Below are positions 1 to 64,000 of a stretch of DNA of 64,000 nt, one piece after another (within the stretch, counting starts at the first letter, position 1; each line of letters begins with the position of its first letter). The notes beneath the pieces are model-generated. The model searched no databases. It saw only the letters and a list, made by a program, of their open reading frames with translations, and was not told the DNA's origin. Source of the stretch: Dyella psychrodurans. Lineage in GTDB: Bacteria > Pseudomonadota > Gammaproteobacteria > Xanthomonadales > Rhodanobacteraceae. The position numbers and the translations under genes are program-made. Where the stretch lies: contig NZ_QRBF01000001.1 of NCBI RefSeq assembly GCF_003363265.1, forward strand, positions 652,451-716,450, given 5' to 3'.

Positions 1-230
1 GTATCGCGCTGTATGAACGCAGAATCGAGTGCCAGCTTGGCCTTGCGAAAATCGTCCAGCTGATCGGACTTGTAGTCGTTGATGCTGAGCAGAATCCACG
101 CCAGCAGGACCAACAGGATGAGGAGCGACAGGACCGCCCCGCCACCGTATAGCAGTCGCTGCTGATGTCTCTCCAGCTCAGCAATATCCTGCTGACCTGT
201 CGGAGTATGGGTGTAAACAGGCTCAGACAT
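1..230 (-). CDS. N-terminal part of a single-pass membrane protein (cut by window edge)
   Basis: An ATG at 228-230 (minus strand) opens a reading frame that runs off the left edge; about 76 residues are visible. It starts MSEPVYTHTPTGQQ, has a short soluble head with an ELERHQQR stretch, then a clear transmembrane helix of about 22 hydrophobic residues (roughly residues 29-50), then a charged segment that looks like the start of an extracytoplasmic or helical domain. This layout is common at the N-terminus of sensor kinases, chemoreceptors and diguanylate cyclases, but nothing visible decides between them. No function is assigned. Confidence 0.6.
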   Translation of the reverse strand, partial: MSEPVYTHTPTGQQDIAELERHQQRLLYGGGAVLSLLILLVLLAWILLSINDYKSDQLDDFRKAKLALDSAFIQRD

Positions 231-592
231 CGTTATCTCATCAGTCCGATGATTCGCTGGTAAGGCATTCAGTTCGATGCCTTGTGAAGAAAATGAAATG
301 CAGCGAGACGGCAGAAACATCGACGCCATGGCATTCTAGACCCCTCCACAGGCCTGAGATGGCGCCCGGATGCTGAGACTGCCTGACGCGACGGTTCGCT
401 GCCCGCCATCAGGAAAGCCCTCAATCCCCGCCGGCCGAAGCTAACTCCTTGGGAGAGGGCAACGCCGACAAGCGGATCGTAAGAGTCGTCCTACCGCAGA
501 AATATCGGACTCGCCTTAAAAGCGAACACCAAAATGGCGACACGGTAGTTTGGAACGATCTATATTCCGACCTTTCCCATTCGTACGACCTC
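231..592. other. Intergenic region, no recognised feature
   Basis: About 360 bases between the divergent partial membrane-protein gene and the hydrolase gene. It should hold both promoters, but I see no convincing -35/-10 pair, hairpin with a T-tract, or small gene with a good ribosome binding site. The hydrolase frame is open upstream to a TTG at 449, so part of this could be coding if that start is used. Confidence 0.4.
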
Positions 593-1522
593 ATGGCAAT
601 CCAAGGCATTTTTACGATCGACACTGGCTTCGTAAGGCCCCGGTTCGATGCGGCCTATCTGGTCGTCCAGGACGGACATGGCGCTTTCATCGATTGCGGC
701 ACCAATCACTCGGTACCCGCCCTCCTGAAGGCACTTGCCGAGGCGGATCTCTCGGCATCCCAGGTCGATTGGCTCATCCTCACGCATGTTCACCTGGACC
801 ACGCAGGTGGCGCAGGCGAGTTGATGGCGCAACTGCCGAATGCACGCCTGGTCGTTCATCCTCGCGGCGCACGGCACATGATCGACCCGTCGCAACTATG
901 GGCCGGCGCCATGGCGGTGTACGGCGAGGAAGTGATGGAAAAAGCCTATGGACGTCTCCGGCCTGTGCCACAGGCACGCGTCGTGGAGGCACCCGATGGT
1001 CACGTCGTGGATCTGCACGGCCGGTCTTTGCGATGCATCGATACGCCCGGTCACGCCAAGCACCATATGGCCCTCTACGACAGTCGGGCGAATGTCTGCT
1101 TTACAGGCGACACCTTCGGTTTGTCCTACCGTGAATTCGATACGGATAACGGGCCATTCATCCTGCCCACCACCACACCCGTGCAGTTCGACCCGGACGC
1201 CTTGCACGATTCGATCAATCGCCTGCTCAAGTTGAAGCCCGCGGCGATGTACCTCACGCACTTTGGCCGCGTCGAAGACGTAGAGCGTCTGGCGATCAAG
1301 CTGCATGAAATGATCGATGCGATGGTCGACGTCGCCAGGCACAACGCCGACGCCACCGATCGGCATGCACAACTCACGCAAGGCCTGACCGAGCTCTATG
1401 CAGCGCGCACTGCCAAGCATGGCTGGCGCGGTGACCGCGATGAACTTCTGCATTGGCTAGGCACGGATATCGAACTCAATGCGCAAGGACTGGGTGTCTG
1501 GTTGGATCGAGAGCGCGGCTAA
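593..1522 (+). CDS. Metallo-beta-lactamase-fold hydrolase
   Basis: A 309-residue soluble protein of the MBL-fold superfamily. The zinc-binding signature is intact: H65-V-H67-L-D69-H70 in the context LTHVHLDHAGG, followed by DTPGHAKHH and TGDTFG, which would supply the later metal ligands. The family includes glyoxalase II, lactonases, arylsulfatases and other hydrolases, and the sequence does not fix the substrate. I chose the ATG at 593 because the conserved fold begins directly after it (MAIQGIFTIDTGF). The frame is open to a TTG at 449, but the extra 48 residues do not look like part of the domain. It stands alone, convergent with csaA. Superfamily assignment is firm; specific function unknown. 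Confidence 0.85.
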   Translation: MAIQGIFTIDTGFVRPRFDAAYLVVQDGHGAFIDCGTNHSVPALLKALAEADLSASQVDWLILTHVHLDHAGGAGELMAQLPNARLVVHPRGARHMIDPSQLWAGAMAVYGEEVMEKAYGRLRPVPQARVVEAPDGHVVDLHGRSLRCIDTPGHAKHHMALYDSRANVCFTGDTFGLSYREFDTDNGPFILPTTTPVQFDPDALHDSINRLLKLKPAAMYLTHFGRVEDVERLAIKLHEMIDAMVDVARHNADATDRHAQLTQGLTELYAARTAKHGWRGDRDELLHWLGTDIELNAQGLGVWLDRERG

Positions 1523-1575
1523 GAGTCGCTAACAAAACCACTGCGCGGCCGTCGGGCGGGATGCGTTTGATCTTT

Positions 1576-1929
1576 TCATGCGAGCCTGGTTCCGTTTGGC
1601 ACTGGCCGTTCGACGGCGGTAATCACTACACCCTGCTCGGTGTGGAATCCCGTCAGCAGAAACTGCGACCGAAACGGACCTATCTGTTTTTCCGGAAAGT
1701 TGATGACGCCGACGATCTGCCGTCCGACCAGCGACTCCGGTGCATAGAGCGCGGCGATCTGCGCGCTCGTCTTGCGTTCGCCATAGGGGCCGAAGTCCGC
1801 CCATACCTTCAATGCGGGTTTGCGCGCTTCCGGAAAAGGTTCCACGCGTGTCACGGTGCCCGCGACGATCAACACCTTTTCAAAATCGGCCCAGGTGATT
1901 TCCTGCGCGGCTACTGCTTGTTCGCTCAT
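1576..1929 (-). CDS. csaA: tRNA-binding protein CsaA
   Basis: 117 residues, the usual length for the CsaA family, a one-domain OB-fold tRNA-binding protein (EMAPII/Trbp111-like) reported to act as a chaperone. Family hallmarks visible are the start [35 protein letters not shown], the KTSAQI stretch and the C-terminal [16 protein letters not shown] pattern. Its ATG overlaps the stop of the upstream oxidoreductase by 4 bases (ATGA, 1926-1929), so the two are almost certainly translated from one message. A role in tRNA binding follows from the family; a functional link to the upstream amine oxidase-like enzyme is not evident. Confidence 0.92.
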
Positions 1930-3215
1930 CCTTCCAGACTCGTCTTGAACCAATCGTTGAATTCCTGCCACCAGTAACTGGCCTGTGCACCCAGGAAACC
2001 AAACGGTTTGTAGGCGCGGGCCAGACCGTAGTCGGCAAATTGCTTCCAACCCGTGTCGCCTTCGGCAATGGCCGACGCGAGCAACTCCCCGGCCACGCAG
2101 GTGGGGGCCAAACCATGGCCGCCGAACGCTTGTGCCCACCACAACCCATCGCCGCTGCTGCCGATCTGCGGCATCTGGTGGCGTGCATAGCTCATCAGGC
2201 CGGACCATGCGTAATCGATGCGTACACCCTTCAGCGAAGGAAAAACGCGCAGCAGATCGCGGGTCAACACGCGCTGCACCGCCGACGGTGAACGATTGCG
2301 GATGGAAATTCGTCCGCCCCACAATATTCGTTTGTCCGGCAGGGGACGGTAGTAGTCGAAGGCGAATCGCGTGTCGTAAACCGCAGCGCGCGTCTGAAGG
2401 CAATCGTCGAGCCGGTCGCCCAAAGGTTCGGTCACCATCACGTAGGTGGCAATGGGGAGCACCGAGCGATCGATCTGTTTGCGCAGCCCCGCGAGATAGC
2501 CACCACAGGCAAGCACGACGTGCTCAGCCTGCAATTCGCCCTGCGGCGTGCTTACCAGCCAGTGCTGGTTTTCCCGCCGTAAGCGCCACACATCGGTGTT
2601 TTCATGAAAGCGCACGCCCTGCTGTGCTGCCGCGCCGGCCAATCCGATCGCGTAATTAAGTGGGTGCAGGTGCAAGGCATTGCGTTCGTAGAGACCGTCG
2701 TAATAGCGCTGGCTGCGTACGCGTTCGCGCAGTTCTTCCTGCGGCATCCAATCCCAGTGCACGCCATAGTGGTCGGCGAGCAGGTGTTGCCGCCGGCGCA
2801 AAACGTCCGGATCGCGAAACCAATTGGCCCAGATGATGCCCTGGTCGACGATGTCGCAGGGAATCGCGTAACGCGCAACGCGTTCGCGTATGCGCTGTAC
2901 TGCCGCGGTGGTCAACTGAAATACGTCGCGCGCACGCTGGTCGCCAAGCTGCTCGCGCAACGCCGTTTCGCCCAATGAGTAACCGCCGAATACGAACCCG
3001 CCGTTGCGTCCGGATGCACCGAAGCCAATCTGTTCGCGTTCCAGCACAACCACATCGCGGACGCCGCGCTCAGCCAGACTCAGCGCGGCGTTCAATCCGG
3101 CAAAACCGCCTCCAATGATGGCCACGCGCGCCTCTTGCCGCCCCTGCAGCGGTGCATAGGGCTGGTAAGGCGTCGCGGTGGCACGGTAGTAGGACGGAAC
3201 TGAGGGTTGCTTCAT
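1926..3215 (-). CDS. FAD-dependent oxidoreductase, glycine/D-amino acid oxidase (DadA/PuuB-like) family
   Basis: 429 residues. The N-terminus carries the dinucleotide-binding motif [14 protein letters not shown] (glycines around residues 35-40), then VVVLERE and the family signature GASGRNGG. The C-terminal part has [18 protein letters not shown] and GGHGLAPTC, typical of the FAD-contacting end of DAO-family enzymes. These enzymes oxidise amines or amino acids with FAD; gamma-glutamylputrescine oxidase and D-amino acid dehydrogenases are the nearest well-known relatives, but the substrate is not decided here. The ATG at 3215 ([10 protein letters not shown]) was preferred over an upstream in-frame start because the family begins here. 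It is translationally coupled to csaA and lies 68 bases after pbpC. Confidence 0.85.
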
Positions 3216-3283
3216 GCCTGTGAATAAGCGGATGGACCGGGGCGGTTTGGATGCCGAGCATAACGCGGCTGCGCCCACTGCTG

Positions 3284-5671
3284 TCATTCGACCAGGGTGA
3301 TGTCCAGCAGCCGTTGGTCCGCGCGGCCGTGATCGTCGACGACGCGAACGTTGTATTGACCTACGCTGCGCGGCTGCCAGTACAGCAATTCGTTGGGTGC
3401 GCTGCGCCCGATATAGGCGTCATCCACAAACCAATAGAGCGCATGCACGCCCGCGTCGCTGGTGGCCGTGAAGGGTATGCGCTCGTCAGCCAGCTGCTTC
3501 AGGCGCAACGCGTAGGTGCTCCCGCGCAGGGGGGACGTAATGCTTGGCGGCGTTCCGTCCACGCGTTCGTTGCCGCACGAGGGATTGGTCGGCGGTTTGC
3601 GCCGGGGCATGCCCGCCTGTTGAAACACCCGCTGAAGATCCGAGGGCCAGAATTCATACACCTCGACGTGCGTACGTTTTCCCTCGAAGGGCGGGCACGC
3701 CGCCGTTCCCGTGGCATCGTCGATCACGACCGGCCGGTAGATGTCGTCCACCCGGATCGGCGACTTGCCGGGGATGAACCAGGTGAATCCCTTTTGCGGG
3801 CACCACTGCGTGGGCAGGTTGCCGCTGGCAAGGCAAATCTGCACGCGCTTGAGGTTGGCCGGCATATGGCGGATGGGCTCATCCATGGGCACGTGCTCGG
3901 CGTGCAGGGCATCGATGATCTGGAAGAACAACGGCGCCGCTGCTTCCACGCCCACAAAGGCGGGATTGCCGCTGCCATCGAAGTTGCCGACCCACACCAC
4001 CAGCACATAAGGCCCGACGCTGCCCGCCGTCCAGGCGTCGCGGAAAGCCCATGACGTTCCGGTCTTCCAATACACCGGCATGCGCATCGACTGCATGCCC
4101 AACGCGTCGTCGGGGCGAGGATTCTGCCGCAGGATGTCCATCGCCATGAAACTGGCTTCTTCACTCAGCAGACGCGTGCCCTGAACCTGCGGATCCGTGG
4201 CCCGCAACCGCAGTGGCCGCAGCACGCCCTGATTGGCGAGCATGGCGTAGAGCCCGGCGAGTTCCTGCATGGTGACTTCGCCACCGCCGAGTACCAGTGA
4301 CAGGCCGTAGTGCTGCTCGCTGGCCATCCTGCTGACGCCGGCCTGCTGCAGAAAATCGTAGAGACTGGGCTGGTGCAACTGCGAGGCGACCCATACCGCC
4401 GGAATGTTCCGGCTGCGAATCAAGGCCTGCGTGGCGGTAATCGGCCCGAGGAAGTTTCCATCGAAGTTTTCCGGCGTATACGGGCCGAACGCGGTCGGCA
4501 CATCACGCAACACGGTCTGCGGCTGTAACACGCCCTGGTCGAAACCCAAGGCGTAGATGAAGGGCTTGAGTGTCGATCCGGGCGAGCGCTTGGCCAGCGT
4601 TCCATTCACCTGTCCCTGGATGGATGCGTCGCGATAATCGGCGGAACCGACCATGGCCTTGATCCCCATGTCGCGCGTGTCGACGAGGATGGCGGCCGCA
4701 TTGCGAATGCCGCGTGAGGCATTGCGCTTGACGTACAAGGCAAGCTGTCGCTCCAGGCTGTGCTGCAAGTCCAGATCGATGGTGGTGGACAGCACCGCGC
4801 TGCTGTCATCGGCATCCATCGATGAGCTTGCCAGTACCTGCTCCACGGCATGTGGTGCTTCGAAAGGCATGCGGTTCAGCGGTCTGAGCGTCAACGGCAA
4901 CGCGAAGAGCGGCTTCAGCGATGCATCGCGCGGATGTGATGCAAGCCATTGCGCATACAAACGATTGCGCGCATTCGCCAGCCCGCTGCTGATGAGCGTG
5001 TTGGCGCCCTGCCCGTCTTGCAGGCGCCGCGATGGATCCTGCGGAATGACCGCCAGCGTCAACGCCTCCGGCAGCGTGAGCTGTTTGGCGGGCTTGCCGA
5101 AATAGATCAGGCTGGCGGCGCCCACGCCCTGCACGTTGGCGCCATACGGCGCGTCGTTGAGGTACGCCTCCAGAATCTGATGCTTGGAATAGAACAACTC
5201 CAACTGCTCGGCGCGCGCGATCTGCCGCAACTTGCCCAAGGGCGTGCGCGTATTGAGTCCCCACAACAGGCGCGCCAGTTGCATGGTGATGGTCGAACCG
5301 CCTTGAGGCGAACCGTGCCGCACGTAGGTGACCCAGGCGCCGCGCAACAACCCGTAAGGATTGACGCCGGGATGCCAGCGGTACCAGCGGTCCTCGTGCA
5401 ACAGGACGCCATCGACGAGCTGCGGAGAAATATCCTTCAGCGGAACCCACAGGCGATACTGCTGATCGCTGGCCAACGTCAGCCGCAGCAGATGTCCTTT
5501 GTCGTCGTATACGGCCGTCGACGACGGCAGCCAGCCGCGCAGTGACGGATGGGGCCAGAGCCGGCAACCCGCCAGCACGGCGATGATCAACGCGGCAGCC
5601 ACAAGCCAGTTCTGCCAGCGCCATATCCAGTGCGCCAACGTTTTCAAGATGGTTCGGATGAAAGCCGGCAT
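3284..5671 (-). CDS. pbpC: Penicillin-binding protein 1C (bifunctional transglycosylase/transpeptidase)
   Basis: 795 residues. An N-terminal membrane anchor (about residues 20-40) is followed by a GT51 glycosyltransferase domain: catalytic Glu93 in LLHEDRWYRWHPGVNP, GGSTITMQLARLL and the EAYLNDAPYG region. The transpeptidase domain has the active-site SxxK (Ser366-T-L-Lys369), SRN, and K536-T-G-T-S. A C-terminal BiPBP_C beta domain with DTPP/SITSPLRGSTY-like sequence closes it, as in PBP1C. It polymerises and possibly cross-links peptidoglycan in the periplasm. The ATG at 5671 is used; a TTG at 5725 would overlap the upstream stop. It lies after a yfaS-type gene, the conserved pairing in proteobacteria. 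A 14-bp perfect hairpin sits just upstream (5683-5713). Confidence 0.95.
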   Translation of the reverse strand: MPAFIRTILKTLAHWIWRWQNWLVAAALIIAVLAGCRLWPHPSLRGWLPSSTAVYDDKGHLLRLTLASDQQYRLWVPLKDISPQLVDGVLLHEDRWYRWHPGVNPYGLLRGAWVTYVRHGSPQGGSTITMQLARLLWGLNTRTPLGKLRQIARAEQLELFYSKHQILEAYLNDAPYGANVQGVGAASLIYFGKPAKQLTLPEALTLAVIPQDPSRRLQDGQGANTLISSGLANARNRLYAQWLASHPRDASLKPLFALPLTLRPLNRMPFEAPHAVEQVLASSSMDADDSSAVLSTTIDLDLQHSLERQLALYVKRNASRGIRNAAAILVDTRDMGIKAMVGSADYRDASIQGQVNGTLAKRSPGSTLKPFIYALGFDQGVLQPQTVLRDVPTAFGPYTPENFDGNFLGPITATQALIRSRNIPAVWVASQLHQPSLYDFLQQAGVSRMASEQHYGLSLVLGGGEVTMQELAGLYAMLANQGVLRPLRLRATDPQVQGTRLLSEEASFMAMDILRQNPRPDDALGMQSMRMPVYWKTGTSWAFRDAWTAGSVGPYVLVVWVGNFDGSGNPAFVGVEAAAPLFFQIIDALHAEHVPMDEPIRHMPANLKRVQICLASGNLPTQWCPQKGFTWFIPGKSPIRVDDIYRPVVIDDATGTAACPPFEGKRTHVEVYEFWPSDLQRVFQQAGMPRRKPPTNPSCGNERVDGTPPSITSPLRGSTYALRLKQLADERIPFTATSDAGVHALYWFVDDAYIGRSAPNELLYWQPRSVGQYNVRVVDDHGRADQRLLDITLVE

Positions 5672-5682
5672 ATCTGTTAGGC

Positions 5683-5713
5683 GATGCCCTCTCGTCGATG
5701 ACGAGAGGGCATC
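5683..5713 (-). repeat. Perfect intercistronic hairpin between the alpha-2-macroglobulin gene and pbpC
   Basis: Two 14-base arms (5683-5696 and 5700-5713) are exactly complementary with a 3-base loop. It lies 9 bases past the yfaS stop and 11 bases before the pbpC start on the transcript, so it partly fills the ribosome binding region. No run of T follows, so it is not a typical intrinsic terminator; it could stabilise the upstream mRNA or damp pbpC translation. Confidence 0.6.
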
Positions 5714-5721
5714 CGTACACC

Positions 5722-8700
5722 TCAAGGCTTGTCTGTCACGGTAAGCACGCTACCGCCCGGTGACCGTGCCTGGACGGCGCGGTCGTACATCGACTCCGCA
5801 TACGCCGGCGGTATCGCGAACTTGCCCGCATTCGTGGCGCGGATGCGGTAGACAAACTCGTGCACATCCGGCGTCGCTGTGCCGTAGATCACCACGCGGT
5901 CCTCGCGGATATCGGCGTATTCCAGTTGCCATGTGGACTGCGACAAGCCGATCGGCGAACGCCATGCCGGCGTGGCGGGTTGGTTGTCATTGCCGCTGGA
6001 CGAATTGTCGTCGCCGCTTCCGTTGCCACTATCGCCGCTGCCGCTATTGCTGTCAGATGCATTTGCGACCGGCGGAGGCTGGATCACCGGCTCGAAACCG
6101 CCCGGCAGCAGATCGACCACGGCAACGTTGCCGATACCCTGGTCGCCCGTCGCACGGATGCGGACGTGCACGTCGATCTCCTGCCCAAGGGTGACGGTAT
6201 CGACAGGTTTGCCCTGCGCATCGGTGTAGTCGCGTACGACTTCGATGCCGTTCTTGATTGCAGTCGTCGGTTGCACGCGGTCGTAACCGCCCTGACTCGC
6301 CACATGCCACGCCGGCAGGCTGCTCTGGTTGATAAAGCGCAGCTTGCTGGCTGCCGCACTCCAGCTGCCGGCCTGCAGCAGATCGCCCTGGATGCTGGCA
6401 ATGGGCTTGACGCTGCCATCCGCATGGACTTCCTGGATGCTCAGCTTGTCGAGCTGACTCGCATTCTGGTTGGCGTAGCTGTCGAGCGCCAGGATGGTCA
6501 TGGCGGAAGACAACGTGTTGAAGTCCTCATGCCCGAGCGGCCATGCGATGTTTTCGAACACGCGCGGCGGCAATGCGTTCGCGCGCTCGGGGAAATGCTT
6601 GGCGAGCAGGTAAAGGACGGTCGCGTCGCGAACCAGCGGATCGTAGTAGTACCCGTAAATGAAATCCTCGCGCGCTTCCGAACGCGCCAACTGTTTTTCC
6701 GGGCCCGCTATCAGGCGATTGGCTTCATCATCCTGCTTCAGCAACTTGTAGGACGCCGCCAGCCATGCCGCAGCCAGGTCGTTTTTCCAGTCCTTCGGAT
6801 AGGCATCCTGCAGGCGCTTCTGGATCGACGCCAGGGCATTGGTGGTGACGTTGCCCTGGCGCGTCAACAAATACGCCGCATAGGCACGCTGACGCAGCAA
6901 GTCGAGCGAATCCATGCCGTCGTTGCTGGCAAGCTGCTGCAGATACTTGTTGCCGGCATCGAGCATGTCCTGCGGCACGGAAGTACCGCGATCGCGCGCT
7001 TCGAGCAGGAAGTTCATCGCATAGTTGGAAACGAATGGCTCCGAATCGGGCGTTGCAGCCCACAAACCGAAGCCGCCCTCGCTGTTCTGCCGCGCATGCA
7101 GCACATCCAGCAATTTCGCCATCGCCTCGGCGTTGCTGATCTTCTTGTCGCCTTCATCGCCGAAGGCGGGCTGCAAGGCATGCGCGAACACCGGCACCTG
7201 CGGCCACTTGGCCACGATCAGGCGCGGCATCAGCATGCTGACGACCTGCTCGCTGCAATAGTTCTGGTAGTTGACCAGATAACTGGTGATGCCTTGCGCG
7301 AGCACCAACGGAAGCGGCGAAATGGCCGCATCGCGCGACGCGTACGCATCGAACATCGGGCGCAGCGGCGACAAATCGACCTGACTGCGTGTAGCCACTT
7401 GCCCCACGTCGACCTGCGTTCGATATGCGGCAGCAGGACGCACGGAGACATCCACCGCCTGGCTGGCCGACTTGCCGTTGTACGCCGCGGTAAAGGCCAA
7501 GTGGCCCGAACCGAGCTGTTCGGTAGCCTTGAGGTGGAAACGCACCACGCCTTCGCGCATCTCACCGAGGTTCAAGCTTTGCGTGGCCGATCCGACGACC
7601 TGCAGTTGCGGTCCCGTCTTCAACGTGACCGCCACCGGCACCTGCTTGCCGCCCAGGCCGGTGAGGTTGTTGGCCACGCCCACACTCACGTCGACTTCGT
7701 CACCGGGCGCCAGCGTCGTCGGCGCATTGGGCGAGAGCACGAAATCGCCGCGCACCGTCGTACTGCCTTCATAAGTACCGACACGATCCGGCGATACAGC
7801 CACCGCCATGACGCGCAACTTGCCGTTGAAGTAATCCGGCACCGTATAGGTGAAATCCTTCTCGCCATCGACATCTACGATGCCCGACCAGAACACCACG
7901 GGCTTGTCGCGTTTGCGCTTGAACGGATTGAGCTGGCGGCTGATGGCCGCATCCGCGTCACCGCCCGGCGCCGCGGTGGAAGCCATGAGTTTCTCGAAGT
8001 CCGGCAGGATCAGATCGAGAATCTGCGAGGTCTGTACTTCCAGCATCTTCTTGCGGAAGAAGAAGCCCAGCGGATCGCCCAGCTTGTAGCGCGCGACCTG
8101 CAGTATGCCCTCGTCCACCGCAAAGACCACCGCCTTGGCTGGATGATCCGCGTGCAGCTTGAAGGTAACGGTTTCACCAGGTTTGACCAAAGCCGGCGAC
8201 TCAACGGTGACCGGATCGCGACGCGCATCCAGGTTCACCGAGAACGGCACGACGCCGTAGCTCAACGGACTCATGAAGATTTCATCCGACGACGGATCGC
8301 GGACGAACTGCACGTTGATGTAGCCGTTGCCTTCGAAGTCCTTGGGTAGGGTGATCTGCTGCACCGAGCTGGTGGTGTCCGCATGGAACCACGCATGCGC
8401 GTAGACCTTGTCGCGTTCGATCGTGATCAGGCCACTGCCGGCATAAGGCGCATGGATCGAAATATTGACCGTATCGCCCGGCTTGTAATCGGACTGCTGC
8501 AGGCTCAGCTGCAGCTCTGCATTACGATCCAGCGAACGCGACAAGTTGGCGGCACCCGCTACCGAGTACGTGACGCGGTTGACCTCGACGCGATCGCTGC
8601 CGCGCAGGACCACCAGCGCATAGTTGCCCGGCTTGTCGGTCGGCAAGGTGACATCGAGACCGCCGGCGGGAATCAGCAGCGGCTGCTCATTGATGGGAAT

Positions 8701-11700
8701 TTCCTTGAGCTTGGATTCGTATTTGTAGACACCCGAATTCTGCTTGGTGAGCACGGAGACGTAGCGGCGTTCGATCAGCTGTGCTTTGAGACCATCCAGC
8801 TTGATCGACTTCGCCTGTGGATCGATCGCCACCAGATGCACTTTGCGAACGGCGTTGCGGTCCACGTAGTCGAGGTTGTCCTCGCTGCGGTAACCGACCA
8901 GCCATTCGTTGCTGGAGACCAGCGTCTGTGCGGCTGCCGCGACGGTGCGTCCGCTGTCGGCCTCATGCGCCTTGACCAGGAAATACAGCTGATAAGTGGC
9001 ATCGGCGTATTTTTTCAGATCGAGGTCGAACTCGGCATGGCCTTTATCGTCGGTCTTGCCATCTTGCAAAGCTTCCTCGTAACCGTCCTTCGCGCGATGG
9101 ACGTCGTAGAAGTGGTAATCGGACCAGCTGCGGAACGCGGGCCATGCGGGACGCAGCGTCAGCGACGCTTCCACGCGCCGATCCGCCGCCGGCGTGCCAA
9201 ACAGGTTCTGCACATCCACCAGTCCTTTGAGACCATCGGGCTTGACCCAGCCCTCGGCCACCTGACTGGACAGCTTGGCCTCGACCTTCATGCGATCGGG
9301 CAGGAATTCCTTCACCTGCACCGTGGTGTTGCCGATCTGCGTATCGGCTTTGCCATCGCGCACTATGTACAAGTTCACCGCCCATGTACCGGTGGGCGAG
9401 GTTTCAGAGGTGGTGTAAGCGAGTTCGCCGAAGCCGGAGTCGTCCATCTTCAGCGGCACCTGCTTCACGGTGACGCCGCGCGGATCGACGATGTCGGCTT
9501 CGAGCGGAATGCCGGCGACATCGCGCGTCCAGCTCGCCGCCCTGACGATCAGGCCGATGTGAATCTCATCGCCAGGACGGTAGATGCCACGATCGGAGAA
9601 CAGGTAACCCGAAAGCGTGCCCGGATTGACTGAGCTGGCTTCTCCGCCGATATCGAAACGCGAGTAGTCGAGCTGGCGGTCGTAGCCGCCGACAGGCAGG
9701 AACGAAAGATCTTCGCCCTTGCTGACAATGTAGAGCGCGGGACGTTTCTCGCGGTCCAATCCTTTGAACGTCGGGAAATGCACCACGCCATCAGCACCGG
9801 TGGTTTGCGTGTACAGCGTCTGACCGTTTACTGCCAACACCGATACGCTGGCATCCGTCACCGGTTGTCCATTGCGGATGGACTGCACGAATACATCCTG
9901 GCTGCCATCGAGCGCGCGCTTGACGAGCATGCCCAGATCGGTCACCACGATCAGACGGCTGTCTTCCGCTGCGTCGTTGTCATCGGCATTGGCGTTCGAG
10001 TCGTCGCTGGACGTATCGGAATCTGCCGGAGCGCCCGACGGTGGCGGTGCGATGCCTTGCTGTGCACGCGCTTTCGCCTTGGCGGCTTCTTCGGCCTGTT
10101 TTTTTGCCTCCGCAGGATCGAATGCATACAGATGGAGCAGAAATACGCCGCGCTTGTTGCCTTGCAGGTACTGGCTGAGATCGACGCCCTCGTAATGCGC
10201 ATGCGCAGGATCGTCGGTCGGGAACGCGCGTTTGACCTGATAGCGCTCGACGATGTGCTCCTCGCCAAAACCTTCCACCAATTGCGGATGGCTGTAGTCG
10301 CCCTGGTTGAGGCTCACCAGATGCTGCAACTGATCCGGCAACACGCGCCCCACCTCCAGGCGCATACCGGCCATGTTGCGCGAAACGATAGAGATGCGCT
10401 TGCTGCCGCTCAGCGACAGCAGCGATCCGCTGGCCATGAAGTGCAGCAGCTTCGGATAGTCGGGCACGGTGATCACGTCTGCCACCGGCCTGCCAAGTAC
10501 GTAGCCGCCGAAGGACTTCAAGCCCTTGTCGACGCGCACATAAATGCGCTGCCCAGGATTGGCGTGGAACTTGAAACTTTGCAGGGGCTGGTAGTCGTTT
10601 TCGGTAGGTACGACTTCAAGCGGGATCTGTTGCGATTTGCGCAAGGTGTCGTTGCCGACTTCGCCCGCACTCCAGTCGTAGTTGACGTCCTGCGCGTTAT
10701 CCGCGTCCGATTCCTGAGTATTGTTCACGCCAGGCTTTTGCGCCGGCAGCACCCACGCATGGACCAGACTTGCCAGATCGCTATCGCGCACAGCCCCACT
10801 CAGGTTGATCACCATCACCTGTTCGGGTTCGTATTTGTCGTTGTCCACGAGTGTGGGACTGATGTCTTGCACGGCGAGGCTGTAGAGGCCTGGCACACGC
10901 ACACTCGTGTTGAGCTCGTTCTGCGTTCCCTCGCCCCCGCGCGAGCTGCGTAGGCCGTTGTCTATCTTGACCGCTACGGAACCATCGTCACGCGGCAGAT
11001 CCAACGGTTGGGAATGAATCCATGCATGGAGCTTGTACTGATCATAGGTGACGCTGAATTTCAACGGCGTGCCCGCGCTATCGCCCTTCCCGGCCAGCGT
11101 CAGCGCAATAAGCTTTTCAAACTGTGCCGTGTCGACCGGATAGTTGAAATTGACTGGAACGATGGTTTTCTTGGCGGTGGGATCCTGCGGATCCTGATAG
11201 AACTCACCCGCGCCAAAGGTTGCCGCGAACTTTTGCGTGTCGAACTCAAAGTGATCGTTGGCCATGAGCACGTGGCGCGCAAAGGCCTGCGGCACATCGA
11301 AACGCACCTTGTAATGCTGGCCGACCGGCCAGTCGGCGGCAGGCGTGAAACGCAGGGTGCGATCATCCACCCAGGTCCACTGCCCCTTGGTATCAGGCTG
11401 CATGGTGATGCCGGTCGTCACCGGCTTGCCGACGAGTTCAATCGGCGCGGCGGAGCCGGAAAAATCCAGCTCCAGCGGATGAATGACCAGCGGAAGCTTG
11501 CTGTAGTCGGTGATGTCGGGCGTGTTGACCTGCCAGGTAATCTTCACCGGCTCCTGCGGACGTGGGCGGTGCTTGTACCACTGCCATCCAAACCATCCGC
11601 CTGAAGCAACCAGCGCCGTCACCAGAACGACGGCAGCCGACTGCAGGGGGCGGCGGCGCACGACATGCATCCAGGCGGGCGCGGACCAACTGACCTGGCC

Positions 11701-11790
11701 TACCAACGGTGTGAACATCCACGCCAGGGCACTGAGAAGACCGGTTACCAGCCGTACCGGCAGCAAAAGCAGAAAGCGCAGCAAATCCAT
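5722..11790 (-). CDS. yfaS: Bacterial alpha-2-macroglobulin family protein (YfaS/MagD-like)
   Basis: A 2022-residue periplasmic giant with an N-terminal membrane anchor (about residues 50-70, after a hydrophobic start MDLLRFLLLLPVRLV). The middle holds MG-type beta domains (GYLFSDRGIYRPGDEIHIG region is the MG2 signature). The thioester CxEQ motif is present as C1512-S-E-Q in QNYCSEQVVS, inside a TED-like helical domain, so the covalent trap should be active. A Gly/Ser/Asn/Asp-rich linker lies near residue 1930 and an Ala/Gln/Asp-rich one near 560. Bacterial A2Ms are thought to trap attacking proteases; pairing with pbpC (next gene) fits a guard-and-repair role for the wall. Unlike E. coli YfaS there is no obvious lipobox; anchoring seems to be by the helix. 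Confidence 0.93.
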   Translation of the reverse strand: MDLLRFLLLLPVRLVTGLLSALAWMFTPLVGQVSWSAPAWMHVVRRRPLQSAAVVLVTALVASGGWFGWQWYKHRPRPQEPVKITWQVNTPDITDYSKLPLVIHPLELDFSGSAAPIELVGKPVTTGITMQPDTKGQWTWVDDRTLRFTPAADWPVGQHYKVRFDVPQAFARHVLMANDHFEFDTQKFAATFGAGEFYQDPQDPTAKKTIVPVNFNYPVDTAQFEKLIALTLAGKGDSAGTPLKFSVTYDQYKLHAWIHSQPLDLPRDDGSVAVKIDNGLRSSRGGEGTQNELNTSVRVPGLYSLAVQDISPTLVDNDKYEPEQVMVINLSGAVRDSDLASLVHAWVLPAQKPGVNNTQESDADNAQDVNYDWSAGEVGNDTLRKSQQIPLEVVPTENDYQPLQSFKFHANPGQRIYVRVDKGLKSFGGYVLGRPVADVITVPDYPKLLHFMASGSLLSLSGSKRISIVSRNMAGMRLEVGRVLPDQLQHLVSLNQGDYSHPQLVEGFGEEHIVERYQVKRAFPTDDPAHAHYEGVDLSQYLQGNKRGVFLLHLYAFDPAEAKKQAEEAAKAKARAQQGIAPPPSGAPADSDTSSDDSNANADDNDAAEDSRLIVVTDLGMLVKRALDGSQDVFVQSIRNGQPVTDASVSVLAVNGQTLYTQTTGADGVVHFPTFKGLDREKRPALYIVSKGEDLSFLPVGGYDRQLDYSRFDIGGEASSVNPGTLSGYLFSDRGIYRPGDEIHIGLIVRAASWTRDVAGIPLEADIVDPRGVTVKQVPLKMDDSGFGELAYTTSETSPTGTWAVNLYIVRDGKADTQIGNTTVQVKEFLPDRMKVEAKLSSQVAEGWVKPDGLKGLVDVQNLFGTPAADRRVEASLTLRPAWPAFRSWSDYHFYDVHRAKDGYEEALQDGKTDDKGHAEFDLDLKKYADATYQLYFLVKAHEADSGRTVAAAAQTLVSSNEWLVGYRSEDNLDYVDRNAVRKVHLVAIDPQAKSIKLDGLKAQLIERRYVSVLTKQNSGVYKYESKLKEIPINEQPLLIPAGGLDVTLPTDKPGNYALVVLRGSDRVEVNRVTYSVAGAANLSRSLDRNAELQLSLQQSDYKPGDTVNISIHAPYAGSGLITIERDKVYAHAWFHADTTSSVQQITLPKDFEGNGYINVQFVRDPSSDEIFMSPLSYGVVPFSVNLDARRDPVTVESPALVKPGETVTFKLHADHPAKAVVFAVDEGILQVARYKLGDPLGFFFRKKMLEVQTSQILDLILPDFEKLMASTAAPGGDADAAISRQLNPFKRKRDKPVVFWSGIVDVDGEKDFTYTVPDYFNGKLRVMAVAVSPDRVGTYEGSTTVRGDFVLSPNAPTTLAPGDEVDVSVGVANNLTGLGGKQVPVAVTLKTGPQLQVVGSATQSLNLGEMREGVVRFHLKATEQLGSGHLAFTAAYNGKSASQAVDVSVRPAAAYRTQVDVGQVATRSQVDLSPLRPMFDAYASRDAAISPLPLVLAQGITSYLVNYQNYCSEQVVSMLMPRLIVAKWPQVPVFAHALQPAFGDEGDKKISNAEAMAKLLDVLHARQNSEGGFGLWAATPDSEPFVSNYAMNFLLEARDRGTSVPQDMLDAGNKYLQQLASNDGMDSLDLLRQRAYAAYLLTRQGNVTTNALASIQKRLQDAYPKDWKNDLAAAWLAASYKLLKQDDEANRLIAGPEKQLARSEAREDFIYGYYYDPLVRDATVLYLLAKHFPERANALPPRVFENIAWPLGHEDFNTLSSAMTILALDSYANQNASQLDKLSIQEVHADGSVKPIASIQGDLLQAGSWSAAASKLRFINQSSLPAWHVASQGGYDRVQPTTAIKNGIEVVRDYTDAQGKPVDTVTLGQEIDVHVRIRATGDQGIGNVAVVDLLPGGFEPVIQPPPVANASDSNSGSGDSGNGSGDDNSSSGNDNQPATPAWRSPIGLSQSTWQLEYADIREDRVVIYGTATPDVHEFVYRIRATNAGKFAIPPAYAESMYDRAVQARSPGGSVLTVTDKP

Positions 11791-11984
11791 AATGCCTTCC
11801 GATGTTCAATCCGTGTGTGACCACGGCGTTTTGCGCGTCGTGGCGTTCTTTCACCTATGGGGAAGGGTCACGCCTGCCGGCATGACCGCATTACGAACAC
11901 GATTCCCCATGCACATGCTGCTCGCGAAAAATGGCAGCTTGCGGTCACGATTCTGACACGCCCGGCACGCCTGGGGCAGCAGAA

Positions 11985-12014
11985 TGACAAAAGGCGCCGG
12001 TTGCCCGGCGCCTT
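11985..12014 (-). terminator. Rho-independent terminator of the galU operon
   Basis: On the minus strand, a perfect 10-bp GC-rich stem (arms 11991-12000 and 12005-12014) with a GCAA loop is followed by TTTTGTCATT. It lies 24 bases after the galU stop and so closes the lapA-lapB-LPS-galU transcript. Confidence 0.88.
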
Positions 12015-12037
12015 CGGAATAATTCAGCGTTTCAAGC

Positions 12038-12910
12038 TTAGAGTTGCGCGGTGAACTCGCGAACGGTCTGAGCCAATACCGAATCCTGCATGGCCATGTG
12101 CATGGTCGCCCGGACCAGGCCGGCCTTGTTACCGCAGTCGAAACGAGTGCCTTCAAACCGGTAGGCGAGCACCTTGCCCTGCTCCATCAGCAGAGCCTCG
12201 ATGGCATCGGTCAGCTGGATTTCGCCGCCGGCGCCGGGCTTGGTCTGTTCAAGGAGCTGGAAGATGCGCCCTGGCAACACGTAGCGCCCCACCACAGCCA
12301 GATTCGACGGCGCGTCGGCAGGCTTGGGCTTCTCGACCATGAAACGGATGCGGGCACTGCGGGCATCGATCGTTTCGGCGTCGACGATGCCGTATTTGTC
12401 GGTTTGGTCGTGCGGCACTTCTTCCACGGCGATGACGCCGGCGTTCTCAGCCTGGCTCAGCTCAGCCATCTGGCGAAGCGCACCCTTGCCGCGGTTCCAG
12501 ATCAGGTCGTCCGGGAGTACTACGCCGAACGGTTCGTCGCCCACGACCGGCTTGGCACACAGCACCGCATGACCAAGGCCAAGCGCCTCGGGCTGCGTGA
12601 CGAAGATCGCGCGCACGTTGCGAGGCAGCGTTCCCTGAACCAGCGCCAGCAATTCGTCCTTGCCCTTTTCCTGCAGCTTCGATTCAAGCTCGTAGGCTTT
12701 GTCGAAGTAATCGGCGATAGCGTGCTTGTAGCGATTGGTGACGAACACCAGGGTGTCTGCACCGGCATCGACTGCTTCGTCGACGGCGTATTGAATGAGC
12801 GGCTTATCCAGAACAGGCAACATTTCCTTGGCGACAACCTTGGTGGCCGGCAGGAAGCGCGTACCGAGTCCCGCCACAGGGAACACCACCTTACGCAATG
12901 GCTTGCTCAC
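12038..12910 (-). CDS. galU: UTP--glucose-1-phosphate uridylyltransferase
   Basis: 290 residues, typical GalU length. The nucleotidyltransferase signature GLGTRFLPATK (residues 14-24) and KEMLPVLDKPLIQY are present, with later LGHAVLCAKP, PDDLI and the VEKPK region. It makes UDP-glucose from glucose-1-phosphate and UTP for LPS, exopolysaccharide and trehalose/osmoglucan synthesis in the cytosol. The start is a GTG at 12908-12910 (GTG AGC AAG CCA). Its first base abuts the last base of the preceding 4,6-dehydratase stop (12911), so the two are coupled, and it is the last gene of an envelope polysaccharide operon. Confidence 0.95.
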   Translation of the reverse strand: MSKPLRKVVFPVAGLGTRFLPATKVVAKEMLPVLDKPLIQYAVDEAVDAGADTLVFVTNRYKHAIADYFDKAYELESKLQEKGKDELLALVQGTLPRNVRAIFVTQPEALGLGHAVLCAKPVVGDEPFGVVLPDDLIWNRGKGALRQMAELSQAENAGVIAVEEVPHDQTDKYGIVDAETIDARSARIRFMVEKPKPADAPSNLAVVGRYVLPGRIFQLLEQTKPGAGGEIQLTDAIEALLMEQGKVLAYRFEGTRFDCGNKAGLVRATMHMAMQDSVLAQTVREFTAQL

Positions 12911-14806
12911 TCACTTTTCTCCGATTTCGTTACGGCGAATTGAAACGACATTGTCAGGCTGGGGTGCATCGGTCCAGCAGAACGACGGAAGCAGGTTGGA
13001 AACGCAGCGCCGCAATTCATCTTCGTCAAAATTGCGAACCGCTTCACCGGCCTTGGCGATCTGGGCCTGCAACAGTTCCCAGGACACAGGACGATGCTGT
13101 GCAAGGAAGATCTTGTTGTGTTGGGTAGCGCTGTAGTTTTCCAGCGGGTGGAAAAGCTCTTCGAACAGTTTCTCGCCCGAACGCAACCCTGTGTAGACGA
13201 TCGGAATCTCCGTGCCCGGCTTCTTTCCCGCAAGCCGGATCATCTGTTCTGCCAGGTCGCGGATCTTGACGGGCTCACCCATATCGAGCGCGAAGATCTC
13301 GCCGCCCTTGCCCAGTGCAGCCGCTTGCAGGATCAGCTGGGTAGCTTCGGGAATGGTCATGAAATAACGCGAGATTTCCGGGTGCGTTACGGTGACCGGA
13401 CCACCTGCCTGGATCTGCTGGCGGAACAGCGGCACCACCGAACCCGCGGAGTCCAGCACGTTACCGAATCGCACCGTGATGAAATGCGTTTTCGAATGCG
13501 CGTTGAGATTCTGGCACCAGATCTCGGCAATGCGCTTGCATGCGCCCATCACGCTGGTGGGATTGACAGCCTTGTCGGTGGAGATGAGTACGAAACACTC
13601 CACCCGGACTTCGCTGGCAAGATCGGCCACCGTACGCGTAGCCAACACGTTGTTGCGTACAGCCGTACGCAACTGGCCCTGCAACATCGGCACGTGCTTA
13701 TACGCTGCGGCATGGAAAACCACCTGCGGCATGGTCTCCGTGAACAAACGGCGCATGGCAATCGGATCGCCGCAATCGGCAAGCACACTGTTGAGCAGCA
13801 ACTCCGGATACGCGGCGCGCAACTCTTGCGAAATCTGATAAAGGTTGTATTCGCACGACTCCACGATGGTGAGCGCGTGCACACCCAACCGCGCCACCTG
13901 ACGGCACAACTCGGAACCGATCGAACCGCCGCCGCCCGTGATCAACACGCGACGACCTGTCAGCGTTTCGCGAATTTGTGTCCAGTCCAGCTCCACCGCA
14001 TCGCGACCAAGCAGGTCTTCGATGGATACTTCCTTGATCTGATTGAATTGCGCGCGGCCGGCGACGACGTCTTCCAATTTGGGAACGGTGCGATACGGAA
14101 GACCGGTGCGATCGCAAAGTTCGACCACTTGCCTCATCTGTCGCGCACTCGCACCGGGCAGCGCAATGAGCAGCATCTGCACTGCGGCTTCCCTTGCGAC
14201 ATCAGGAAGCTGATCGAGCGTGCCGAGCACAGGCTTGCCATTGATGCGCGCACCGCGCAGGGATCGCTGGTCGTCCACGAACCCGACAACGACGTAGCTG
14301 CTGTCGCGGTGCAAATCGCGCGAGAGCGCCTCGCCGGCACGATTTGCGCCCACGATCAGCACACGCTGCGTCTTCGCCTGCATGAAAAGATCGATGCGAC
14401 TGTCCTTCCAGAAGCGGTAGGCCAGCCGCGGCGTCCCCAGGAACAGCGCGAGGACGAACGGATAGAGCAACAAGACCGAGCGCGGCACACCTTCCAGACG
14501 GCCATATAGAAACAGCGCTACGCCTATGGCTACCGTGCCGACGATGGCGGCGCGCAGGATGTTCCAGAGGTCGGGCAGGCTGGCAAAACGCCATACGCCC
14601 TTGTAAAGCCCGGTCCACGCATAGACCAGGCCCTGGATCAGCAACACGATCGGAAATTCGAGAAAACCGAATGTCACAGGCAGTTGCGGATCGAGCGCGT
14701 AGCGCAGTTCCTTGGCCACCCACCAGGCAAGCGCCGTGACCAGCAGGTCGTGCAAGACCACTGCCACGCGTGGATGAACTATCCCGACCCATTTACGTAT
14801 GGACAT
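12911..14806 (-). CDS. Nucleotide-sugar 4,6-dehydratase/epimerase, membrane type (WbpM/CapD/PglF-like)
   Basis: 631 residues. Four N-terminal membrane helices (to about residue 125) precede a CoA-binding-like Rossmann region (RVLIVGANRAGEAL, about 148-161) and the SDR-type catalytic domain with GGGGSIG at 291-297. The dehydratase triad of this subfamily, where Tyr is replaced, is visible as T410-D-K412 and M420-G-A-C-K424. The family typically converts UDP-GlcNAc to a 4-keto-6-deoxy sugar for O-antigen or capsule. It overlaps the preceding glycosyl phosphotransferase gene by 14 bases and is directly followed by galU, supporting an LPS/O-antigen role. Exact sugar product not determined. Confidence 0.9.
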   Translation of the reverse strand: MSIRKWVGIVHPRVAVVLHDLLVTALAWWVAKELRYALDPQLPVTFGFLEFPIVLLIQGLVYAWTGLYKGVWRFASLPDLWNILRAAIVGTVAIGVALFLYGRLEGVPRSVLLLYPFVLALFLGTPRLAYRFWKDSRIDLFMQAKTQRVLIVGANRAGEALSRDLHRDSSYVVVGFVDDQRSLRGARINGKPVLGTLDQLPDVAREAAVQMLLIALPGASARQMRQVVELCDRTGLPYRTVPKLEDVVAGRAQFNQIKEVSIEDLLGRDAVELDWTQIRETLTGRRVLITGGGGSIGSELCRQVARLGVHALTIVESCEYNLYQISQELRAAYPELLLNSVLADCGDPIAMRRLFTETMPQVVFHAAAYKHVPMLQGQLRTAVRNNVLATRTVADLASEVRVECFVLISTDKAVNPTSVMGACKRIAEIWCQNLNAHSKTHFITVRFGNVLDSAGSVVPLFRQQIQAGGPVTVTHPEISRYFMTIPEATQLILQAAALGKGGEIFALDMGEPVKIRDLAEQMIRLAGKKPGTEIPIVYTGLRSGEKLFEELFHPLENYSATQHNKIFLAQHRPVSWELLQAQIAKAGEAVRNFDEDELRRCVSNLLPSFCWTDAPQPDNVVSIRRNEIGEK

Positions 14807-15839
14807 AACGAACCTTGTATCGATCTCGTCGGATCAAGCGACGTTTGGCCAATAGCCAGACAATCGCTGCGATCGCATAAGTGACGATGCAGGCAACCAG
14901 CCCCATCCCTGGCCTCTTGAATGCCATCGCCGTTAACGGCGCTGCCACCAGCAGGTTCCACCCTACATACCAAGCCGATCCCGCAGCATGCGTACAGCCC
15001 CTCCGCACGATCCATTGATACAGATGTTCGCGGTGGGCAGTGTACCAGCGGCGTCCTCGCAACATACGGTTGAGCAGAGTAAGGCTCGCATCCGTCACAA
15101 ATGCTGAACTGAGGATCAGGGCCGGCCACAGCAGCCGCTCATCGACCCGCCAAAGCATGGCGCTGAGGGCGAAAATCAACAGGCCGACGCTCCCGCTACC
15201 CACGTCCCCCATGAAGATTCGAGCCGGCGGACGGTTGTAGCACCAGAACCCCAGGCAGGCCGCTGCGACGCACGCCGACGCGCCGGCCAACGCTACCTGC
15301 CCCACGCACCAGGCAAGCACTGCGAGACCACAGGCCACGAAAATCCCCTGCTGTGCAAGCAAGCCATCGATGCCATCCATGAAGTTGTGCAGATTGATGC
15401 TCCAGGCGCCTGCAAGCACCAGCAAGGGCAACCAGAACCAGCCCTGGCCATGGATCAAAAGTGCAACGGAAAAGAAGGCCACCGCCAGCACCTGGACCCC
15501 GAAGCGGGGAAGCACCGGTAGCGAACTGTGATCGTCCCACCACCCGATCAAGGCAACGAGAACCGTCGCAACCAACAACGTGACGGTGATGTGAAGAGTC
15601 CAGGAAGGCTGCACATACGCCAAGCACGCTGGCACGGTCGGCAATGCGGCAGCGATGATGCCAATACCGCCGCCGCGTGGCGTGGGCAGCTTGTGCGAGC
15701 GTCGCTGCCCGGGTTGGTCGAACATCCCACGGCGATGTGCATAGGCAATCGCCGCACGCACCACCCCAAAGGCAATGAAGAAAGCAATCAGGGCAGCGAA
15801 CGCAATCGGGGCAACCGTAGCCACGACAGCATCACTCAT
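14793..15839 (-). CDS. WecA/WbpL-like undecaprenyl-phosphate glycosyl-1-phosphate transferase
   Basis: About 348 residues, polytopic with roughly ten hydrophobic segments. Family signatures of the MraY/WecA superfamily are present: RSHKLPTPRGGG near the start, the acidic WWDDHSSLP loop, NLHNFMDGIDGL, and ARIFMGDVGSGSVG, followed by the basic HREHLYQW stretch. It should transfer a HexNAc-1-phosphate from a UDP-sugar to undecaprenyl phosphate at the inner membrane, starting O-antigen or another polymer. The ATG at 15839 is used; a GTG at 15848 is three codons upstream. It overlaps lapB by 8 bases and the next gene by 14, so the cluster is tightly coupled. Confidence 0.88.
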   Translation of the reverse strand: MSDAVVATVAPIAFAALIAFFIAFGVVRAAIAYAHRRGMFDQPGQRRSHKLPTPRGGGIGIIAAALPTVPACLAYVQPSWTLHITVTLLVATVLVALIGWWDDHSSLPVLPRFGVQVLAVAFFSVALLIHGQGWFWLPLLVLAGAWSINLHNFMDGIDGLLAQQGIFVACGLAVLAWCVGQVALAGASACVAAACLGFWCYNRPPARIFMGDVGSGSVGLLIFALSAMLWRVDERLLWPALILSSAFVTDASLTLLNRMLRGRRWYTAHREHLYQWIVRRGCTHAAGSAWYVGWNLLVAAPLTAMAFKRPGMGLVACIVTYAIAAIVWLLAKRRLIRRDRYKVRYVHT

Positions 15840-17007
15840 TGGCGACACCGTGAATCGGCCTGATGGTGCTCCAGCCTTTGCAACTGGGACATTGCCAGTG
15901 ATGCGCCTTGGTACCGAAGCCGCAATGACTGCAACGGTACATGGCCTGTCCTTCGAGCAACTTTTTCGTGAGATCGCGCAGGATCAGGAAATTCTCACGC
16001 GCCTCGCCTTCGATCTTGTCCATCGTGGCGTCGATCAGCGCCATGAGGCCGCGCACCGACGGACGCTGACGCAACTGTGATGTCAGGAATTCGATGGCCG
16101 GTTTTTCACCGTCGCGTTTTTCATAGAGATGCGTCAACGCAAGCACCGGCGATATGCCGTGATAGCGTGCCAGGATATCGCGCAGAAAACCCTCTGCGCG
16201 CTCCATTTGACCCGAGCGCGCATAGCTGTCGAGCAACGGCGGCAGAATTTCGGGCACAAAGGCGATATCCGCGTCCACTGCACGCTCATAGGTATCCACC
16301 GCTTCGGCGTGATTACCCTCTTCCGCGTGCAGTCGCCCGGTAAGCATGAAGGCACGCACGCAATCGGGCTGACAAGCGAAGGCCTGCTCAAGGTATTCGC
16401 GCGCTTCGGCGCGTGCACCATGCTGGCGGGACTGTTCCGCGAGCTCGCAATAGAACTGCGCGATGGTGGTTTCTTCCTCTTCGCCCGTCATGGTTTCCAG
16501 GCGGCGCGCATGCTCGATCGCCTTGTGCCAATCGCGCTCGTGCTGATAGATGGCAATCAGATGGCGCAAGGCCGACGGCGCATGCGCATTCATCGCCACC
16601 AGATCCGAGAACAGCGCCTCGGCGCGATCGAGCAGACCGGCGCGCATGTAGTCTTCGCCCAGCTCCAGCAACGCCACGGTCTTCATGCCTTCGGACAGAC
16701 CGGGCCTGGAGACCAAATGTTGATGCAGACGGATAGCTCGATCCACTTCGCCGCGACGCCTGAAAAGGTTGCCTAACGCTAAGTGCGTTTCCACGGTGTC
16801 TCGGTTGTATTCGGCGAGCTTGAGGAACACCTCGATAGCTTTGTCCTGCTCTTCATTGAGCAGGTAGTTCAGGCCACGGAAGTAATCGGAGGACAGTTCG
16901 CTGACCTGCTCGCCAGAACGTCGAACACCTGCACGACGAGCAGTCCACCAGCCACTTAGGAAGGCCGCCGGTATGAGCAAAGCCAGCAGCGAGTAGAAAA
17001 TGCTCAT
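15832..17007 (-). CDS. lapB: LPS assembly protein LapB (YciM), TPR protein
   Basis: 391 residues, normal for LapB. An N-terminal inner-membrane helix (MSIFYSLLALLIPAAFLSG) anchors a series of TPR repeats (DYFRGLNYLLNEEQDKAIEVF begins the first). The C-terminus carries the rubredoxin-type metal site, C-x2-C-G and C-P-x-C, in MYRCSHCGFG...WQCPSCKGW. LapB recruits LpxC to FtsH and couples LPS synthesis to transport. Its ATG overlaps the lapA stop by four bases (17004-17007), the standard lapAB arrangement. Confidence 0.96.
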   Translation of the reverse strand: MSIFYSLLALLIPAAFLSGWWTARRAGVRRSGEQVSELSSDYFRGLNYLLNEEQDKAIEVFLKLAEYNRDTVETHLALGNLFRRRGEVDRAIRLHQHLVSRPGLSEGMKTVALLELGEDYMRAGLLDRAEALFSDLVAMNAHAPSALRHLIAIYQHERDWHKAIEHARRLETMTGEEEETTIAQFYCELAEQSRQHGARAEAREYLEQAFACQPDCVRAFMLTGRLHAEEGNHAEAVDTYERAVDADIAFVPEILPPLLDSYARSGQMERAEGFLRDILARYHGISPVLALTHLYEKRDGEKPAIEFLTSQLRQRPSVRGLMALIDATMDKIEGEARENFLILRDLTKKLLEGQAMYRCSHCGFGTKAHHWQCPSCKGWSTIRPIHGVANE

Positions 17008-17264
17008 GATGTCTTCGAAGCTTTCGCGCCCTGGGTTTTCGCATGGCGCCGCACTTCGCGGCGATGCCGGGTGGTGACACCCAGCCACGCAGTGAGGCCG
17101 CCGAGAATCCAGCCTACCGCCAGCATGGCGAGCAAGGCGGCCCCTTTCGGGACCTGGACGCGTGCAAAGGCCAGGTCGTAGCCAACGAGGTCCGCATTGA
17201 GCGCCCCGAGCACCACTCCCCCGGCGATGAACAACAGCAATAGCAGCATCACGATCAGTCGCAT
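17004..17264 (-). CDS. lapA: LPS assembly protein LapA (YciS/DUF1049)
   Basis: 86 residues with two membrane helices (MRLIVMLLLLLFIAGG and AALLAMLAVGWILGGLTAWL) and a basic C-terminal tail (RHRREVRRHAKTQ), the classical LapA layout. Works with LapB at the inner membrane in regulation of LPS synthesis. First gene of the lapAB-LPS operon; a terminator for ihfB lies upstream, so it probably has its own promoter in 17265-17346. Confidence 0.92.
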   Translation of the reverse strand: MRLIVMLLLLLFIAGGVVLGALNADLVGYDLAFARVQVPKGAALLAMLAVGWILGGLTAWLGVTTRHRREVRRHAKTQGAKASKTS

Positions 17265-17346
17265 CGTGCGACTTTAACCGATTGGCTGTAGGCGGCACAG
17301 ACATCGATAAAGATCGATTCAGTTCCAGTCATCGTTCGCCTGCCGT

Positions 17347-17386
17347 GAAAAAAAGAAAGGCAGGGTCGGCCATCGGCCGCCTGCCT
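17347..17386 (-). terminator. Rho-independent terminator after ihfB
   Basis: On the minus strand the arms at 17380-17386 and 17358-17364, with an inner GGCC/GGCC pairing, form a GC-rich hairpin that is followed by TTCTTTTTTTC. It begins 28 bases after the ihfB stop. Confidence 0.88.
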
Positions 17387-17414
17387 GTCGGAATAAGGAT
17401 TGAGCAGTAAACGA

Positions 17415-17714
17415 TCAGCCGTCGTTCTGTTCCAGATGCATGTTGACACGCTCGCGCAGCTCCTTGCCGGGCTTGAAGTGCGGAACGTGCTTGCCGGGCA
17501 ATGCAACGGCATCGCCGGTCTTGGGATTGCGGCCCATACGCGGTGGGCGGTAGTGCAAGGCGAAACTGCCGAAACCGCGCACTTCAATGCGCTCGCCGGT
17601 GGACAAGGCCTGACTCATCTGTTCGATGACGTTCTTGACCGCCAGCTCGACGTCGCCAAACGCAAGATGGGTCTGGCGCCTTGCCAGCGCCTCAATCAGC
17701 TCGGATTTGGTCAT
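17415..17714 (-). CDS. ihfB: Integration host factor subunit beta
   Basis: 99 residues, typical of IHF-beta in the HU/IHF DNA-bending family. Start [11 protein letters not shown] and the DNA-contacting arm with [18 protein letters not shown] (GRNPxTG motif) are diagnostic; the C-terminal [12 protein letters not shown] is IHF-beta-like. It forms the IHF heterodimer with IhfA. The position directly downstream of rpsA is conserved across gammaproteobacteria. Confidence 0.95.
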
Positions 17715-17782
17715 GGGTCCCCAATGTCCGTGACGTGGAACGAGTTGGGGCGGCGTTCCCGCCGCCCCACTGCAAGCACTGC

Positions 17783-19456
17783 TTAGTCAGCCTTGTTGAG
17801 CTGCTCTTTGAGCAGCGCACCAAGCTTGGTCGTGCCACCGGACGCGGACGAGTATTCCGCCATCGCGTCTTGCAGCTCTTCCTCGTCCTTGGCGCGGATC
17901 GACAGCGACAACTGGCGACCCTTACGGTCCATGCCCGTGAACTTGGCTTCCACCTTGTCGCCCAGCTTCAGATGTTGCGTGGCATCGTCGATGCGCTCCT
18001 TGGCGATATCGCTGGCGCGCAGGTAACCCTCGACGCCATCGCCCAGATCGATCACGGCGCCCTTGGCATCGACTTCCTTCACGGTGCCGTTGACGATGGT
18101 GCCTCGCGGATGGACGGCCATGAAGTGACCGAACGGATCCTGCTCCATCTGCTTGATGCCGAGCGAGATACGCTCGCGCTCCGGATCCACGGCCAGCACC
18201 ACGGCTTCGATCTCGTCGCCCTTCTTGAAGTTGCGAACGAGGTCTTCGCCCGACGCCTGCCAGGAGATATCGGACAGATGCACGAGACCATCGATGCCGC
18301 CGTCCAGACCGATGAAGATGCCGAAGTCGGTGATCGACTTGATCTGACCGGACACCTTGTCGTTCTTCTTGTGCATCGCTGCGAAGGCTTCCCACGGGTT
18401 CGAGCGGGTCTGCTTGATACCCAGCGAGATGCGGCGACGCTCTTCATCCACGTCCAGCACCATCACTTCGGTTTCGTCGCCGACCTGCACGACCTTGGCC
18501 GGATTGACGTTCTTGTTGGTCCAATCCATTTCGGAAACGTGGACCAGACCTTCGACGCCCGGCTCGATCTCGACGAAGCAGCCGTAATCGGTGACGTTGG
18601 AAACCTTGCCGAACAGACGGCTGCCGACCGGGTAACGACGCGAGATAGCAACCCACGGATCGTCGCCCAGCTGCTTCAGGCCCAGCGATACGCGGTTGCG
18701 CTCGCGGTCGTACTTCAGCACGCGGACGTCCAACTCGTCGCCGACGTTGACGACTTCGGACGGATGACGCACGCGCTTCCACGCCATGTCGGTGATGTGC
18801 AGCAGGCCGTCGATACCGCCCAGATCCACGAACGCGCCGTAGTCGGTGAGGTTCTTGACGGTACCCTTGACCACAGCGCCTTCGGTCAGACGTTCCAGCA
18901 GCTTCTCGCGCTCTTCGGAGAACTCGGTCTCGACGACGGCGCGGCGGCTGACGACAACGTTGTTGCGCTTGCGGTCCAGCTTGATGATCTTGAACTCGAG
19001 CGCCTTGCCCTCGAGGTAAACCGGATCGCGCACGGGACGCACATCAACGAGCGAGCCCGGCAGGAATGCGCGGACATCCTTGATGTCGACCGTGAAGCCA
19101 CCCTTGACCTTGCCGGAGATCATGCCGGTGATGGTCTCTTCCTTGTCGAACGCCTGCTCCAGGTCGTCCCACACCATCGAACGCTTGGCTTTCTCGCGCG
19201 ACAGCTTGGTCTCGCCGAAACCGTCTTCGAGTGCATCGAGGGCAACCTTCACCTCGTCACCCACCTGCACTTCCAACTCGCCCTTCTCGTCCTTGAACTG
19301 CTCGATCGGGACGATGCCTTCGCTCTTCAGGCCAGCGTTGATCACAACGACGTCGTTGCGGATTTCCACAACGATACCGGTGACGATCGCGCCCGGCTTC
19401 AGCTTGGAGATGGCCTGTTGGCTCTGTTCAAACAGTTCGGCAAAACTTTCAGTCAT
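17783..19456 (-). CDS. rpsA: 30S ribosomal protein S1
   Basis: 557 residues, with six S1-type OB-fold repeats; recurring features such as [38 protein letters not shown] and [18 protein letters not shown] mark the later repeats. S1 binds mRNA at the 30S platform and promotes initiation. Start ATG at 19456. The 165-base leader between cmk and rpsA contains a pyrimidine-rich stretch just before the start, as expected for an autoregulated S1 mRNA, but I cannot prove regulation from sequence. Gene order cmk-rpsA-ihfB is conserved. Confidence 0.97.
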
Positions 19457-19621
19457 GTTGATTCCAGAAATAAGAAAAGGCCCGTAACCCTATGCGCGCC
19501 GTCGGATGTTTGCGCACGGGCGAGGCCCACCGGTTGTGGGTGTCTTTGGGATCGCTCCCTCGGCACCGTTGACCAAAACCCCATGCCGCGACATGGAGCA
19601 CCAAAGCCGCCGCAACCGTGG

Positions 19622-20302
19622 TTACGGTTTGACGACGGCTAAAACCTTAGCGACCACATCCTCGATCCCCATGCCAGTGGTATCCACCAACACTGCATCG
19701 CGGGCGGGCTTGAGCGGCGCGACGGCTCGCGAGGCATCGCGGGCGTCACGCGCTTCAATTTCGCTCTGAAGGGATGAGAGTGTAACGCTTAGTCCCTTTT
19801 CCTTCAACTGCTTATAGCGTCTTTTCGCCCTTTCGGCGGCGCTGGCGGTCAGGAAGACCTTGTACGACGCATCGGGAAATATCACCGTTCCCATGTCGCG
19901 CCCGTCGGCCACCAGACCCGGCGCCTTGCGGAACCCGAGCTGCAGCGCGACCAAGGCCTGCCGTACGGAAGGCACCGAGGCGATGGCGGAGGCCGCCGCA
20001 CCGGCCGTTTCGGTGCGAAGCTCGTCGGTGGCGTCGTGACCGTTTACAATGACCCGGGTTTCGCCGCCGTCCGGTGCGGCGCGAAACTGGATCTTGGTGC
20101 TCGCCGCACAGCGGGTCACCGCGTCCGTGTCGGACAGATCCAACCCGGCCATGCCTGCCGCATAGCCGACCGCCCGGTAAAGCGCGCCTGAGTCCAGGAG
20201 TCGCCAGCCCAGATGCTCGGCGACCAGCCGGCTGATCGTGCCTTTGCCCGACCCGGAAGGTCCGTCGATGGTGAGAACGGGCACAGGCGGACTCGTTGGC
20301 AT
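19622..20302 (-). CDS. cmk: Cytidylate kinase
   Basis: 226 residues. The P-loop is at residues 14-22 (GPSGSGKGT), followed by [11 protein letters not shown] and [13 protein letters not shown], with the late lid region [14 protein letters not shown]. It phosphorylates CMP and dCMP with ATP. I take ATG at 20302; a GTG six codons upstream (20320) is possible. First gene of the cmk-rpsA-ihfB group and divergent from the acyl-CoA-binding protein gene. Confidence 0.95.
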
Positions 20303-20410
20303 GGACTGACCTGATGGCACGGGAAGTGCTTAGCTTAACGTGTTTCAAGGGGTTTCAGGCTCATGCTTACCAGCTCTCCATCCGTCACATCGCCGTACCA
20401 GCCACCAGCC

Positions 20411-20668
20411 ATGAACGACCTCCAACGCGAGTTCGAGCAAGCCGCCACGGACATCAAGCAGCTTGGCGAACGTCCCGACAACGACACTCTGCTCCGCCTC
20501 TACGCGCTCTACAAACAAGGCCTCGACGGCGATGTCCACGGCGCGCAACCCGGCTTTTTCGATTTCATCGGCACCGCTAAGCAGGAAGCCTGGACGCTGC
20601 TCAAGGGCATGTCGCAGGACGAGGCGATGCGGCAATACATTTCACTGGTACGACAATTGCTGCCCTGA
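20411..20668 (+). CDS. Acyl-CoA-binding protein
   Basis: 85 residues, the size of a free ACBP. Diagnostic residues are visible: LRLYALYKQGLDGDV, then PGFFDFIGTAKQEAW and GMSQDEAM, which form the four-helix acyl-CoA site with the conserved Tyr, Lys and Trp. It binds medium- and long-chain acyl-CoA esters in the cytosol. The ATG at 20411 begins the family domain directly. The 2,4-dienoyl-CoA reductase gene follows 84 bases downstream, which fits fatty-acid degradation. Confidence 0.92.
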   Translation: MNDLQREFEQAATDIKQLGERPDNDTLLRLYALYKQGLDGDVHGAQPGFFDFIGTAKQEAWTLLKGMSQDEAMRQYISLVRQLLP

Positions 20669-20712
20669 GGGTCACCTGCCCTGCCTGGGCCACTTGCGCC
20701 CACAGGGACTAG

Positions 20713-22781
<2,069 letters not shown>

Positions 22782-22811
22782 AAGCCATTCTTTCGGAAGC
22801 AGAAAAGGAAG

Positions 22812-22926
22812 CGCCCCGCTAGCGACGCGTCGGTAGTGGCTCTGGGGAGGGAGACCGAATACCGCGGGGGTAGCGTCGCTGCGGGGCGAGGGTCAGCGGC
22901 ACTCGGGGGGAGGGGGTCAGTGCCGC
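22812..22926. repeat. Two stacked inverted repeats with a G-rich loop between fadH and the LysR gene
   Basis: The first pair is 22812-22828 with 22873-22888 (16 of 17 positions pair, one bulge). The second is 22896-22902 with 22920-22926 (7 bp), whose 17-base loop contains GGGGGGAGGGGG. The base composition differs from the AT-rich stretch that follows. Function unknown; no coding frame with a plausible start was seen here. Confidence 0.5.
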
Positions 22927-22961
22927 GACAGGGACTATATTATGATCGACGCGATACAGAA

Positions 22962-22977
22962 TCAAATATATATTTGA
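22962..22977. promoter_or_regulatory. AT-rich 16-bp perfect palindrome, probable LysR-type operator
   Basis: The 16 bases read the same on both strands (TCAAATAT then its complement), centred 33 bases before the LysR regulator start. It contains a T-N11-A element as LysR-type sites do, and it stands out as AT-only in GC-rich DNA. Autoregulation of the downstream gene is the simplest reading. Confidence 0.5.
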
Positions 22978-23002
22978 AGCCCCATTTATACGAAAGTCAT
23001 AT

Positions 23003-23914
23003 ATGTTTGATTTTCGCCAGCTGCGCTACTTCATTGCCGTCGCCGAGGAGCTCAGCTTCACCCGGGCGGCACAACGGCTGCACCTTTCCCAGCCTCCCCT
23101 TTCGCAACAGATCCAGGCGCTGGAACAGGATCTGGGCATCCGGCTGTTGGAACGCGACAAGCGCAACGTCGCGCTCACCGCCCCGGGCCAACTATTCCTC
23201 GAGCAGGCACGCAGGATCCTCGCGCTGGCCGACGAAACCCGTACCCGGGTGACCGAGGCCGCAGCAGGTTTCAGTGGGCACCTGAAGCTTGCCTACACCG
23301 TATCGGTGTCGTTCCACCCGGCCATGCCGCAAACCCTGCTCTTGCTAGGACAAAATGCACCCAACATTCGAGTCTGGCTCAGCGAGATGTACACCGAGCC
23401 CCAGTTCGCCGCCCTGCGCGCCGGCCAGATCGACGTGGGTTTTGTACGTGACGAGCCCAGCCATGAAGACGATGTCCGCGCCTTGCGGCTGGACGTCATC
23501 GACCGTGAACCGCTCATGCTAGCCCTGCCCTCCGGCCACCGCCTCGCGGACCGCGAGAGCCTCGAGTTGGGAGAAGTGGAAGGCGAACCCTTTGTGATCC
23601 AGCCGCGCGAACTGGCGGCGACCTTGTACGACCGGCTCGTGCTGCTGGCGGCTAAATCCGGATTCCATCCGGTGGTGAAGCAGCAGGCTCAGCAAATCAA
23701 CGGCCTGATCGCCCTGGTCGCCGCGGGCATCGGCATGGCCCTGGTTCCCGCCAGCATGAAGGCGGTGAGGCTTGCGGGGGTGAGCTACGTACCGTTGGCC
23801 GATCCGGATGCCTATCTCCTCCTGGCGGTCGCCAGCCGCCTGGAAAACCCGTCTCCGGTGGTGCATCAGTTCCTGGAGACGGCATCCGAGGCCAAGACCG
23901 TGCTGGGCTTGTGA
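23003..23914 (+). CDS. LysR-family transcriptional regulator
   Basis: 303 residues, normal LTTR size. The N-terminal winged helix-turn-helix is clear: FRQLRYFIAVAEELSFTRAA, RLHLSQPPLSQQI and LGIRLLERDKRNVALT. The remainder is a periplasmic-binding-protein-like effector domain (DVGFVRDEP, GIGMALVPAS). The ligand is not predictable. The neighbouring fadH gene and the AT-rich palindrome at 22962 are the obvious target candidates. Both genes are on the same strand, so regulation of fadH would have to act from elsewhere. Confidence 0.93.
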   Translation: MFDFRQLRYFIAVAEELSFTRAAQRLHLSQPPLSQQIQALEQDLGIRLLERDKRNVALTAPGQLFLEQARRILALADETRTRVTEAAAGFSGHLKLAYTVSVSFHPAMPQTLLLLGQNAPNIRVWLSEMYTEPQFAALRAGQIDVGFVRDEPSHEDDVRALRLDVIDREPLMLALPSGHRLADRESLELGEVEGEPFVIQPRELAATLYDRLVLLAAKSGFHPVVKQQAQQINGLIALVAAGIGMALVPASMKAVRLAGVSYVPLADPDAYLLLAVASRLENPSPVVHQFLETASEAKTVLGL

Positions 23915-23977
23915 TAAGTGGTTCAAATAGATATACTTACGCGCTTTCTTCGACCCATTTCGTTCCAGGAGCCTGCC

Positions 23978-24103
23978 GTGAAGGTGCTTTCCTCTTTGAA
24001 GACCGCCAAGCAGCGGCACCGTGACTGCAAGGTTGTGCGCCGTCGCGGCAAAGTGTTCGTGATCTGCAAGAGCAACCCGCGCTTCAAGGCGCGTCAGCGT
24101 TGA
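23978..24103 (+). CDS. rpmJ: 50S ribosomal protein L36 (YkgO-type, alternative form)
   Basis: 41 residues starting at a GTG (23978) preceded by AGGAG. The sequence [20 protein letters not shown] with [17 protein letters not shown] is the L36 family in its longer YkgO-type form. The family's full C-x2-C zinc ribbon is not present: only two spaced cysteines remain, as in the zinc-independent paralogue. It is a component of the large ribosomal subunit. It stands alone with its own terminator. Confidence 0.93.
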
Positions 24104-24121
24104 TCTGCATCGCGAACGCAT

Positions 24122-24150
24122 AAAAAAGCCGCTGCATAGCGGCTTTTTTT
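24122..24150. terminator. Bidirectional intrinsic terminator between rpmJ and the SDR gene
   Basis: A run of A, the stem AAGCCGCT / AGCGGCTT with a GCAT loop, and a run of seven T. It is symmetric, so it can end rpmJ on the plus strand and the SDR gene (stop at 24172) on the minus strand. Confidence 0.92.
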
Positions 24151-24171
24151 ATGGCTGAATGACAACGCTAC

Positions 24172-24918
24172 TTAGCGACCACCACTGACGTCGAGTAGCG
24201 AACCGGTGATGTACGACGCAGCATCGCTCAACAGCCACACGATAGCTTCCGCAACTTCATCGGCGGTTCCCGGACGACCAAGCGGCGTTTGCGCTCCAAG
24301 TAAGACGGCGCGATCCGGGCGCCCGCCACTTGCGTGAATCTCGGTATCGATGAGTCCAGGGCGAACAGCGTTTACGCGCACGCCTTGCCCTGCGAGTTCC
24401 TTGGCAAGACCGAGTGTCATCGTATCGATGGCGCCTTTCGACCCTGCATAGTCCACGTACTCGTGAGGCGAACCGAGTCGTGACGCCGCGGACGACACGT
24501 TGACGATCGAGCCACCATTGCCGCCGCGATCCTTGGACATGCGCCGCGCCGCTTCGCGTGCGCATAAATAGGCACCTAATACGTTGACGTCGAACACGCG
24601 CTTCAGTCGTTCTGCGCTCATGTCGGCCAATGGCATGGACGGAGCGACAATGCCTGCATTGTTGACGAAGGCGTTGATGCGGCCGAATGTTGACTCGACC
24701 GTATCGAACATGGCCATGACATCCGATTCGTCAGCGACATTGCCGCGAATCGCGCACGCCTTGCCGCCGGCCTGCTCTACTTCGGCAACGGCCTCCTGCG
24801 CGGCGTGCTCGTTTTGCGCGTAGTTGATGCCGACCGACCAACCGCGCGCACCGAGAAGCTTTGCGGTCGCTCGGCCAATGCCACGACTTGCGCCGGTGAT
24901 CAAAACAACGTCTGCCAT
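24172..24918 (-). CDS. Short-chain dehydrogenase/reductase (SDR family)
   Basis: 248 residues. Classical SDR signatures: TGASRGIG near the start (cofactor binding), NNAG in FVNNAGIVAPS, the catalytic Ser in NVSSAA, and Y-x3-K in YVDYAGSKGA, then the RVNAVRPGLIDTEIH segment. NAD(P)(H)-dependent oxidoreductase, 3-oxoacyl-ACP reductase-like, substrate unknown. ATG at 24918 (MADVVLITGAS) is preferred over a start eight codons upstream. Monocistronic in appearance, downstream of greA on the same strand. Confidence 0.9.
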   Translation of the reverse strand: MADVVLITGASRGIGRATAKLLGARGWSVGINYAQNEHAAQEAVAEVEQAGGKACAIRGNVADESDVMAMFDTVESTFGRINAFVNNAGIVAPSMPLADMSAERLKRVFDVNVLGAYLCAREAARRMSKDRGGNGGSIVNVSSAASRLGSPHEYVDYAGSKGAIDTMTLGLAKELAGQGVRVNAVRPGLIDTEIHASGGRPDRAVLLGAQTPLGRPGTADEVAEAIVWLLSDAASYITGSLLDVSGGR

Positions 24919-24945
24919 GTCAGATCCCCGCGTCCACAACAAGCG

Positions 24946-24974
24946 CGGGCATCACGCGACGACGCGGATGCCCG
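24946..24974 (-). terminator. Hairpin after greA, probable end of the carAB-greA transcript
   Basis: 8-bp arms (24946-24953 and 24967-24974) with an additional inner CGCG pairing lie 8 bases past the greA stop. Only a weak T-rich stretch (CTTGTTGT) follows on the minus strand, so efficiency is uncertain. Confidence 0.5.
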
Positions 24975-24981
24975 GCTTGGC

Positions 24982-25454
24982 TCACTGATAACTGACGCCG
25001 GTAATTTCGTAGCGCTTCACGCCGTTCGGCGCCTTGAACTCGAAGCTGTCGCCCGCGCTTTTGCCGATCAGCGCGCGAGCGATGGGCGACGACACCGCGA
25101 TCAGGCGTTGCTTGATGTCCGCTTCGAGATCGCCAACGATCTGATACGTCACCGATTCGCCGCTGTCTTCGTCTTCCAGATCAACCGTGGCGCCGAACAC
25201 CACCTTGTTGCCGGCGCTGAGACGCGACACGTCGATCACTTCCGCCGTGGACAATGCCGCTTCCAACTCGGCGATGCGACCTTCGATGAAGCTCTGCTGC
25301 TCGCGCGCCGCGTGATACTCGGCGTTTTCCTTCAGATCGCCGTGTGCGCGTGCCTCGGCAATCGCCGCGATGATCTTGGGACGCTCGGCCGATTTCAGGC
25401 GATCGAGTTCGCCGCGCAGTCGTTCCGAACCGACCTTGGTGATGGGGGCGCGAC

Positions 25455-25458
<4 letters not shown>
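24982..25458 (-). CDS. greA: Transcription elongation factor GreA
   Basis: 158 residues, the standard GreA length. The N-terminal coiled coil includes [24 protein letters not shown] and the tip acidic pair region [16 protein letters not shown], with the C-terminal FKBP-like domain ending in [18 protein letters not shown]. It stimulates RNA cleavage by backtracked RNA polymerase. The start codon overlaps the carB stop (ATGA at 25455-25458), the arrangement found in xanthomonads. Confidence 0.96.
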
Positions 25459-28682
<3,224 letters not shown>

Positions 28683-28683
28683 C

Positions 28684-29811
28684 TCAGCGGGCCTCCTGCA
28701 TCAGCTTGGCAAAGCGGTCGAAGAGATAACCGATGTCGTGCGGTCCCGGACTCGCTTCTGGGTGGCCCTGGAAGCAGAACGCCGGACGATCGGTGAGTGC
28801 GAAACCCTGCAGCGAACCATCGAACAGCGAGGTGTGCGTGACGCGCACGTTGGCGGGCAGCGTTGCGCCATCCACCGCGAAGCCGTGATTCTGCGACGTG
28901 ATCAGCACGCGGCCGTCGTCGTGATCTTTCACCGGGTGGTTGGCGCCGTGATGGCCGAACTTCATCTTCAGCGTCTTCGCACCGACCGCCGCGCCCATGA
29001 TCTGGTGACCGAGGCAGATGCCGAAGAGCGGAATCTTCGCAGCGAGGAATTCGCGCGTGGCGGCAATCGCGTAATCGCAGGCCGCCGGATCGCCGGGGCC
29101 ATTGGAGAGGAACACACCGTCGGGCTTCATGGCCAGCACATCGGCGGCAGGCGTCTGCGCCGGCACCACCGTGATCTCGCAACCGGCCTCGGCAAGCAGA
29201 CGCAGAATGTTGCGTTTCACGCCGAAGTCGTAGGCCACCACCTTGAAACGCTTGGCAGGCTGATTGAAGGCCGTGTGATCGAGGTCGTACACGCCTTCGT
29301 TCCAGCCGTAAGGCTTGTCGACGGTGACTACTTTGGCCAGATCCATGCCGTTTAGGCCCGGGAACGCACGCGCCTTGGCGAGCGCTGCATCGGCATCCAC
29401 CGATTCACCGGCCACGATGCAGCCGTTCAGCGCACCCTTGTCGCGCAGGATGCGCGTAAGGCGGCGCGTGTCGATGCCGGCAATGGCAACGATGCCATGA
29501 CGCTTGAGATAGTCGGGCAGGCTTTCCGTGCTGCGCCAGTTGCTGGCCCGGCGCGGCACGTCGCGCACGATCAGGCCGGCGGTATGCACGGTGGTGGATT
29601 CGGCGTCTTCGGCGTTGCAGCCTGTGTTGCCGATATGGGGATAGGTCAGGGTAACGATCTGGCGGGCATAGGAAGGATCGGTGAGGATCTCCTGATAGCC
29701 CGTCATCGCCGTGTTGAAAACAACCTCGCCAACAGTTTCGCCAGTCGCACCCACGGCGTGGCCGTGGAACACGCTGCCGTCTTCGAGGGCAAGCAGAGCG
29801 GGAATGGGCAT
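28684..29811 (-). CDS. carA: Carbamoyl-phosphate synthase small subunit (glutaminase)
   Basis: 375 residues. The class I glutamine amidotransferase triad is visible: Cys266 in [11 protein letters not shown], and His/Glu in the late HPEASPG motif. N-terminal CPSase_sm_chain domain starts [13 protein letters not shown]. It hydrolyses glutamine and channels ammonia to CarB. A 15-bp hairpin lies in the leader at 29834-29874. The gene is divergent from the plus-strand oxygenase-like gene. Confidence 0.97.
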
Positions 29812-29833
29812 GGGGGCCGCCTTTTAGGTGCAG

Positions 29834-29874
29834 CAAGGTCCGCAAGCCGCTACGAAGCAGGCTTGTGGACCTTG
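29834..29874 (-). promoter_or_regulatory. Long hairpin in the carA 5' leader
   Basis: Arms 29834-29848 and 29860-29874 are complementary over 15 positions with one A:C mismatch on the transcript, loop 11 bases. It ends 22 bases before the carA start on the transcript. No T-run follows it, so it is not a simple attenuator; it may affect initiation or mRNA stability. A carAB regulatory function is plausible but unproven. Confidence 0.5.
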
Positions 29875-30028
29875 GGTCAAGGAAAGTCTCGGGCGGGTTG
29901 AAATGATAGGCGGCAAGGCGCTTTCTGTCCACTCAAAACCGATACTGAAAAGCGAAACTGCTACACGGCACGTTTAGCACGCTCGCGCTAGACTGACAGC
30001 CACTTAGCTCGGGAACCTGCCAAACTTC

Positions 30029-30724
30029 ATGAATGCGACCGTCCTGCTGGATCCCATCCGACTCGACCGTCCAGACACGGACGTACGGGAGAAACCCTTC
30101 CCGTTCATGATCGCGCACGGCCAATTGCCCGACGAGGCACGCGGCGAGCTGGAGCGCGATTTTCCCAAGTACGCCAGCGCCGGTTTCTTCCCCTACGACC
30201 CCGTCGACTGCGGGCCGTCGGTCAATGCTCTGGTCGCGCAGATGACCACGCCGCAATTTGCCCGCGCGATCGGCCGCTACCTAGGCATCGAGAACCTGGG
30301 CCAGTACCCCACGCTCGTCACGCTGTGCCGCGCACTGAACAAACGCCACGGGACCATCCACACCGACAGCCGTTCCAAGGTCGCCACGGCGCTGCTCTAT
30401 CTGAACACGCAGTGGCCGGATACCAGCGACGGCTGCCTGCGCTTTCTCAACCGCATCGACAACATCGACGATCTGGTCGCGCCGGAACTCAAGCCGCTGT
30501 ACGGCGAATTCGCCGTGTTCAAACGCTGCGACAACTCCTTCCACGGGCACCTCCCGTACGAAGGCGAGCGTCGCGTAATCCAGGTGGCCTGGCTCACCAG
30601 CGAAGAAGAAAAGCTGCGCAAGACCAAGCGCGGCAAATTCTCCCGGGCCTTCAAGAAACTATTCGGCGTGCTGGATCGCAAGCTGGGTGCGGATCGCGAT
30701 CGCAACGCGTCGCATCGGGATTGA
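30029..30724 (+). CDS. 2-oxoglutarate/Fe(II)-dependent oxygenase-like protein
   Basis: 231 residues, soluble. A candidate facial triad is visible: H-T-D in KRHGTIHTDSRSK, then a distal His in NSFHGHLPYEGE, followed by Arg in ERRVIQVAW for 2-oxoglutarate binding, all on a double-stranded beta-helix-like pattern. The family acts on diverse substrates; none is indicated. The C-terminus is strongly basic (KRGKFSRAFKKLFG). It is divergent from carA and lies upstream of a TPR gene on the same strand. Family placement is by motif only. Confidence 0.75.
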   Translation: MNATVLLDPIRLDRPDTDVREKPFPFMIAHGQLPDEARGELERDFPKYASAGFFPYDPVDCGPSVNALVAQMTTPQFARAIGRYLGIENLGQYPTLVTLCRALNKRHGTIHTDSRSKVATALLYLNTQWPDTSDGCLRFLNRIDNIDDLVAPELKPLYGEFAVFKRCDNSFHGHLPYEGERRVIQVAWLTSEEEKLRKTKRGKFSRAFKKLFGVLDRKLGADRDRNASHRD

Positions 30725-30790
30725 TCGTCCGCCTCCCAAGCCTTCCACCCATGACGTAACATCGTCGCCTTGATCGCTTCGGGGGAAGCC

Positions 30791-31543
30791 ATGTCTTTCG
30801 TGTTCCTGCTGTCTCTGGCCTTGCAGATCGCCTGCGCCGTGCACGTGGTCCGCAGCGGACGCCCGTTGTACTGGATATGGTTGATCCTGATCGGCTCCTA
30901 CCTGGCGGTGCTGGTCTATGTGGTCATTGCGGTCATTCCCGACCTGCGTCACAACCCGGGAGGCCGCAGGGTCGCCAGCAAAGCCATGAACGTGATCGAT
31001 CCGCAGCGTCGCCGGCGCGAACTCATGCAGCAGCTTGAGCTGAGCAATACCGTGGACAATCGCCGCAGGCTCGCCGGGGAATGTCTCCAGCAGGGCGACT
31101 ACGCCAACGCGCAAGAGCTGTATCAGGAACTGCTGACCGGCATGTACGCCACGGATCCGGACTTCATGCTGGGACTAGCCCAGGCACAGGCCGGCAACGA
31201 ACGCTATGCCGACGCGCGTCGGACGCTGGATGCATTGATGAACGCCAATCCGAACTACAAATCCAGCGAAGGACACCTGCTCTACGCACGCTGCCTGGAA
31301 GAACTCGGCGAAACCGAAGCCGCGCTGGAAGAGTACCGCGTGCTGGCCGACAGCTACCCTGGCGAAGAAGGTCGCTTCCGCTACGGCCGCCTGCTCGGCC
31401 GCAACCAGCGCCTGGACGAAGCGCGCAACGTGCTGCAGGGGCAGCTCAAACGCGCCAAATTGATGCCCGGCTACTATCGTCGCAAGGAACGAACCTGGCT
31501 CAAGGCCGCGCAGCTGGAACTATCCCGACTGGGCCAGCCTTGA
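30791..31543 (+). CDS. Membrane-anchored TPR protein
   Basis: 250 residues. Two N-terminal hydrophobic segments (FVFLLSLALQIACAVHVV and YWIWLILIGSYLAVLVYVVIAVI) anchor a cytoplasmic or periplasmic region with tetratricopeptide repeats (RLAGECLQQGDYANAQELY, MLGLAQAQAGNERYADARRTL, YARCLEELGETEAALEEY). The ATG at 30791 has a good GGGGGAAG ribosome site. TPR proteins scaffold complexes; no partner is evident. Confidence 0.8.
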   Translation: MSFVFLLSLALQIACAVHVVRSGRPLYWIWLILIGSYLAVLVYVVIAVIPDLRHNPGGRRVASKAMNVIDPQRRRRELMQQLELSNTVDNRRRLAGECLQQGDYANAQELYQELLTGMYATDPDFMLGLAQAQAGNERYADARRTLDALMNANPNYKSSEGHLLYARCLEELGETEAALEEYRVLADSYPGEEGRFRYGRLLGRNQRLDEARNVLQGQLKRAKLMPGYYRRKERTWLKAAQLELSRLGQP

Positions 31544-31610
31544 GTTCGCATGGTGTGCCGCGACGCGCTGCCGCGTGCGGCCCTCGAGGAGCCTGAGTCC
31601 AGATCAGCTG

Positions 31611-32612
31611 TCACGCCACGTGCCAAAACACATACGCCGCGAATAGACCGTACAACCCGCCTACAGGCAGCAGCCAGCGCGCGTCGACCTTGCCGCGCCG
31701 AAACAACCGCCACAGATAAATAATCGCGACTGTTGTCACCACGCCGGCGACAATCAACGGCGTGTCGAACATCCACGGCGTCGCGAACAGCGCCAGCGCA
31801 CTGGGAATGGTGGCCTGGATCATCATCGCACCGGAAATGTTGGCCAGCGCCAGCCGCTCCTTGCCCTGACGCACCCAGATAAGCGCATTCATGGTTTCCG
31901 GAAGTTCCGTCGCTATCGGGCTCAGCACCAGCGCTACCAGGTGCGGAGGCAGATGCAGGGCAATGCCGATCGTCTCGATTTGCGATACGAATACATGCGA
32001 GGCATAGGCGATGACCAGCAACGCCAATGTCGTTTGCACCAACACGGCCAATAGCGACGGTTTCGTCGCGCGTGGCTGAAATTTCAGTGGTTCGAGCAAT
32101 TCTTCCGTCGGACTGGTGTCGCCATCCTGCAACTCCCGCCACACGTAAAAAGCGTAGGCGAGCAGAAACAACACGCCCAGCCACGGCTTGAAGGCGAAGG
32201 CGATCAGACCAAGCCCGCACTTCACAACAAAAATGGAAAGAAACCAGAACTGATCGCGCGAAAGTCGCGCATCGTCGACACGCACACGCGTGTCCGCACG
32301 CGCCAGTTTCCGCCGATTGCTCCATAGCGCCACGCCGACCACCGCATAGGCAATCGTGGCCAGCACCAGCGGTCCGCCCAACGCGGCGCCAACGCCGATA
32401 TCGCGCACTTCCGGCGTGCGCCCGAGGATCACGGCGACGAAAGTAACCGCACTTTCCGGCAACGCCGTTCCGAATGCCGCCAACACCGTACCCGTGGCCG
32501 TCGCGCCAAGATTGAGCTTCTGCCCCAGCCACTCAATGCCGTTGACGAAATACTCGCACGCCAGATAGATGGCCCCGGCAGCCAGCAGGAACAGCGATAT
32601 CGTGACTAGCAT
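31611..32612 (-). CDS. CaCA-superfamily cation antiporter (Na+/Ca2+ exchanger-like), likely Mn2+-controlled
   Basis: 333 residues, about ten membrane helices. Both alpha repeats of the calcium/cation antiporter superfamily are present: GTVLAAFGTALPESAVTF in the first half and LSPIATELPETMNALI in the second. It exports a divalent cation at the inner membrane in exchange for Na+ or H+. The leader resembles a yybP-ykoY riboswitch (32686-32832), which points to Mn2+ as the regulator and possibly the substrate. The ATG at 32612 follows an AGGAA ribosome site. The riboswitch link is from sequence resemblance; substrate is an inference. Confidence 0.88.
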   Translation of the reverse strand: MLVTISLFLLAAGAIYLACEYFVNGIEWLGQKLNLGATATGTVLAAFGTALPESAVTFVAVILGRTPEVRDIGVGAALGGPLVLATIAYAVVGVALWSNRRKLARADTRVRVDDARLSRDQFWFLSIFVVKCGLGLIAFAFKPWLGVLFLLAYAFYVWRELQDGDTSPTEELLEPLKFQPRATKPSLLAVLVQTTLALLVIAYASHVFVSQIETIGIALHLPPHLVALVLSPIATELPETMNALIWVRQGKERLALANISGAMMIQATIPSALALFATPWMFDTPLIVAGVVTTVAIIYLWRLFRRGKVDARWLLPVGGLYGLFAAYVFWHVA

Positions 32613-32624
32613 GAAGATTCCTGG

Positions 32625-32668
32625 CCGGGCGAGCGAAAACCGATGGCTCACGCACGCAGCTCGCCCGG
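32625..32668 (-). promoter_or_regulatory. Hairpin between riboswitch aptamer and antiporter start
   Basis: A perfect 10-bp stem (32625-32634 with 32659-32668) separates the aptamer from the ribosome binding site, ending 12 bases before the ATG. It is a good candidate for the expression platform acting on translation initiation. No T-run is present. Confidence 0.5.
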
Positions 32669-32685
32669 CGGGGTGAGTCGTGTGT

Positions 32686-32832
32686 GGCCAAAGGTCTCGC
32701 CGGACCATCGCAGACAGGCATGCCTGCGATAACCATCCGTGCCATGAAGCGAGCGCTTCAAGTGTGTTGACACGGATTCCCTGACATACGAGCGATAGCT
32801 GCGCTCGATGACAGGAATGGCTACTCCCCAAT
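32686..32832 (-). promoter_or_regulatory. yybP-ykoY family manganese riboswitch
   Basis: Three conserved blocks of the family occur in order and with proper spacing on the minus strand: GGGGAGTAGC (32820-32829), GTGTCAACAC (32764-32773, the CGUCAACA block), and GGCGAGACCTTTGG (32688-32701). These are the two metal/loop elements that meet in the known Mn2+ aptamer plus the closing stem. The expression platform follows up to the antiporter ATG at 32612. The P1 stem pairs imperfectly, so a covariance search is needed to be certain. Confidence 0.8.
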
Positions 32833-32896
32833 GGGCAATGCGAGGAATGGTACATGCGGGTCGGCAGTGGAACAACCAGTGCCGGCCCAGACGGGA

Positions 32897-33712
32897 TTAC
32901 GGGACGGCTCTTGCCCGCCGCTCCAATAACATGTCGTCGATGCCATAGGCGCCCGGCTTGCGTCCGACCAGCCACGCGGCAGCTTCCAGCGCGCCACGCG
33001 CGAAGATGGAACGGTCGGTCGCGCGATGGCTCAATTCGACGCGCTCGCCCTGCCCCAGCAGCAACGCGGTGTGCTCGCCCACCACATCGCCACCGCGCAC
33101 CACTGCGAAACCGATGCTGCCATGGCGACGCGCACCGGGACGTCCTTCGCGCACATAAACGCCATCCTTCGCGAGCGTGGTTCCGCGTGCTTCGGCAGCG
33201 GCATGTCCCAACGCGAGCGCGGTGCCGGAAGGTGCATCTTCCTTGCGGCCATGATGCGCTTCGACGATCTCCAGATCCCAATCCGGCAAGGCCGCGGCGG
33301 CTTCGCGCAGCAGGCGGGCAAGTACCGCCACTCCGAGGCTGAAGTTTGCGGCACGCAACACTGGGATGCGTTTTTCAGCGTCGGCGATACGCGCTTCCAG
33401 CGCCTCGTCGATGCCTGTGGTACCGGTCACCAGCGCGACGCCCCGTTCCGTGCAGTAAGCGAGCGCGGCAGAAAGTCCCTCCGGTCCGCTGAAATCGACG
33501 ACAACGTCGACAGCCGGCGCGGCATCCCAGCCGTGCGCGTAGCGCAGTGATGTGGACAGCTCGCCGAATACGGGCGTGCCGTCGTGCGTAGATCCTGCCG
33601 ATACGACGGCATGCACCAGCTCAAAGCGACGATCCTGGCGCACCAGTGCGAGCAGAGCATGCCCCATGCGGCCCGAGGCGCCGTTGATGGCAAGACGGAT
33701 GGCTGATGTCAT
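32897..33712 (-). CDS. dapB: 4-hydroxy-tetrahydrodipicolinate reductase
   Basis: 271 residues. The dinucleotide site is AINGASGRMGHAL at the start, and the family signature EAHHGRKEDAPSGTALALG gives the catalytic His and Lys. It reduces the dapA product with NAD(P)H in lysine and diaminopimelate synthesis. ATG at 33712. It is downstream of dnaJ on the same strand and separated by 177 bases, and upstream of the riboswitch-controlled antiporter. Confidence 0.96.
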   Translation of the reverse strand: MTSAIRLAINGASGRMGHALLALVRQDRRFELVHAVVSAGSTHDGTPVFGELSTSLRYAHGWDAAPAVDVVVDFSGPEGLSAALAYCTERGVALVTGTTGIDEALEARIADAEKRIPVLRAANFSLGVAVLARLLREAAAALPDWDLEIVEAHHGRKEDAPSGTALALGHAAAEARGTTLAKDGVYVREGRPGARRHGSIGFAVVRGGDVVGEHTALLLGQGERVELSHRATDRSIFARGALEAAAWLVGRKPGAYGIDDMLLERRARAVP

Positions 33713-33889
33713 ACGAATGTTCCCTCAATCATGGGAAACAGGTTAACGCGTTTGCCAGACCTGGCAACCAAAGCAGCGGCGCTTTTTTCCGATGAATTGA
33801 CTGGCCGCGCGATCACTTCCCTCTCCCCGGGGGAGAGGGCGCATAGCGTTCCGAACAATCTTTGCGGCAAACCCGGTCGCCGAAAGGCC

Positions 33890-35011
33890 TTATGACGTGA
33901 CGCGCGACCAGAACTGCTTGACGCCGTCCACCCAGGTTCTGGCACGCGGCGTGTGCGTATCGGCATCGTCGTCGGCGAACGTTGCGTCGAGCTGTTCCAG
34001 AAGTTCTCGCTGCTCGCGCGTCAACTTCACCGGTGTTTCCACCACCACGCGGCAGATCAGGTCGCCCATGCGACCGCCGCGGACGGACTTGACGCCGCGA
34101 CCGCGCAACGTGAACTGCTGTCCGGTTTGCGTCTCGGGCGGGATCACGATAGGTACTTCGCCATCCAGGGTGGGAACCTGCAGCTCCGCACCCAGCGCTG
34201 CCTGGCCAAAGCGAATCGGCAGCTCGCAATACAGGTTGCTGCCGTCGCGCTGGAAGATCGCGTGCTCGCGCACATGCACTTCCACGTACAGATCGCCCGG
34301 CTCGGTGCCTGCGGGACCCGCTTCGCCCTGACCTGTCAAACGAATGCGGTCACCGTTGTCGACACCTGCGGGGATGCGCACGGACAGCGTGCGTGTTTCT
34401 TCCAGACGACCTTCACCATGGCACTGCTTGCACGGCTTTTCGATCGCGCGTCCGCTGCCGGCACAGTGCGGACACGTCTGCTGGATGGAGAAAATGCCGT
34501 TCTGTATGCGCACCCGGCCGTGCCCATGACAGGTCTTGCATTGCACGGTCTTGCCGTCGTCCGACCCCGAGCCGTTGCAATGATGGCAATTGACCTGGGT
34601 CGGGATATCGAACTTCTTCTCGATGCCGAACACGGCTTCCTCGAGATCCAGCTCCATGATGTAGCGCAGATCGGAGCCACGACGCGAACGTCCACGGCCG
34701 CCGCCGCCGAAAATATCGCCAAAGATATCGCCGAAGATGTCGCCCATGTCGCCGAAACCGGCGCCGCCGCGACCGCCCATGCCGCCTTCGAAGGCCGCGT
34801 GGCCGTATTGGTCGTACATCGAGCGCTTTTGCGCGTCGGCCAGGACTTCGTAGGCTTCCTTGGCCTCTTTGAATTTTTCCTGTGCGTGCGGATCGTCCGG
34901 GCAACGGTCGGGGTGATACTTCATCGCCAGGCGACGAAAGGATTTTTTCAGATCCCCTTCGGTAACCGTTCGTTCGACGCCCAGAATTTCGTAGTAATCA
35001 CGCTTGCTCAT
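33890..35011 (-). CDS. dnaJ: Chaperone protein DnaJ
   Basis: 373 residues. J domain with HPD at 33-35, Gly/Phe-rich region ([19 protein letters not shown]), four CxxCxGxG zinc repeats ([32 protein letters not shown]) and the C-terminal client-binding domain. Co-chaperone of DnaK. ATG at 35011 overlaps the stop of the upstream TMEM175-like gene by four bases (35008-35011). Confidence 0.97.
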
Positions 35012-35586
35012 TTCAAGATCCGCGATTCGATGCGCCGATCGGGAATGAACCAGATCGCAGCCACCGTGGCATAAAGTAAACACGACACCCACGGCGCCAC
35101 GAGCGCCAGCAGGATGCCCAAAAGGTACATGGTGACGGCGAGCTTGCCTTTCCAGTCACCGCCGACCGCCTGCGCCAGCAGGGATTCCCGGCCGCCGTTG
35201 GCGGCGATCAGGTAGTACTGCAAGGGTCGCCACGCGATCGCGCACATCAACAGCACAAAACCGTACACCTGCACCGGCAGGCGGGCGAAATGATTCTCGC
35301 CCATCCAACCTGTCGTCACCGGCATCAGCGACAGCCAGAACAACAGGTTGAGGTTGGCCCACAGCACACTGCCGTTAATCTTTTCGGCGGCGTGCAGGAA
35401 GTGATGGTGGTTGTTCCAGTAAATGCCGACGTAAACGAAACTCAGCACGTAGCTCAGGAACACCGGCCACTGCTGGAATAGAACGTCCCAGCCGTCGCCG
35501 TGCGGCACCTTCAGTTCCAGCACCATGATGGTAATGATGATGGCGAGTACGCCATCGCTGAAGGCTTCGAGCCGCCCTTTTTCCAT
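35008..35586 (-). CDS. TMEM175-family (DUF1211) membrane protein, putative K+ channel
   Basis: 192 residues with about five to six hydrophobic segments. The family hallmark is present near the start: [16 protein letters not shown] (FSDxxxAI), and NNHHHFL follows the second helix. Prokaryotic TMEM175 members form tetrameric potassium channels. The gene is inserted between dnaK and dnaJ, with a 4-base overlap into dnaJ. That is unusual because dnaK-dnaJ are normally adjacent. The function in the heat-shock operon is not known. Confidence 0.85.
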
Positions 35587-35604
35587 CGCCTCCCCTCCAA
35601 AGGC

Positions 35605-35630
35605 AACGAGCGCCTCGAAAGGCGCTCGTT
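35605..35630 (-). repeat. Hairpin between dnaK and the TMEM175-like gene
   Basis: A perfect 11-bp stem (35605-35615 with 35620-35630) with a TTCG tetraloop on the minus strand. It lies 19 bases after the dnaK stop. Only GTTGCCTTTGG follows, so it could be a weak terminator/attenuator or a processing and stabilising hairpin that lowers expression of the downstream genes relative to dnaK. Confidence 0.6.
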
Positions 35631-35649
35631 TTCACAACCATACAACGGA

Positions 35650-37578
35650 TCAGGACGACTTGCCGTCGTTCTTCACTTCCGTGAATTCGGCGTCGACCAC
35701 GTCGTCGGAGTGCGCGGCCGCGCCCGGACCCGGGCCTTGCTGCTGCGCGCCGGCATCGGCGTGACCGCCCTGCGCGGCAGCGTAGAGCGACTGCGCCACC
35801 TGTTCGAGCTTGGAGATCTTCGACTCGATGGCCGCCTTGTCATCGCCGTCCTTGACCTTTTCCAGCTCCGACAGCGCGCCTTCGATTTCGCTGAGCTGAG
35901 CGGGTACCTTGCCGCCGTGCTCCTTCAGCGCGCTGCGCGTGGCGTGCACCAGCTGATCGGCCTTGTTGCGCGTGCTGACCAGCTCCTGGAACTTCTTGTC
36001 TTCTTCCTTGTTCGCTTCGGCGTCGGCCACCATGCGCTGGATCTCGTCGTCGGTCAGGCCCGAACCCGCCTTGATCTCGATGCGCTGTTCCTTGCCGGTT
36101 TTCTTGTCCTTGGCCGACACGTGCAGGATGCCGTTCGCGTCGATGTCGAAGGTCACTTCGATCTGCGGCTGACCACGCGGCGCGGCATCGATGCCGGCGA
36201 GATCGAACTTGCCCAGCGACTTGTTCGCACTGGCGCGCTCGCGCTCGCCCTGCAGCACATGCACGGTCACGGCGGTCTGGTTGTCGTCGGCCGTGGAGAA
36301 CACTTGCGAGGCCTTGGTCGGCACCGTGGTGTTCTTCTCGATCAGCTTGGTCATCACGCCGCCCATGGTTTCGATACCGAGAGACAGCGGGGTGACATCG
36401 AGCAGCAGCACGTCCTTCACCGAACCGCCCAGCACGCCGCCCTGGATGGCAGCGCCGACGGCCACGGCTTCGTCCGGGTTCACGTCCTTGCGCGGTTCCT
36501 TGCCGAAGAAGTCCTTCACCGACTCCTGCACTTTCGGCATGCGGGTCTGGCCGCCGACGAGGATCACTTCGTCGATGTCGGACACGCGCAGGCCAGCGTC
36601 GTTCAACGCGGTGCGGCAGGGTTCGATGGTCTTCTTCACCAGGTCTTCCACCAGCGCTTCGAGCTTGGCGCGGGTGAGCTTGATGTTGAGGTGCTTCGGA
36701 CCGGACGCATCGGCCGTGACGTACGGCAGATTCACTTCGGTCTGGTGCGAGGACGACAGCTCGATCTTCGCGCGCTCGGCGGCGTCCTTCAGACGCTGCA
36801 GCGCCAGCGGGTCCTTGCGCAGGTCGATGCCCTGGTCCTTCTTGAATTCCTCGATCAGGTAATCGATGACGCGCATGTCGAAGTCTTCGCCGCCCAGGAA
36901 CGTATCGCCGTTCGTGGCCAGCACTTCGAACTGCTTCTCGCCGTCGACTTCGGCGATTTCGATGATCGACACGTCGAACGTGCCGCCGCCGAGGTCGTAC
37001 ACCGCGATCTTGCGGTCGCCGCCCTTCTTGTCCAGGCCATAGGCCAGCGCAGCCGCGGTCGGCTCGTTGATGATGCGCTTCACTTCAAGGCCCGCGATGC
37101 GACCGGCGTCCTTGGTCGCCTGGCGCTGGCTGTCGTTGAAGTAGGCCGGCACGGTGATCACGGCTTCGGTCACCGTCTCGCCGAGATAATCTTCGGCGGT
37201 CTTCTTCATCTTCATCAGCACTTTCGCGGAGATTTCCTGCGGTGCCATCTTCTTGCCGTCGGCCGTCTGCACCCACGCGTCGCCGTTGTCGTGCGCGATG
37301 ATGCCGTACGGAACGATGTGCAGGTCTTTCTGCACTTCGGCGTCGGTGAACTTGCGGCCGATCAGGCGCTTCACCGCATAGAAAGTGTTCTTCGGATTGG
37401 TGACGCTCTGGCGCTTGGCAGGCGCGCCGACCAGCACTTCGCCGTCTTTGGTGAACGCCACGATCGACGGCGTGGTGCGATCGCCTTCGGCGTTCTCAAT
37501 CACTTTGGTGGTACTGCCATCCATGATGGCGACGCACGAATTGGTCGTGCCCAGGTCAATGCCAATGATCTTGCCCAT
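35650..37578 (-). CDS. dnaK: Chaperone protein DnaK (Hsp70)
   Basis: 642 residues. The nucleotide-binding domain starts [16 protein letters not shown] with the signatures [24 protein letters not shown] and [11 protein letters not shown]. The substrate domain follows, then a Gly/Gln/Ala-rich tail ending near the conserved C-terminus ([12 protein letters not shown]). ATP-dependent folding chaperone with DnaJ and GrpE. A strong sigma-32-type promoter is at 37630-37657. Confidence 0.98.
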
Positions 37579-37629
37579 GTGTGTGCTCCGGAATCTCGTG
37601 TGGCGGCCCCTCAGCCGCGAATGGTGAGG

Positions 37630-37657
37630 AGATGGGGTTGCGCCGAAAAGCGTTCAA
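37630..37657 (-). promoter_or_regulatory. Sigma-32 (heat-shock) promoter of dnaK
   Basis: On the minus strand, TTGAAC (37652-37657) and CCCCATCT (37630-37637) are separated by 14 bases, which matches the gammaproteobacterial sigma-32 pattern; the -10 is an exact CCCCATNT. It sits 51 bases before the dnaK start, inside the grpE-dnaK gap. Confidence 0.85.
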
Positions 37658-37697
37658 TATCAGCTAAACCCTGCAGTACTGGAATTACAGGTGCCGT

Positions 37698-38234
37698 TCA
37701 GTCGTCCTTGGCCACGGCTACCAGTGCCGGACGCAGCAATCGATCGTTCAAAACATAGCCTTTCTGCAACACGGTGACGACGGTGCCCGGCGCCTTGCCC
37801 GGGGCCTCGACCATGCTCACGGCGTGGTGACGCTCCGGATCGAGCGGCTGGTCGACGGGATCGACCTGCACCAAGCCGTTATTGCCCGCAATGCGCAGCA
37901 ATTCCTTCAGCGTGAGGTTCATGCCCTCGCGCACCGTATTCACGTCGCCGCCTTCGACCGCCAGGCCACGTTCCAGGCCGTCATACACGGGCAGCAGGTC
38001 GTTCAGCAGCTTCTCGTTGGCGAAGCGGCGGGCCTGTTCCAGGTCGCGATGCAGGCGGCGACGCTGGTTTTCCAGCTCGGCCTTTTCGCGCAGCACGGTG
38101 TCGCGCAGCTCTTTGTTGTTCGCCTCAAGCTCCGCGATCCTGGCCTTGAGCGCATCGAGATCTTGGCCCGATGACGCGTTTTGTGCGCTGTTTTCTGGCA
38201 TTTCAGTCGGCGACGGTGAATCGCTGTTATGCAT
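37698..38234 (-). CDS. grpE: Nucleotide exchange factor GrpE
   Basis: 178 residues. The long N-terminal coiled coil (LDALKARIAELEANNKELRDTVLREK) and the C-terminal beta domain with LERHHAV-like ERHHAVSMVE, and PGTVVTVLQKGYVLNDRLLRPA are diagnostic. It releases ADP from DnaK. ATG at 38234, giving the usual length; an in-frame start 15 codons upstream is less likely. It is followed by dnaK after 119 bases that contain a heat-shock promoter. Confidence 0.96.
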   Translation of the reverse strand: MHNSDSPSPTEMPENSAQNASSGQDLDALKARIAELEANNKELRDTVLREKAELENQRRRLHRDLEQARRFANEKLLNDLLPVYDGLERGLAVEGGDVNTVREGMNLTLKELLRIAGNNGLVQVDPVDQPLDPERHHAVSMVEAPGKAPGTVVTVLQKGYVLNDRLLRPALVAVAKDD

Positions 38235-38315
38235 GAATAACTCCAAACATCGTCCAGGCCGGCACGTAGTGCCGACCATCTAAAACATGCGGGTAAATCC
38301 CGCCTCCCGAGGGGT

Positions 38316-39371
38316 TTATAAGGCCGTAGCGGCCCTATTCAAGGCTTCGCTCAACAACCCGGCGGTGGCCTGCACCACGGGAATCACCCGCTCGTACGCC
38401 ATCCGTGTCGGGCCGATCACGCCCACCGCACCCAGCAATCTACCCTGGGCACCGTAACTGGCTGTGACGACGCTGCAACCATCCAGCGCGGCAAAACCCG
38501 ACTCCTCACCGATGAATAATCGCACGCCGGGAGCCTTGGCGCAGATTTCCATGAGCTGAAGCAGCTCGTTTTTCTTCTGGAACGCCTCGAAAAGCTCGCG
38601 CAGGCGGTCCAGGTTGGCCAGTTCCGAATAGGCCATCAGGTTGGTCTGGCCGCTGATCAGCACGTCCTCGCCCTGCGGCGCGAACGATGCGGCCGCCAGC
38701 TCGACCGCGCTGGACAACATCTTGTGCAGCTCGCTGCTGGCTTCGCGCAATTCGCGCAACAGGTGCGAACGGATATCGTCCACGCGCAGGCCGACGAAGT
38801 GCTCGTTGATGTAGTTCGCCGCCTGCTCCAGCTCGCGGCCGTCCAGCGGCTTGGCAAGCTGGATCACGCGGTTTTGAACCTGATTGTCCGAAAACACCAG
38901 GATGACCAGCACCCGCGCATCGGGCAACGGCACGAAATCGATGTGGCGGAGCGGAAAATCGGTCTGTCGCGGCACCGTGACCACGCCCGCGAAATGCGTC
39001 ATCGCAGACAGCAGCACGGAGGCATTGCCGACCAGATCGCGCACCGTGGCGGGACCCGGCGGAAGCTCGCGCTGCAGGCGTACCATTTCGTCCTGCGGCA
39101 GCGGCTGCAGTTCGATCAGGCTGTCGACGAACAGGCGCAGGCCGCGCGGTGTCGGGATGCGTCCGGCGGAGGTATGCGGCGATGCCACCAGCCCCGCTTC
39201 TTCCAGGTCGGCCATGATGTTGCGGATCGTCGCCGGGCTTACGTCCAGACCCGACGAGCGCGACAGCGTGCGCGACCCCACCGGCTCGCCATCGGCCAAA
39301 TATTGCGCAATCAGCGTGCGCAGCAAACGCCGCGCGCGGATGTCAAGGTCGTGGCTGTGGTGACTGGGCAT
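38316..39371 (-). CDS. hrcA: Heat-inducible transcription repressor HrcA
   Basis: 351 residues. The N-terminal winged helix (ARRLLRTLIAQYLADGEPVGSRTLSR, then SPATIRNIMADLEEAGL) and the C-terminal GAF-like and dimerisation regions (VGVIGPTRMAYERVIPVV) are typical. HrcA represses CIRCE-bearing heat-shock genes such as groESL. ATG at 39371 (MPSHHSHDLD). No CIRCE element is visible in front of it; instead there is a sigma-32-like promoter. Divergent from recN. Confidence 0.95.
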   Translation of the reverse strand: MPSHHSHDLDIRARRLLRTLIAQYLADGEPVGSRTLSRSSGLDVSPATIRNIMADLEEAGLVASPHTSAGRIPTPRGLRLFVDSLIELQPLPQDEMVRLQRELPPGPATVRDLVGNASVLLSAMTHFAGVVTVPRQTDFPLRHIDFVPLPDARVLVILVFSDNQVQNRVIQLAKPLDGRELEQAANYINEHFVGLRVDDIRSHLLRELREASSELHKMLSSAVELAAASFAPQGEDVLISGQTNLMAYSELANLDRLRELFEAFQKKNELLQLMEICAKAPGVRLFIGEESGFAALDGCSVVTASYGAQGRLLGAVGVIGPTRMAYERVIPVVQATAGLLSEALNRAATAL

Positions 39372-39400
39372 GCGCTGTGGCAATCCGTGAGACGCTAAAG

Positions 39401-39429
39401 AAATAAGGTTTAGCACGGGAGATTGCAAG
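39401..39429 (-). promoter_or_regulatory. Sigma-32-like promoter upstream of hrcA
   Basis: On the minus strand CTTGCAA (39423-39429) and CCTTATTT (39401-39408) are 14 bases apart, a fair match to CTTGAAA-N14-CCCCATNT. It lies 30 bases before the chosen hrcA ATG. Weaker in the -10 than the dnaK promoter. Confidence 0.6.
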
Positions 39430-39522
39430 AAAGCGGAAATAGTTGGCGGCTTCCATAGCCACCTCGCTACTCACCGCCTGCCCCTCCCCTTACAATCCCG
39501 CGAACCACTGCCGCCTGCACAC

Positions 39523-41196
39523 ATGCTTACCTCCCTCTACGTCCGCCATCTCGCAGTCGTCGAAGAAGCCGACATCACCTTCGGCCCAGGCTTGACCGTG
39601 GTCAGCGGGGAAACCGGCGCCGGCAAGTCGTTGCTGGTCGACGCCTTGATGCTGCTGGCCGGCGCGCGTGCCGACAGCAATATCGTACGTGCCGGCAGCG
39701 ATCGTGCCGAACTGGTGGCGGAGTTCGACCTGAAAGGGCTGCCCGAGGCCCAGGGCTGGCTCAAGCGCGAAGAACTGGACGAAGACGGCGCCTGCCAGTT
39801 GCGCCGCGTGATCCGCGCCGAAGGCAGCTCCCGCGCCTGGATCAACGGCCGTCCGGCCACCATCGGCCAGATGGCCGACCTGGCGGCACTGCTGGTCGAG
39901 ATTCACGGACAACACGAACACCAGGCCCTGCTGGAACGCTCGCATCAGCTGAATTTGCTCGATGCCTATGCCGAAAACGAAACGCGCGTCGAACAAGTGC
40001 GCGAATTTGCGCAGCAGTGGCGCGATCTGGGCGCACGCATCCGCAAGCTGAGCGGCGGCGACGATCGCGGCCATCGGCTCGAATTGCTGCGCCATGAACT
40101 GAGCGAATTGGAGAAATGGGCGCTTGCACCCGCCCAGCTCGCGGAACTGGAAGCCAGCCACAAGCGCCTGGCCAATGCCAGCAAGCTTACGGAAGGCATC
40201 ACCGGCGTCGTCGAATTGCTCGACGGCGACAGCGAATTGGCGCTACGCCAGTCGCTGGGACGTGCGCACGCCGAACTCGGTCGACTCGCTGCACTCGACG
40301 ATCGGCTGGTGCCGATGCTCGAATTGCTCGACAACGCGCAGATCCAGCTCAACGAAGCCGTCGACGGACTCGAACACTATGCGCAGGATGTCGATCTCGA
40401 CCCCGAGCGCTACGCCGAAGTCGACACCCACCTCACCCGCCTGCACGAACTCTCCCGCAAACACCGCGTCCCCGTCGCCGAACTCGACGACAAACGGATC
40501 GCGCTGCAAACCGAATTGAACGAACTGGAAAACGCCGGCGAAGCGCTCGAACGACTGGCCTCGCAACGCGACCAACTCCAGCGCGATTACGCCCAGGTCG
40601 CCGAAGCCCTGAGCAAGACACGCCAGACAGCCGCCAAACGCCTGGGCAAGGAAGTCAGCGCACTGATGGGCGAACTGGGCATGGCCGGCGGCGTGCTGCA
40701 AGTCGCGTTGGAATCTGCGGAAGGAAACGACCCGGACCCGCAAGGCCGCGAGCGCTGCGAGTTGCTGGTAAGCGCCAACCCCGGCCAGCCGCCGCGCGCA
40801 TTGCGCAAGGTAGCCTCCGGCGGCGAACTCGCGCGCATCAGCCTCGCGATCGAAGTTGCCACCCTGGGCAAGGACACCATCGGCTGCATGGTCTTCGACG
40901 AAGTCGATACCGGAATCGGCGGTGCCGTGGCCGAAGTGGTAGGACAGAAATTGCGCGCACTCGGTACGCGCTGCCAGGTTCTGTGCGTGACGCATCTGCC
41001 GCAGGTTGCGGCGCAAGGACATGCGCACCTGCGCGTGAGCAAGCACAGCGAAGGCCATTCCACGCAGACGCGCATCGAGTCGTTGAATACCGAAGGACGT
41101 CGCGACGAGTTGGCCCGCATGCTGGGTGGCGTGGAGATCACGCGCGAAACGCGGGCACATGCGAAGAAGATGTTGGAGCAGGCGCAGACAGCTTGA
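39523..41196 (+). CDS. recN: DNA repair protein RecN
   Basis: 557 residues, SMC-like. The N-terminal Walker A is GETGAGKSLLVDAL (29-42), the central coiled coil runs from about 150 to 370, and the C-terminal Walker B region reads GCMVFDEVDTGIGG preceded by SGGELARI (signature). RecN tethers broken DNA ends in recombinational repair. Start ATG at 39523. Divergent from hrcA. Confidence 0.97.
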   Translation: MLTSLYVRHLAVVEEADITFGPGLTVVSGETGAGKSLLVDALMLLAGARADSNIVRAGSDRAELVAEFDLKGLPEAQGWLKREELDEDGACQLRRVIRAEGSSRAWINGRPATIGQMADLAALLVEIHGQHEHQALLERSHQLNLLDAYAENETRVEQVREFAQQWRDLGARIRKLSGGDDRGHRLELLRHELSELEKWALAPAQLAELEASHKRLANASKLTEGITGVVELLDGDSELALRQSLGRAHAELGRLAALDDRLVPMLELLDNAQIQLNEAVDGLEHYAQDVDLDPERYAEVDTHLTRLHELSRKHRVPVAELDDKRIALQTELNELENAGEALERLASQRDQLQRDYAQVAEALSKTRQTAAKRLGKEVSALMGELGMAGGVLQVALESAEGNDPDPQGRERCELLVSANPGQPPRALRKVASGGELARISLAIEVATLGKDTIGCMVFDEVDTGIGGAVAEVVGQKLRALGTRCQVLCVTHLPQVAAQGHAHLRVSKHSEGHSTQTRIESLNTEGRRDELARMLGGVEITRETRAHAKKMLEQAQTA

Positions 41197-41256
41197 GCGT
41201 TCTGCGAAGAGCTTCGTTGGAAACCCTCTACCTCTGGCGATATTGCCGACTTCTAC

Positions 41257-41417
41257 CTCACCGTCATTCCGGCGCAGGCCGAGGCGCTTTTCAACAGCGA
41301 AGCTGGTCAATCCAGTGTCAATATTGCATCCGAAGGACACTAAATCTTTTGGGGGTTCAGAGTGCTTCGCACTACGTATTAAAACTGGATTCCGGCCTGC
41401 GCCGGAATGACGGTGAG
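41257..41417. repeat. Pair of inverted 25-bp repeats downstream of recN
   Basis: The 25 bases at 41257-41281 are exactly repeated in inverse orientation at 41393-41417. They belong to the common CGTCATTCCGGCGCAGG-type extragenic repeat. About 110 bases lie between them, including a partial second copy of the extended repeat (ATTGGATT-type tail). They may end recN or the opposing response-regulator transcript, but there is no clear T-tract. Confidence 0.7.
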
Positions 41418-41446
41418 GCTAGATCAGGGCTCGCTGTTCAACAAAC

Positions 41447-42082
41447 TCACCCGCGATTCGGCAACAGCCCCCGCTCACTGGCAATCCGATACAAATCCAA
41501 TTCCGACCCCGCCCCCAGCTTGCCCATCAAACTGGCGCGGTGGATGTAAACCGTCTTCTGACCAATCCCGAGCTCCGCCGCCACCTGCTTCGGAGCACGC
41601 CCCGCCGCAAGCAGCAAAAACACCTCGTGCTCGCGCGCGGTAAGACGATCGATAGGGTCCAACGTATCGTTCGGACGCTCAGCGCGCCGCTGGCGCAGAT
41701 CGGAACTCAAAAACTGCTCGCCGCGCATCACCGCACGCAGCCCCGCCACCAATTCCTCCGGCGCGGCTCCCTTGGTGACATAACCGCTGGCACCGCGCCG
41801 CAGGGCTTCCGATACGTAAGGCTCCCCGTCGTGCATGCTCAACACCACGATGCGCGTGCCCGTGGCGACGCTGCGCAAATGCTCGATCAGCGGCAGACCG
41901 CTGCCATCGGGAAGCGACAGGTCGAGCGCCACCAGATCCGGGCGCCGCTGGCTGATCGCCTCGACCGCGTCGTCGGCGTTGCGGCATTCGGCCACGACCT
42001 CGAGATCCGGCTCCATCTCGATGAGCCGCTTGAACCCCTCGCGAACAATGGCGTGATCGTCGACCAGAACAATGCTGTGCAT
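41447..42082 (-). CDS. NarL/FixJ-family response regulator
   Basis: 211 residues. Receiver domain with acidic pocket D8/D9, phosphoacceptor Asp54 in ALDLSLPDG, and the conserved Lys in GYVTKG. The C-terminal LuxR-type helix-turn-helix is RLTAREHEVFLLLAAGRAPKQVAAELGIGQKTV. It is divergent from the sensor kinase at 42141, with 58 bases between the starts, so the pair almost certainly forms one two-component system. Signal and targets are unknown. A structured RNA candidate lies just beyond the kinase gene. Confidence 0.92.
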   Translation of the reverse strand: MHSIVLVDDHAIVREGFKRLIEMEPDLEVVAECRNADDAVEAISQRRPDLVALDLSLPDGSGLPLIEHLRSVATGTRIVVLSMHDGEPYVSEALRRGASGYVTKGAAPEELVAGLRAVMRGEQFLSSDLRQRRAERPNDTLDPIDRLTAREHEVFLLLAAGRAPKQVAAELGIGQKTVYIHRASLMGKLGAGSELDLYRIASERGLLPNRG

Positions 42083-42140
42083 GGGTGCACTGTATCAGTC
42101 TGAGCGACGGGTGGAAGCGGGCGACGTGTACCATTTGCCC

Positions 42141-43733
42141 ATGCGACTCAAATCCGCCCTTACCTTCACTTCCGGCCCGCTCCTCGGCCTGGGTTACGCC
42201 ATCCTGTGGGCCTTGCTCTGGCCCACCACGCAACCGGACTGGACACTGCAATTCGGCCTGCGCTTTGGCGTACTGCTGCTCTCGCCGGTGAGTTACTGGG
42301 GTTGGCTGATTGGCGGCGAACTGATGGCCGCCGGGCTGATCGATTATCTGCACGGCTACTCGCTGGGCTGGCGCATCTTCCTCTACGGCGACCTGCCCCA
42401 GCCGATCGTGGTCGCCATCTGCATGGCGCTGCTGCGCCGAGCCAACCTGCGGCCCAGCCTGCGCGATCCGGAAGAAGTCTCCCGCCTGCTGCTGTCGGCC
42501 GGCTTCACCGTGGTGGCCGCAACCGCCACCGACGCGATGATGATGGCGCTGATCCATCAATTGCCGCCCGCCGGACTACTGCACGCGCTGGGCGACGAAC
42601 TGCTAGGCAACTATGTGGGCATGCTGCTGCTAGTACCGCCACTTATCCTGGTGTGGCGCGCACGACCATCGAAGCAGGAAATGTCGGAGCTGTTGATGGA
42701 CGGCTTGCTGGTGATGCTGCCGGCCTTGATCATTCTGTTGATCCTCACCGAACAGGCCGCGCCGCAACGCGAATTCGCCCGCATCCTGTCGCTGGCCCCG
42801 GTGATGTTTTTTGCGTTCCGCCATGGTTGGCGCGGCGCGAGCTTGTCGATGCTGGTATCGAGCCTGGGCATGGCGCTCGTCGATCGCGTGTTTACGCACT
42901 CGGTTCCCGGCGCGTCTTCGCACATGTTTCTTGCGGTGGCAGGCACGGGGGCGTTGATGCTCGGTTCGGCCACCGATGCGCTTCGTCGCAGCAGCGCGCG
43001 CGTGGCCGAACAGAATGTCTATCTCGCGGCAGTGAATCGACGACTGGATCATCTCGCACGCCAGTTGCGCGACGCCGCGCGCGGCAACATGCAGGCGGAA
43101 GAAAATCAGCGCCGTCATCTCGCCGCCGAATTGCACGACGAACTGGGCCAGAACCTCACGGCCATCCAAACACACGTGAAGCTCGCTCAGAGCCGCTTGC
43201 AACACGCGGGCATGGAAGATATCAGCACATCGATCAACAGCATCCTCAGCCACATGCGTCGCGCATTGCATCGGCTGCTCGACGACCTTCGTCCCGCGGT
43301 ACTCGATGAATTCGGCCTGATGCGTGCACTGGACGAAGGCCCGATCCGCGACCTGATGGCCACCGCCGGCATGACTTACCACACCGATCTGCACGGCGAT
43401 CCGCGCATGCTGGAAGAAGACATCCGCACCGCGATTTACCGTCTTGCGCAGGAAAGCGCCACCAACGCCGTCAAACACGCGCAGGCCAGCGAATTCCGGC
43501 TGCGCCTGCGCATCGGCGAACGGGCGGGCTCGGCCCTGGCCCTGATGGATATTCGCGACAACGGCGTGGGCCTGCCCGAGCGCGTGCCACGCGGCGGACG
43601 CGGTCTGCAGGGCATGCGCGACCGGGTTACCTCGCTGGGTGGCCTTTTTCGCCTACGACCCGACCAGCAGGGCGTTCACCTGCGCATTTTGCTGCGTAGC
43701 ACCATTTCACGTCGCGAATCCAGTGACTTGTGA
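42141..43733 (+). CDS. HisKA_3-type sensor histidine kinase with MASE1-like membrane domain
   Basis: 530 residues. The N-terminal 300 residues are hydrophobic with roughly eight helices and resemble the MASE1 integral sensor domain (PVSYWGWLIGGELMAAGLIDY). The dimerisation/phosphoacceptor motif is RRHLAAELHDELGQN with His332, followed by a HATPase_c with DIRDNGVGLPE and GGRGLQGMRDRV. This pairs by type with NarL-like regulators. ATG at 42141 is used; a start 23 codons upstream is possible. It overlaps nothing, and is followed by the RNA candidate at 43765. Confidence 0.9.
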   Translation: MRLKSALTFTSGPLLGLGYAILWALLWPTTQPDWTLQFGLRFGVLLLSPVSYWGWLIGGELMAAGLIDYLHGYSLGWRIFLYGDLPQPIVVAICMALLRRANLRPSLRDPEEVSRLLLSAGFTVVAATATDAMMMALIHQLPPAGLLHALGDELLGNYVGMLLLVPPLILVWRARPSKQEMSELLMDGLLVMLPALIILLILTEQAAPQREFARILSLAPVMFFAFRHGWRGASLSMLVSSLGMALVDRVFTHSVPGASSHMFLAVAGTGALMLGSATDALRRSSARVAEQNVYLAAVNRRLDHLARQLRDAARGNMQAEENQRRHLAAELHDELGQNLTAIQTHVKLAQSRLQHAGMEDISTSINSILSHMRRALHRLLDDLRPAVLDEFGLMRALDEGPIRDLMATAGMTYHTDLHGDPRMLEEDIRTAIYRLAQESATNAVKHAQASEFRLRLRIGERAGSALALMDIRDNGVGLPERVPRGGRGLQGMRDRVTSLGGLFRLRPDQQGVHLRILLRSTISRRESSDL

Positions 43734-43758
43734 CACTGTAACTAGGAAATTTTCTAAT
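43728..43758 (+). promoter_or_regulatory. Possible promoter of the 43765-43987 RNA
   Basis: TTGTGA (43728-43733) and TCTAAT (43753-43758) are 19 bases apart, a somewhat long sigma-70 spacing. Between them TAGGAAATTTTCTA (43743-43756) is a near-palindrome (12 of 14 positions) that could be an operator. It overlaps the last bases of the sensor kinase gene. Confidence 0.4.
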
Positions 43759-43764
43759 ACCGGA

Positions 43765-43987
43765 CTCGTAAAAGGTTCGTTAGGATCGTTCAATCGATGT
43801 GGGGGAGCCGCCATCGCAAGATGGTGAGCACGGGTCAGCCGTGGGGACGGCGGGCCCGAAGAATGGCAGGACGCCATTCCGCCGGAGTCTGGACAAACGC
43901 ACGTATCGCGAGCAACTCGGATACATAGCAGGTCAAGAGACAACGGTAAGCCGTAGGGTGGACAGGAGTCCTCCCGCGGCTTTTTTT
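43765..43987 (+). ncRNA. Structured small RNA candidate with GGA-containing hairpin loops
   Basis: About 220 bases with no plausible coding frame. Successive perfect or near-perfect stems are visible: 43811-43824 with a GCAA tetraloop; 43831-43858, a six-pair outer stem enclosing a 4-bp stem with TGGGGA loop; 43861-43879, a 7-bp stem with AGGAC loop; 43903-43924, a 9-pair stem; and 43949-43981, which has an AGGA loop and is followed by seven T. Three loops expose GGA as in CsrB/RsmZ-type RNAs that sequester CsrA/RsmA. It follows a two-component sensor gene. No known family was recognised by eye; the RNA call is firm in structure, the function is inferred. Confidence 0.65.
43949..43987 (+). 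terminator. Intrinsic terminator of the structured RNA
   Basis: The hairpin AGCCG...CGGCT with inner GGG/CCC and GGAC/GTCC pairs and an AGGA loop is followed directly by a run of seven T on the plus strand. Confidence 0.85.
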
Positions 43988-44020
43988 ATGCCCGGCGTTT
44001 GAACCCTGCCCGAGACGCAA

Positions 44021-44040
44021 ACGGCCCCATGCGGGGCCGT
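44021..44040 (-). terminator. Hairpin after fur
   Basis: A perfect 8-bp GC-rich stem with a GCAT loop (arms ACGGCCCC and GGGGCCGT) begins 27 bases past the fur stop. On the minus strand it is followed by TTTGCGTC, a weak T-tract, so it probably ends the fur transcript. Confidence 0.6.
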
Positions 44041-44066
44041 GTCGCTGAACAAGGTGTCAAGGCAGC

Positions 44067-44480
44067 TTATTTCGTGCGCTTGGGGCGCACGTAAAGCACC
44101 AGGCTGTGATCCTGGATCTCGTAGCCATGCCTGGAGGCGATCTCGCGCTGCAGGCGCTCGATCTCCTCGCTGACGAACTCGATGACCTTTCCGCTGTCCA
44201 CATCAATCATGTGGTCGTGGTGCTGACCGCGATCCAGCTCATAGACCGCCTGCCCGCCCTCGAAATTGTGCTTGCTGAGGATGCCGGCGGCCTCGAACTG
44301 GGTCAGAACGCGATACACCGTGGCCAGGCCGATATCTTCCTGGTAGGCCAGCAACTTCTTGTAGACGTCTTCGGCGGTGAGGTGCCGAACCCCGTCTTCT
44401 TCGAAGATCTGGAGGATGCGCATCCGGGGGTGGGTAACCTTCAACCCGGCTTTGCGGAGTTCTTGAGTTTCCTGCTCCAT
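44067..44480 (-). CDS. fur: Ferric uptake regulator Fur
   Basis: 137 residues. The winged-helix DNA-binding domain contains LKVTHPRMRILQIF and GLATVYRVLTQFEAAGI; the metal and dimerisation region has HHDHMIDVDSGKVIEF. In this segment the paired cysteines of E. coli-type Fur are replaced (D and S), as in pseudomonad/xanthomonad Fur, so the structural zinc site is of the cysteine-poor kind. ATG at 44480. Divergent from bamE, the standard fur-omlA arrangement, with the promoters in the 80 bases between. Confidence 0.96.
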   Translation of the reverse strand: MEQETQELRKAGLKVTHPRMRILQIFEEDGVRHLTAEDVYKKLLAYQEDIGLATVYRVLTQFEAAGILSKHNFEGGQAVYELDRGQHHDHMIDVDSGKVIEFVSEEIERLQREIASRHGYEIQDHSLVLYVRPKRTK

Positions 44481-44560
44481 CGCAAGCTCCCGATACACGG
44501 TGGAATCAAGCGAGTAGTGTATCATTTGACCTCTTAACGATCCGGACGGACGCAATACGA

Positions 44561-45037
44561 ATGCAAAAGCTGATTCGCACGCTGGGCTTCGCCACGCTGG
44601 TCATGTCTTTGGCCGGCTGCCATATCGTGTATACCCCCGACGTGGCCCAGGGCAATCTGTTCGATAAGACGATCGACAAGAACCTTGCCGATCAGCTCAA
44701 GCCGGGTCTGACCAAGCGCCAGGTGCTGGTGCTGATGGGTACGCCTTCCGTCGCCACCCCGTTCGACCAGAGTCGCTGGGATTACGTGTCCACCTATTCG
44801 CATCGCGGCGAGAAGATGAAGGTGAACACGATGAGCTTGTACTTCAACAACGACGTGCTCGTGCGCACCGAAGGCAACATCTACTTCCAGGACGCGCAGA
44901 AGCTGGTCCAGCAGAGCAGCAAGTTCAAGACCAACTACAACGTCAACGACACCTCGGGCGACAAGAATCCGGGCGCCGGCGACAGCAGCGGCGGCGATAG
45001 CGGTGGTGATAGCGGTAGCGACAACGGCGGCCACTGA
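44561..45037 (+). CDS. bamE: Outer membrane assembly lipoprotein BamE (OmlA)
   Basis: 158 residues. Signal peptide ends at lipobox LAGC (Cys20). The BamE fold is recognised by DQLKPGLTKRQVLVLMGTP, SRWDYVSTY and LYFNND. The final 28 residues are a Gly/Asp/Ser-rich low-complexity tail with repeated GGDSG units, absent from E. coli BamE. Component of the BAM complex at the periplasmic side of the outer membrane. Divergent from fur. Confidence 0.94.
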   Translation: MQKLIRTLGFATLVMSLAGCHIVYTPDVAQGNLFDKTIDKNLADQLKPGLTKRQVLVLMGTPSVATPFDQSRWDYVSTYSHRGEKMKVNTMSLYFNNDVLVRTEGNIYFQDAQKLVQQSSKFKTNYNVNDTSGDKNPGAGDSSGGDSGGDSGSDNGGH

Positions 45038-45082
45038 TCCTCGCCAGCCACGTTTCTACGGAAACGTGGCGAACGCCCCACC

Positions 45083-45358
45083 CTAACCTGCGCGACGACG
45101 ACGCGCGTCCTTCGGATCCAAGATCAGCGGCCGGTAGATTTCCACCCGGTCGCCATCGTGCAAAAGATCATCCGGCGCCACGCGCCGGGAAAAAATGCCT
45201 AGCCGCGACGGATCGTAAGCAAGCTCGGGCATCTCCTTCAAAATGCCCGATTGCTCGACCGCCTCGCTGACCCGGCTGCCAACGGGCAAGGTCACCTGAC
45301 GCAGCAACTGTCGTTCCGGCGTGGCGCAGACCACCTCCACGGTGATGCGATCAGCCAT
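45083..45358 (-). CDS. rnfH: RnfH-family ubiquitin-like protein
   Basis: 91 residues. ITVEVVCATPERQLLRQVTLPVGSRVSEAVEQSG and VEIYRPLILDPKDARRRRA are typical of the RnfH/UPF0125 family. Biochemical role not settled. Its start overlaps the ratA stop by 8 bases, and the ratA-rnfH pair beside smpB is conserved. Confidence 0.9.
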   Translation of the reverse strand: MADRITVEVVCATPERQLLRQVTLPVGSRVSEAVEQSGILKEMPELAYDPSRLGIFSRRVAPDDLLHDGDRVEIYRPLILDPKDARRRRAG

Positions 45359-45782
45359 AGACGCGTTCCGCCTCGCGGCAGAAATCGTCGACCATCCGGT
45401 TGGCCAGCCCCTGGAAGCCCAGTTTCAGCGCCGCGCCACCGAGGCGTCCGGCATAATCGAAATCCAGCTCCAAAGCGACCTTGCAACCATCCGTTCCCAG
45501 CGGGATGAAATCCCAGAAACCATCCAGGCTGCGGAACGGCCCATTCACCAGACTCACCTGCAGGCGGCGCGGATGATCGATGGTATTGCGCGTGGTGAAG
45601 CTGTGATGGAAGCCTGCAAACTTGAGATCGAGCCGCGCTACCAGCATGTTCTCCCCGCGCTCGATCACCTCGGCGCTGGCACACCAGTGGAAGCGCTTTG
45701 GGTATGCTTCGACCTCATTCACCAGGTCGAACATTTGCGCCGGCGAGTATTTCACCAGGGCGCTGCGGCGGATTTCGATCAC
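45351..45782 (-). CDS. ratA: RatA/COQ10-like START-fold protein
   Basis: 143 residues of the SRPBCC superfamily. EIRRSALVKYSPAQMFDLVNEVEAYPKRF and FRSLDGFWDFIPL mark the polyketide cyclase/COQ10 type. In E. coli the homologue was described as inhibitor of 70S assembly (RatA) and relatives bind ubiquinone; which applies here is open. Coupled to rnfH and divergent from smpB. Confidence 0.9.
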   Translation of the reverse strand: MIEIRRSALVKYSPAQMFDLVNEVEAYPKRFHWCASAEVIERGENMLVARLDLKFAGFHHSFTTRNTIDHPRRLQVSLVNGPFRSLDGFWDFIPLGTDGCKVALELDFDYAGRLGGAALKLGFQGLANRMVDDFCREAERVYG

Positions 45783-45858
45783 GGCAGCCTCTTTACATGA
45801 CTAGGTTTGGCCCAGGCGGTCAAACCTGCAAGGGCTATAAGCCCGAAGTTTAACGGAC

Positions 45859-46353
45859 ATGGCAAAAGCGAAGGACAAAGAAAAAAAGAATGCCGGCGGC
45901 ACCATCGCGCTCAACAAGCGCGCCCGGCATGAATACCACATCGACCAGCGCTACGAGGCGGGCATCGCCCTGCAAGGCTGGGAGCTGAAGGCATTGCGCG
46001 CCGGCCGTATCAATTTCGGCGACGGCTATGCCGTGGTGTTGAAGGGTGAGATCTTCCTGGTCGGCACCTCCATCCCGCCCTTGATCAGCGCGTCCACCCA
46101 CGTGGTCGCGGTCGACCGCCGCACCCGCAAACTGCTCCTGCACAAGCAGGAAATCGATCAGCTCATCGGTGCCGTCGAACGCAAGGGCTACACCCTGGTG
46201 CCCATCGCCATGTACTGGAAAGGCAACAAGGTCAAAGTGGAAATCGGCCTGGCGCGCGGCAAACAGGAACACGACAAGCGTCACACCGAAAAAGAGCGCG
46301 ACTGGCAGCGCGAAAAACAACGCACCATGCGTTCGCACAATCGCAGCGCTTGA
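45859..46353 (+). CDS. smpB: SsrA-binding protein SmpB
   Basis: 164 residues. [21 protein letters not shown] and [23 protein letters not shown] are the SmpB core, and the C-terminal basic tail [13 protein letters not shown]-like segment is present. It delivers tmRNA to stalled ribosomes. Its partner gene ssrA follows 78 bases downstream. Confidence 0.97.
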
Positions 46354-46372
46354 ATGAATCGGCCCTGCCCGC

Positions 46373-46405
46373 TTGATATCGCCAACGGCGGGCAACATAT
46401 ATACT
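46373..46405 (+). promoter_or_regulatory. Putative ssrA promoter
   Basis: TTGATA (46373-46378) with TATATA (46398-46403, 19-base spacing) or TATACT (46400-46405) about 30 bases ahead of the mature tmRNA 5' end. Confidence 0.4.
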
Positions 46406-46431
46406 TGTAACGCTTAAGCCATCTTTTCCCC

Positions 46432-46783
<352 letters not shown>

Positions 46784-46788
46784 ACAAA

Positions 46789-46828
46789 GCAAAACGCCCG
46801 GCGAGAAATCGTCGGGCGTTTTGCATTT
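46789..46828 (+). terminator. ssrA terminator
   Basis: A 12-bp stem (46789-46800 with 46813-46824) ending in GTTTTGCATTT. This same sequence is repeated after the two island-internal ssrA 3' copies. Confidence 0.85.
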
Positions 46829-47078
46829 GGGACTAGATTTCATCTGCTGCACTTGGCACTAGCGCCATTGCACGTCTCCGAATCAGTCACCCTGGTCCCG
46901 TTCCTTGCTCACTCTTTGCGAATCGCGGGAATCGGAGGTTCGAACACCGATCAGCGCATCGTCACCAACAAGATCGACACGGCGCAAGTCCAGTTGGGCG
47001 AGCTCAATCATCGATCGAAGACGGACGGCAACGTAGTTCTCATGGTTGCCTATCATCTAGAATTCCGCGCGAGCTTTG
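46829..47078. other. Intergenic region, first 250 bases of island 1
   Basis: No reliable gene. Weak open frames exist on both strands (for example 46853-47143 on plus) but lack a ribosome site and resemble nothing I recognise. It might include the remains of an integrase or other gene end. Confidence 0.3.
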
Positions 47079-48614
47079 ATGCTCAGGTGCAATTCCTTCC
47101 TTGCAGTGACATCGAGCGTAGCTGTGCGCCAAAATCGTTTTGATTCTTTGAGAAAACTTGGAAATGCAAAGGCACCAACCGTGAGAATGACGGCGCTCGT
47201 GGCATTTTTGTCTGTCACCGCCTTTATTCTAAGGTTCCATTTTACGGGCATTGCGTATAACCACTCGGATGAGCCAATCGCCGTCGGTGTGGTATCTGGC
47301 TTATTGCAACGTCATACCGTTGATACCAATTGGGCGCATTTCGACCTTCCGGCAAAATTTCATTACGCACAATTCAACTTTTCTTCGTACTATCTTGCGC
47401 TGGCGTTCTTTTGCGAATTGGCAAGGGACCATTCGATCAAAAGCATGCGACTTCTTAGCGCGTTGTTGGGCGCACTGTGTGTACCGCTCTCATTTTTACT
47501 AGGAAAGCGCTTACATAGTGCCAGGACTGGTTTTTTTGCGGCATTGATGACCGCATTCAGCCCTCAGCTATTCTTTGACAGCCTCTTCGCACGCCCGGAT
47601 TCATTTTTTGCGCTAATTTATTTGATCGCAATTCTCGTGGCCATTTCCTCGCCAAGAAATGGGACCCGAATATTCATCAGCAGCTTGTTGTTCGGAATCC
47701 TGGCGGCATGCAAGATATCTGCACTTTTCGTTGCACCCATTCCGCTTCTTCTGTTCCTCGTCAACCGAGAGGCCTCTGATCGGTACTGGAGAATGTTGGC
47801 GCTGTCAGCGGCAGGAGTGATCGCGGGCTTTGCAGCGGGAGCACCTTATGCCCTATTAAATCCGGTTGATTTCGTCAATGGTGTTTTGTTTCTAATGGGG
47901 CGCTACGCGAGCGGCGGAGGTCCGCTGGGCTTGGGCGATGCCCCCTTATACGAACGGCTATGGTATCTAGCGAAATTCATCATTGCCTCTATTGGACCAA
48001 TAGCCGTCCTTACATCCCTTTACGCGTATCGCCGTTTGTCAAAAGAAGTCCTCGTAATTGGCAGCCTTTCGATCATTTCCGTGTTGTATCTCGGCTCGCG
48101 AGGATGGTTTTACGAGCGCAATTTCGACCATTGTTTGCCAGTGATTTATATCCTGGCATGGATAGGGATCAGTCAATTAACAGAGTTGTTTTCGTCGGCT
48201 CACCGAGGCGTCATATTCGCCACGCTGAGTACGCTTGCATTAGTACCAACTGCGTATTTTAGCTATCAGCTGCAATATCAGATTCTTTCCGGGCGATACG
48301 AAAAGCGAGTTGAGTCCTACCTTGCGCGGCAGAGTGCAGCAGGTGCGAATGCGTTGGTTTGGCCCAGCATCGTATACGGCGATCCACTTAATGCTATTCG
48401 CACTTACATGAAAGATAAGCCGCTACCCATGACCGTTTCGTTTGCTTGGAGCGATGATCAGCACGCGGCCAAGAACATTAGCGAGTTTCTCAACGGCTAT
48501 CACGCGATAAAGGTGGACGAAATCCACGATCCATTCTGGCTAATGCCGCCTTGCTCCATTCAAGCTTACGTGTCGATGTCGTACGTAACTTATAGGCTAT
48601 CGGCTCGCAGATAA
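47079..48614 (+). CDS. Membrane glycosyltransferase, GT39/PMT (ArnT-like) family
   Basis: About 511 residues with roughly ten to twelve membrane helices. Near the first luminal loop the sequence NHSDEPIAVG carries the catalytic-type Asp-Glu of GT-C enzymes; FYLALAFFCELARD and FLLGKRLHSARTGFFAALMTAFSPQLFFDS follow the PMT-2 pattern. It should transfer a sugar from a polyprenyl-phosphate donor to an envelope acceptor, probably in the periplasm. Base composition is clearly lower in GC than neighbouring genes, which suggests horizontal origin. Start uncertain: ATG 47079 or ATG 47187, the latter directly before the first helix. Confidence 0.75.
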   Translation: MLRCNSFLAVTSSVAVRQNRFDSLRKLGNAKAPTVRMTALVAFLSVTAFILRFHFTGIAYNHSDEPIAVGVVSGLLQRHTVDTNWAHFDLPAKFHYAQFNFSSYYLALAFFCELARDHSIKSMRLLSALLGALCVPLSFLLGKRLHSARTGFFAALMTAFSPQLFFDSLFARPDSFFALIYLIAILVAISSPRNGTRIFISSLLFGILAACKISALFVAPIPLLLFLVNREASDRYWRMLALSAAGVIAGFAAGAPYALLNPVDFVNGVLFLMGRYASGGGPLGLGDAPLYERLWYLAKFIIASIGPIAVLTSLYAYRRLSKEVLVIGSLSIISVLYLGSRGWFYERNFDHCLPVIYILAWIGISQLTELFSSAHRGVIFATLSTLALVPTAYFSYQLQYQILSGRYEKRVESYLARQSAAGANALVWPSIVYGDPLNAIRTYMKDKPLPMTVSFAWSDDQHAAKNISEFLNGYHAIKVDEIHDPFWLMPPCSIQAYVSMSYVTYRLSARR

Positions 48615-48686
48615 ACACAATCAAAATTTGGAGCTGCTAACGGTATTTCATTCTTAAGCTGCCAGGCGGCCGGAGGATCCCGGAGC

Positions 48687-48782
48687 AGCGACTGGCGCAG
48701 CGCAGGAAGGCTGCGCGGATCGGTGAAGTTCATGTCGGTGCGCCTCAGGTCACGAAAAGCGCGCGGCTGGATGCGTTGCCAA
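48687..48782 (-). pseudogene. Fragment of the MocR-like regulator gene
   Basis: This 96-bp stretch matches 62757-62852, inside the aminotransferase part of the MocR-like gene at 61817-63274, with about six mismatches. Its 3' neighbour on the plus strand is immediately the REP-like element at 48786. It is a remnant of a second copy of that locus. Confidence 0.85.
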
Positions 48783-48785
48783 GAA

Positions 48786-48878
48786 AACGGTACCAGGTTG
48801 ACTTATGAGTGCTTCCAGTCAGTGAATGTGCGCTCGCATCTCGACGAGTCGATTGGAAACTCAACCCGGCACCGTTCT
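48786..48878. repeat. REP-like repeat, copy A
   Basis: About 93 bases bounded by AACGGTACCAGGTTGA and, inverted, TCAACCCGGCACCGTT. The interior (TTGACTTATGAGTGC...GGAAACTC) recurs in copy B (50364) and copy C (52306). Confidence 0.75.
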
Positions 48879-48910
48879 CACACGCAAAACATGTGCCCGG
48901 AGCAACGTTG

Positions 48911-50287
48911 ATGCCACGTCACCGCCGGCATATCCAAAAAAAAAAGTCCAAATCTTCACCGCCCCCACACACCGCCCTGCCTACACTTGCATCACTAGGG
49001 GAAAACGCGGGTGCGTTTAGCAAAGGGGGGCGTATGCCGTACGCTTCGAACAACAACGCCGTTCTCATCGACGGCTGCGAGAACCTGCAGAATTTATCAG
49101 TCCTGCTTGAGGTTACCGAGGATATCGCGACCACCAACGGAGGGGGTTGGAGTCTTCAGCTCAATTGCTTTCCGCCACCGGGCGAGTACTGCCAGACCAG
49201 TCAGTTGAACTGGTTCCAATACGTTATATACGTCGAGGGCGGAAACCTCATCTACCAGATTCAGTACTGGTCGAACGGTACGTCCACGTGGCCCTCTGGT
49301 TACACGCCGGAGTCGCAGACGACGCCGTGGCTGCCCTGCTGGGCCAACGACTTCTCGAATCCCTTCACCACCTTCGCCAGCATCAGCGGCGACACGGTGC
49401 CACGCCAGTCGAAACTCCAGATCGCGCTAACCACCAACGATGCCGGCGGCGTCACCAGCGTTACGTTTACCTATACCGATCCGAACGGCAACGACCATCC
49501 CGCCGTGTACAAGCTGCCTGTCGTGCATCCGATCGTCGCCTGCACGTTGAACTTGGTTGGACCTGGCGGTCTCGCCAACGCCAACTTCACACAAGGGCTC
49601 ACGAATTCTCGCGCCATCATCTACTACAGCGTCTCTTCGGGGCAGCTCGCCGTTCAAAACGGCGGGATCGGCGCCGCCTGCGGCGAGGCCGGCCCGCCCA
49701 CTGGTGAGACGTCAAACATGACGTACTCCGACATCAACGGTGCGCCTGCCAGTACCGTCACGCAAATACTTCAGCAGCCCATATCGTGCGCGATCAACAA
49801 CCTCTTCCAGGGTGAAGAGGTGAAACTTGGCGACATGCGGCAGGTTCGCGACTTGCATGTCGCTCGATATCCCGCAGGGCAATGGCTAATCGAAGTGCTT
49901 GATCGTCATGCCGCCGACCTCGCGATGCTTGCCTTGTCCAGCGACATCAGCCACGTGCGAACGGCGCGCCACCTTCTCACGGAAGCGACGCGCATTGCAC
50001 GCGAGGGGCGAATCTTCGAAAGCGCCACCATCGACGAAGCCCAAAAACTGCTTCAGCACGTGTCGTGCAAACTGCCGCCGTCCATGATCGGAGCGAGTCA
50101 AGCCGGCACCACCGTGCTCGAATCACTACGGGGTCGAACGCTGGAGGACGGACTCAAGGCGGCTAGCAGGACGATCCGCCCACGCTTCCTGGCACCTTCT
50201 CAGCAGCCGTGTCAAAAGTGCTACGAGCGCTTGGCCCAGCGCGTGGCCGAGCTGGAAAAACGCGTCAAGCATCTGGAGTCGCGATGA
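48911..50287 (+). CDS. Large uncharacterised protein with beta-rich N-terminal domain
   Basis: 458 residues from the ATG at 48911, preceded by GGAG. A basic N-terminal stretch (about 45 residues) leads into a domain of about 260 residues rich in Gly, Asn, Thr, Ser, Trp and aromatic residues (LNWFQYVIYVEGGN, YWSNGTSTWPSGY, VTFTYTDPNGNDHPA), which looks like a beta-sandwich/jelly-roll such as a lectin or carbohydrate-binding module. The final 170 residues are helical and end in a C-x2-C and a heptad-like stretch (QQPCQKCYERLAQRVAELEKRVKHL). No signal peptide is evident and I do not recognise the family. It sits in the same island as a glycosyltransferase. Confidence 0.7.
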   Translation: MPRHRRHIQKKKSKSSPPPHTALPTLASLGENAGAFSKGGRMPYASNNNAVLIDGCENLQNLSVLLEVTEDIATTNGGGWSLQLNCFPPPGEYCQTSQLNWFQYVIYVEGGNLIYQIQYWSNGTSTWPSGYTPESQTTPWLPCWANDFSNPFTTFASISGDTVPRQSKLQIALTTNDAGGVTSVTFTYTDPNGNDHPAVYKLPVVHPIVACTLNLVGPGGLANANFTQGLTNSRAIIYYSVSSGQLAVQNGGIGAACGEAGPPTGETSNMTYSDINGAPASTVTQILQQPISCAINNLFQGEEVKLGDMRQVRDLHVARYPAGQWLIEVLDRHAADLAMLALSSDISHVRTARHLLTEATRIAREGRIFESATIDEAQKLLQHVSCKLPPSMIGASQAGTTVLESLRGRTLEDGLKAASRTIRPRFLAPSQQPCQKCYERLAQRVAELEKRVKHLESR

Positions 50288-50363
50288 TCGGAGCACGCGT
50301 GGCGTGTTGACGCCGGTGAACGACATTCACCAACGCATCGGCCAAACAAAATGGTGCCAACAA

Positions 50364-50456
50364 AACGGCACCATTTTGACTAATGAGTGCTCTTGTGCGC
50401 GGATGCACGCCCGAATCTTGGCAAGCTCACAGAAAACTCAACCTGTTACCGTTTCT
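50364..50456. repeat. REP-like repeat, copy B
   Basis: Same family as copy A, with AACGGCACCATTTTGA at one end and TCAACCTGTTACCGTT at the other. The left part also holds a perfect 8-bp inverted repeat (50351-50358/50367-50374). It separates the uncharacterised gene from hisS. Confidence 0.7.
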
Positions 50457-50508
50457 CGAAGGCGCAAGCTCGGCACCCCCGCCGTTTCCACTGTTTCCAA
50501 CTCAGGAG

Positions 50509-51873
50509 CTAGCCAAGGCTGCCACTCGTCGTCAGTGCGCGCGCTATGGCATCTGGTGCAAGATCTGGTGCGATCGCAATTTGACTTTGACGCTTTAAGT
50601 CACGGATTGAAACAACGCCAGCTGCCAATTCGTCAGGACCAGCAATCACCACCATCTGCGCTCCGCTATCAATCGCGTACTTTAGTTGTTTCTTCAGTTT
50701 TCCACCCTCAAAAAAGACGTGCGTGCTGATATCCCGTGAGCGCAGCTTGGCGGCGATATCCAGTTGGACGTCTGTCGTTTGTTCATCAAGGCATACGATG
50801 AGAACCCGAGCCCCCGAATGGGCGTTGCAGGTGTATCCAATGTCTCGAAGCTGCCAAAAAAGCCGACTCAAACCTATCGATATACCGACACCTGGCAAGT
50901 GCTCCTTCGTGTACTGCTGCGCCAGGTTGTCGTAGCGTCCTCCAGAACAAATGGAGCCCAGCGCCGGATGTGCATCAATGAAGGTTTCATACACAGTGCC
51001 GGTGTAATAGTCCAAGCCTCGCATGACCGAGAAGTCAAGCGAGATGAACTCGCCGGGCACACCCATTTTTTCGATGGCCTTAAGAACGGCTCGAAGCTCG
51101 GACCTTCCAGCATGCAGATCCGGTGCGTTGCCTTCTAAGCCATCAAGAAGCGCATTCGCGCCCTGATAAGACCTTGAACTTCGTTGCGCGAAGCCAATGA
51201 CCTGATTTACCACTGACTCGCCGAGGCCAAGCTCACTTGCCAAGACCCCCTTGACGTAGTCGGTGCCACGCTTAGCGAGTTTGTCTATCTCGCGTAAGAC
51301 TAGTGCTTGTAGTTCCACAGGGAGACCAAGGCCATCGAGAAAGCCCCTAATGAGTTTTCTGTTGTTGATGTGAATCGTGAACTTGCCTATGCCAAGCTCT
51401 TCGAATATCCCGTAAATCGCGACCGGTAGCTCAGCATCATAGGCAATGGGCAAAACGTTATGACCGACGACGTCAATGTCGCACTGGTAGAACTCACGGA
51501 ACCGCCCTCTCTGAGCGCGCTCCCCCCGATAGACCTTTTGAACCTGAAAGCGCTTGAAGGGAAAGCTAAGCTCGGAAAAATGTTCTGAGACGTATCTAGC
51601 CAACGGTACGGTCAAATCAAATCTTAGTGCCAGGTCTGACGAGGCATTGTTGGCCAAGCCGCCGGTAGATTGCACGAAATACACCTGCTTGGCCGTCTCA
51701 CCCCCTTCTTTGGACAGCAATACCTCCGACAATTCAATGGCAGGCGTATCGATGTTGGTGAAGCCGTGCCGAATGAAGTGCTTTTCGATGACCCTCCGGA
51801 CATGGTCGAACTTGGCCTGGTCTTTCGGCAGGAGCTCCAAGACACCAGACATTGTTCTCGGCTTAACAAGCAT
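50509..51873 (-). CDS. hisS: Histidine--tRNA ligase (class II)
   Basis: 454 residues. Class II motifs are complete: motif 1 region LELLPKDQAKFDHVRR..., motif 2 RVYRGERAQRGRFREFYQCDIDVVG, the HisRS hallmark RGLDYYTGT, and motif 3 CSGGRYDNL...GVGISIGLSR, plus a C-terminal anticodon-binding fold. It charges tRNA-His. The catalytic core and insertion (NNRKLIRGFLDGLGLP, REIDKLAKRG) resemble the eukaryote/archaeon-like HisRS lineage, which from memory is also used by xanthomonads. It lies inside an ssrA island; whether it is the only HisRS or an extra, acquired one cannot be seen here. Start ATG 51873. Confidence 0.95.
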   Translation of the reverse strand: MLVKPRTMSGVLELLPKDQAKFDHVRRVIEKHFIRHGFTNIDTPAIELSEVLLSKEGGETAKQVYFVQSTGGLANNASSDLALRFDLTVPLARYVSEHFSELSFPFKRFQVQKVYRGERAQRGRFREFYQCDIDVVGHNVLPIAYDAELPVAIYGIFEELGIGKFTIHINNRKLIRGFLDGLGLPVELQALVLREIDKLAKRGTDYVKGVLASELGLGESVVNQVIGFAQRSSRSYQGANALLDGLEGNAPDLHAGRSELRAVLKAIEKMGVPGEFISLDFSVMRGLDYYTGTVYETFIDAHPALGSICSGGRYDNLAQQYTKEHLPGVGISIGLSRLFWQLRDIGYTCNAHSGARVLIVCLDEQTTDVQLDIAAKLRSRDISTHVFFEGGKLKKQLKYAIDSGAQMVVIAGPDELAAGVVSIRDLKRQSQIAIAPDLAPDAIARALTTSGSLG

Positions 51874-52057
51874 GAACGGCCTCAGGGTTGAGAATTTTGG
51901 TTACGGTATCGCGGCGTCAACCCTTATATGAGAGGGCTCCAGTCACAGTTGCAATTTAGTAATTCGATCGAGGCCTATCTGTAGGCATTATTCTTAGCTT
52001 TTTGTGCGGCTATATTGGGGCCTGACGTCCTCATGAAACGTTTTCGTTGACCGGCCG

Positions 52058-52249
52058 ATGTTCTGTGAATTCAAGAGCGGACGCGGCGAATTTTACGATC
52101 AGAAGACATACAAGGGTCGAACCATCATGGTTCGCCAGGTCTTGTCGGACATCACTCTGACGTCACATCGTTTTGAACAGGTGTTTTCGGATGACGGTGG
52201 CAAGACCTTGGAGACCAATTTCAGGGCAACGCTTACGCGGGTGCAGTGA
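52058..52249 (+). pseudogene. 3' fragment of the secreted-protein gene at 63379
   Basis: The 63 codons correspond to residues 128-190 of the protein at 63379-63951, with 56 of 63 residues identical (MFCEFKSGRGEFY start). The nucleotide similarity continues past the stop to about 52290. No upstream signal peptide or first half is present, and two Trp residues became Leu, so it is a decayed duplicate rather than a functional gene. Confidence 0.85.
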
Positions 52250-52305
52250 GTGCAGAGAAAAAGGTCTTAGTACTCTGTCAAAGAAAAAACGAAAATCGTA
52301 CAAAA

Positions 52306-52387
52306 TTGACTTTTGAGTGCTCTCCGTTAGTGGATGTGTGCTCGAATCTCGATGAGTCGATTGGAAACTCTACCTGATACCGTTTCT
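52306..52387. repeat. REP-like repeat, copy C
   Basis: Interior of the same repeat family (TTGACTTTTGAGTGC to TACCGTTTCT). It follows the gene fragment at 52058 and directly precedes the second ssrA 3' copy. Confidence 0.75.
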
Positions 52388-52400
52388 GTACCATTTCTGC

Positions 52401-52548
52401 GCACGCTGCGCTGTCGCGGGACGAGATCCAACAGAGAGCTAAGCATGTAGTGCCGGGCGTCAAGCGCCTTCGAACGCGAGTTCGACTCCCGCCACCTCCA
52501 CGATCAAAGCAAAGCGCCCGACGATGGTTCGTCGGGCGCTTTGCTTTG
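52401..52548 (+). repeat. Second copy of the ssrA 3' end and terminator (att-like junction)
   Basis: From 52401 the sequence matches 46681 onward of ssrA (offset 5720): variable region, T-arm, acceptor and terminator, with about ten differences over 145 bases. The terminator stem here is a perfect 20 bp (52505-52524 with 52529-52548) with a 4-base loop. It lacks the 5' half and the tag frame, so it is not a functional tmRNA. It marks the right end of island 1. Confidence 0.9.
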
Positions 52549-53008
52549 TTGAAATTTTGTCAGCCGAGCTTGGCTATCAACGTGGCTGCCCTAAAGCATC
52601 TGAAAACAAGTCAACTTGGCACCGTTCTTGGTCCAACGCCTTGCGTGCCCGACATACGCTCCATCCATAACGAAGTCAGCGAACACTGTCACGCTCAGAT
52701 GTATTCCCTCGCTAAGCTGAGTGACAACAGCCGATTCATAGAGACTAAAAGTAAAGCGCACTCTCATTTCGCCTGCCGGTGCCTAGCGATAGCACATCGC
52801 GATCAAACACGCAGGGGACTTCCATACATCATTCGAATGTGGGGCTGAAAATGAAGAGACGCTTTTATTGATTTCGAACCCATGGACTTTTACTGGGCCG
52901 AGGTGGGTTGCCTGTAAATCAATACAAAGGGTGAGCATTCAGCGCTCGCGCTTCAGGAAATCATGAAGGGACTCTATAGCAAGCGCACGCATTCTTGGCT
53001 CACGATGG
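52549..53008. other. Intergenic region after second ssrA copy
   Basis: No reliable gene. The first part (52546-52612) is shared with the region after the third ssrA copy (59811-59872). A short piece of the REP-like sequence (52611-52628) is present. Confidence 0.5.
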
Positions 53009-53290
53009 GTGAAGGCCGGTTTTTTCCTAATATTGGCCGCGTATCAAGCCATACACTACCAAACACCAGCGTCTTATCTATTCGCTGCTGGCTGCCTGTG
53101 TATGGCATGGACCGACGCGTTCAGAAGGTATCCGCCGCCGGCGACACTAAACTCCACCATTGGGGGTATCTACCGAGGGTTTAGAAGCCCCGAGTATCGT
53201 CCAGAACCCATGATCCTCATCGTTGGCATCCTTGGCTTGATACTTTGGATTGTCAGCTTTGTGATGTGGTTGCGAGCCTTATTTAGCTAA
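53009..53290 (+). CDS. Small membrane protein
   Basis: 93 residues from a GTG. Two or three hydrophobic segments (AGFFLILAAYQAIHY, and the C-terminal MILIVGILGLILWIVSFVMWLRALF) suggest a small inner-membrane protein. No family recognised. The start is uncertain: an ATG just upstream is in another frame. It is followed by a strong inverted repeat. Confidence 0.5.
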   Translation: MKAGFFLILAAYQAIHYQTPASYLFAAGCLCMAWTDAFRRYPPPATLNSTIGGIYRGFRSPEYRPEPMILIVGILGLILWIVSFVMWLRALFS

Positions 53291-53298
53291 GCTTGCTT

Positions 53299-53342
53299 AA
53301 TAACGGTGTCAGGGTGGAGTAGTCCAACCTGACACCGTTATT
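53299..53342. repeat. Perfect REP-like hairpin between convergent genes
   Basis: 15-bp perfect stem (53299-53313 with 53328-53342) with AACGGTGTCAGG in its arms, loop 14 bases. It lies between the small membrane gene and the FlgT/CsgG-like gene on the opposite strand, and the ATT edges could support termination in both directions. Confidence 0.75.
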
Positions 53343-53360
53343 GACCCCGTTATTGCCATT

Positions 53361-55004
53361 TTACCAATTCGAATCACCGGTCGACGCAGCCGCCTTCGAT
53401 GCCTGGGCCTGTTTCGCGCGTGAAGAGTGCATGGCTTTGGCCGGCGACGAACCCGTAGGCGGCGTACTCAGCGCGAGCTGGCCACGGAGTTCAAGGCTTC
53501 CTGGCGTGTAAGGATTACCCAACTGCACATTATCTTCGACGATGTGACCGTAGGAGAGGTTTGGCGTCACCCGATCGATGGTGATGCTGCAGCAAGGCGT
53601 TTCCGTCGGACCGAGCGACTGACCAGACTGGGGGTCAACAACCGGCTTGCCAAGGGACACTGCTTGGTAAGTTGCTCCGTCCTGCACGGCCTCGCCACCC
53701 TGATTGATCACGACGTTACGCCCTTGCACTTGCAGAACCGAAAGCGGATACGTGCTTTGCAAGATGGATGCGACGATATTGCGATCTACGGCATCCATCA
53801 TGTTGGACGCCAGGGTATTGCCATCGACGGAAATGCCCAACGTGGTGGGGCTGGTGGAGGGGAAGTCGTACTTGAAAGACTGAGACATCACCATCTGCCC
53901 CGTCGCTGCGTTGACCACCCGGAACGACACCTCACCGCCACCCGAATAGGAGACCAGTGTGCGGTTAGCCAAACGCAGAGGCTGTTCGTGGCGAACGTAC
54001 TCGAAGCGATTGACCGTGGGAATCACGATCAGATCGGCAGCCAGTTGTTGACCGAGACGTGCCGTATCGGCAGCGGTCGCATTGCCCGACTGGATGAGGC
54101 CGATTTCCTGATCGATTTGTGCATTGGCTGTGCGATCGAGCACCGTAAAACGATGCGTTTGCGTGAGGGCCTCCGAGACCTTGGCCTGGATGGCAGAAGC
54201 GATGCCTTCTGACGGGATCGCGTTATCGCCCACTTGATACGTCTGTGTGCTGACTTGCGGTAACGCCACCACAACGCGTGTCAATTTGGCACTGGCGGCC
54301 TCACGATAAGTGGCCACATCGGCGCCAATGCGTACCTCCCACCGCGAGGCGTAATCGGTGTGTTTGCTTTGGTAGTCGACCTGAGTAGCTCCCTGGTGCT
54401 GATCCCAATTGCCCTTCACGCCTTCGCTGGTACTCGCCGAAGCGTCGCCGGCTGCGGCCGACGCATTGGCAGAGGCATCGACGCTACCTTTGTTCCAGCT
54501 GGCACCCTGGCTTGCTTTGAGGCTTTCCTCATCGGTGCGGGTGGGGACATTGACCTGCTTTTGCGAGATCAGTTGAAAGTGGCTCACCGCGCCGGACGTG
54601 ACGCTCGCTACCCAGTTTGCATACGCGCTTGATGTCACGTCGACGCCCTGCCCGTCGGCGGCCACGGTCATGCCGGCATTCATTTGCAGGCTACCTGCAT
54701 CGATCTTTTTGCCGTTCACCTGCTCGATCGCAAGTCGAATGGCGTTGTCGACGGCATTTTCAAGCGTGGTGCCGGTGGCCGTCACCTCAACGTGCTGGGT
54801 CGTGACGCCACCGAAATCAGGATTCGTGCGTAACGGCTGCGCAGCAGATGGAGCCGGCTTCGCTGATGTTGCCGACGCCACTGTGGCTGAGTGCGCTGGC
54901 GTCGATGCCGAATCATCGCTCTTTTGATGGCAGCCCGTCATGGACAGGGCTACCAGCAAGCTGCCACCAAGGAGTACGTATCGTGAGTGGACGCTCATAG
55001 TCAT
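53361..55004 (-). CDS. FlgT/CsgG-like outer-membrane lipoprotein
   Basis: 547 residues. Lipoprotein signal with lipobox SMTGC (Cys25), then a Ser/Ala-rich linker. The first domain (VEVTATGTTLENAVDNAIRLAI) has the LPP20/FlgT-N type pattern. A low-complexity Ala/Ser stretch near residue 180 precedes a CsgG-type domain (GIASAIQAKVSEALTQTHRFTVLDR...LIQSGNATAADTARLGQQLAADLIVIPTV). The C-terminal segment SVLQVQGRNVVINQGG...VQDGATYQAVS resembles the FlgT C-terminal SH3-like fold. This is the Vibrio FlgT order of domains on a lipoprotein. Last gene of a four-gene operon of exported proteins. Confidence 0.75.
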   Translation of the reverse strand: MTMSVHSRYVLLGGSLLVALSMTGCHQKSDDSASTPAHSATVASATSAKPAPSAAQPLRTNPDFGGVTTQHVEVTATGTTLENAVDNAIRLAIEQVNGKKIDAGSLQMNAGMTVAADGQGVDVTSSAYANWVASVTSGAVSHFQLISQKQVNVPTRTDEESLKASQGASWNKGSVDASANASAAAGDASASTSEGVKGNWDQHQGATQVDYQSKHTDYASRWEVRIGADVATYREAASAKLTRVVVALPQVSTQTYQVGDNAIPSEGIASAIQAKVSEALTQTHRFTVLDRTANAQIDQEIGLIQSGNATAADTARLGQQLAADLIVIPTVNRFEYVRHEQPLRLANRTLVSYSGGGEVSFRVVNAATGQMVMSQSFKYDFPSTSPTTLGISVDGNTLASNMMDAVDRNIVASILQSTYPLSVLQVQGRNVVINQGGEAVQDGATYQAVSLGKPVVDPQSGQSLGPTETPCCSITIDRVTPNLSYGHIVEDNVQLGNPYTPGSLELRGQLALSTPPTGSSPAKAMHSSRAKQAQASKAAASTGDSNW

Positions 55005-55012
55005 CCGCCGAT

Positions 55013-55678
55013 TCAGAGGCCAGCCAGCGCTTGGGTCGCGTCGCTTGGCACTTTGACGCCGTTGTTCTGGCTGATCGTCATGGTCTTGCGGAAAACATCA
55101 AAGAGATTTTTGGAGTATGACGGTGTCGACTTCGCGACGAAGGCGCCGGCCTTGAGCTTCGTTAAACCGGTCGTCAAGCCGGACATGCCGGTCATCGAAC
55201 CTTTCGCCGTCGCCGTGAACTTCTCGGCCTGCATGACGACATCACGCGTGCCCAGTACGCCCTTGGCAAAGTGTGGCAGGCTCTGCGCGTAGTATTCCTT
55301 TTCTTCGGCCGTCAGCGTCGTTTGCTTGGCCTGCTGTTCGGCAATCGCCTCGTTTGCACTATTGGACACATCCACTGTCTTCTGCAGCGCATTGGTGTCG
55401 GTACCTGTGCTTTGCAATGCCTTCTGCTGCGCATCACAGGCGGCCGCCTGGTCTTTCAGGCCATATGCTTGAGCCAGCAACGACTGCGCGTTCAACACTT
55501 CACTTTGCGATGCAATAAAAGACTTAACCAGCTGATCCTGAGCCGCCAACGCATCGGAAGATGAATTGGTTGTGCTTGCCGTACCCAGCGATGGCAAGTG
55601 GAACTGCGCATTCGCGGCGGATGCAGCGAAGAGAGCCGACACGATGCAAGCGGTGAGAGCTAATTTCGTACCTTTCAT
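55013..55678 (-). CDS. Exported helical protein of the FlgT/CsgG-like operon
   Basis: 221 residues. A signal peptide (MKGTKLALTACIVSALFAASAANA) is followed by a mostly helical, Gln/Ala/Thr-rich protein with two cysteines (AACDAQQ). No family recognised. It lies 8 bases upstream of the CsgG-like lipoprotein gene and so is co-transcribed. Confidence 0.7.
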   Translation of the reverse strand: MKGTKLALTACIVSALFAASAANAQFHLPSLGTASTTNSSSDALAAQDQLVKSFIASQSEVLNAQSLLAQAYGLKDQAAACDAQQKALQSTGTDTNALQKTVDVSNSANEAIAEQQAKQTTLTAEEKEYYAQSLPHFAKGVLGTRDVVMQAEKFTATAKGSMTGMSGLTTGLTKLKAGAFVAKSTPSYSKNLFDVFRKTMTISQNNGVKVPSDATQALAGL

Positions 55679-55725
55679 GCTATTCCCCTGTTCTGATTAG
55701 TGCTTAGTAGGCAAAAGAGTGACGA

Positions 55726-56838
55726 TCAGCGAATACCTTTATTGCTGAGCTCGTCCACCATTTGGTGGGCGGCCTGACTGGCCGCTTCCTTCAGTGCATT
55801 GGTTCGTGCGACGGTGGCGTCCGGTCCCAGACCGGCGTACTGCACGGGTCCGATCGAGACCAGGGTGCGCGCAAAGCGCCCTTGGACATTGAGTACCTTG
55901 CCGGTGACAGTCACAAAGACGCGCACATTGCCGCTGACCGGGTCTTTGTCGGCCATGCCTACATCCAACGTGCCGAAGGCGAAGTAGCCGATACCCGCAC
56001 GCTGCACGCCCTGGGTCGTGCTGTACATGATGTTCGAGGGAAGATCATTGCCGTGGCTATAGGCGTCGCGAATGTTCGCAATATTCACCATGCCACCGCT
56101 GGCCCCTTCTACCTGATCGGCTTCCACGACGTCATAGCCCGCGTCGGAAAAGATACCGGTCATCGCCGTATCGACTTCACTGGCGTTGGTCACCGACCAA
56201 TCCACCTTGTCCGCTTTGCGCGTGACGCTTCCACCGCTAGTTGTCGCCTGGCTGGAGTGTTGTTGGGTCGAGTCCGACGTTCCGATGTTGTGCGCCTGAA
56301 CGGACTCGCCCTCGTTGGTCGAGCTCGTCATCGAGCTGTCGGCGTCTGTGCGCTTGTAGACCTTGTCGTCGAAGCTTTGAACGCTCGACTGGCTACGTGC
56401 CACAAAGAGAAACGTCATCGTGTTGTGGCCAGCGGAGGCTACGTCCGTCGCAGATGACGCGCCCGTACCCAGATCGTTCATGAGCCGCGTGCTGTTGATG
56501 TCTGCACGAATCACGACCGAATAGGTTTTCGCTTGTTTGTCCTGATTTTCGGATAAAACGGTACTACCCAGGATGTAGTCGTCGATGTGAGCTGTAAACT
56601 GATCCTGCTTGGACTCGAAAATGCGCGAGCGTGCCGCATTGGTATCGGCGATGTAGCGCTCCAATGCATTCACTTCGGCCTTCTTCAACGCATCCTGTCG
56701 CTGGGGTGCACTCAACGACCAGCCTGTGTAAGGCACCGTTGCCATCCCCTTTTCCGAGACGGTTTGAGCGTTTACCGGTACAGCAAGCAACGCGAAGATA
56801 CCGGCGATGGCGCCATAGCCCCAATGCTTCATCGACAT
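55726..56838 (-). CDS. Exported FlgT-N-like/LPP20-like protein
   Basis: 370 residues from ATG 56838 (a second in-frame ATG at 56832 is possible). Signal peptide ends at VPVNAQ. The mature N-terminus AQRQDALKKAEVNALERYIADTN...ILGSTVLSENQD...YSVVIRADINSTRLM has the pattern of the FlgT N-terminal domain and LPP20 proteins. A Ser/Thr/Gln-rich linker precedes a second half with SDAGYDVVEADQVE and GYFAFGTLDVG. It shares its operon with a CsgG-like lipoprotein, so a role in an envelope assembly is likely. Its start overlaps the upstream gene by 10 bases. Confidence 0.7.
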   Translation of the reverse strand: MSMKHWGYGAIAGIFALLAVPVNAQTVSEKGMATVPYTGWSLSAPQRQDALKKAEVNALERYIADTNAARSRIFESKQDQFTAHIDDYILGSTVLSENQDKQAKTYSVVIRADINSTRLMNDLGTGASSATDVASAGHNTMTFLFVARSQSSVQSFDDKVYKRTDADSSMTSSTNEGESVQAHNIGTSDSTQQHSSQATTSGGSVTRKADKVDWSVTNASEVDTAMTGIFSDAGYDVVEADQVEGASGGMVNIANIRDAYSHGNDLPSNIMYSTTQGVQRAGIGYFAFGTLDVGMADKDPVSGNVRVFVTVTGKVLNVQGRFARTLVSIGPVQYAGLGPDATVARTNALKEAASQAAHQMVDELSNKGIR

Positions 56839-58043
56839 GATTGAATTAACTCCCCTAGAGATTGGAACTGGCTCTGTGCCTGGGCGTCGCTGGGAAGCCC
56901 AGACTTCAGCCATGGGTTATGCGGATCCGACAGCGAACTGGTGAAATTGAAAAAGAGCGTTTTGAGCGTGTCATATGCAGGCGACCAGTCATCCACATTT
57001 GTCTGCGCAGTCGGCACCGTTTTGGTTTGGCCTTGCTTGATACGCTGTGAGAAATACACGTGATTGGAAAGCGGTTCTAAAACTGTCAGATCGACGAAAG
57101 CGCCGTAGAGATAGACCGTCGCCACGCTGGAACTCGACTGGTTAATCTTCTTGAAACCCGCCACGTTGATGCGAATGTCGTAGTCGGCCTCAGGAATTTT
57201 TAGGTCGTAGGACTCGCCCTCGATGAAACGAGCAGCCATGGACGATCCCAGTGCCTGATTGCTGCTGTAAGGCAGTACCGATAGACGCTGGTTGGATGCC
57301 AGATACGTTCCAAACGCCTGGGCGACTTGCTGGGGTATCGCCGCCGCATCGACTTGTGGCGCGTATTGATGAAGGTAGTCGACAGCCTTGGTATCCAGCG
57401 TGGACGATGTCACGCGCAAGTGTTTGCTGGATGCCAGCGGTACTTGTGCGCGGCTCAGCGTTTTGACGAATTCGCCCGTTAAGGAGTGCATGCCATCCGT
57501 GCCGAAAAGAAGGCCTTCAAATGCCTTTTGAATGTCGGCATCCGTCGGAGGCGTCGGACTCACCGTGATGAAATCGATGATGAAGGGAAAGCCCCCCAGC
57601 ACCTGCTTTTCTTTGAAGTCAAAAAAGAGTGCCTCCGCAGAAACCTCTACGCGAAGCTTGTAGACATCGCCGATGTGTTCGACCGATGCCGACTCCGCAT
57701 CCAGGCCGAGCGCAAGCGCGACGGACTTCGAGGCATCCTTGACGGAGCCTAACGAATCGAACGAAATGGTTTCCGGGAGTGACTGTCCTTGAATCGAACT
57801 ACGGACACTGTTATCGAGCGTGGTGTTTCCGCCACTCGCTAAGGCTTTGGAAACATGGGGGAATGTCTGCTCGACATTTGAAGCATTGGAGGTGTACGCA
57901 ATGCCCGCGAAATAGACCGTGCTTGTGGGCAGCGCCGTCGCAATGGTCGACTTTAAGAACAAGCCAACAGCAAGTACTGCGACGCCAAAACCCTTGCCGA
58001 GGAAACGTACGTGACCCGTGTACCCTGTATCAGAGAGAAGCAT
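56829..58043 (-). CDS. Exported protein, first gene of the FlgT/CsgG-like operon
   Basis: 404 residues. The N-terminus has a basic stretch then a hydrophobic signal (FGVAVLAVGLFLKSTIATA). The mature part is beta-rich with repeated aromatic and polar residues (STVYFAGIAYTSN, VAGFKKINQSSSSVATVYLYGAFVDL) and no recognised family. It begins the operon; ATG 58043 has AAGGGG as ribosome site. No homologue could be named. Confidence 0.65.
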   Translation of the reverse strand: MLLSDTGYTGHVRFLGKGFGVAVLAVGLFLKSTIATALPTSTVYFAGIAYTSNASNVEQTFPHVSKALASGGNTTLDNSVRSSIQGQSLPETISFDSLGSVKDASKSVALALGLDAESASVEHIGDVYKLRVEVSAEALFFDFKEKQVLGGFPFIIDFITVSPTPPTDADIQKAFEGLLFGTDGMHSLTGEFVKTLSRAQVPLASSKHLRVTSSTLDTKAVDYLHQYAPQVDAAAIPQQVAQAFGTYLASNQRLSVLPYSSNQALGSSMAARFIEGESYDLKIPEADYDIRINVAGFKKINQSSSSVATVYLYGAFVDLTVLEPLSNHVYFSQRIKQGQTKTVPTAQTNVDDWSPAYDTLKTLFFNFTSSLSDPHNPWLKSGLPSDAQAQSQFQSLGELIQSCR

Positions 58044-58843
58044 TCCAATTGCCCCTTAAATTCGCTTGATCTTGTCGGCTGTACTGTCCTTCATAAGCTC
58101 TTCAAGAAGGACGTTGCCTCCTCGATGAGCAACCTGAAGCTATGCCACTCAGTACGTCATGAGCGACAGCGGCAACAAAAGCAGGATCTGTGCCTACTTG
58201 GCGGCTATGTCGCTTACTGGCTGTTGTTCGATAGACAAAGGGTTCTTCAAGTCCCCTTTAATCAACCAGTTGGTCAAATATTTAGCAGGGGTGCGAGCGC
58301 CGCGATCGCAAGATCTTTCTAGCAGGTGAAACGATACCACCCTCCATTTTGTGACGTGGTTCGTCATATTTGGAAACAAGTGGAGCACCGGCTATTTGGC
58401 TGGAAAGAGTAAAAAAAGCGCAGGGCGAGCTGATCGGCAAACGAACCGGAGGTAGTTAATTCACTTATAACTACCTCCGGTTCGTTTTTTCGGTTCGTTT
58501 TTTCGCCCCCCAAAAGCAAACGCACATCCAAACTTACACCCGCTCCCGCAACGGTAACGAGCGACTTTTCGTTCGGCATATGACGCGGCACTCCTTATGA
58601 TGTGCAACAAAGGGATTTGACAGTGTGAAAAGTGGCAAATGACCTGCCTCGGCCTAAAGCGTATTCGGTGCCGCCTCACCCGAAGAGACAATAGACCCGT
58701 GAAAAAATGATCAGTGCCCAAATGTCTGGCGGGGGGTGGCTCAGTCATTGTGACGGCTTGATCACGATCTCCGGAGTAGCCTCGACCGGCTCGTTGTGCG
58801 ATCGCGGGTACCGCCATCACTTGAACTAATATCGGAGGCAACT
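58044..58843. other. 800-base intergenic region, no confident gene
   Basis: Holds the promoter region of the operon on the minus strand and of the small exported protein on the plus strand, plus a very strong hairpin-terminator at 58439-58503. Open frames on the minus strand (58364-58591) run through the hairpin and look spurious. A transcript ending at the terminator from the plus strand could exist but has no coding frame that I trust. Confidence 0.5.
58439..58503 (+). terminator. Exceptionally strong intrinsic terminator
   Basis: A 20-bp perfect stem (58439-58458 with 58468-58487) ends in TTTTTT, and the sequence GGTTCGTTTTTT then repeats once (58479-58490 and 58492-58503), giving a second T-run. 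No gene on the plus strand ends just upstream, so it either closes an unknown short transcript or protects the downstream exported-protein gene. Confidence 0.85.
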
Positions 58844-59413
58844 ATGAAACGCAGTGCGTTTGGCTTGTCGTTGTTAGTTGGCATTCCACTGCTAATTCCT
58901 GCCATGGGAATAGCGGGTTCACCGATGGATCAGCACCAAGATGCTCCAACAGGCATTCGAGACAACCTTATAAAAGCGCTGATGGATGGCAAATTTTGCG
59001 CTGTTTTCATCAACAAAGACGCGAAGGATGCACAACATCTGAGCGTGCAGCCTGGATCTTTGTACGGTGTCCAATACTTTCATGCCACGAATACCTGGGT
59101 GGCAATTGGACCCACTCCGCATAATCCCTCATTTCCATATGCGCATCCGTGGGACGCGTACAGCCAAGTACGCAATGGTCTCCCGCCTAATAAGGGTACG
59201 GGCCTCGTATATCTCATCGCTGAAGTCTTTGTGATTGACGAACACGGCTGGATATGGGATGCGGTAAGCAATGGCTACTCAGGGACTAGATATGACGTCA
59301 ATGGGCGGCTGTATTGCGGCGACGATATTTACTATCCAAATCCAGTTCCGAAGCCGCCATCCGATAGCGAATCCAAAGCCGCAGTTCGTATAATCGAAAG
59401 TACCAGCCATTAA
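58844..59413 (+). CDS. Secreted protein of unknown function
   Basis: 189 residues, ATG at 58844 with a GGAGG ribosome site. Signal peptide KRSAFGLSLLVGIPLLIPAMGIAG is followed by a mature domain with VSVQPG-like and IGPTPHNPSFPYAHPWDAYSQV and cysteines in KFCAVF and LYCGDD. No family recognised. Its position in island 2, downstream of the exported operon's promoter region, suggests it belongs to the same exported system, but the strand is opposite. Confidence 0.7.
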   Translation: MKRSAFGLSLLVGIPLLIPAMGIAGSPMDQHQDAPTGIRDNLIKALMDGKFCAVFINKDAKDAQHLSVQPGSLYGVQYFHATNTWVAIGPTPHNPSFPYAHPWDAYSQVRNGLPPNKGTGLVYLIAEVFVIDEHGWIWDAVSNGYSGTRYDVNGRLYCGDDIYYPNPVPKPPSDSESKAAVRIIESTSH

Positions 59414-59470
59414 CTTCGGCGCGTGACGACGACCAGCCACCCACAATTCGGGTGGCTGACCAAAATTAAG

Positions 59471-59488
59471 TCAACCAGGCACCGTTCT
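59471..59488. repeat. Short REP-like sequence
   Basis: TCAACCAGGCACCGTTCT, one arm of the repeat family seen in copies A-C; no inverted partner close by. Confidence 0.6.
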
Positions 59489-59523
59489 TGTTGGACTTCT
59501 CCAATTGTCAAAAGGGAAAAGGC

Positions 59524-59688
59524 ATGAGCTTTCAAGGTCGTAGTGTCGCGGACCTCAGGGCGATTGCCTCCGCAGCGGCAGCTGGCAACGCGCGACTCGT
59601 ATTTGCTGGCATCGCAGCTCTCCCATTGGCAGATCTTCGAGCTATCTCTTCAGCTGGAAACGGTGTTGTCTTTTTTGAGAGCCAATAG
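59524..59688 (+). CDS. Small protein with an internal repeat
   Basis: 54 residues from the ATG at 59524, with AGGGAAAAGG upstream. The sequence repeats ADLRAIASAAAAG...RLVF and ADLRAISSAGNG...VVFF, a two-fold alternation of a helix and a strand. No signal peptide; no family recognised. It may be a remnant, but the internal repeat and a good ribosome site argue for a real small protein. Confidence 0.5.
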   Translation: MSFQGRSVADLRAIASAAAAGNARLVFAGIAALPLADLRAISSAGNGVVFFESQ

Positions 59689-59738
59689 TCACTTTCTGGT
59701 CAAGCACAACCCTCAAACCGTTGGCGTATCTCAAAAAA

Positions 59739-59812
59739 TGCGGACTCGACTCCAGCCACCTTCACCATCAAAGCAAAACGCCTGACGAGAAATCGTCGGG
59801 CGTTTTGCTTTG
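59739..59812 (+). repeat. Third copy of the ssrA 3' end and terminator (att-like junction)
   Basis: GCGGACTCGACTCCAGCCACC matches the ssrA T-arm/acceptor with a few changes, then the terminator with a 20-bp stem (one G:T) and GAAA loop. The sequence after it (to 59872) matches that after the second copy. It marks the right end of island 2. Confidence 0.85.
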
Positions 59813-59993
59813 GTGCGATTTTATCGGCCAAGCTTGACTATCCACGTGGTTACGCTACTGAAAATAAGTCAACCTAGTACGGAGGCAGATGTCCAGCCTT
59901 TATCCGCGCAATCCGTAAAGAAGCACACTTAGGGGGAGCAGTCTAAAGTTTTGAGTTGCTGAGATAAGGGAGTCACCACACACAGGGGAGCAC

Positions 59994-61106
59994 ATGAGCA
60001 ACCACGAGTTAGAAGGTAACGGTGAGGGTCCTGAAAAAAAGCAGGAATTATCCAAGGAGGAGAAGCTTGCGAAAGAAAAAGCCAAATTCCTGGAAAAGTT
60101 TGCGGCTGGCGACACCAACCATTTGCAAACGCGAGTTGCTTGGGTACTCAACCGTTACCCTTCGGCCAGAGACTCCGATGTCACCCTACAGGTTCAATAC
60201 TGGCGAACGTTTAATCGAGATCTTCTATCTGGCCCAAACACGGTGACATTGGAAAATCTCTACCAACTCACCCGCTTGACGGACCTTGCAAGGGCACGAG
60301 CCAAGATACAAAACGAATATCACTTGTTCCAAGCCTCCGAAGGCATTCGCAAACGACGGGGGATCAAGGAAGGTGAAGAGAGGGCTCGCCAAATTGATGA
60401 CCAACCACCACTTTCAACATTGACTGTCTACTCAGATGAAAGTGGTAAAACTGACAACTTTCTCATTGTCGGCAGTGTTTGGTTCCTCATAGGTGAAGAC
60501 GTCTACAATGTGGATAACGCACTAAAAGAATGGCGAGAGCGCACTGGTTTCAAGGAAGAACTTCACTTTACAAAAATCAGTGACCGCAATGCTGACCGCT
60601 ACATGGAGGTCATCAACATTCTTGACGCCTTTGCCGCAACCATTAGTTTCCGTGCCATTACGATTGAACGAAGAGGACATGGTGACATTCCTAGAGTCCT
60701 CGATGACTTGCTGCTTCACCTTCTTGTACGTGGCGTCCGTCATGAACATGAAAGTGGCCGAGCCCCACTACCCCGTTCCATAAGTATCTTCAAGGACGCC
60801 GAAGAAGAAGCACGTGACAAACTCTCTGTTGCGAACCTAGAACTCGCCTTGGAAAATGTTTCTAAAGCACAGTTTAACAACCAACTTCACGTATCGCTCG
60901 TCCATGCTATTGATTCGAAGACGCTTATCCCGATTCAGCTAGCTGACTTATTCATTGGAAGCCTCAATCGAACCCTGAATGCGGCACAAAACGGCAACCA
61001 TGCAAAAGATAGATTTGCAAGTGCGTTCCTCGCGAGATTTGCCGGAGCGGGAGAGCAACAACGTTACGAACAAGGTGGCGACATGACCGTCATTGACCAA
61101 GTTTAA
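59994..61106 (+). CDS. DUF3800 domain protein
   Basis: 370 residues. A Lys/Glu-rich helical N-terminal segment (ELSKEEKLAKEKAKF) of about 130 residues leads into the DUF3800 domain: YSDESGKTDNF (D148-E149), KEELHFTKIS and the late IQLADLFIG. DUF3800 has an RNase H-like fold with candidate acidic metal ligands and is found in mobile and defence contexts. No N-terminal export signal. ATG 59994 has a weak ribosome site. Convergent with a HEPN-like gene. Confidence 0.8.
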   Translation: MSNHELEGNGEGPEKKQELSKEEKLAKEKAKFLEKFAAGDTNHLQTRVAWVLNRYPSARDSDVTLQVQYWRTFNRDLLSGPNTVTLENLYQLTRLTDLARARAKIQNEYHLFQASEGIRKRRGIKEGEERARQIDDQPPLSTLTVYSDESGKTDNFLIVGSVWFLIGEDVYNVDNALKEWRERTGFKEELHFTKISDRNADRYMEVINILDAFAATISFRAITIERRGHGDIPRVLDDLLLHLLVRGVRHEHESGRAPLPRSISIFKDAEEEARDKLSVANLELALENVSKAQFNNQLHVSLVHAIDSKTLIPIQLADLFIGSLNRTLNAAQNGNHAKDRFASAFLARFAGAGEQQRYEQGGDMTVIDQV

Positions 61107-61130
61107 GTGACTTCCATCTCCGCCCTTATT

Positions 61131-61631
61131 CTAGGGAACGCCCCGAGCGCGGCGAGAAATATTACCTGCAAAGCTGACACATACCATGGTCGTGAAGACG
61201 CGAAGTATTCGCAGAGGCGTTGGCAGATGCAACGCTCGCTCACTAATCCCGTTCAAAAAATAGACCATAGGCTGAAGGTCATCCATTGAAAGCGAAAAGT
61301 TTACGCGATGGCTTATCTTATTTCTCAAAGAATTCATGTGCTTCAGCGCAGGGATGGAGTCATGTTTATCGTCACTCACCCACATCGTAGTGAGCAAATC
61401 AATTTTCTGTGCAAACGATAGCTTAGCCTTTTTCCATTTTAGATTTGGATAGAAGCTCTTTAAGAAACTATCTAAGTAGTGCTCGATAATGAGATGGCAC
61501 GACAAAAAATAGCCGAGCAACTCAAAATCTATTGCCTCTAGGCTAACCCACTCAATATTTCCTTCACCAATTTTTCCAACCATGGGCGGAAGTGCAAACG
61601 ACTCATCGTCACCTTCGTCAATTTCGTTCAT
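61131..61631 (-). CDS. HEPN-like protein
   Basis: 166 residues, helical. A motif R103-N104-K-I-S-H108 (RNxxxH) in SLRNKISHRVNFSLSMDDL is the hallmark of HEPN-type nucleases. Convergent with the DUF3800 gene, their stops 24 bases apart. A ribonuclease or toxin role is an inference from the motif; no partner antitoxin is evident. Confidence 0.6.
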   Translation of the reverse strand: MNEIDEGDDESFALPPMVGKIGEGNIEWVSLEAIDFELLGYFLSCHLIIEHYLDSFLKSFYPNLKWKKAKLSFAQKIDLLTTMWVSDDKHDSIPALKHMNSLRNKISHRVNFSLSMDDLQPMVYFLNGISERALHLPTPLRILRVFTTMVCVSFAGNISRRARGVP

Positions 61632-61816
61632 CTCGCCTCCTTGAAAATGGGTGCCATAACGGTGTCCTGGACTGAGTCAGGAAAGGCAAGCCCGCAATAG
61701 TCCCGCATCTCTTTCCCTCTAGCCTTAGTTTCCTATAGGTGCAAAACCTATCTTCTCCAAAGATTTCGACAACGGCCCGGGCGCCGACGAAAGCGGGATG
61801 GAGGTAGTTAACCCAC
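61632..61816. other. Intergenic region
   Basis: No gene. It contains a short REP-like piece (61658-61671) and, at 61804-61824, the hairpin GTAGTTAA/TTAACTAC across the MocR stop, similar to the core of the terminator hairpin at 58439. Confidence 0.4.
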
Positions 61817-63274
61817 TTAACTACCACCATTACTTTTCGCAACGGACACCAGCCGCTCAACACCAAGATGTATGGCGGGAATACTGAGTCCGCCAAAACG
61901 CAGCAGCAAACCGTCGTCATCGGCAGGTTTATGGCGATAGGAATTCAGTAAGTGCACCTCTAGGCCACTGGCCTCCGCCGTGCGTTGCACTTGCCGTGCA
62001 TTGGGGTGGCGCAACAGGATTTGCAGTCCCGCCGTGCCTTTCTCCCAAGTCCAGCCGTGGTTGGCGAGCGGCTTTAGGCCTTCGGTCAGGACGGCGGCTT
62101 TTTCGGCATAGACGTTACGCATATGCCGTACATGGGTGGAGAAATGGCCTTCGTCCATGAATCGGCTCATGGCCAGTTGTATCAATGGCGCATTGAAGGC
62201 ATCGAGTTGGGTGCGGATGTTTGCGAGCTGTTCCACCATCGCTTCCGGCACTACGGCGAAAGCGAGTCTCAGCGACACGAACATGGATTTGCTGAGCGTG
62301 CCGAGATAAAGCACTCGTGCATGTTGATCCAGCGAATGCAGCGGCGTAGCCGGTTGGCGCGCATGACCGAACTCGCCGTCGTAGTCATCTTCCAAGATCC
62401 AGGCTTCGTGTTTCTGCGCCCACTCCAGTAGCGCGATACGGCGCTCCGCGCTCATGGCGAAGCCGCAGGGAAACTGGTGCGATGGTGTCACGCAGGCGAG
62501 CCGAGCATGGGGTGCGCGTCGTAACCCTTCTTCTACTTGCAAACCCTGCCGGTCGACAGGTACATGCACGATGGCGGCCCCGGCAAGTTCCAGCGCTGCT
62601 CGCGTACCGGGATAGCCGGGATCTTCCACCCATGCTGCATCGCCCGGGTTCGTCAGCAACAACGCCAACAAGTACGAGGCTTGCTGGATGCTGTTGAAGA
62701 TGATCACCTGCTCCGGCACACAGCGCACGCCACGCAGTTGTGCAAGGTGATGAGCCAGCGACTGGCGCAGCGCAGGAAGGCCGCGCGGATCGGTGAAGTT
62801 CATGTCGGCGCGTCTCAGGTCGCGAACAGCGCGCGCCTGGATGCGTTGCCAGATCTGCCAGGGAAATGCCGTGGTGTCCGCCACGCCGGCGTTGAAAGGC
62901 TTGAACTCATGCGTGAAGCGACACGCGAGATTGCCGGCAAGTTTGAGCCCGCGCGTCGAGATGGACGACACGCGCTGTGGTGCTTTTCCGTTTACGGCGG
63001 GATCTGTTCTCTTCACTGCCCGTTCGGCAATGAATGTGCCACGCCCAACGACGCGTTCCAGTAAACCTTCATCCACCAGCTGGGCATACACCTCCTCCAT
63101 CAAACCACGGGACACGCCATAGTCGGTCGCGGCTTTACGGCTGGATGGCATCCGTTCTCCGCGCGCAAGCGTTCCTTGCAGCACGGCGTCGCGCAGGGCG
63201 AGGTAGACATCGGCGCGTCGTGGATGACTATTGGCTAACGGCGGTAGCAATACGCCTTGGGAGCTGCGTGGCAT
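61817..63274 (-). CDS. MocR/PdxR-like transcriptional regulator (GntR + class I aminotransferase)
   Basis: 485 residues. GntR-type winged helix (RADVYLALRDAVLQGTLARG, SSRKAATDYGVSRGLMEEVYAQL) fused to a PLP-binding aminotransferase-like domain with Lys329 in YLGTLSKSMFVSLR. MocR regulators sense PLP or amine metabolites. The ATG at 63274 is chosen; the frame is open to 63370. It lies divergent from the secreted-protein gene 105 bases away. A fragment of it is found at 48687-48782. Confidence 0.9.
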   Translation of the reverse strand: MPRSSQGVLLPPLANSHPRRADVYLALRDAVLQGTLARGERMPSSRKAATDYGVSRGLMEEVYAQLVDEGLLERVVGRGTFIAERAVKRTDPAVNGKAPQRVSSISTRGLKLAGNLACRFTHEFKPFNAGVADTTAFPWQIWQRIQARAVRDLRRADMNFTDPRGLPALRQSLAHHLAQLRGVRCVPEQVIIFNSIQQASYLLALLLTNPGDAAWVEDPGYPGTRAALELAGAAIVHVPVDRQGLQVEEGLRRAPHARLACVTPSHQFPCGFAMSAERRIALLEWAQKHEAWILEDDYDGEFGHARQPATPLHSLDQHARVLYLGTLSKSMFVSLRLAFAVVPEAMVEQLANIRTQLDAFNAPLIQLAMSRFMDEGHFSTHVRHMRNVYAEKAAVLTEGLKPLANHGWTWEKGTAGLQILLRHPNARQVQRTAEASGLEVHLLNSYRHKPADDDGLLLRFGGLSIPAIHLGVERLVSVAKSNGGS

Positions 63275-63378
63275 AAGTCCCCTGATATCGGTCCGATTTA
63301 GCCATCCAATACGGTACTGGAACGCCGTGCACGCCACAGTAGCATGGCCCTCGACTCTCCCAATCCCCAAGGTGCCGC

Positions 63379-63951
63379 ATGTCTTTCAAAACGTCTTCTG
63401 CATGTACGCTGATTGTTGCAGTGCTAGTCGGCTTGACGGCCGCCACGCTTCCGCTTTGCTCGAGTGCCCAGTCGCCTGCACAACAGGACGGACAGCACGA
63501 TTTCGATTTCCATCTCGGCACCTGGACCAGCGATATATCAAAGCTCCAGCATCCGCTGACCGGCTCCACCACGTGGGTCAGCTGCCAAGGCAAGCTGGTG
63601 GCGCGCAAGGTTTGGGATGGGCGTGCCCAGATGGAAGAATTGGAAGCCGATTGCCCGACAGGTCATATGGAAGATCTGCTGCTTTTTCTCTACAACCCGG
63701 AAACGCATCAGTGGAGCCTCAATGCGGCAGCCGTCGGCGACGGCGTCATCGGTCGGCCGATGTTCGGTGAATTCAAGAGCGGGCGCGGCGAATTTTACCA
63801 TCAGGAGACCTACAAGGGTCGAACCATCATGGTTCGCCAGGTCTGGTCGGACATCACCCCGACGTCACATCGTTTCGAACAGTCGTTCTCGGATGACGGC
63901 GGCAAGACCTGGGAGACCAATTTCAGGGCAACGCTTACGCGGGTGCAGTGA
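63379..63951 (+). CDS. Secreted DUF1579-like protein
   Basis: 190 residues. A signal peptide (MSFKTSSACTLIVAVLVGLTAATLPLCSSAQ) is followed by a domain that resembles DUF1579-like proteins (FDFHLGTWTSDISKL, YNPETHQWSLNAA, MVRQVWSDITPTSHRFEQSFSDDGG). Function unknown. Divergent from the MocR-like gene and likely under its control. Its 3' third is duplicated at 52058-52249. Confidence 0.75.
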   Translation: MSFKTSSACTLIVAVLVGLTAATLPLCSSAQSPAQQDGQHDFDFHLGTWTSDISKLQHPLTGSTTWVSCQGKLVARKVWDGRAQMEELEADCPTGHMEDLLLFLYNPETHQWSLNAAAVGDGVIGRPMFGEFKSGRGEFYHQETYKGRTIMVRQVWSDITPTSHRFEQSFSDDGGKTWETNFRATLTRVQ

Positions 63952-64000
63952 GCGTAAAAAAAGGGTCGTAGTGCTTTGTTGAAGAAAAAACCACTTCGGC

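Follow-up and report, generated by a model that had tools for sequence, protein, structure and literature searches.

RNA recognition by proteins of the CsrA/RsmA type has been described for RsmE and RsmZ. As given in the available text of one report, RsmE touches RNA via positions T5, R6, Q29, R44, E46, I47, R50 and I51, stem-loops 3 and 4 of RsmZ present five-base A-GGA-X loops, with C-G and G-C pairs beneath the loop of stem-loop 3, and RsmE binds the weaker A-GGA-X sites with affinities of 1.5–3.5 µM and a six-base loop with 16 nM (PMC4005645). In Xanthomonas campestris, the RsmA-sequestering RNA RsmU derives from the 3′ UTR of comEA and stands outside the known families (PMC7694677), and the accessible parts of two reports state that no CsrB/RsmZ homologue was found in Xanthomonas genomes (PMC7694677, PMC7286519). 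For Rhodanobacteraceae, our search of open-access full texts found no CsrB-like RNA.

Here we analyse a stretch of 64,000 nucleotides from Dyella psychrodurans (the window), in which a first-pass annotation had proposed an RNA gene with GGA-bearing hairpin loops. On comparative sequence grounds, we conclude with good confidence that this is a free-standing, CsrA/RsmA-titrating small RNA of the same kind as CsrB and RsmZ, and that the UhpAB-like two-component system beside it is its probable activator. This conserved RNA beside a sensor-regulator pair, with hairpins that show the CsrA/RsmA motif, is probably a previously unrecognised off-switch for the global regulator CsrA/RsmA in these soil bacteria.

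Organization of the locus

The predicted RNA lies, where the first-pass annotation had placed it, in an intergenic interval that opens at the stop codon of a sensor kinase gene (43733) and closes with a U-tract ending at 43987. The features of the locus are as follows:

41447–42082, minus strand: NarL/UhpA-type response regulator gene (Response_reg and GerE domains), divergent from the kinase gene
42138–43733, plus strand: gene for a UhpB-like membrane sensor histidine kinase (MASE1, HisKA_3, HATPase_c), with the start codon chosen by us
43743–43759, plus strand: near-palindromic box TAGGAAATTTTCT-AATA, candidate response-regulator site, for which the commonest form in relatives is TAGGAAATTTTCC-AATA
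43781–43786, plus strand: −10-like element TAGGAT, putative in function, with TANNNT conserved in relatives
43793–43987, plus strand: small RNA, with a probable 5′ end placed by where conservation begins and by the −10-like element
43796–43808, plus strand: 5′ leader GAUGUGGGGGAGC with a mostly unpaired GGA; AUGUGGGGGAGC invariant in 57/57
43809–43826, plus strand: hairpin 1 with a GNRA-type loop; 7 pairs, two-sided changes in 5
43832–43857, plus strand: hairpin 2, tip CGU-GGGG-ACG with a partly looped GGA; 9 pairs, two-sided changes in 6; GGGGA in 57/57
43862–43878, plus strand: hairpin 3, a candidate CsrA site whose AGGAC loop is closed by C-G over G-C; two-sided changes in 4 of 6 pairs; loop GGA in 57/57
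43887–43941, plus strand: middle stem, 43887–43890 paired with 43938–43941, enclosing the CGAG-CAA-CUCG hairpin at 43908–43920; covariation in helices 5 and 6
43950–43987, plus strand: terminator hairpin (helix 7) with an AGGA loop at 43964–43967 and a U-tract at 43981–43987, candidate CsrA site; loop ACAGGAGU in 57/57
44067–44480, minus strand: fur (Fur model 174.9 bits, cut-off 146), the convergent neighbour that serves as a synteny marker, with the start taken from the model match

The kinase scores 169.3 bits against the NCBIfam UhpB model, below the cut-off of 408, and the top NCBIfam models for the adjacent regulator are MctR, NarL and UhpA, each below its cut-off.

When the window is searched with Rfam 15, only two families reach the gathering score, namely the tmRNA gene (RF00023) at 46432–46783 on the plus strand with 199.3 bits and the manganese riboswitch yybP-ykoY (RF00080) at 32614–32841 on the minus strand with 56.9 bits (cut-off 45), and the RNA itself reaches the cut-off of no family. 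The best sub-threshold match in the window is PrrB_RsmZ (RF00166), with 15.7 bits against a cut-off of 44 (E 0.18), and none of the other Csr/Rsm families of Rfam 15 reaches its gathering cut-off there. Fifteen relatives of the RNA gave seven matches at E up to 5, none of them at cut-off; the best to a Csr/Rsm family is that of the relative L226 to RsmV (19.1 of 100 bits, E 0.22), which shares a clan with PrrB_RsmZ. Assignment to a known Rfam family is rejected because the cut-offs are missed both in the window and in these 15 relatives, and an unrelated RNA family, which the first-pass annotation had named as grounds for abandoning its proposal, was likewise sought, with none above the Rfam cut-off.

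Predicted fold and covariation

The segment 43780–43990 folds to −95.6 kcal/mol, compared with −70.3 ± 4.4 for shuffled sequences (z −5.73), and 0 of 200 shuffles is as low. The predicted structure comprises a stem with a GCAA loop, a hairpin in two parts with GGGG(A) at its tip, the hairpin AAUGGC-AGGAC-GCCAUU, a longer middle stem with CGAG-CAA-CUCG and the terminator GGAC-AGGA-GUCC, such that the five or more stems of the first-pass annotation are present in the fold and covary in an alignment of 57 sequences. The GNRA-type tetraloop that it had noted, GCAA in the window, is GNRA in 56 of these 57. The strong terminator that it had described is borne out by a 3′ end consisting of a hairpin followed by seven U; the hairpin is not among the matches of the automatic terminator scan, perhaps because its stem has bulges. 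By its sequence, the RNA is a non-coding gene of its own that ends in a rho-independent terminator, as is characteristic of Csr/Rsm-type sRNAs.

Three hairpin loops had been read as exposing GGA or AGGA. In the predicted fold this is fully so for two of them, with the GGA triplets at 43869 and 43965 lying wholly within hairpin loops, but only partly for the third, at 43845, where both G are looped and the A pairs with U. Further GGA triplets had been described as single-stranded, which applies for the most part to that at 43804 and in part to those at 43884 and 43891.

The early description of the region as one without a coding frame agrees with a comparison of 68 relatives, in which a frame opening at a conserved AUG stops after 18–53 codons in 36 and stays open to the RNA end in 32. 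A coding gene is ruled out, since frames are not conserved among these relatives.

The alignment contains 57 of 68 sequences delimited by a motif rule, 11 near-duplicates having been dropped by eye; two diverged loci (L070 and L071) are missed by the rule. Over a 42-pair structure, the proportion of paired cells is 96.2% (shuffled 86.6 ± 0.4), two-sided changes are observed in 28 of the 42 pairs (shuffled 17.3 ± 1.5) and covariation scores 0.369 (shuffled 0.188 ± 0.006), none of the three values being matched in 500 shuffles, which ignore relatedness. In slid controls only 36–49% of cells pair, a control that flatters the structure on this measure because the latter was partly derived from the same sequences; as evidence, the two-sided changes carry more weight. 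Conserved structure in related genomes, which the first-pass annotation had asked for, is thus present.

Distribution within Rhodanobacteraceae

Relatives of the RNA are found by blastn in 108 of 197 Rhodanobacteraceae genomes, spanning 17 of 26 genera. Among the 71 loci of the first comparison, one is the csrA locus and the other 70 have the RNA behind the same sensor kinase and ahead of fur. In a wide search of 299 genomes of the order, run with stricter filters by which weak members can be missed, the covariance model R1 identifies 62 clear members (>60 bits), every one of them in Rhodanobacteraceae. Weak R1 matches of 17.0–19.6 bits in G001 (contig C113), G249 and G412 were dismissed as chance, as they have neither an adjoining kinase nor fur; the true G001 locus is on a different contig.

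An exact two-part pattern, searched in a collection with one genome per species (84,980 species), yields 95 stretches from Dyella, Rhodanobacter, Luteibacter, Frateuria, Fulvimonas and Pinirhizobacter, with a few records bearing higher or odd labels, for example Proteobacteria, a Thiobacillaceae MAG and Eremiobacteraeota. Dyella and Luteibacter belong to Rhodanobacteraceae in the order Lysobacterales, and we take Rhodanobacter, Frateuria, Fulvimonas and Pinirhizobacter to be members of the family too.

The box and the two-component system

A near-palindromic box of the form TAGGAAWTTTTCC-N-ATA precedes the RNA and is followed by TANNNT approximately 38 bases from the box start; the box in the window is one letter off this exact form. 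The exact box is present in 50 of the 299 genomes of the order, in one copy each and always at the RNA locus, and in 0 of the 223 genomes outside Rhodanobacteraceae. In 49 of the 50 it starts 48–50 bp upstream of the R1 match, and in the remaining genome (G001) it stands behind the same kinase, ahead of a diverged RNA. Thirteen genomes with an R1 match, including that of the window, are without the exact form. An orthologue of the adjacent regulator (at least 71% identity) is encoded by 64 of 76 family genomes, that is, by the 62 with an R1 match as well as by G001 and G025, which have diverged RNAs, and the 12 without it have neither an R1 match nor an exact box. We note that the kinase, the regulator and the RNA are linked genes inherited together, and that this co-occurrence is therefore no proof of control.

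Alternatively, the RNA could be a CsrA sponge activated by a GacA/UvrY-like regulator encoded elsewhere in the genome, leaving the adjacent two-component system with another job. GacA/UvrY drives such RNAs in other gammaproteobacteria, according to the accessible text of PMC5109040. A GacA-like regulator is encoded in all 76 family genomes sampled, yet these include the 12 that lack both R1 match and box, and 92 of the 223 other genomes encode one as well (E ≤ 1e-60); it is the adjacent regulator, rather than the GacA-like one, that tracks the RNA. Moreover, the GacA box is TGTAAG...CTTACA, which the box here does not resemble. We consider activation from elsewhere unlikely, and the comparison favours the adjacent regulator as the candidate activator. 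Of the earlier suggestion that a neighbouring regulator akin to GacA/UvrY controls the RNA, a link between the RNA and its neighbour is backed by their co-occurrence and by a locus-specific box, whereas the kinship is not upheld by the curated cut-off: the regulator scores 129.3 and 128.7 bits (genome search) against the UvrY/SirA/GacA model NF007018, for which the cut-off is 280.

Elsewhere in the same genome, a gene for a GacA/UvrY-like regulator (L192, 1501–2133, minus strand; 219.3 bits, cut-off 280) adjoins an ORF resembling the C-terminal part of RNase E. This genome also has 22 places at most one mismatch from TAGGAAWTTTTC, compared with 4 for the reversed control, so that further weak targets are possible. 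A second exact TAGGAAWTTTTC (L198, 1501–1513, plus strand), about 180 bases before a TonB-like gene, was rejected as a conserved target, as it proved not to be conserved when 16 genomes of the genus were searched; the three non-RNA sites in other genomes (L257, L260 and L262) are not beside that gene. Distant homologues of the regulator (family f2, 45–52% identity) gave no box-like match to the patterns tried (6 of 9 loci). The Legionella LetA box, TNAGAAATTTCTNA, was considered as a parallel and is not used as evidence; none was found in the open-access literature.

CsrA and the GGA-bearing loops

A CsrA/RsmA partner is encoded in the same genome by a single CsrA gene (91.5 bits against a cut-off of 27, genome search). 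Residues 1–58 of the protein are nearly identical to solved CsrA chains, and T5, R6, Q29, R44, E46, I47, R50 and I51 are all kept; Leu55, Ala57 and Pro58 of RsmE, which contact the looped-out base, are not. On the RNA side, GGA is found in the hairpin 3 loop of all 57 aligned sequences, as AGGAX in 53 and AAGGA in 4 (the latter reading CAAGGAUUG, CAAGGAUAG or CAAGGAAG when counted inside the alignment columns), and likewise in the terminator loop and at the hairpin-2 tip of all 57, such that hairpin 3 and the terminator provide the several loop GGA of a Csr/Rsm-type RNA. The five-base AGGAX loop of hairpin 3, over C-G and G-C, is like RsmZ stem-loop 3 bound to RsmE, as described in the accessible text of PMC4005645. 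The main-type loops are of this AGGAX form, for which the same text gives micromolar binding by a single RsmE dimer, and a main-type RNA would thus presumably need two sites per dimer.

From a search of the family, 20 further kinase loci were taken for comparison, 16 with a near full-length kinase of at least 46% identity and 4 with a more distant or partial one. In 14 of the 16, the box or a close variant lies between the kinase and fur and is followed by a GGA-containing stretch; in the other two, the contig ends at the box or, in G043, box and fur are both missing. The kinase orthologue of G043 (L222, 51% identity) has neither behind it, as if the cassette had moved or been lost. The 4 distant or partial loci, examined from the 6 family genomes with only such a best kinase (G120 and G176 were left out), also have neither box nor fur behind the kinase.

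Across the diverged loci, with L187 and L188 included, the terminator often has a new stem while the GGA-bearing loop persists, reading AGGA (L187, L233), AUGGA (L188, L234), AAGGA (L232), CACGGAUC (L226, L227, L230, L231) or AAGGAC (L219, L220). The AAGGAC loops are closed by C-G and have the exact C-ANGGAX-G form given in the available text of PMC4005645. Across 31 sequences that are mutually related and not independent (18 of the blastn set, including L070 and L071, and 13 diverged), 95 GGA lie in hairpin loops, counted where both G are looped and the A is looped or in the closing pair, compared with 19.5 ± 4.5 and a maximum of 30 in 100 dinucleotide-preserving shuffles, whereas the total number of GGA is 224 versus 163.7 ± 9.6. 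The folding z-scores of the 31 range from −9.4 to −1.6 and are weak for L219 and L220 (−1.6 and −2.1). L071 and L224 have a single hairpin-loop GGA each, and the hairpin-2 tip of L221, L224, L225 and L229 is GGGG without the following A. The locus offers a clean evolutionary record for GGA loops, in which stems vary and loops stay, and the proposed role as a CsrB/RsmZ-type sponge for RsmA/CsrA is well supported on comparative grounds by the covariation, by the excess of loop GGA over shuffles and by the diverged loops.

Throughout the main group the hairpin-2 tip does not vary, yet it is not a plain CsrA site. Both AUGUGGGGGAGC and CGUGGGGACG are invariant over the 57 sequences, beyond what CsrA alone would ask, as for a base-pairing RNA whose G-rich leader and hairpin-2 tip anneal to C-rich mRNA stretches, with the GGA triplets a by-product of G-rich seeds. 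Base pairing leaves unexplained why GGA in the hairpin 3 and terminator loops is kept on changing stems, and as a replacement for CsrA titration we regard it as improbable; a double role, with base pairing alongside CsrA binding, is possible. The leader (43796–43808, plus strand) and the hairpin-2 tip (43840–43849, plus strand), more conserved than CsrA binding alone explains, are possible base-pairing seeds. The CGAG-CAA-CUCG hairpin is, like the leader, conserved beyond what CsrA titration accounts for and, together with the leader, the hairpin-2 tip and the single-GGA RNAs of L071 and L224, leaves room for a second role.

Proposed mechanism

We suggest that the neighbouring membrane kinase senses a stimulus and that the adjacent NarL-type regulator is phosphorylated as a result; the regulator would then bind the box at about −44 and recruit polymerase to a promoter formed by the −10-like element, with no clear −35. 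The transcript would end at the terminator hairpin and expose GGA sites in the hairpin 3 loop, the terminator loop, the 5′ GGGGGAG and other unpaired positions, where CsrA dimers would bind and thereby leave their mRNA targets.

A separate promoter is at odds with a model in which the RNA is cleaved out of the 3′ UTR of the kinase mRNA. The RNA starts about 60 bases past the kinase stop on the same strand, the promoter scan finds no sigma-70-type site for it, and the available text of PMC7694677 offers a precedent in RsmU, an RsmA-binding sRNA from the comEA 3′ UTR of Xanthomonas. However, the box and the −10-like element stand at near-constant spacing between kinase and RNA while the distance from kinase to box varies among relatives, and we judge processing from the kinase mRNA to be very improbable. 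That the RNA is instead a structured cis element (attenuator or riboswitch) of a neighbouring gene, as its intergenic position and the terminator at its end might suggest, is scarcely credible, given that fur lies on the other strand in the 70 compared loci, leaving no gene for such an element to lead, and that no Rfam cis element reaches cut-off at the RNA position.

Within the proposed titration mechanism, we lean towards viewing the UhpAB-like kinase, the regulator and the CsrA-sponge RNA as one cassette, a dedicated non-Gac system feeding into CsrA of which the RNA would be the main and perhaps only conserved target. If so, this would represent a Gac-independent route into the Csr system that is characteristic of Rhodanobacteraceae. 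A candidate sponge with an adjoining sensor makes the question of what releases CsrA here open to direct testing in harmless soil bacteria, and would place a conserved sponge in another family of the order of Xanthomonas, whose genomes, by the published accounts cited above, reportedly lack a CsrB/RsmZ homologue.

Comparison with known systems

The RNA resembles RsmZ/PrrB of Pseudomonas in bearing several GGA, both within stem-loops and in single strands, in its five-base A-GGA-X loops and in ending at a rho-independent terminator (accessible text of PMC4005645). It differs in being longer, in scoring below the family cut-off, in carrying AGGA in the terminator loop itself and in sitting beside a sensor kinase and fur; thus, it seems to work like RsmZ, but is by the Rfam test not a member of the RsmZ family. 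With CsrB/CsrC and RsmX/RsmY/RsmV/RsmW it shares the proposed sequestration of CsrA via repeated GGA hairpins, whereas no model for these reaches cut-off and its probable activator is not GacA/UvrY, the usual though not universal type of activator for Csr/Rsm-type sRNAs. RsmU is likewise an RsmA-sequestering RNA of the same order, reported in Xanthomonas only, as far as the available text goes (PMC7694677), whereas R1 has no clear member outside Rhodanobacteraceae; by that description, RsmU is also set apart from the RNA here, which follows a histidine kinase gene and not comEA and has a box of its own. The two-component system is similar, but distinct, to UhpAB: the kinase is UhpB-like with a MASE1 domain and the regulator is near MctR, NarL and UhpA, yet all fall below the NCBIfam cut-offs, and the proposed target is an RNA rather than a transporter gene. 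Taken together, these likenesses and differences point to a new family of RNAs of the CsrB/RsmZ kind whose switch is unusual and probably dedicated.
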